IMG/VR virus record: IMGVR_UViG_3300028025_000624
Coordinates: 1-23,788 of that record
Source of the DNA: a virus
Direction: 5' to 3' (one strand)
Length of the DNA: 23,788 nucleotides
Part shown: positions 1-23,788 of the stretch, one piece after another
Numbering within the stretch: the first letter of the stretch is position 1
How the letters are laid out: the number at the start of each line of letters is the position of its first letter
Notes under the pieces: model-generated
The model's database searches: none
What the model saw: only the letters and a program-made list of their open reading frames with translations
Told to the model about the DNA's origin: nothing
Position numbers and translations under genes: made by a program

Positions 1-1659
1 TTGTCCAACATCAGTTCCAGTAGTACCCACTGCTCCAAAGAGATCTTCTGTAGTTCCTTCGGCAGCTGGAGCTCCTGCTCGCTCATCAGATGTTGGAACG
101 CTAGTTCTATCTGGTGCTTGTCCAAGTTCAGGTCTAGTTGTGGCATTGAGAGCCTCCTTAGCTTTTTGTTCAGTCATGAAGCGCTTGAATGCATCAATTG
201 CCTCTTCGTTTTCTTTGGTCTTAATCTTCTCTTGATTGTTCTCAATGATTTGATCAAAACGTTTCATCTTTTGATCCATTGAAATTTCTGGATTTTCTAA
301 TGATTGTAACGCTTTATAAGGTAATGAGTTCTTCTTAAACCCAAATGACTTAATAGTAGATTCGTCTAATGCTGGTAGTACTTCTGCAGGCGCTTCTGGC
401 ATGCCTGTGAATAAATCCCCTTGTGGAGATTCAGCTGTACGTTTTGCAGCAACTTCTTCGACTGTTGTCTCTGGAGCTAAGTCTAGTTCCATTTGCTCAG
501 TTAAAGGCTTACGAAGTTCAGCTTCTCGAGCAGCTAACGCCTGCTCTTCCGCACGAAGTCTAGCTTGTTCACTAGCTTTAGCAGTTGCGGCAATATTAGC
601 AATCCGACCACGTTCCTGTGCAATCGCAGCTAATTCTAAGTCACGTGCTTGTTCTTGTTCGGCTATTTTACCTTTAGCTTGACCACGAGTAACGATGTTA
701 CCTACGCCGCCCATACCCGCACCTAGAACACCGGCAGCTGCGGCAACTTCGCCATACTCACGGTAAGCGTCTTCACTAGTTAAATCTAGCCCTGCTTGTT
801 TACGTTCTAGGATTTGTTGCGCTACTTCAGTAGGCATTTCAGAAATAGCACCGCGACCTGCGCCACGAGCTACTGTACCTGTTAATGAGCGCTCAGCTGT
901 CTTTAAAAGTGTTTGCTCAGTTACGTTCTGGATTGGGCGACCTACTACCTTAGCGACTAACCCTGTTCCCAACGTGAACATAGTTGCTGCTGTGTCTAGA
1001 GCTGCTTGACCCGCTGCTGTTTGATATACTTCGGAGGTAACTAAAGGACCTGGTGTCTTTTCTTCAATACGGCGTTCAATATTGGTTCCTGCAAACTGTG
1101 GGATGCCACCAGCAATACCACCAATGATACCACCAACAATTGGACCTACTGGACCTGTAACAGGAGAAGTTAGTGCTCCAATACGGGATCCTGTAAAAGC
1201 TCCTCCAACTACCGGTGCCATATATGGTAGTGACCTGCTTAATGCATCACGAGATGCTTTATATGTAGCACTAGCGGCAGCGCCTAAACCTTCTTTTTCG
1301 TAGGCTTCAGGGATAGCAGAAAACGGAGTATATGCTACATTACGTTCTTCAGCAGCCGCCTTTTGTGCCGCATAGCCAGAACGAATATCTTCTTCGGATT
1401 GGAATGGTGCAGTAACACCTCGAGCAGTAGCTTGTGCAGCGCTAATAACACCTTCTTTAAGTCCAGGAAAAAACCCTTCTTTTTGAGGTGCTTTTGGTGC
1501 CGTTATTACTGGTGTACTAAGATGAGAGATGATTTCAAAATCGTCATAGCCAGCTTTTCTAGCGCCAACCACATCAAATTTTTTATTCTTTCCTAAATAG
1601 TCAGCAATTTCACTGGGAGAGTACCCAGCTGCTATAGCTCCTTCGTAATCAAAGGCCAT
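1..1659 (-). CDS. Large internal virion / DNA-ejection protein, N-terminal 553 residues (3' end outside window)
   Basis: The minus-strand frame is open from an ATG at 1659 to base 1, giving 553 residues with no stop, so the protein continues beyond the window. An AGGAG at 1666-1670 lies six bases before the ATG. Residues 7-48 hold two copies of an AGY..EI..L-type helical motif (AGYSPSEIADYL and AGYDDFEIISHL). Residues 150-190 are a Gly-rich hydrophobic stretch that could enter a membrane. Residues 275-325 carry a PTEV.QQ.LER.QAG...TSEDAYREY motif that I associate with giant polyvalent phage virion proteins. Residues 333-385 are a charged Ala/Glu/Arg helix, probably coiled coil. The rest is Glu/Lys/Pro-rich linker. 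It is the last visible gene of the ejection module, in the place where podoviruses encode their largest internal core protein. The role is inferred from layout and composition; no enzymatic domain is visible in this part. Confidence 0.75.
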   Translation of the reverse strand, partial: MAFDYEGAIAAGYSPSEIADYLGKNKKFDVVGARKAGYDDFEIISHLSTPVITAPKAPQKEGFFPGLKEGVISAAQATARGVTAPFQSEEDIRSGYAAQKAAAEERNVAYTPFSAIPEAYEKEGLGAAASATYKASRDALSRSLPYMAPVVGGAFTGSRIGALTSPVTGPVGPIVGGIIGGIAGGIPQFAGTNIERRIEEKTPGPLVTSEVYQTAAGQAALDTAATMFTLGTGLVAKVVGRPIQNVTEQTLLKTAERSLTGTVARGAGRGAISEMPTEVAQQILERKQAGLDLTSEDAYREYGEVAAAAGVLGAGMGGVGNIVTRGQAKGKIAEQEQARDLELAAIAQERGRIANIAATAKASEQARLRAEEQALAAREAELRKPLTEQMELDLAPETTVEEVAAKRTAESPQGDLFTGMPEAPAEVLPALDESTIKSFGFKKNSLPYKALQSLENPEISMDQKMKRFDQIIENNQEKIKTKENEEAIDAFKRFMTEQKAKEALNATTRPELGQAPDRTSVPTSDERAGAPAAEGTTEDLFGAVGTTGTDVGQ

Positions 1660-1673
1660 GTACTACTCCTGAC

Positions 1674-3887
1674 TTATTTTAAGTTGAACGAATCTAGCGG
1701 TACTTTTTTACCACCTGTAGCTTCACCCTTAGGGTTCATAGCTAATGTATATAAAGCATTATACGTTGTATCGAACTTCTTTTGCAACCCTGCAAGTCTA
1801 TTTGCGTCTGGTTGCATACTTGATTGCTCAGATCTAATTTGGTCATTAATCTCGTTAAGTGACGTCTTTAGTGCCTCACGTTTATTTTGTAGTTCATAAC
1901 GAATACTTTGACTATCAGCAGATGCTATTTGCTTATCAATACGTTGACTCATAAGATTAATCTCACGATCTTTTTGTTCAAAGCCGTACCCTGCTTTTTT
2001 AACATCAAGGCCAACTGTATTTTGTAGCGTTGTATTTGCGTTTTTGGCTTCGCCTACTCTAGTGACATGGTCTGTGTACTCTTTACGTGCCGCTTGGTAT
2101 CCTGCTCTATCACCAGCCATCTGAGCTTGAATCATAGCGTTCTTAGCATCTTGTGCACTGTATGTTTCTTTACGGATAAGAGCTTCGTTGTTACGGATAT
2201 CTTTAAGTGCTGGGGCATATGCCTCATTAAACCCACTAATACCTGCACCAATACCCATAAGACCTGGCTTGTTAGCGTTCTCAAGAATTTTACCTGATGC
2301 TTGAAGTAATGCAAGACCCTTAGCTGTATCTTTCTGGCCTACTAAGTCTTCTTTCTGTTTTGCTACATCTGCCATACGCTCATCAAAAAAGTTTTTAAAC
2401 CCCATTGCTTTTTCTTTTTCGCGTTGCTTAGCTGCGTAACTTTCTTCTGTGTATGGCTTGCCTTCCGCATCTAGACCCGATGTACCAAGTTTATCTAGAT
2501 ATGAGTAATCTAAAGGTGTAGGAGTGTAATCAAATTTAGGTGTACCGCCACCAGCAAACGATATAATACCACCTTCAGCTAGAGTCCGTGTTGGTAGATT
2601 AGTCGGCGCTTCATCAATACCTGCCATCATGCTAGCCGCTTTAGAATCTCTTAAGTTATCTTCTTGGATAGCCTTACCTATAGTTGGAGGTATAGTACCG
2701 TTCTTAATTACTTGGTCTAACTGTTTTGGATTTAAGTCTTCAGCCATGCGTTGACGGTTAGCTAGGCTTGTAATACCACCACCTGCGTAAGACTTAACAG
2801 TACCGCCTTCGGCTTTCATTAGCTGCGCTGCGCCAGCGATACCAGTTCCTAGACCAGCTAGAGTGTTTAACCCAGATGGACCCGCTTGATAAGACTGCGT
2901 TGTTGTAGACTGCATCGGTAAGCCGCGTAGTAAGTTGCTGATGTTACCGAGTTGCATCATTGGGTATTGCTGTGCAGTAGCGTAATTCTGAATTGCTTGG
3001 TTAATTTTTTGTTGTTCAGCAGCTTGTTGTTGTGCACCGTATTGGTTTTGCATACCAATAATATCTTTTTGTGTATTGAACTGTTGTTGACCAAGCTGAC
3101 CTAGTGCGCCCGCTGCTTGACCTAGTTGGTTGTAACCTTGAAGTGCAGCTTGTTGACCTTGTAGACCTAAGCCAGCACCGTACTGAATATTCTTTTGAGC
3201 TGCATCGTAAGCGTTTTGATAGCCTGTACCAATCATTTGGTTCATAGCAGAGTTCATGTTACGGTTGTTTTCAGAAGCCATCAAAGCCTCACGAGAACCA
3301 CCAAACGCGCCTGCCCTAGTAGCATTACCTTGTTGTTGCTGACCTGTAATACCATACTGACGACGTGATTCTTCTAGTGCTGGATTTAGTGCACCTTGTA
3401 AGTATGGGTTCATAAATGCTTGGGTAGCATATGGGTTTGTTGCCATACCGTAATAGTTGTTGCCAGCTTGACCAGCTTGACCAGCAGTTTGTAGTGAGCC
3501 TAACCCTGCCATACCAGCCATTTGTGATGCTTGACCGAATTGACCTGGAGTTCTTAAGTTAGCTGCGCCTTGGAAAGATTGTTGTTGCATAGGACTAAAC
3601 CCAGCAACGTAGTTATTCATATCAGTGCTATATGGGGTGTACTTTTGAAATCCGCCTACTGAGCCATTAGGGTTGAACGTGTATACTTGGTTTTGTGCTG
3701 CACCAAGCATTGACTCTACGTATGGTTGTACGTATTCAGGTAAGTTTGAGTTTTGAACTGTAGTTTGTGTAGGGCCTGGGTCTCCGCCACCGCCGCCGTA
3801 AATACGACTTTTATCAGCTTTTAACTGAGTAGCAGAGTTACCTAAAGGCTCTCCCAATGCATAAAGTTCACGTCTTGAATAACTCAT
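1674..3887 (-). CDS. Internal virion / DNA-ejection protein, Gln/Ala/Gly-rich (737 aa)
   Basis: The ATG overlaps the TGA of the upstream GNAT-like gene (ATGA, 4 bp), so the start is well fixed. The N terminus (RRELYALGEPLG, then a Gly run at 31-35) is followed by about 330 residues rich in Gln, Ala, Gly and Asn. This includes a conserved-looking block at 160-215 (NPALEESRRQYGITG, ATRAGAFGGSREALMA) that I recall from internal virion proteins of environmental podoviruses. Two double-glycine motifs lie at 359-372 and 436-448. Residues 480-715 are highly charged and helical, probably coiled coil. No signal peptide or catalytic motif is seen. Its place among two other ejection-type genes, and a composition like T7 gp14/gp15-class proteins, suggest a virion protein that forms or lines the DNA-ejection channel. 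A tape-measure-like role cannot be excluded. Confidence 0.75.
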   Translation of the reverse strand: MSYSRRELYALGEPLGNSATQLKADKSRIYGGGGGDPGPTQTTVQNSNLPEYVQPYVESMLGAAQNQVYTFNPNGSVGGFQKYTPYSTDMNNYVAGFSPMQQQSFQGAANLRTPGQFGQASQMAGMAGLGSLQTAGQAGQAGNNYYGMATNPYATQAFMNPYLQGALNPALEESRRQYGITGQQQQGNATRAGAFGGSREALMASENNRNMNSAMNQMIGTGYQNAYDAAQKNIQYGAGLGLQGQQAALQGYNQLGQAAGALGQLGQQQFNTQKDIIGMQNQYGAQQQAAEQQKINQAIQNYATAQQYPMMQLGNISNLLRGLPMQSTTTQSYQAGPSGLNTLAGLGTGIAGAAQLMKAEGGTVKSYAGGGITSLANRQRMAEDLNPKQLDQVIKNGTIPPTIGKAIQEDNLRDSKAASMMAGIDEAPTNLPTRTLAEGGIISFAGGGTPKFDYTPTPLDYSYLDKLGTSGLDAEGKPYTEESYAAKQREKEKAMGFKNFFDERMADVAKQKEDLVGQKDTAKGLALLQASGKILENANKPGLMGIGAGISGFNEAYAPALKDIRNNEALIRKETYSAQDAKNAMIQAQMAGDRAGYQAARKEYTDHVTRVGEAKNANTTLQNTVGLDVKKAGYGFEQKDREINLMSQRIDKQIASADSQSIRYELQNKREALKTSLNEINDQIRSEQSSMQPDANRLAGLQKKFDTTYNALYTLAMNPKGEATGGKKVPLDSFNLK
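2544..2813 (-). repeat. Two double-glycine motifs in the 737-aa ejection protein
   Basis: Residues 359-372 (AEGGTVKSYAGGGI) and 436-448 (LAEGGIISFAGGG) share the pattern A-E-G-G, then a hydrophobic residue or Thr, a short spacer, an aromatic residue, Ala, and a second Gly pair. Near-identical motifs occur in the neighbouring 642-residue protein. They sit between the Gln-rich half and the charged helical half. Their function is unknown to me. Confidence 0.6.
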
Positions 3888-4300
3888 ATTAATTTCTCCA
3901 CTACTGTTTCAGTAGCAATAAGTCCAACTTTTTGTCTATATAATCTAACTCGTGCCCCAGAAGCATATGCTCTAATTTTAGTAGCCCCTTGAGCTTTAGC
4001 CCATGCAATTACTTGGTTAAATGTTTCTTCATCCACAACACATCTGCCACCTACAGTAGTCATCGTTGCAACCCTGTGATTAGGAAATGAGCTTACTTGG
4101 ATTGTTGCAGCCCCTATAACTTTTTCATCTTCTACTGCTACTAATAAAGTTTGTGAGCCGTTAATCAGCTGCATCTTTAATTGGTCTTCTGTGCAATCAG
4201 CACTACCTAATGCTACGTCAATTGCAGATTTAATAAACGGCCCTACTATACTCCACATTTGATGAACATGGATTGGACTTACTGTTTGTATTGTTATCAT
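3884..4300 (-). CDS. GNAT-fold-like protein of the ejection module (T7 gp13-like position)
   Basis: The 138-residue product has the pattern of a small GNAT acetyltransferase: an N-terminal helix pair, strands around LLVAVEDEKVIGAATIQV (53-70), a middle helix (92-105) and a C-terminal block GATKIRAYASGARVRLYRQK (105-124) followed by VGLIATETVVEKLI. The usual acetyl-CoA loop (Q/R-x-x-G-x-G/A) is not evident, so catalytic activity is doubtful. It overlaps both neighbours by 4 bp through ATGA junctions and lies between two ejection-type proteins. T7-like phages keep a small protein of this sort (gp13 family) next to their internal core genes, so an assembly or virion role is as likely as acetylation. 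The fold call is moderate and the function is inferred. Confidence 0.55.
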   Translation of the reverse strand: MITIQTVSPIHVHQMWSIVGPFIKSAIDVALGSADCTEDQLKMQLINGSQTLLVAVEDEKVIGAATIQVSSFPNHRVATMTTVGGRCVVDEETFNQVIAWAKAQGATKIRAYASGARVRLYRQKVGLIATETVVEKLI

Positions 4301-6225
4301 CTAGGCAAATACTTTTCTGGTTTAATTTGCTTACCTTGAGCCTTTTTACCTGTTCGTGCAGTACGTACCTTGTCCATCATTTTATATAAGTGTTTAGCAC
4401 CTGCATCTGTTGAGCCATTACCTAAGTGACTGACTACGTCAGCTGGAACTACGAACTCACCGTCTGCCAAACGTGCTGGCTGCTTATTACCAATTACTGC
4501 TGGAATATTATCTGACATGCCATCACCAGGCCCTTTTAACAATCTTGGGTTACCCCCTGCAGCATATCCGCCAAGATTATATCCAGTGATACCACCCTGT
4601 GCCATTTTCTTTTCTTCAGTTTTTGGCGGTGGCGGAGCGTATGGTGTTTGGCTTGTAATTTGGCTAAACACACGGTTAAAATCTTGTGGAGCTACACCTT
4701 GCATCATTGCATCATATGCTGGAGAAGCTACTGACTGCGCCGCTACCACTGCTGAATTAGGGTTATAGTCTGTCATAGGTACTTGCGTAGCTTGTTGAGG
4801 TTGATAAGCTTGGTATGTTTGTGGAGTTTGTTCATATACTTCAGGGCTAGCTTTAGAAACTCTAAAACTTGAGTCTAACATACTACCACCAAGCTTGCCG
4901 CCTACATCACCATCTACAGGTCTTCCGTCCGCGCCTATATACTGACGATTTTCTTGCCCACCAAATGCAGATGCCATAGCATTCATTGCACCCATGGGGT
5001 TACCTGTAGCAAAACTAGCCATAGGGTTGCCACCTTGAGTATAGTACATACCTTTATCTGAGTCATAGTATACTTGGCTTCCTTGCCCTGCACTACCACC
5101 AAAAGCATATCTAGCAACACCGCCTTCAGCCATTTTTAGTGGAGAACCCATGTATGGGTCTGTTGGTACTTCGTAGTCTGAATTAACTACCTGTGCACTT
5201 GTTGGCATTTGGCTTGGTGTCGCATACTGCGTTGTATCTAATCTACCTTGTGGATAACCTTGATTACCACCCATACCGCCTTGTGCTAGCGCTGTAATAC
5301 CACCTTGAGCATATGATTGCATTGTCCCACCTTCAGCCGCATATTTAGCACTGTAGTATGGATTAGGAGTTTCAGGGATGTATGGTGTGAAGTTATCAGG
5401 GTCATAACCGTGAAGTTTACTTTTTTCTTCTTTTTCTAGTTCAGGGATTTTTCTAGGTTCTAATGCGCCCATACCAAAACCAGCCGCACCGCCTAAACCC
5501 GCTTTAGTTAATAGGTCTTGTTTACCATACCAATCTAATCCTTGACTTGCTAGACTATCAGGTTTAAGACCTAATGCACCGCGAATACCTTGAGATGCTG
5601 TTGGTTCAGTTAATTGACTAAGTATACTAGGTTGAGCTACGTTAGATGATAACCCCGCATTTGCTGTATTTGCTAGAGCTTGTTGTTGCGCTGCTTGTGC
5701 TCCAGCATTTTCTACAATACCCTTTGCACCAAGCTGGGACATCCCGCCTAACCCTGATGTAGAAGAGGTTAGTAACCCTTCAGGATTTAAAGAATTTATA
5801 TTTACGTTCTGCATTCCACCAAGACCCGTAAGACCTTGATTAGCAGCTTGGCTAGCTTGACTAACTGATTGAGCTACAACATCATCTGCAACGTTAGCCC
5901 CTGAATTAATAGCGTTTGTAAAAGCGCTTGTGCCTGTGGTTCCTGGAACAGTTGATATTAAAGCATTCCCTGCCGCATCTTTAGCAACTTGGCCTGTAGT
6001 AGTTGCAGCACCACTAGCTGCACCGCCCATTATAGCACCTGTAATACCCGACATCGCGCCGCCAGTAATACCACCAAGCAAAGCACCTTCTAGTACATCA
6101 TCACCTGTTGCTAAAGATTTAGCGCCACCCATCGCTGCTCCAATAAGCGCAGCCTCGCCGATACCTCCACCGATGTTATATCCTGGATGTTTTAGAACGC
6201 CTATGTTAAATTTGTTGCTAAACAT
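4297..6225 (-). CDS. Virion-associated ejection-type protein, Gly/Ala-rich with conserved C-terminal domain (642 aa)
   Basis: ATG at 6225 is preceded by AAAGG about eight bases upstream; the TGA overlaps the next start (ATGA). Residues 18-75 form a Gly/Ala-rich hydrophobic segment with spaced small residues, as in membrane-inserting ejection proteins. Residues 75-260 are Ala/Gln/Asn-rich. Residues 290-560 are low complexity with Pro, Gln, Tyr and repeated double-glycine motifs (297-309, 365-377, 541-558). The C-terminal 80 residues look like a separate compact domain: KGPGDGMSDNIPA (564-576), ARLADGEFVVPADVVS (584-599), LGNGSTDAGAKHLY (601-614), then a basic tail. I recall this C-terminal block from virion proteins of several environmental phages. 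Role inferred: a structural or ejection protein. No enzyme motif is seen. Confidence 0.72.
   Translation of the reverse strand: MFSNKFNIGVLKHPGYNIGGGIGEAALIGAAMGGAKSLATGDDVLEGALLGGITGGAMSGITGAIMGGAASGAATTTGQVAKDAAGNALISTVPGTTGTSAFTNAINSGANVADDVVAQSVSQASQAANQGLTGLGGMQNVNINSLNPEGLLTSSTSGLGGMSQLGAKGIVENAGAQAAQQQALANTANAGLSSNVAQPSILSQLTEPTASQGIRGALGLKPDSLASQGLDWYGKQDLLTKAGLGGAAGFGMGALEPRKIPELEKEEKSKLHGYDPDNFTPYIPETPNPYYSAKYAAEGGTMQSYAQGGITALAQGGMGGNQGYPQGRLDTTQYATPSQMPTSAQVVNSDYEVPTDPYMGSPLKMAEGGVARYAFGGSAGQGSQVYYDSDKGMYYTQGGNPMASFATGNPMGAMNAMASAFGGQENRQYIGADGRPVDGDVGGKLGGSMLDSSFRVSKASPEVYEQTPQTYQAYQPQQATQVPMTDYNPNSAVVAAQSVASPAYDAMMQGVAPQDFNRVFSQITSQTPYAPPPPKTEEKKMAQGGITGYNLGGYAAGGNPRLLKGPGDGMSDNIPAVIGNKQPARLADGEFVVPADVVSHLGNGSTDAGAKHLYKMMDKVRTARTGKKAQGKQIKPEKYLPR
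4552..5337 (-). repeat. Three double-glycine motifs in the 642-aa protein
   Basis: Residues 297-309 (AEGGTMQSYAQGG, followed by ALAQGGMGG at 312-320), 365-377 (MAEGGVARYAFGG) and 541-558 (MAQGGITGYNLGGYAAGG) are spaced copies of the motif also found twice in the 737-residue protein. At the DNA level the copies have diverged, so the conservation is mainly of the peptide. Confidence 0.6.
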
Positions 6226-6264
6226 AATTTAAACCTTTATTAATTTAGTTGTATGTTATCATTA

Positions 6265-6963
6265 TTATGGTGTAATAGGCAATGCCGATACAAACGTTAT
6301 TGAGCCAATAACAGACGGCACAGCGGGGTGATTCATAGGTGTTGTTTCTATAGGTTGATGCCACATAGAGACTCCTAAAGTTCCGCCAGAGGTAGCGGCT
6401 TGGTCAGTACCCCACCATAATCCTACTTTGTCCCCTGCAGTTAATTGAAACACTACCTCTGAGTATCCACATACATATGATGGTACTCCCTCACTTTTAC
6501 GAGCAGGCACTGAAAAAATAGTAGCTGAATTTAATACATCAGCGGCGGGAGTAACTCCATTAATTCTAAGCCAAACCGTAGCATCATGTATTGCATTAGC
6601 ATTGTTTATAAACTGAATACTATAAGTTATTTTATATATTCCAGGAAATTGAGCTGTGGCTGTGTTATCTACGTTTAATGTAAACCCACTTCCAGCATCT
6701 AAAGTATCCCACTGAACAATTGTAGGGGTATTATTTGCAGTAGCGTATTGGTCGTCACTATAAGACGCGGAGATAAACGGAAACTGTACATTTACCCCAC
6801 CATTATTTCCTGATAAAGCTTGTGAGAAGTTATCTACCTGTGCAAAGTAAAGACGTAGTGCATTGTTCATCTGGTCTTGATACTGCTGAGTATACTCAAC
6901 TGGACCAATAGGCAAGTTAGGTGCCTTGGATGCACGGAGCGGTATGTTCTTTTCGTTAGCCAT
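6265..6963 (-). CDS. Virion structural protein, C1q-like jelly-roll candidate (232 aa)
   Basis: The start overlaps the stop of the nozzle gene as TAATG. Residues 1-50 are a linker plus helix (ASKAPNLPIGPVEYTQQYQD) that could be an attachment segment. From about residue 60 the pattern is a series of alternating beta strands (IVQWDTL, FTLNVDNTATAQFPGIYKIT, ATVWLRING, YVCGYSEVVFQLTAGDKVGL) typical of C1q/TNF-like jelly rolls in phage fibre or head-decoration proteins. The phrase with PGIYKITYSI followed by LRING and LTAGDKVGLWW is characteristic of that fold. A gap of 39 bases without obvious signals separates it from the next gene. A trimeric fibre head or a virion surface protein is the likely role; which structure carries it is not visible. 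Confidence 0.65.
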   Translation of the reverse strand: MANEKNIPLRASKAPNLPIGPVEYTQQYQDQMNNALRLYFAQVDNFSQALSGNNGGVNVQFPFISASYSDDQYATANNTPTIVQWDTLDAGSGFTLNVDNTATAQFPGIYKITYSIQFINNANAIHDATVWLRINGVTPAADVLNSATIFSVPARKSEGVPSYVCGYSEVVFQLTAGDKVGLWWGTDQAATSGGTLGVSMWHQPIETTPMNHPAVPSVIGSITFVSALPITP

Positions 6964-9413
6964 TATCTGCGCCCATCTGGTCTAATATCAATACGTGGGG
7001 TACCTAACTGCCACGACACACCAAGTCCTGTTGACTCAATACGGAATGCTAACTGACGACCACGAAGTCTTGTATATACTTGCCCTGTAAACTCTTGAAT
7101 GTTGTAAACCTGTGAAACGCCATAGTTATCTGCACTTACCACCGAAGGACTGTTAGCTGCGCTATATGGAGCGCCTGAGTTTACGCGAGGCTTAACAGTC
7201 ATCGTGACGGTGGCATTATTTACTGTTGAGCCATTAAAGTTTATATCTGGAAGGATACGCCAAACAAAACCGAAATTATGCCCGTCACCAATATCAAAAT
7301 CAGAAGATTGAACATAAGAATAGATAGGAAGCGAAGACTCGCCAGCATTATCATCGACCGAAGATTCATGATACAAAATCCTGTTGTTATAATCAGCTGC
7401 CATTGGATACTCACGGATACCTGAATCTAACCAAGCTGTTCGTGCCATTGTGCCGTAATACCAAACGCGGTCTACATAGTTATAAATGACATACTTATCG
7501 ATCGTTGTGCCATCACTAGAATTACTTACATAAAACCACCAGACTTCATTGTAGCCTTCATTAGAGCCAGAAAATACTTGGAAAGCTTGATCTTTGTTAA
7601 TATCGTTAAAGACATACTGACGTAATGCGCACGGTAAAGTTTCAACACGGCCTGAATACATATAGAACTTATCAGCACCCATCCAGTAGGTAACGTTATT
7701 AACTGTAATAGCAGCATTAGGTGACATGATAGAAATATTGTCCATCATGATATTAAAACCCCATACATAAGGCGCACCTAAATACTGCATAGAATATAAT
7801 GCTGAATCAGTCCATACTAATATTTCTTGGCGCGTTGCGCGGGCGCACATAATAAATGAGCCGTTAGTTAAAGCAAATTCACCTGCCTGATTAGTAACAG
7901 ATGGTACCCACTGATACGGGTCTAATTGGTCTGACCAACGCACAAGCATCGGGTTAAAGTCAGTAACAGGGTCACCTGGGACATAAGGATTTGCACCAAA
8001 CGCAATGACAAACTTTTGAATAGCCGATGACACTACTTGGTTTGTTTGTGTTGGTACATAGGCACTACCAGCTAGGGTTGATAATAAAACCGCACGGGTA
8101 CTAACCCCACCCGCTGCTTCCCAATAAAATATGTTACCACCACGAGGGGCGAGCACTAAATTTTGACCAAAGTTATCTGAAGACCATAGACGTAGTTGTT
8201 GTTCAATTCCACCGCCTGTAAAAGCTGTACCCCAACCGCGCGTACCTGATTGAGGAATAATAACTACATTAGACCCGCCGCCTGTTCCTGTTGAAGCTCC
8301 TTTATCAATTGTTCCCGCATCGCTATTACTTACAAGTTTACCTGGAGTTTGTATGTAATAAGAGTTCGCAGTTAAGTACCCAATTTTAAACGTACCATTT
8401 AATGATAATGCTGGAATGCCTCTAACTGTAGTATTTGTTACTGCAGCTAAAGTTAAATGTGACGCAGCGGTAGAACCTAAAGCTCCTCTAGTGCACCCTG
8501 TAAGTGTATTAACACCTAATCCAGTATAAGTAATAGTTTCTGAGTCAATAATAACTGTACCTGTAGTTAAAAACCCAGAGTTAGACGTAACGGGAATGGT
8601 AGTTGCTGATGCATTTAATGCCCCATTTAGCGTTGTAGATACTGGCACTACGCCTGTAACAACTACATATTGCCCATTTGTAAGTCCGTGTGCGGTTTGA
8701 TTAACTGTTACATTCCCGCTATTGTTTCCAATAGTTAATGGGTTTGCACCTAGTGCTACTGGAGTATATGGTGACCAAGGGCCTGCACCCCAGCCTGTAC
8801 CTATATTGAATGTATTTAGACCAACTGGTACTTGGTAAGATATGGTGTATGCTACGCCATTCCCTGTGTCTCCCGCGGTGGCTAATACTGGTAGCCCTGT
8901 TGTAGGGCTTTTTGCAGTGATTGTGTAAGTTGTGCCTGATAATACCGTAGCTACTTGATATTCTTGATTTAGAACCGCAGCTGTAATAGCACCGCCGAGA
9001 CCTGTAGCGCCTGAGATATTAATGTAATCCCCAACACTCGGGGTATATCCAGAAGGGTCAACAATAGTTAGTTTTGAAGAGCCAGTAGATGCAGTAATTG
9101 TAGATGTAGGGTTAGTAAGGGTATTGATTTTAACAAACGGGGTAATATCGTTGTACTCGCCACCTGACTCAATATAGTATTTAATATTAGTGCCAACACC
9201 AAGATAGTTAGAACCATTTAATGCTTGCCAGTTCCAAAGATTTCTAGCTACACCTTGATAGGTTTCGTTTGATAGTCGTGACCAGCCACCAATCTTTTCA
9301 GGAAAGCCAGAACGAAAGCGAACCTTATCCCCATCATACCAACCGCCCTCATTGGCATAATCAGTACCTTCGCGGTTTAATCCTGGTCTAAATTCTAGTT
9401 TCTGTAATGGCAT
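6963..9413 (-). CDS. Tail nozzle protein (P22 gp10 / tail tubular protein B-like) with inserted modules
   Basis: The 816-residue product begins PLQKLEFRPGLNREGTDYAN with EGGWYDGDKVRFRSGFPEKI close behind, an N terminus I associate with podoviral tail stabilisation or nozzle proteins. Residues 400-700 show repeated propeller-like strands (LVLAPRGGNIFYWE, ILVWTDSALYSMQYLG, YVIYNYVDRVWYYG). The C terminus (RLRGRQLAFRIE, 782-793, then TPRIDIRPDGRR) is typical of the nozzle family. About 270 residues (104-375) near the N-terminal third look inserted: one beta-rich module at 104-190 and a second at 226-375 that itself carries another module. It lies downstream of the lysis pair. Expected role: the distal tail tube that closes the DNA channel. 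Confident for a tail structural protein, moderate for the exact family. Confidence 0.8.
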   Translation of the reverse strand: MPLQKLEFRPGLNREGTDYANEGGWYDGDKVRFRSGFPEKIGGWSRLSNETYQGVARNLWNWQALNGSNYLGVGTNIKYYIESGGEYNDITPFVKINTLTNPTSTITASTGSSKLTIVDPSGYTPSVGDYINISGATGLGGAITAAVLNQEYQVATVLSGTTYTITAKSPTTGLPVLATAGDTGNGVAYTISYQVPVGLNTFNIGTGWGAGPWSPYTPVALGANPLTIGNNSGNVTVNQTAHGLTNGQYVVVTGVVPVSTTLNGALNASATTIPVTSNSGFLTTGTVIIDSETITYTGLGVNTLTGCTRGALGSTAASHLTLAAVTNTTVRGIPALSLNGTFKIGYLTANSYYIQTPGKLVSNSDAGTIDKGASTGTGGGSNVVIIPQSGTRGWGTAFTGGGIEQQLRLWSSDNFGQNLVLAPRGGNIFYWEAAGGVSTRAVLLSTLAGSAYVPTQTNQVVSSAIQKFVIAFGANPYVPGDPVTDFNPMLVRWSDQLDPYQWVPSVTNQAGEFALTNGSFIMCARATRQEILVWTDSALYSMQYLGAPYVWGFNIMMDNISIMSPNAAITVNNVTYWMGADKFYMYSGRVETLPCALRQYVFNDINKDQAFQVFSGSNEGYNEVWWFYVSNSSDGTTIDKYVIYNYVDRVWYYGTMARTAWLDSGIREYPMAADYNNRILYHESSVDDNAGESSLPIYSYVQSSDFDIGDGHNFGFVWRILPDINFNGSTVNNATVTMTVKPRVNSGAPYSAANSPSVVSADNYGVSQVYNIQEFTGQVYTRLRGRQLAFRIESTGLGVSWQLGTPRIDIRPDGRR
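8289..8738 (-). other. HGL-type beta module with a second module nested inside (residues 226-375 of the nozzle protein)
   Basis: The outer module starts GNVTVNQTAHGLTNGQYVVV (233-252) and seems to resume at RGIPALSLNGTFKIGYLTAN (331-350). Between them, residues 260-326 (DNA about 8436-8636) match a different phage module: TTIPVTSNSGF, GTVIIDSETITYTG, TLTGCTRGALGSTAASH. The junction residues TT occur on both sides. I infer that one module was inserted into another, itself inserted in the nozzle protein. Confidence 0.55.
8844..9104 (-). other. Beta-rich inserted module (residues 104-190 of the nozzle protein)
   Basis: The segment SKLTIVDPSGYTPSVGDYIN (113-132) followed by EYQVATVLSGTTYTITA (151-167) has the same strand order as the HGL-type module further along the protein: a short lead strand, a G-D/Q-Y-[IV] strand, an LNxEYQV-like strand and a TTYTIT strand. 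It probably is a divergent copy. The boundaries are approximate. Confidence 0.45.
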
Positions 9414-9422
9414 AGCTACTTT

Positions 9423-9797
9423 CTACTTTTTATTTTTTACATAGAACAGACTGCGTTCACCGAATAAGTAAAATCCAATAACAGAAGCAAAGTTTGATAC
9501 TTGCTCGTTAACTACCCCGCCACCTACTAACGCTAGGTAAGCCCATGTCGATAGCACGATTATACCAATAGCTGGGCGCATTAAGCGAATGATTGCTTCA
9601 ACCCAAGGATAACTAGGATTACCACCACCAGCTTCGTTCATAGTCTTAAAGAACTCTAAGTCAATCTCTTTCATCTTTGCATACTGCTCAATGGTTGCAG
9701 GCTTAAACTGGTCTGGTGCAATAAAGCGATTGATTAAAGACTTACCTAAGTCTACTGCTACTGGGCCTAAAGCCGCTAGGATTGTAATCGGGTCCAT
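9423..9797 (-). CDS. Holin candidate, 3-TM / GTA-type (124 aa)
   Basis: The start overlaps the endolysin stop as TAATG. Residues 1-25 (ILAALGPVAVDLGKSLINRF) form an amphipathic or weakly hydrophobic helix. Residues 26-66 are polar. Residues 67-96 contain EAIIRLMRPAIGIIVLSTWA, a Pro-containing transmembrane helix, and residues 101-120 (SNFASVIGFYLFGERSLFYV) form a second one. The R-x-x-RPAIG motif before the membrane helix and the FYLFGER end are what I remember of the three-TM holin family first named from gene transfer agents. The adjacency to an M15 endolysin supports a lysis role: making membrane lesions so that the endolysin reaches the peptidoglycan. A second small membrane protein at 20706-20918 is another possible holin. 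Confidence 0.7.
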   Translation of the reverse strand: MDPITILAALGPVAVDLGKSLINRFIAPDQFKPATIEQYAKMKEIDLEFFKTMNEAGGGNPSYPWVEAIIRLMRPAIGIIVLSTWAYLALVGGGVVNEQVSNFASVIGFYLFGERSLFYVKNKK

Positions 9798-10210
9798 TAT
9801 AAAGTCTTCCCTTCTTGAAAGTCATGCAAGGTTAACCCGCCTGTATATTGGCAGTGCGCTAATTCTTTAAATTTTGTCCAGCGTCCAGCCCATTCTAAAC
9901 CAACAGATTCTGCAATCTCACCACATTTTGTAAATAACGCAGTATCAGCCCACATTGCCTTGCCGTTAACTAAAGGCACAAAATCAAACGCAACCCTCCA
10001 ATTATGATAGCTTTTGCCTGCCGATGCGTTAGTTACCTTTTTCCCAGGCAAAGTGCGGCCTTGTGCGTATAACGCATTTTGTGATTCTGCATCCCTGTAA
10101 GTTGACGTAATTAGCACATCAATATTGTGTTTGGCGCAAGAAGCAATAAACTGCTCACATAGCGTTTTAACTTTAGGATGTAGGTCTTCTAGTTTGCGTG
10201 AGTTAATCAT
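9797..10210 (-). CDS. Endolysin, M15-family L-alanyl-D-glutamate / D-Ala-D-Ala type peptidase (137 aa)
   Basis: I choose ATG 10210: it overlaps the fibre stop as ATGA and has GGAGAGAG about eight bases upstream. An in-frame TTG at 10228 would lie upstream of that Shine-Dalgarno. Zinc-site motifs are visible: [16 protein letters not shown] (37-52), [11 protein letters not shown] (67-77) giving His69 and Asp76, and [15 protein letters not shown] (107-121) giving His119 with Glu116 three residues earlier in the catalytic position. These match M15 endolysins of the T5/Ply500 sort, in which a metal-dependent peptidase cuts peptide cross-links in peptidoglycan. The Gly usually found after the first His region (H-N-x-G) is Arg here, which is odd. 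No signal peptide is present, so export depends on the holin candidate encoded next. Confidence 0.85.
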
Positions 10211-12711
10211 GAAGATAACTCTCTCCAATAATCAAGAGAAGCATTTCTAGTAAAATTCATTTGGTATGTAATACCCGCTGGAATAATTGCAGTTAGCGTG
10301 GTTTTGTATCCAGCATTTGTTGCATAATTAACTTGTCGTGCTAACTCAACCCCGTTTACATATAAAATTCCACCAAAATCTCCGCTAGTTGTTGAATTTA
10401 AAATAATACTTACTTGAATTGGCCTACCTGTATTGTTCGTATACGATGTTCCCGCAACTCTTGTAGGAGTTTGCCAAGTTTGGTTTACGCCAATACTAGC
10501 AGTAGCGTTGAATGGAATTTGGGCACTTTCCCATGTAGTAACTTGAGCTGTTCCTGTTCCCGTTGCTACACCCGTTGCCGTAAATGCTGGATTGAGTGCG
10601 GTAATAGTAGTAGATGATACAATTTGGTCTGTGCTTGTAGTATACGTACCTGCCCCGCCTGTACCTGAAATAAATCCAGTAATAGTCGTTCCTGCAACAA
10701 CATTTGTACCACTAAGGATTTGCCCTATAGCAAGTCCACTACCTGCTGATACAGTTAATACATTTGAGGACCCTGTAATTTGTGTAGAAGCTACAGTTTG
10801 TGATACAGACACTGTATATGTCCCAATACCGCCTGCCCCTGTGCCTAATGCAGTGATTGTAGTGCCTGCTGTAACACCTGTCCCACTAATTGTTTGTCCT
10901 AATCGTAATGAACCTAATGCTACCGCAGTTACATTCATTGTGGTTCCAGAAATAGAAGCTGTAACTACTGCTCCATAAATATATCCTGTAACTGAAGTGG
11001 TAGTCGCACCAACTGCAACAAATCCTGCTGTTAAAGTTGTTCCTAGGGACAATATATTATATTGAGTCCCTGCAACTAATGCCGTTGCATTTACTGTTGC
11101 CCCTGGCCTTGATGTTAATACGTTATTAAGCTGACCTGGTCTTACTGGAGCTACTGCACTTGTGCTTGTAGCGCCACCTACTAAAGCAGAATTTGGAGGT
11201 ATTGTTGATAGCCCCGTGCCCCCACTAGATACACCAAGAGCGGAAAGTAAATTACTTATAGTAATATTACTAATTGTTCCACCTAAAATATTTACTGCAT
11301 TATCGTTCTGTGTGCCAAGTGTACCAATTAGTGATGAAATATTAGCCGCCCAAAGAACGTTAGGTAATTGCAATGGGGATAGATATGAAATCATTGGGGT
11401 ACGTACTGCTGTTGCCATACCGAAAGGACTGTCATTTTGTACGTTTACCCAACCGCCTGCCGTAAGTCCAGTTGCTGCTACCGCTGCATTAATCGCATCG
11501 GTTTGATTTCTTAGTGGGCCGTAAGCATTAAATAATACGGGGTTATCAACTGAACCAAGTGTTTGCGAATTACTAACAGTCCATGATAAACCTGACCCAC
11601 CTGTAATTTTTGTATTTGCAGCCAAAGAAGGTGCTGCATTTGCAGCTAAGTATTGACTATTTGTGATTGTGCCTGTTACTGAGCCCGCTACTACAGTTAG
11701 CGTTGTTCCTGAGATATAGCCTGAAAAGACTGCGTTGCCATTAGTGCCCGTGCCCCAGCTTTTAATATAGGTACCATCTGAAACTAAATAGCCGTTAACG
11801 TATTGACCTAGTTGTAGCGTATTAGAATATCCGCCTAACCCATCAGGACTAGCTGGTACATAATATTGACTTACTAGCATTACACCTGTTGTACTTGTTG
11901 ATAAGCCTATTGCACCTTCGTATGCCGCGGCGTTAGGAGTATCTGCACATGGAGCGCCTTGGAAATACGGTGACTGCATTTTGTTTTGAACGTAGTCTAC
12001 TGTAGCAATTTGTGTTAGCGTAGTTAATGCTACAATAGGTTGAGGATAATCAACTGATCCCACTGTTGAAGCTTCACTGATTGTATACGTCCCTGCTCCG
12101 CCTGTACCTGTGCCTAATGCAGTGATTGTTGTTCCGCTTGGGAACCCACTTGTCGTCCATAAAATACCTGGGTTATAAACTGTTTGCCCTACTGCAAGAG
12201 TACCTGATGACACCGATGTAATAGTTAAAGTTGTACCTGAGCAATAGCCTTGAGCAACGATAGGCACAGCGGTATATGCAGTAAATGGAGCAACTGTAAA
12301 ACAATCAGAACCTGTGCAATATATTAAGATACTTGCACCACTAGGGATAACCGCAGCGTTTCCTGAGCCTGTTAATCCGCCACCTGACCAAGTCTGCACA
12401 TTGAGATTGAATCCGCCTGACGTATTATTAACGATTACATAAGTTTTAGTTTGGCCATTAGGTACCAAAAGTGTACGAACAGCACCAGGAGTTCCATTAA
12501 CTATAAGCACTGCATTCCGTGCCTCATCAGATACCCCGTTAAGGTTTGTTAAGAGCTTGTTGGCGGTTGTTATTGTAACAGTCTGAACACCAGCAATAGC
12601 TTGTTCAAGCAGTACGCCTAAGTTATTATTAGTAGTAGTACCCCATGTACCCGACTGGTCGCCGTTACCAATTAGCTCTAACTTTAAACTGGGTGAATAC
12701 GTTGATGCCAT
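10207..12711 (-). CDS. Tail fibre protein with repeated beta modules (834 aa)
   Basis: ATG 12711 has AAGGA about six bases upstream. The N terminus ([20 protein letters not shown]) followed by [10 protein letters not shown] is a common start of environmental phage tail fibres and probably anchors the protein to the tail. Four beta modules follow at about 152-222, 328-390, 583-647 and 648-703. Residues 470-515 ([27 protein letters not shown]) look like a trimeric stalk or linker used in many fibres. The C-terminal 105 residues (from [20 protein letters not shown], 741-760, through [12 protein letters not shown] and [12 protein letters not shown] to DYWRELSS) form a terminal beta domain likely to contact the receptor. 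It lies between the large repeat fibre and the endolysin. Host recognition is inferred from architecture. Confidence 0.8.
10603..12258 (-). repeat. Four copies of a beta module in the tail fibre
   Basis: Approximate DNA positions are 12046-12258, 11542-11730, 10771-10965 and 10603-10770. The shared pattern is SGTTLTIT, a Gly-x-L-x-x-GQ strand, [18 protein letters not shown], then a T-V-x-S strand. Copies 3 and 4 are adjacent; copy 2 is the most divergent. A related lead (SPALVAGMTVFAADGTSLGT) occurs near the N terminus of the 1054-residue fibre. Such modules may be exchanged by recombination. Confidence 0.6.
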
Positions 12712-12727
12712 GATAAGTCCTTAATTT

Positions 12728-15700
12728 CTACGGTTGTTTGTTATTAATTTGAACCCAACTAGGGTTTTGAGCATTTCCTACATTAGTCCAAGTAACTGAT
12801 TGGGCATTATTAATACCTGTCCAAGTTATTGTTTGGCTATTTACAACTTTGAACCAGCCATAGCCTATTAATTGGTCTAACATTACCATATTTTCACGAA
12901 TAAAACTAGCAAATATAGCTTGAGTTGATACTACATCTGCAGCGTTTACATTCTCGCTCACATCTCTTTGGAATATTGCTGTACGGGTTGAACTATCTGC
13001 AAGCGTTGTATCTTCGGTAATTGCCGAGTTTAATAATGCTATAACTTCGCTAACATCAGTTAAAGATGAATTTTCTGTAATTGCACTAGTAAAAACATTA
13101 ATATAATTCTGGATATTTGCAAGTGTAGTATTCTCAATAATTCCTGCATTAAATAAAAATACCCCTGTAGTTAAATCAGCTAAAATTAAACCTTCTGTCG
13201 TAGTCGACGCAAAAATAGCCTGCACAGATTCAGAATCAGCTAGAGTTGACGGTTCAACTTGACTACTTGCAAAAATAGCTTGTGTTGATTCAGAATTGGC
13301 TAGGGTTGAAGCTTCTGTTGTACTTGACGATGTTATCCAGGCCGCAGATTCGGTATCAGCTAGGGTTGATGGTTCAGCGCTACTACTTGCAAAAATAGCT
13401 TGTACTGATTCTGAATCGGCTATGACCAAATTTTCCGATACACTACTTGTAAAATTAAAAAGTACACTAGCAATGTCGTTGAATGTAGCGGCTTCTGTAA
13501 TTGAATCAGTGTATGTATCCCCTAAAGGCGTATAAACAATAATGATTACACCTTGGGCCCCTATGAATCCAGAACTACTTCCCCCAGAAGTACCACTATT
13601 TTTACCAGCGCTGCCACCGCCATACCCTAATGGAATCCCTGTTGCACTGTCCCCGCCGCCATTACCGCCACCAGAACCAAAACCTCCAAGTATTTCAATA
13701 CCTGTAGAACCTCTACCACTAAAATTGACACTAATAGCTCCAGAACCGCCACCACCATTTGTACCAGGATTACCATTCCCAGTTGTTACTGCAGCGCCGC
13801 CACCTGAACCTAGCGAGTTATTACCCCCAGTGCCTGTCAATGCAGAAGATGCACTACCTCCAGCAGAACCTCCACCATTACCTCCACCGCCACCACCTGC
13901 AATATTTGCTGTTGTCGTAGAGCCAAATCCATTACCGCCATTGCCACCATTTCCGTTAGGCCCCGCAGCTCCTCCACCACCTCCGCCACCATATCCTGTA
14001 GATGCGGCAGTCCCAAAAGCACCAGCGCCGCCTGTACCGCCAGTAAACGTTCCTGTACCACCTGTCCCACCTACTGATGTAGGAGTTGTTGTTACTGTTC
14101 CCCCACCACCGCCTGTTGCAGTGTTAGTAGTATTCCATATAGTAGTTCCACCTGTGCCGCCATTAGTCCCTGTACCACCCGCCGCTCCCCCTAAGCCAAC
14201 AGAATATGAGGTACTAGCCCCTAATGTTTGATTAGTAAGAAGTCTAAAACCGCCGCCACCACCACCTGCACCACCTGCTCTATTATTTCCTGCCCCGTAT
14301 GAACCTGAGCTACCACCGCCGCCACCAATTAAATAAATGTTGTTTGAAGCATTATTCCAGTTAGTAGGGGTTGTAAATGAGGAACCTGTTGTCAAAACGT
14401 ATGCAGCGGTTGTTGCCCCATCTGCAAAAGCAACGCCAGTATTATTACTAGTATTAGTTGAATTAGCACCAGCAAAAAAGGTAACGGGATTTATATTTAC
14501 GCTATTAATATCTTTAACGGCAAGATAATCAATATTTTTTGTTTTATTAGTAATTGTTAAGTTTCTTTGGCTACCATTAGCAGATGATTGTACTGTAACT
14601 ACGTTGCCTGCTGACCCTGAAACAGACCAAGTTGTAATTGTTGGTACATTTAACGCAAATTGAATTATATAGGCAGCTGTTCTAGTAGAAGCCAATTCTA
14701 AAAATGTACTTGTAGAAGAACTAAATACTGTGGTAGATGTTGATGTATTTCCACCAATAGTTAGTTTGTTGTACGATAAAGCAGTTCCAGCTTGAAATTG
14801 TTTTGATGTTATGGAATTGTCACTTAAAACAATAGGTGCAGAAGCGCCACTAAATGTAAGCCCTGTATTATTTGTTGCCATATCCCAAACAATACTAGTA
14901 CCACTTATAGTCCAAGTGCCTGTCCCCATAACAAGAGATTTTGTACCTGTAGCGAGAGCAACTTTACCTATAGATACGTTTTTACCGTATGCATCAAAAG
15001 TACCATTAGTAAGAGTTAACGTAGATGTAGTAAGTGATGTTAAGTTATCAGCGAGCTGAACTGTATTACTAGTACCGTTTACATTAATAGAACTAAGTGT
15101 TTTTCCTGCAGAGGTAAGGGTTTGTGTCCCTGTGCCCCTAAATGTCCATGTACCACCAATAGTAGTAAAGGTCATGCCAGATGACATTGTGACATTGCCT
15201 GATACAAAAAACGAATTTGTTCCTGGACTCATAGACCCAGTAAACCCAGTAAAATCAAGATTATTTACATAATAAGCAGACCCACCGAGTTGAATAACAT
15301 CTGAACCGGCAGTGACGCTAATGCTAAAAGCGTTGGCAACGCTAACTGTATTTACTTGTATAATTCTAGTCCCAGTTGAACCAGAATAATTAAACTCAAG
15401 TAATGCGGCTCCAGTTACAGAAAAAGCAGGTGTAGCAGACTCTTGAAGAACAGATTGCCCATTGCCAGACACGGTTATTTTATTGACGCCAAACGCTAAA
15501 GTACCTGTAAAATTAGTTAAGATTAATGCAAAACAAACTGCTCCAGTTCCTACCGTTACAGTATTTGTGCCGCTGGCTGCATTTAAAATCGCATTATCTG
15601 CAGATGTAGGGGCTGTTGCAGTAACAGTACCTGCATTCATTGTTTGTGATACGTATGAACCTCCTATAGTAACAACCCAGGAGTTAACACTTCCACTTAC

Positions 15701-15892
15701 TATAGTGCCTAAAGAAGTACCATCAGCAGCGAAAACAGTCATCCCTGCAACCAATGCTGGAGATGTTGTAGTTGTTAAAGCAGTTGCAATACATGTTGCA
15801 CCAGGCAAAGCTATGCCAGCAGTGGAGGACCAGTTAGTTGCGGTTGAAGCATCCCACGTGCCAGAACCCCCTACCCAATATCTAAGAGCCAT
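12728..15892 (-). CDS. Giant repeat fibre: beta N-half, glycine-rich middle, 20-residue and 11-residue C-terminal repeats (1054 aa)
   Basis: The start overlaps the previous stop as TAATG. The N terminus (LRYWVGGSGTWDASTATNWS, 3-22) is a known opening of large phage fibre or structural proteins; residues 34-92 look like an insertion before the APTSADNAIL strand. Residues 100-500 are repetitive Ser/Thr-rich beta strands. Residues 522-790 are extremely Gly-rich, with runs of six or seven Gly. From 800 to 1006 a 20-residue unit repeats eleven times in perfect register, and from 1013 to 1054 an 11-residue Trp/Gln unit repeats. No Cys-rich or enzymatic region is seen. A long trimeric fibre or surface filament is the likely role. 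The neighbours are a 74-residue acidic protein upstream and another fibre downstream. Confidence 0.75.
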   Translation of the reverse strand: MALRYWVGGSGTWDASTATNWSSTAGIALPGATCIATALTTTTSPALVAGMTVFAADGTSLGTIVSGSVNSWVVTIGGSYVSQTMNAGTVTATAPTSADNAILNAASGTNTVTVGTGAVCFALILTNFTGTLAFGVNKITVSGNGQSVLQESATPAFSVTGAALLEFNYSGSTGTRIIQVNTVSVANAFSISVTAGSDVIQLGGSAYYVNNLDFTGFTGSMSPGTNSFFVSGNVTMSSGMTFTTIGGTWTFRGTGTQTLTSAGKTLSSINVNGTSNTVQLADNLTSLTTSTLTLTNGTFDAYGKNVSIGKVALATGTKSLVMGTGTWTISGTSIVWDMATNNTGLTFSGASAPIVLSDNSITSKQFQAGTALSYNKLTIGGNTSTSTTVFSSSTSTFLELASTRTAAYIIQFALNVPTITTWSVSGSAGNVVTVQSSANGSQRNLTITNKTKNIDYLAVKDINSVNINPVTFFAGANSTNTSNNTGVAFADGATTAAYVLTTGSSFTTPTNWNNASNNIYLIGGGGGSSGSYGAGNNRAGGAGGGGGGFRLLTNQTLGASTSYSVGLGGAAGGTGTNGGTGGTTIWNTTNTATGGGGGTVTTTPTSVGGTGGTGTFTGGTGGAGAFGTAASTGYGGGGGGGAAGPNGNGGNGGNGFGSTTTANIAGGGGGGNGGGSAGGSASSALTGTGGNNSLGSGGGAAVTTGNGNPGTNGGGGSGAISVNFSGRGSTGIEILGGFGSGGGNGGGDSATGIPLGYGGGSAGKNSGTSGGSSSGFIGAQGVIIIVYTPLGDTYTDSITEAATFNDIASVLFNFTSSVSENLVIADSESVQAIFASSSAEPSTLADTESAAWITSSSTTEASTLANSESTQAIFASSQVEPSTLADSESVQAIFASTTTEGLILADLTTGVFLFNAGIIENTTLANIQNYINVFTSAITENSSLTDVSEVIALLNSAITEDTTLADSSTRTAIFQRDVSENVNAADVVSTQAIFASFIRENMVMLDQLIGYGWFKVVNSQTITWTGINNAQSVTWTNVGNAQNPSWVQINNKQP
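12731..12856 (-). repeat. 11-residue Trp/Gln repeat at the fibre C terminus
   Basis: Trp occurs at residues 1013, 1024, 1035 and 1046, and Gln at 1020, 1031, 1042 and 1053, both with an exact spacing of 11. Units read like QTITWTGINNA and QSVTWTNVGNA. I recall similar Q..W repeats at the ends of other phage proteins. A short beta-helix or spike-like cap is possible. Confidence 0.75.
12865..13504 (-). repeat. Eleven 20-residue (60-bp) tandem repeats
   Basis: Glu falls at residues 800, 820, 840 and so on to 1000 without a single insertion or deletion, and Asp or Asn falls six residues after each Glu. The best-conserved units read EPSTLADSESVQAIFAS. Several central units are still nearly alike in DNA (about 13205-13445), with a shared run gcaaaaatagc, which suggests recent duplication by unequal recombination. 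The outer units are diverged. Confidence 0.85.
13523..14329 (-). repeat. Glycine-rich low-complexity segment of the large fibre
   Basis: Residues 522-790 contain runs of up to seven Gly with Asn, Ser, Thr and Ala between them. The phrase LIGGGGGSSGSYGAGNNRAG starts the block and GFIGAQGVIIIVYTP ends it. Glycine-rich domains of this type occur in tail-tip proteins of many phages. The antisense strand reads as poly-proline, which is only a shadow. Confidence 0.75.
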
Positions 15893-16116
15893 TACTCAAT
15901 GACCTCTATGGGAGCTTCTTCTACTACGATTTCTTGAGGGATTGAGGGATTACCATTGAAGTCAATGAAGTTTGTACCATCGTGAGTAAACCCAATAGTA
16001 ACAAATACATTATCTGGAATTAAAACAAGGGTACAGCCTTCTGGAGGCGTGTCTGTAGGCTCGGCAACTATAGTGTTGACGACAAGCCCGTTCTGAATAA
16101 CCGCACATCCTGACAT
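15892..16116 (-). CDS. Small acidic phage protein, fibre-associated (74 aa)
   Basis: ATG 16116 has AAAGGGG about nine bases upstream, and the TAA overlaps the start of the large fibre (TAATG). The sequence opens with SGCAVIQNGLVVNTIVAEPT, has VFVTIGFTHDGTNFIDF in the middle, and ends in an acidic tail. The pattern of a short strand, NxIVA and IGxxHDGxxF resembles small proteins or domains found beside phage fibres, including fibre assembly chaperones. Translational coupling to the fibre suggests a matched job such as assembly or capping. I do not recognise the family with certainty. Confidence 0.6.
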   Translation of the reverse strand: MSGCAVIQNGLVVNTIVAEPTDTPPEGCTLVLIPDNVFVTIGFTHDGTNFIDFNGNPSIPQEIVVEEAPIEVIE

Positions 16117-16138
16117 AACCTACCCCTTTAAAAGTAGA

Positions 16139-16744
16139 TTAAGACGTTGCTGTAGTGCTATAAGTTACGTTTAATTGGTCAGTTGATGCTACAGTCTTGT
16201 TCCCGCCAGTGAATGAACCAGCTGAGTATAAAGTTCCTGTTGTGTTGTCTATGGTTGCAGAACCATTAATATTAATAAAACAACCTGCTACTGTACCTGC
16301 ACCAGTAAATGTAAATGCTACTGCAGCGCTTGTTGTCTTAGTCGTTACGTTTGATGGTGTAGTCCCTGATGATGTAGCCGCACTAAATGCTGGAGTCTTG
16401 CGATTACCAGAGTATGTAGGAGCATTAGCTAAACCTGATTCTAACCAACCTGCATGCGATGCTTGTGTATCCGCCGCTGCGTAAGTAGGTGATGAAGCAC
16501 CTGAAACCAACCCCATTACCACAGTTGCTGTAAATGCACTACCTGCAAGGATAGTATCCAACATTAGTTGCTTACCTACAGCCATTACTAAGTTATTAAT
16601 TTCATCTTCCCATTTCAAGTTGCCATCTTTGTCATAGCATTTAGCTACGAAATGGCCTTCCATACCAACTGTTTCGTTAAAGTCAGCTGATTTAATTAAT
16701 GCGGCGCTAGAAATATCGCCAAACCCTGTTACTTCATTATGCAT
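16139..16744 (-). CDS. Virion structural protein, beta-rich (201 aa)
   Basis: The product contains GHFVAKCYDKDGNLKWEDEI (31-50), NNLVMAVGKQLMLDTIL, a Gly/Ser/Thr linker with ADTQASHAGWLE (92-103), and alternating strands to the C terminus. The phrase order (DxDGNLKW, N.V...GK..LLD, ADT..SHAGW.E) is one I have seen in conserved structural proteins of environmental tailed phages, without a firm function. It is encoded after a small structural protein and before the fibre genes, ten bases from the former. A decoration, tail-surface or baseplate-like role would fit. No catalytic residues are evident. Confidence 0.65.
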   Translation of the reverse strand: MHNEVTGFGDISSAALIKSADFNETVGMEGHFVAKCYDKDGNLKWEDEINNLVMAVGKQLMLDTILAGSAFTATVVMGLVSGASSPTYAAADTQASHAGWLESGLANAPTYSGNRKTPAFSAATSSGTTPSNVTTKTTSAAVAFTFTGAGTVAGCFININGSATIDNTTGTLYSAGSFTGGNKTVASTDQLNVTYSTTATS

Positions 16745-16753
16745 AATAAACTC

Positions 16754-17176
16754 CTATGAGATTCTAAGTATGGCGTTTGATGCGTCCGCCGTTGGAAATG
16801 TAATTGTAAAGCTATTTGTTGCCGTTTTATCAGAGCCAAAATTTAGTACGGCTACAGCAAAATTTGTTGTTGCGTTATATATCAAGGCTCCTCTACATGT
16901 AAAACTAGCTGGATTCCATGTCACAGGCTGAAATGAAACGTATGCCGTTGAGCCGCTAGAGGTAGGTGGTATAATGGTTAGCTCTAGGCCCCCATCAGAA
17001 TAGCCGTTACCTGTAATTTGATTTTCATACACAAAATTAACTGTGTCAGGTCCTAAATTAGCATTAGCGTTATATAGCGCAATACCATATACATATGGTG
17101 TACCAACCGCAAAGTTTTCTAAACCTTTTAATAGGTTCTCTTTAAATATTGTACATTGCCCTTGAACGATTGCCAT
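16754..17176 (-). CDS. Small structural protein of the connector region (140 aa)
   Basis: The start overlaps the adaptor stop as TAATG. The product starts AIVQGQCTIFKENLLKGLEN and continues with a beta-rich body: YVYGIALYNANANLGPDTVN, GGLELTIIPP, AYVSFQPVTWNPASFTCRGA and a C-terminal NSFTITFPTADASNAILRIS. Similar small proteins with a Q-C-T-x-F-K-x-N-L-L-x-G N terminus occur next to adaptor genes in environmental phages. The role is unknown; by position it may be a minor tail or capsid decoration protein. No membrane segment is predicted by eye. Confidence 0.6.
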   Translation of the reverse strand: MAIVQGQCTIFKENLLKGLENFAVGTPYVYGIALYNANANLGPDTVNFVYENQITGNGYSDGGLELTIIPPTSSGSTAYVSFQPVTWNPASFTCRGALIYNATTNFAVAVLNFGSDKTATNSFTITFPTADASNAILRIS

Positions 17177-18096
17177 TATAGACCTTTATATTCCAAGCTA
17201 GTTTGACCCTTGCGATATGCATCATTGCGCTCAAGCCCATCACCAAGACGTTTAAGTTGCATTAATGATTCTTGAAACATCTTCTCATAATACGTAACCA
17301 TGTCTTGCTCGCCCTTCATGAATATAATTGCTTCACGCATAGCGCCATAAAACAAGACTGGGTCATAATTTTCACCAAGCCATGAAGTACCTGTTGAGTT
17401 AAGCACTGTACTTACTAATACAGAAAACCCTGTACCTACCCCGCCAATACTTGATGCTGCTGCAGATAATGTATTTCCTACAATATAGAGTGAACCTGGG
17501 CTATTAATCGTTACTGAAGATACGCCATTTTGTGAAACAATTACTGTAGCTGTTGCAGATGTACCTGAACCGCCTGTTAAAGGCACATTATAATAAGTAC
17601 CGTTTGTATAGTTAATCCCTGGAGTAATTGTCCCTAATGTAGATATTTTCCCTTGCACAATAGAGATTGGGTAATAAAAATAGTGTAGTTCCGTTGTGTA
17701 GTATTGGTTTGGAGTAGGTGCCATAATAGCTGACAGCTCTTCTAGATTCCCCGTAGTTGGGCCAAACACTGCATAATATTTAGGTATGCCCGTAGATGTT
17801 GGATTTGGATACGCTTCTCGAAGGAAGTTCACATCTTTATTTAGAAGGTATGAGTATTTACCTGTGCTATCAATAATAGCGATAGAATATGTTGCTAACC
17901 AATCATCAGGAAGCGAAAGATATGGGTTGTTAATAGTTAGTGTGCCTGTCACATTTTTACGGAGCGATGGCAACTGAACTGTATTGTATATACGTCTTTC
18001 GGCTTCTTGCACAAACGTAGGAATATTCGCTACGAATAGCGACTCTGTGTTTTCAGAGTAATCCTGAATTGCTTGTGATAGTTGGATGTAGTTCAT
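17176..18096 (-). CDS. Head-tail adaptor protein (SU10-adaptor / T7 gp11-like) with inserted module
   Basis: The start and stop both join neighbours by TAATG. The N-terminal half is helical and adaptor-like (YIQLSQAIQDYSE, FVQEAERRIYNTVQLPSLRK), then a strand region (LPDDWLATYSIAI, PKYYAVFG). Residues 237-306 (SWLGENYDPVLFYGAMREAI, then helices to the C terminus) fit the closing helices. Between them, residues 146-236 form a separate Gly/Thr-rich beta module (YYNVPLTGGSGTSATATVIV, VTINSPGSLYIVGNTLSAAA), which makes the protein longer than a plain adaptor. Such proteins form a ring between portal and tail nozzle. The family call rests on N-terminal motif memory; T7 gp11-like and SU10-type adaptors are the alternatives. 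Confidence 0.7.
   Translation of the reverse strand: MNYIQLSQAIQDYSENTESLFVANIPTFVQEAERRIYNTVQLPSLRKNVTGTLTINNPYLSLPDDWLATYSIAIIDSTGKYSYLLNKDVNFLREAYPNPTSTGIPKYYAVFGPTTGNLEELSAIMAPTPNQYYTTELHYFYYPISIVQGKISTLGTITPGINYTNGTYYNVPLTGGSGTSATATVIVSQNGVSSVTINSPGSLYIVGNTLSAAASSIGGVGTGFSVLVSTVLNSTGTSWLGENYDPVLFYGAMREAIIFMKGEQDMVTYYEKMFQESLMQLKRLGDGLERNDAYRKGQTSLEYKGL
17389..17661 (-). other. Inserted beta module within the adaptor (residues 146-236)
   Basis: This segment interrupts the expected continuity between LHYFYYPIS (137-145) and WLGENYDPVLFYG (239-251). Its pattern (YTNGTYYNVPLTGGSG, ATVIVSQNGVSSVTI, GTGFSVLVSTVL) is a repeat type I recall from fibre and baseplate proteins of marine phages. 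The insertion could project from the connector. Boundaries are approximate. Confidence 0.5.
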
Positions 18097-18440
18097 TAGC
18101 CCATTTTTCCACTAATCTTACGACCTTTAGTAGCAGCACCGTAGCCACGCATCTCGCCTACACCGTGTGGATTCATTACTTCTTTTTTACCGCTGATATT
18201 TACGTCCATAGCAAGTGTAGAACGAGTGACATCCTTAGCTGCAAGCGTGTTTGGGTTAACGCTAGCTTTATAGTCTGCGTTGTTAGTGTTAGGCATAGGT
18301 TGTTTATATACGCCAATATCGTTACCACCACCTGATGGATAGCTAAACCCTGTGTATGCACTAGCATCTTTGTTTTCTTTAGCATGCCCTAGTGGGTATG
18401 CATCAGCGCTTGTTGGTTTTACAAAATCATTTTTAGCCAT
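18096..18440 (-). CDS. Small virion-type protein with conserved basic C terminus (114 aa)
   Basis: ATG 18440 follows AAGGA by about seven bases, and the stop overlaps the adaptor start (TAATG). The N-terminal part is polar (AKNDFVKPTSADAYPLGHAK); the C terminus is basic and Gly-rich (MRGYGAATKGRKISGKMG, 97-114), a tail I have seen on many small phage proteins. No membrane segment or enzyme motif is seen. Because it lies in the connector cluster and shares the Lys/Gly tail style with other small genes here, I infer a minor virion or DNA-associated role. The family name is not known to me. Confidence 0.6.
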   Translation of the reverse strand: MAKNDFVKPTSADAYPLGHAKENKDASAYTGFSYPSGGGNDIGVYKQPMPNTNNADYKASVNPNTLAAKDVTRSTLAMDVNISGKKEVMNPHGVGEMRGYGAATKGRKISGKMG

Positions 18441-18449
18441 GATAGTTCC

Positions 18450-18626
18450 TTATTTTTGGTTTGCTACACGAGCTAGGTTACGGCCCACTGATTTCATCGC
18501 ATCAGATGAAACGCCTTTTGAACCTTTGCCTGATTGGATGCCAACTTTTTTACCGTCGTCACCTAAGTTCTTACCTTTTGTTTTGCCTGATTTTGTGATG
18601 CCATCAGCGCCTGATTTATAAGCCAT
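18450..18626 (-). CDS. Very small Lys/Gly-rich basic protein (58 aa)
   Basis: This short gene is easily overlooked. ATG 18626 has an AGGAG seven bases upstream, and the TAA at 18450-18452 lies nine bases before the next start, whose AAGGA Shine-Dalgarno directly abuts it. The 58-residue product begins AYKSGADGITKSGKTKGKNL and ends SVGRNLARVANQK. It is strongly basic with repeated SGK/KGK motifs and no hydrophobic segment. It fills an otherwise unexplained 200-base gap in a packed operon. The motif GKTKGK recurs in two other small proteins of the window. Function unknown; nucleic-acid binding or virion association is a guess based on charge. Confidence 0.7.
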   Translation of the reverse strand: MAYKSGADGITKSGKTKGKNLGDDGKKVGIQSGKGSKGVSSDAMKSVGRNLARVANQK

Positions 18627-18642
18627 TTTGAAACTCCTAATA

Positions 18643-19032
18643 TTAAGTTGTTGTTATCGTTACTATACCTACTTGACCAATTGCAATCAAGTCATTTGGT
18701 GTTAATACTGTATCAAATCCACTTGCTCCACCTACAGGTGCCCAGCCCCACTGAATCTGACGGCTACCATCTTGGGCATACCCATCTGTTCCTAATCCTG
18801 ATACTGCATAACTGGTATCTGGGCGTGGTTCTCTAACCGCTTGTGGGTCATTAACTGGGTACATACCTAGTTGTAGTTGCGGTTGGTCAGGGTCCCAGCA
18901 CTCAAAACAAACCTTAATACTAACCTGCTTGGTCTTAATCGTTAGCTTCTTAAGCTCTGATAACTTATATCTTTGTCCACATCTATCGCACTGGGCAATA
19001 CTGTGCTTACCACTAGCGTACTTGGTTGGCAT
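18643..19032 (-). CDS. Zinc-ribbon protein of the connector region (129 aa)
   Basis: The start overlaps the upstream adaptor stop as TAATG. Two CxxC pairs (CDRCG at 15-19 and CFEC at 42-45), spaced by a basic strand, form a probable zinc ribbon. Next comes a conserved-looking stretch WDPDQPQLQLGMYPVND with PREP-like residues, then a Gly/Thr-rich C-terminal part. I recall this zinc-ribbon followed by a W-D-x-x-x-P-Q motif from structural modules of environmental podoviruses, where its exact role is not known to me. It lies between the two adaptor-like genes, so a connector or tail component is plausible. DNA binding is an alternative suggested by the zinc ribbon. Confidence 0.65.
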   Translation of the reverse strand: MPTKYASGKHSIAQCDRCGQRYKLSELKKLTIKTKQVSIKVCFECWDPDQPQLQLGMYPVNDPQAVREPRPDTSYAVSGLGTDGYAQDGSRQIQWGWAPVGGASGFDTVLTPNDLIAIGQVGIVTITTT

Positions 19033-19754
19033 TATCTTGTATAACTCATGTTACGTGGAACGAAACGAATACTTGCTTTCTCACGGTCTTCCGCCGCTGC
19101 TAGTTCAAACTGCTGTTCGTAGTCTGCTTTAAGTGCCATTGAACGCGCTGGGTCTACACCTGGAATCTTCATACTTAAATAATAAGCTAGTCCTGCGACC
19201 ATGCATGTAAGAAAACGGAATGGAATATCCTGAGTATTAACACCATCACCAGCATCCTGTATTCTACGTAAGCGCCAATAAACAAAAATATATTGCCCGT
19301 CTGGAGCATTAGGTGTAGGCCAGACATTGATTTGCGGGTTCTTAATTCCACTTGGGTTTGTAGCTCCTGAACGGCGATTAATCCATACTTGAATAGGGCG
19401 ACCTTGTGTTAACTTGTTTGGGATAGTTGAATAGGTAGACTCTGAGATACGGTTGATATTAATATCAGTTTGTTGTAACGTGCCCTCTTGGGTTCTAATT
19501 ACTTGGTCTAGTAAGTCAATGGTATCAACAGGTAAATCATATGTAGCTTGGCCTGTAACCATATTAATCTGGCCCTGCTCAATAGTCCATAAGTTAATCC
19601 CACGGTTTGCCCACTCAATAGTAAGTAGGTTTAAACTACGACGCGCTGTACGGAAATCATAACCTGTACGTAGCTCTGAACCACAACGCTCAAAAGCCTC
19701 TTCAATGAGGTCATTTAAATCTAAGTTAAACGCTGTAGTAGCTGTAGTTGTCAT
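19032..19754 (-). CDS. Head-tail adaptor candidate (P22 gp4-like) (240 aa)
   Basis: ATG 19754 begins directly after the TAG of a tiny upstream ORF. The product opens with LDLNDLIEEAFERCGSELRT (11-30) and continues with RRSLNLLTIEWANRGINLWT (39-58), a helix pair like the helical core of P22 gp4-type tail accessory proteins. Strands follow (NMVTGQATYDLPVDTIDLL, PIQVWINRRSG, INVWPTPN, YIFVYWRLRRI), then a C-terminal helical region (RFLTCMVAGLAYYLSMKI). A ring adaptor between portal and tail is the inferred role. A second, different adaptor candidate is encoded 940 bases downstream, so the two may form stacked rings. Confidence 0.65.
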   Translation of the reverse strand: MTTTATTAFNLDLNDLIEEAFERCGSELRTGYDFRTARRSLNLLTIEWANRGINLWTIEQGQINMVTGQATYDLPVDTIDLLDQVIRTQEGTLQQTDININRISESTYSTIPNKLTQGRPIQVWINRRSGATNPSGIKNPQINVWPTPNAPDGQYIFVYWRLRRIQDAGDGVNTQDIPFRFLTCMVAGLAYYLSMKIPGVDPARSMALKADYEQQFELAAAEDREKASIRFVPRNMSYTR

Positions 19755-19883
19755 CTATTTTTCCCACTCAAACATAATCTGCACAATGAACAAATCAATA
19801 ATTAAAAAGTTGCTATCTTCATATTCGGTTATTTCGATACCGACCATCATGCCAGTAATAAAACTCATATAGCAACCAATCAT
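19755..19883 (-). CDS. Tiny hydrophobic-acidic ORF (42 aa)
   Basis: An ATG at 19883 opens a 42-residue frame ending in TAG at 19755-19757; the next gene's ATG follows immediately. A second in-frame ATG at 19868 would give 37 residues. The peptide has MSFITGMMVGIEITEYEDSN and then a hydrophobic FLIIDLFIVQIMFEWEK end. No clear Shine-Dalgarno is visible for either start, so translation would depend on coupling to the gene that ends at 19885. It fills a 129-base interval in a dense operon, which argues for coding. I recall similar short peptides in environmental phages but cannot name a function. Confidence 0.55.
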   Translation of the reverse strand: MIGCYMSFITGMMVGIEITEYEDSNFLIIDLFIVQIMFEWEK

Positions 19884-19884
19884 A

Positions 19885-20142
19885 TTATTTTTTCGCAGTC
19901 TTTAAAGAATCAATAAAATCTTGTTTTGAAGGAGCGCCTTTGCTACCTACCTTACGCATCTTTTCGCCAGACCCGCCAGCAATACGTTTTTTCTTGGCAT
20001 TGATGTTAGCATAGAGACCTGGTAGTTTTACCTTACCCCCCTTTTTAAACTCGGTAAAGTCCGTGTCATCACGGCGTGGTGTCTTCTTGCCTGACGGCAT
20101 CTTTGATGGATTAATATCACCCATGCCACGAGAGGCTCTCAT
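19885..20142 (-). CDS. Small Lys/Gly-rich protein (85 aa)
   Basis: The start overlaps the preceding stop as TAATG. The sequence is basic: MRASRGMGDINPSKMPSGKK at the N terminus, FKKGGKVKLPGLYANINAKK in the middle and a helical end (APSKQDFIDSLKTAKK). The KKGGKVK motif recurs in the 111-residue protein two genes upstream. The GLYANINAKKKRIA phrase is one I associate with small virion-cluster proteins. No hydrophobic segment is seen. Role unknown; possibly a DNA-associated or minor virion protein. Confidence 0.6.
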   Translation of the reverse strand: MRASRGMGDINPSKMPSGKKTPRRDDTDFTEFKKGGKVKLPGLYANINAKKKRIAGGSGEKMRKVGSKGAPSKQDFIDSLKTAKK

Positions 20143-20375
20143 TACATCATCTTCCCGCGAGTCTTACCGCGTTGTGCACAACCATCTGCACGAGATGAAG
20201 CTGAACCGCCTTTAGCCATTTTTTTCATGGTTTTACCACCACACATACCACCTTTAGCGAATGGACGTGGTTTAATTGGTTTACCATCTGGGCCTGTTGG
20301 AGGGCCATCATCTTCCGCTTCAGGTGGAAGTGGAGGTGGAGATTTTTTCTTTTTTCTTTCTAACATTTCATCCAT
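20142..20375 (-). CDS. Small Pro/Lys/Gly-rich protein with RGKTRGK C terminus (77 aa)
   Basis: An acidic and proline-rich first half (KKSPPPLPPEAEDDGPP, 11-27) is followed by a basic Gly-rich half: FAKGGMCGGKTMKKMAKGGS and SSRADGCAQRGKTRGKMM (60-77). The C-terminal motif is one I remember from many environmental phage proteins, and a shortened form ends the 111-residue protein encoded just upstream. Two Cys residues are present but not as a metal site. It overlaps the next gene by TAATG. Function unknown. Confidence 0.6.
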   Translation of the reverse strand: MDEMLERKKKKSPPPLPPEAEDDGPPTGPDGKPIKPRPFAKGGMCGGKTMKKMAKGGSASSRADGCAQRGKTRGKMM

Positions 20376-20377
20376 GA

Positions 20378-20713
20378 TTAACAGACCTTTCCTTTAGTTT
20401 TACCGCGGACTTCAATGCCGCCGCCTCTAGCCATCTTCTTAACCTTACCACCTTTTTTAAGGGTTTCTAAGTCAGTTTTTTTACCACCATGCATTTGTTT
20501 GTCATGCATCCCAACGGCTTTCTTGACCATTTTCTTGTCTTGAGCCATATCCATTTTATCTTTAGCCATACCGCCTCCTTTAAATTTTTTACCTTTATCA
20601 GCGGCAGCAAAATCTTTACCTACTGACTGTTTGATACCGACCTTCTTTGCAAACTTTGGATTGTTTGCGATTGCTTCCATAAAATTATGTTGCTTCTTAG
20701 ATGAACTAGGCAT
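20378..20713 (-). CDS. Small Lys/Met/Gly-rich virion-cluster protein (111 aa)
   Basis: The 5' end overlaps the gene before it by 8 bp. It begins PSSSKKQHNFMEAIANNPKF (2-21) with AKKVGIKQSVGKDF next, an N terminus I recall in many small phage proteins. The middle is Lys/Met-rich (KDKMDMAQDKKMVKKAVGMH). The C terminus has LKKGGKVKKMARGGGIEVRG then KTKGK. It carries the same double-glycine style as the ejection proteins, but basic instead of acidic. No membrane helix. The role is unknown; charge suggests DNA or membrane-phosphate contact, which is only a guess. Confidence 0.65.
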   Translation of the reverse strand: MPSSSKKQHNFMEAIANNPKFAKKVGIKQSVGKDFAAADKGKKFKGGGMAKDKMDMAQDKKMVKKAVGMHDKQMHGGKKTDLETLKKGGKVKKMARGGGIEVRGKTKGKVC

Positions 20714-20918
20714 TCTTCTTACCTACTTTTTTAAGCCAGTTTTGTACCGTCTTTGTTTCGTAAATGCGGATTATGGTCCACAAGATTGACAACGCTGCTG
20801 CTATTGATGGTAGTATCTGCAGTAAGGAGCCAAAGGCAACACCAACCGAAGTCCAGTCAATTATGCTTTTAGTATGGTCGTTGACCGAATCTAGTTTATC
20901 TAAGAGTTCTTTAATCAT
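20706..20918 (-). CDS. Small membrane protein, possible class II/III-like holin (70 aa)
   Basis: The product has a charged N terminus (MIKELLDKLDSVNDHTKSII), a hydrophobic stretch covering about residues 23-53 (VGVAFGSLLQILPSIAAALS followed by ILWTIIRIYE), and a basic C-terminal tail (TVQNWLKKVGKKNA). The stretch may be one long or two short helices around a Pro. Length, one central hydrophobic region and a basic tail match small phage holins such as the T7 gp17.5 type. It is distant (about 10 kb) from the endolysin, next to which another holin candidate lies. It could be a second holin, an antiholin or a membrane protein of the virion. Holin is the best guess. Confidence 0.5.
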   Translation of the reverse strand: MIKELLDKLDSVNDHTKSIIDWTSVGVAFGSLLQILPSIAAALSILWTIIRIYETKTVQNWLKKVGKKNA

Positions 20919-20919
20919 G

Positions 20920-21180
20920 TTAACATTTCCATCTTTTTAGTGAAGCTGCTTTGCGGGTAGGACGACCTTTTTCATCCTTCATTGGGCCTGGCATACCTGA
21001 CATACGGGCACAAAACGACTTCTTGCGTGGTCCGCCTTCTGGTTGTGGGGCTTTTAAATTAGAGCCTGTTGCTTTATTATATGCTTTTCTTCCTGCTGAA
21101 GTCATGCCTGCACCTTCTTTAGTGCTAAGGTAATGTCTGTCTTTACCCTTTGTAGTTTTACTAATAGTTTTAGCCATCAT
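20920..21180 (-). CDS. Conserved small basic phage protein, DUF6321-like (86 aa)
   Basis: The ATG overlaps the HNH gene stop (ATGATGG); the second Met at 21177 is an alternative start. The sequence shows KDRHYLSTKEGAGMTSAGRK, AYNKATGSNLKAPQPEGG, and a Cys-containing basic end: KKSFCARMSGMPGPMKDEKG then RPTRKAASLKRWKC. This arrangement is well conserved in many environmental phages; I believe it corresponds to a domain of unknown function (DUF6321). Two Cys are at 57 and 86. Function unknown. The strong positive charge and late-operon position suggest a DNA-associated structural or packaging accessory role. Confidence 0.65.
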   Translation of the reverse strand: MMAKTISKTTKGKDRHYLSTKEGAGMTSAGRKAYNKATGSNLKAPQPEGGPRKKSFCARMSGMPGPMKDEKGRPTRKAASLKRWKC

Positions 21181-21692
21181 TGTACCTCATACCTATTGTT
21201 TTTTGAAATGTTATCAATTCCACGAATTACTTGTAAATTAGCTATTGTGTGTAATCCACTTACGTTTTTCCCATTCATCGGTATGATATGGTCTACATGC
21301 CAAGTAAAACCGTGTAATTTAGTTCTGTCTTCCGCTAATCTATATACTTCTTTAATTAACCACATCTCTTCTGAATCAACCCATATTGGTGTACGTTGTA
21401 ACTTTTTTGCTCTACGATTTGCTTCATACGCTGCTATTTGCGACAGTCTAGATTTTTGCCTGATTAATTGATTCTTTTTTGCTTTTTTATGGTCGGCATA
21501 GTAGTATTTTAATGCCTGTTGTTTACGTACTTCTTTGTTATTTTGATACTCCACTGCATAGTTTCGTTTGCTATCACTAACAATTCCTTTGTGTTTTCTA
21601 GAGCAAAACCTAGCATTGCTTCGCATATGGCTAATATCTTTACTACACAATTCACATACCCGCGCCTTAGCTGGTTTAGTTTCTTTAGCCAT
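21177..21692 (-). CDS. HNH endonuclease (171 aa)
   Basis: I choose ATG 21692, which overlaps the cupin gene by 8 bp; an in-frame TTG at 21707 has no better signal. The N terminus has a zinc-binding start (CELC at 13-16, then RFCSRKHKG near 28-36). A long basic helix follows (40-95). The HNH domain is at about 131-166: WHVDHIIPMNG gives the His-x-x-Asp-His core, GLHTIANLQVI supplies the central Asn, and a basic tail with KNNRYE closes it. The enzyme should nick or cut DNA with a metal ion. Phage HNH proteins act in homing or in packaging; this one sits inside a structural operon and its stop overlaps the next start, so it is either a well-settled mobile gene or a normal member. Confidence 0.8.
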   Translation of the reverse strand: MAKETKPAKARVCELCSKDISHMRSNARFCSRKHKGIVSDSKRNYAVEYQNNKEVRKQQALKYYYADHKKAKKNQLIRQKSRLSQIAAYEANRRAKKLQRTPIWVDSEEMWLIKEVYRLAEDRTKLHGFTWHVDHIIPMNGKNVSGLHTIANLQVIRGIDNISKNNRYEVQ

Positions 21693-21972
21693 TATGTTTA
21701 TCCGCAAATACGTTAATGAATACGGTGTTGTCTTCTAGTGCTTCTATTTCGTGCCACTCTGTTTCTTTTAGGTTCACTGGCTGTGTGGTTTTGTCCATCA
21801 CAAGCTCTTTGTTTTCTTTGCGAATTATAACAGAACCCGCTGTACAAAACGATGCATGAGCGTATATGTGACTATGTTTAGGCAATCCCTCACCCTTGTT
21901 AACGTGGAATACGTTAATCCTCGCACCGTCATAGGTAAACGAGTGGGCTGGTGGGACGGCTTTGACTGTCAT
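21685..21972 (-). CDS. Small cupin-fold protein (95 aa)
   Basis: The start overlaps the stop of the upstream gene (ATGA). The protein reads as one cupin domain: strand RINVFHVNKGEGLPKHSHIY with the H-x-H metal pair at 38 and 40, His44 two turns on, CTAGSVIIRKENKELVM, then EWHEIEALEDNTVFINVF with His78 as the second-motif ligand. The usual Glu four residues after the H-x-H is replaced by His. Cupins bind metals and small molecules or act as structural folds. Its substrate cannot be told. Such small cupins do appear among phage structural genes. A virion or assembly function is possible; an auxiliary metabolic function is not supported. Confidence 0.7.
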   Translation of the reverse strand: MTVKAVPPAHSFTYDGARINVFHVNKGEGLPKHSHIYAHASFCTAGSVIIRKENKELVMDKTTQPVNLKETEWHEIEALEDNTVFINVFADKHNG

Positions 21973-22346
21973 AGCTCTTGTGTGCCTTTTGTAATCGGTT
22001 GTACTGGCGCTTCAGCTAGTTTAGGCTCTTGTGCTAGTTCAGCTAAGAATGCATCTTTTAGCTCTTGGTTTCTAGCATACGCAGCTGTGCGGCCTTTTAC
22101 TTTTTCGTACTGGCCTGTCTCACTAACAAACACCATGTAGTCACCATCCTCTTCTGAGTTTTCAGACGGGGCAATCCACAGCATACCGTTAGCTGTTTGC
22201 ACTGTTTGAATAATGCTAAATCTACTAGCTTGCTCTGTTAAGATTTGGGTTTCTAGTTCTTTAATACGGGCACTTGCTTCAGCCTTAGTATCAAAAAACT
22301 CTGCATCACCTTTAATATAATTTTGAATTTGATATTGTTTTGCCAT
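21969..22346 (-). CDS. Small acidic protein, hypothetical (125 aa)
   Basis: ATG 22346 follows AGGA by about eight bases. The product starts AKQYQIQNYIKGDAEFFDTK, has a helix rich in Glu and Ala (AEASARIKELETQILTEQAS), then IIQTVQTANGMLWIAPSENS, a strand-like DYMVFVSETGQYEKVKGRTA and a helical end with LKDAFLAELAQEPKLAEAP. The last part is Pro/Glu-rich and flexible. There is no signal peptide or membrane segment. It is coupled to the cupin gene by an ATGA overlap. I do not recognise a family. It could be a chaperone or a small structural component for the fibre encoded just upstream, judging from position only. Confidence 0.6.
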   Translation of the reverse strand: MAKQYQIQNYIKGDAEFFDTKAEASARIKELETQILTEQASRFSIIQTVQTANGMLWIAPSENSEEDGDYMVFVSETGQYEKVKGRTAAYARNQELKDAFLAELAQEPKLAEAPVQPITKGTQEL

Positions 22347-22354
22347 AATTTTTC

Positions 22355-23749
22355 CTAAATAATAGCTACTGCCCCTGCTAAATTAGTGGGGTTCATTATA
22401 AATACAGCGGTAGAGCTTGCTGTTCTTATTGCCTGCCCGCCACCTGCACCGGTTTGGACAACTGTTGCTCCTCGCCTACCTGCACCACCTGACCCACCCC
22501 AACCACCACCACCACCGGGCTGGGTAATAGAATTACTTGAACCAGAGCCTCCGCCTACACCAAATTCTCCACCGTAGTTATTAGGGCTAGCTATCCCAGC
22601 AGTGATTACATGAAATGCTCCTGAACCGCCAGCTTGTCCGCCTAATCCTGCATATGTTCCCACTGCAGGTAGTGTAGGGTTATTTGTTTTTGCTCCTGGT
22701 AGTATAGTACCGCCTGAGCCTCCTGAAGCATATGTAGCCGCACCATTTACCGTACCATTATTACCTGCGGATACTCCGCTAGTCACACCTGGGTTATAAG
22801 CAACGTCGCCAACCGCTCCACTTGCCCCTTCTAAACCTGCGCCACCACCACCATATAGATTCCGTACAGTTCCTGTAGTTACACTTCTACCTCCACCGCC
22901 ACCGCCGCCAGCAATGTATCCATTTGTATTTTCAATAATAAGGTTAGTTGCTATATTAGTTGTAAGCCCAAGTGCACGGCCTCCGCTAACAGGTGCACTT
23001 GTTTCAGACCCTCCGCTTCCTCCAGTGCCATAAATAGCGCCATTAATTATTAATCTAATACTAGAAGGGTTATTAGGTGCAGAGGTTAATCCTATAGAAA
23101 GTGCGTCAGTGCCTATTGAAGACGTAAGCCTTACATTTGCTGGGACAATTAAAACAACATTATTGCCTGCTGTATACCCAGGAATAGAATCTAGTTGCAA
23201 ACTTGTTCCTGTTTCAACTGTTGTGGGGAATGTATAAACTACTGACCTTAATGCCGTGTTTACAGAACCGTATAATGTGCCTGAACCTGTCAGTGTGTAC
23301 GCATTACCGTTAGTGACGATAGAGTTTCCACCAGTTGCACCTACTTGATATAATGATGTATTAGTATAACTTGCAGCACCTGCAGCACCCCAACCGCCTC
23401 CCCCACCCCCTTGGTATGCATCGCCAAATGTGGTGTAAGATGGAGCTGCGTTGTTTGCGGAACCACCATTGTTATTGTAGGCATAAGCATTATTTGATAC
23501 AGCAGCGCCACTACCCCCAGCACCACCTCCACCAAATATGTCAAGGTCTACGTCATATGTTCCGCCTGTGCCAGGGAAGACAAACCCTCCCCCACCGCCA
23601 CCTACTGCAGTAAAAGAACTATCACATCCATATAATACATAAGAGTTTGCTCCGTTGTTCCCCGCGTTTGGTGGCACGGCTCTACTTGTGCTGGTGGACC
23701 CCCCACTAGCAGAAAATGGTAGTCCTACCTTACCACTGAACCCCCACAC
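22355..23749 (-). CDS. Glycine-rich fibre-like protein with two related Gly-rich domains (464 aa; 5' end uncertain)
   Basis: The frame is open from GTG 23749 to TAG 22355. An in-frame TAA lies four codons before the GTG, no good Shine-Dalgarno precedes it, and there is no internal Met start, so the true N terminus may be longer with a sequencing error, or GTG may be used. Two similar glycine-rich domains are seen: GGGGGGWGAAGA at about 114 with TGSGTLYGSV ending near 163, and GGGGGWGGSGGAGRRGA at about 412 ending LAGAVAI at 463. Between them lies a beta module (VVLIVPANVRLTSS, SIRLIINGAIYGTGGSGG) of the type seen in phage tail-tip Gly-rich proteins. A host-contact or surface fibre role is inferred. 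Confidence 0.65.
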   Translation of the reverse strand: MWGFSGKVGLPFSASGGSTSTSRAVPPNAGNNGANSYVLYGCDSSFTAVGGGGGGFVFPGTGGTYDVDLDIFGGGGAGGSGAAVSNNAYAYNNNGGSANNAAPSYTTFGDAYQGGGGGGWGAAGAASYTNTSLYQVGATGGNSIVTNGNAYTLTGSGTLYGSVNTALRSVVYTFPTTVETGTSLQLDSIPGYTAGNNVVLIVPANVRLTSSIGTDALSIGLTSAPNNPSSIRLIINGAIYGTGGSGGSETSAPVSGGRALGLTTNIATNLIIENTNGYIAGGGGGGGRSVTTGTVRNLYGGGGAGLEGASGAVGDVAYNPGVTSGVSAGNNGTVNGAATYASGGSGGTILPGAKTNNPTLPAVGTYAGLGGQAGGSGAFHVITAGIASPNNYGGEFGVGGGSGSSNSITQPGGGGGWGGSGGAGRRGATVVQTGAGGGQAIRTASSTAVFIMNPTNLAGAVAII

Positions 23750-23788
23750 TGCGAAACGGTTTTAATAATCCTATAGGCTTTCCTAGTC
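23730..23788 (-). other. Possible 3' end of an upstream gene, or frameshifted start of the Gly-rich fibre
   Basis: At the right edge a second minus-strand frame is open from 23786 to a TAA at 23730-23732 and reads LGKPIGLLKPFRSVGVQW. It could be the tail of the preceding gene overlapping the Gly-rich gene by about 20 bases, or the true N-terminal part of that gene separated by a one-base error. A third frame is also open but looks less protein-like. The window ends here, so this cannot be settled. Confidence 0.3.

Follow-up and report, generated by a model that had tools for sequence, protein, structure and literature searches.

The virion-gene block on the minus strand of this 23.8-kb virus record (the window, 23,788 nucleotides in all) raises the question of why one short peptide, carrying two pairs of glycines, should recur in several of its proteins. 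Five copies were confirmed between positions 2544 and 5337, all on the minus strand. The 737-residue protein p737 carries AEGGTVKSYAGGG (2775–2813, residues 359–371) and AEGGIISFAGGG (2544–2579, residues 437–448), whilst the 642-residue protein p642 (4297–6225) carries AEGGTMQSYAQGG (5299–5337, residues 297–309), AEGGVARYAFGG (5095–5130, residues 366–377) and AQGGITGYNLGG (4567–4602, residues 542–553). The first p642 copy runs on as ITALAQGG, the whole stretch being YAAEGGTMQSYAQGGITALAQGG. An earlier note on this DNA had described five occurrences of A[EQ]GG[TIV]..[SRG][YF]A.GG outside any alignable domain; the copies stood, but the literal expression and, for the last p642 copy, the placement outside domains did not. 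The expression fits two of the five copies (p737 residue 359 and p642 residue 297), one per protein, because the spacing of the glycine pairs varies from five to seven residues and the last p642 copy reads YNLGG instead of YA.GG. By inspection, A[EQ]GG[TIVM].{2,3}[FYN].{1,2}GG covers all five.

The motif as a protein-level unit

At its simplest the motif is [FYLM]A.GG with a hydrophobic residue behind it, and it is often doubled as A.GG[IVT]..[FY]A.GG, with a hydrophobic/aromatic core between the glycine pairs that is typically I/V-I/V-x-F/Y and is conserved in divergent proteins. The residue directly before A in the five window copies is K, L, A, M and M. Synonymous glycine codons vary among the copies, indicating that conservation acts on the protein and not on the DNA. 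A DNA repeat or recombination seam was rejected as the cause of the motif on the same ground, other phages using all four glycine codons.

The glycine and alanine content of p642 (15% and 13%, respectively) would favour an accident of composition. Against this, the literal expression was absent from 2000 composition-preserving and 1000 dipeptide-preserving shuffles of p737 and p642 alike, and a near-relaxed form reached its observed count in none of 2000 and none of 1000 such shuffles, respectively. The glycine-richer p1054 and p464 of the same window carry no copy by either strict form, and conservation is position-specific, leaving such an accident scarcely credible. In its DNA form the motif gave three matches in the window versus 0.00 in shuffled DNA.

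Copies mark the seams of an ejection gene cassette

Homologue searches with p642 and p737 recovered 57 loci each, and copies recur in the p737 and p642 counterparts of the near relatives (L002–L012); the motif is thus retained in related phages, the second p642 copy in L002–L005. Comparison of these loci showed that two genes, A and B, separate in most relatives, are naturally fused in p737. Module A (2853–3887, minus strand, residues 1–345) is a gene of its own in most relatives, and module B (1677–2774, minus strand, residues 372–737) corresponds to the gene that follows. Residues 40–357 of p737, a helical core, matched the profile of PHROG 4287, annotated 'DNA ejection protein' (E 1.3e-13); p737 differs from that family in having module B fused behind the motif. 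A weak homologue in phage phiM5 is annotated as found in the particle proteome.

In most relatives the A protein (p737 residues 1–380) ends in a tail of the kind AAQGGTVKSYAGGGLVSLALDNVMKEKS (L189); the separate B gene begins only a few bases away, with AGGGIVAFAGGG-like copies near residues 80–140. Profiles of A, B and C, the last being the p642 gene, detected 32 A-B and five C-A fusion reading frames. With the seam taken as −10 to +50 around the A end, and the expectation drawn from the remaining windows of each protein, A.GG marked this position in 28 of the 32 nonredundant A proteins that are fused, versus 5.5 expected (binomial p 8e-18). Among 100 unfused A tails it did so in 41, versus 13.9 expected. 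A motif unit occupied the C/A junction in all five C-A fusions (L057, L066, L119, L121 and L169). Within B, the double motif lay just behind the N-terminal helices in 73 of 90 nonredundant proteins; the B consensus reads [FYM]A[AGDESP]GG[IVM][IVL][AGS][FY][ADE].GG.

The window copies follow this pattern. Copy 1 of p737 sits on the A/B seam, and its glycines G361 and G362 reach 90% conservation or more in an alignment of 35 A proteins; copy 2 falls right behind the N-terminal helices of module B. In p642, the A.GG of copy 1 is the C-family consensus, and copy 3, with conserved columns at G544, G545 and G552, forms the N-terminal edge of a C-terminal module. The earlier note had called p737 and p642 unrelated ejection proteins; they are instead modules of one C, A, B cassette, which fuse together in other phages.

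All five copies also lie in low-confidence AlphaFold segments between better-predicted blocks. In p737 (35 sequences, mean pLDDT 63), copy 1 lies in segment 324–374 and copy 2 in 423–469, each below 50, with helical blocks predicted at 152–321, 372–421 and from 462 onwards. In p642 (63 sequences, mean pLDDT 54), 357 of 642 residues fall below 50, including segments 293–324 (copy 1), 365–382 (copy 2) and 537–550 and 553–559 around copy 3. Low confidence in these models may partly stem from the shallow alignments, glycine content or an absent partner.

The C-terminal module of p642 resembles tape measure proteins

The module behind the last p642 copy, GPGDG.SD.IPA..LADGEFVVPADVV (4300–4602, minus strand, residues 542–642), contains many invariant columns, so this copy stands at the edge of an alignable domain. 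It is related to a C-terminal module of tape measure proteins. Comparison with a small tape measure alignment (A4) gave an hhalign probability of 97.6 (E 3.8e-12); A4 was picked by the motif, so its similarity is partly selected, whereas matches from PHROGs and tblastn were not so selected. The PHROGs matches were weak but consistent and mostly to tape measure families. By tblastn, the module matched two phage proteins labelled tape measure (2e-5 and 8e-5), a label that may rest on the C-terminal module alone; both (L060 and L061, in GB2A and DSL-LC04) adjoin ejection-type genes. A phmmer search of the module against the PDB gave no match, and the tape measure profile matched solely tape measure chains there, plus one weak kinesin match. 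Neither Pfam nor NCBIfam gave a family match for p737, for p642 or for its C-terminal module.

Like the C-termini of the siphophage tape measure proteins T5 pb2, lambda gpH and JBD30 gp46, in which [FY]A.GG-type units precede a GE[FY]VV or GE.G.E..P module, p642 combines FA.GG units and a GE[FY]VV-type module at its C-terminus. Unlike them, it is only 642 residues long, is predicted to be mostly disordered with few helices in its AF2 model in place of a long helical ruler, and belongs to an ejection cassette. Its gene is flanked by fibre-like genes and, in the other direction, by an acetyltransferase gene and the A/B ejection gene, not by the tail tube/chaperone and distal tail genes that enclose a tape measure gene. 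Among ten window proteins scanned with Pfam, none was identified as a tail tube protein or a distal tail protein.

Tape measure processing in T5 coincides with the motif

The T5 tape measure protein pb2 is cleaved after R1127, as determined by LC-ESI-TOF mass spectrometry, and its C-terminal fragment remains in the tail tip (PMC10038345). Residues 1128–1133, immediately behind this cut, read AEGGMM; across its 1219 residues pb2 has only two A.GG, and its GG pairs number five. R|A..G was kept in eight of eight pb2 relatives, down to about 37% identity, and A.GG in seven, the other having ASSG. This was the sole measured tape measure cut compared, and the coincidence was noticed after the motif was known. 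Relative to the T5-type site R|A.GG, all five window copies have the A.GG part and none has the preceding arginine.

Other tape measure proteins were variable. In lambda gpH, FATGG and YATGG separate the body from a C-terminal coiled coil (residues 818–842) that has been resolved in the tail tip. JBD30 gp46 has FASGG and HATGG, and its predicted cut at R1066 does not fall at a GG pair. The motif was rejected as a universal tape measure feature, Mu and P2 being without it and HK97 having the degenerate form FAKGAG only. Residues 1128–1150 of T5 pb2 (P0002) also include an H-G-T-E stretch that matches a described metallopeptidase motif and is part of the GE.G.E..P tape measure module; its histidine is missing in Proteus phage 1, Vibrio SJ1, phi3 and 70E34-3, among the relatives compared (L361–L368). 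On these sequence comparisons a zinc-peptidase reading of the pb2 motif looks doubtful.

Distribution and small basic proteins

Among 471 called reading frames of six related phage records, some not complete, the double motif occurred in A, B and C genes only, consistent with clustering at ejection genes, and single units were found mostly in A, B and C genes and in three small proteins. These are basic proteins encoded on the minus strand of the window: p85 (19885–20142, 85 residues) has FKKGG, with relatives often reading YAEGG.VGLYAN; p77 (20142–20375, 77 residues) has FAKGG and MAKGGSASSRADGC; and p111 (20378–20713, 111 residues) has KKGGKVKKMARGGGIEVRGKTKGK. The basic motif variants reported between 19885 and 20713 therefore exist, and [KAM].GG was kept in 65 of 65, 50 of 52 and 52 of 54 nonredundant relatives of the three proteins, with MAKGG retained in relatives of p77 and p111. 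Besides MAKGG, the proteins at 20142–20713 share a C-terminal RGKT[KR]GK(M/V) signature, and related C-termini were also observed at 18096–18440 and 18450–18626.

Searches with the DNA form of the double unit recovered at least 120 stretches from IMG/VR, the unit lying in the longest frame in 113 of the 121 matches listed. In bacterial and archaeal genomes it lay in the longest frame in 50 of the 124 matches listed, at least 20 of these with a tape-measure-type GE..EA.IP module. Shuffles, relatives and clustering therefore agree that one short peptide is common to several virion-region proteins beyond chance. We found no description of the motif in the open-access literature, and the element, real and widespread in phages, is apparently undescribed and reads best as a boundary linker.

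Possible roles of the motif

We interpret the motif as a boundary linker of genome-delivery proteins and consider hinge action its best-supported role, with about an even chance of being correct. The peptide, its core held between two glycine pairs, would connect modules at four kinds of joint: A/B, C/A, that between the N-terminal helices of B and the remainder of that module, and that between the C body and its C-terminal module. Its glycines would provide a flexible, exposed hinge that may allow the modules to separate or to thread singly through the narrow tail channel. A plain hinge needs no conserved I/V-I/V-x-F/Y core, so a more specific role is likely, and the core suggests that the hinge may also be recognised by a partner or protease. 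Given that the T5 tape measure protein is cut at the equivalent place during tail assembly, the hinge would double as a processing site in at least one lineage. Several observations run against the linker reading: the T5 link involves a single site seen post hoc, with its arginine absent from the window copies; copies without any seam occur at unfused A C-termini and in the small basic proteins; and the motif is missing from Mu and P2 tape measure proteins and degenerate in HK97. The common peptide, its conservation and its clustering partly support the earlier interpretation of a shared use.

Two rivals of the hinge are live, and neither it nor they are mutually exclusive. A host protease may cut p737 and p642 at the motifs during assembly, releasing A, B and a C-terminal piece of C, which elsewhere are separate genes. 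A cut at p737 copy 1 would restore the split-gene layout, the T5 cut falls exactly ahead of an AEGG kept in relatives, and lambda gpH, described as processed in work cited by PMC10038345, has its two units ahead of the C-terminal coiled coil. Of the uses proposed in the earlier note, processing gains most from the T5 site; however, outside the T5 relatives both the residue before A and the x of A.GG are variable, the cut predicted at R1066 of JBD30 is not at a GG pair, and searches of 20 related records for S78, ClpP-type and C39 protease families were negative, so we regard processing in this phage as possible but doubtful. The GG-bracketed core might alternatively add a beta strand to, or fit a groove of, one virion component shared by these proteins (for instance portal, nozzle or tube wall), and so keep several internal proteins in place. 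This would account for the hydrophobic/aromatic core conserved across divergent proteins and for the presence of the unit in A, B and C as well as, within the same phages, in the three small proteins, and it has a precedent in the beta-strand augmentation used by lambda tail-tip proteins (PMC10721106). Yet AlphaFold predicts no strand at the motifs, and in the small proteins the core changes to KV or SAS; docking is accordingly rated unlikely.

A tag that sorts internal proteins into the procapsid would fit the spread of the unit over two virion gene blocks, in each of which it recurs, but the unit is also found in siphophage tape measure proteins, outside the head, making this role highly improbable. 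Equally little credit is due to a Gly/Ala/Phe-rich, fusion-peptide-like segment acting on membranes during ejection: whilst B copies read AGGGIVAFAGGG and T5 pb2 is called fusogenic in the title of Boulanger 2008, charged or polar versions (KAEGGTVKSYAGGG, KKGGKVKKMAKGG) are common and the core spans only 4–6 residues.

Known double-glycine systems offered partial likenesses. The T4-type prohead protease site has the consensus hydrophobic-x-E|G, and the LAEGG and MAEGG of the motif resemble such sites and capsid targeting sequences, but the motif glutamate is not conserved. Cleavage after this residue was rejected on that basis, and neither S78 (PF04586) nor ClpP-type (PF00574) proteases were found in the 20 related records (32–79 kb, none certified complete). 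C39 double-glycine leaders have similar paired glycines, but the motif here is not an N-terminal leader; C39 processing was likewise rejected, with C39 peptidase genes found in none of the same records, all possibly incomplete. If the motif is cut in this phage, a host or unrecognised protease must therefore act.

Returning to the hinge, we tentatively propose, as a reading with a minority chance of holding, that an as yet unnamed hinge-and-cut element is general to the DNA-delivery proteins of tailed phages, the split sites of siphophage tape measure proteins corresponding to the sites at which podophage ejection proteins join or split, and where evolutionary fusion or separation has occurred. 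Lambda and T5 tape measure proteins are reportedly processed during tail assembly. An element shared by the T5 cut and podophage ejection fusion seams would yield testable cut or hinge predictions in many phages, and the motif provides an annotation handle for ejection cassettes missed by Pfam and NCBIfam.

Neighbouring genes

Between genes C and A, at 3884–4300 on the minus strand, lies a GNAT-like acetyltransferase gene. Of 183 A genes, 90 have a relative of this gene on their upstream side at a distance of no more than 1.5 kb, and in a Rhizobium phage an acyltransferase adjoins a C-like gene. Directly downstream of p737, a large open frame on the minus strand (1–1660), truncated by the window end, is likely a further internal virion protein. 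Elsewhere in the window, two separate matches to the SU10-type adaptor family were detected (17176–18096 and 19032–19754), and a VanY/M15-type peptidase, likely an endolysin, is encoded at 9797–10228.
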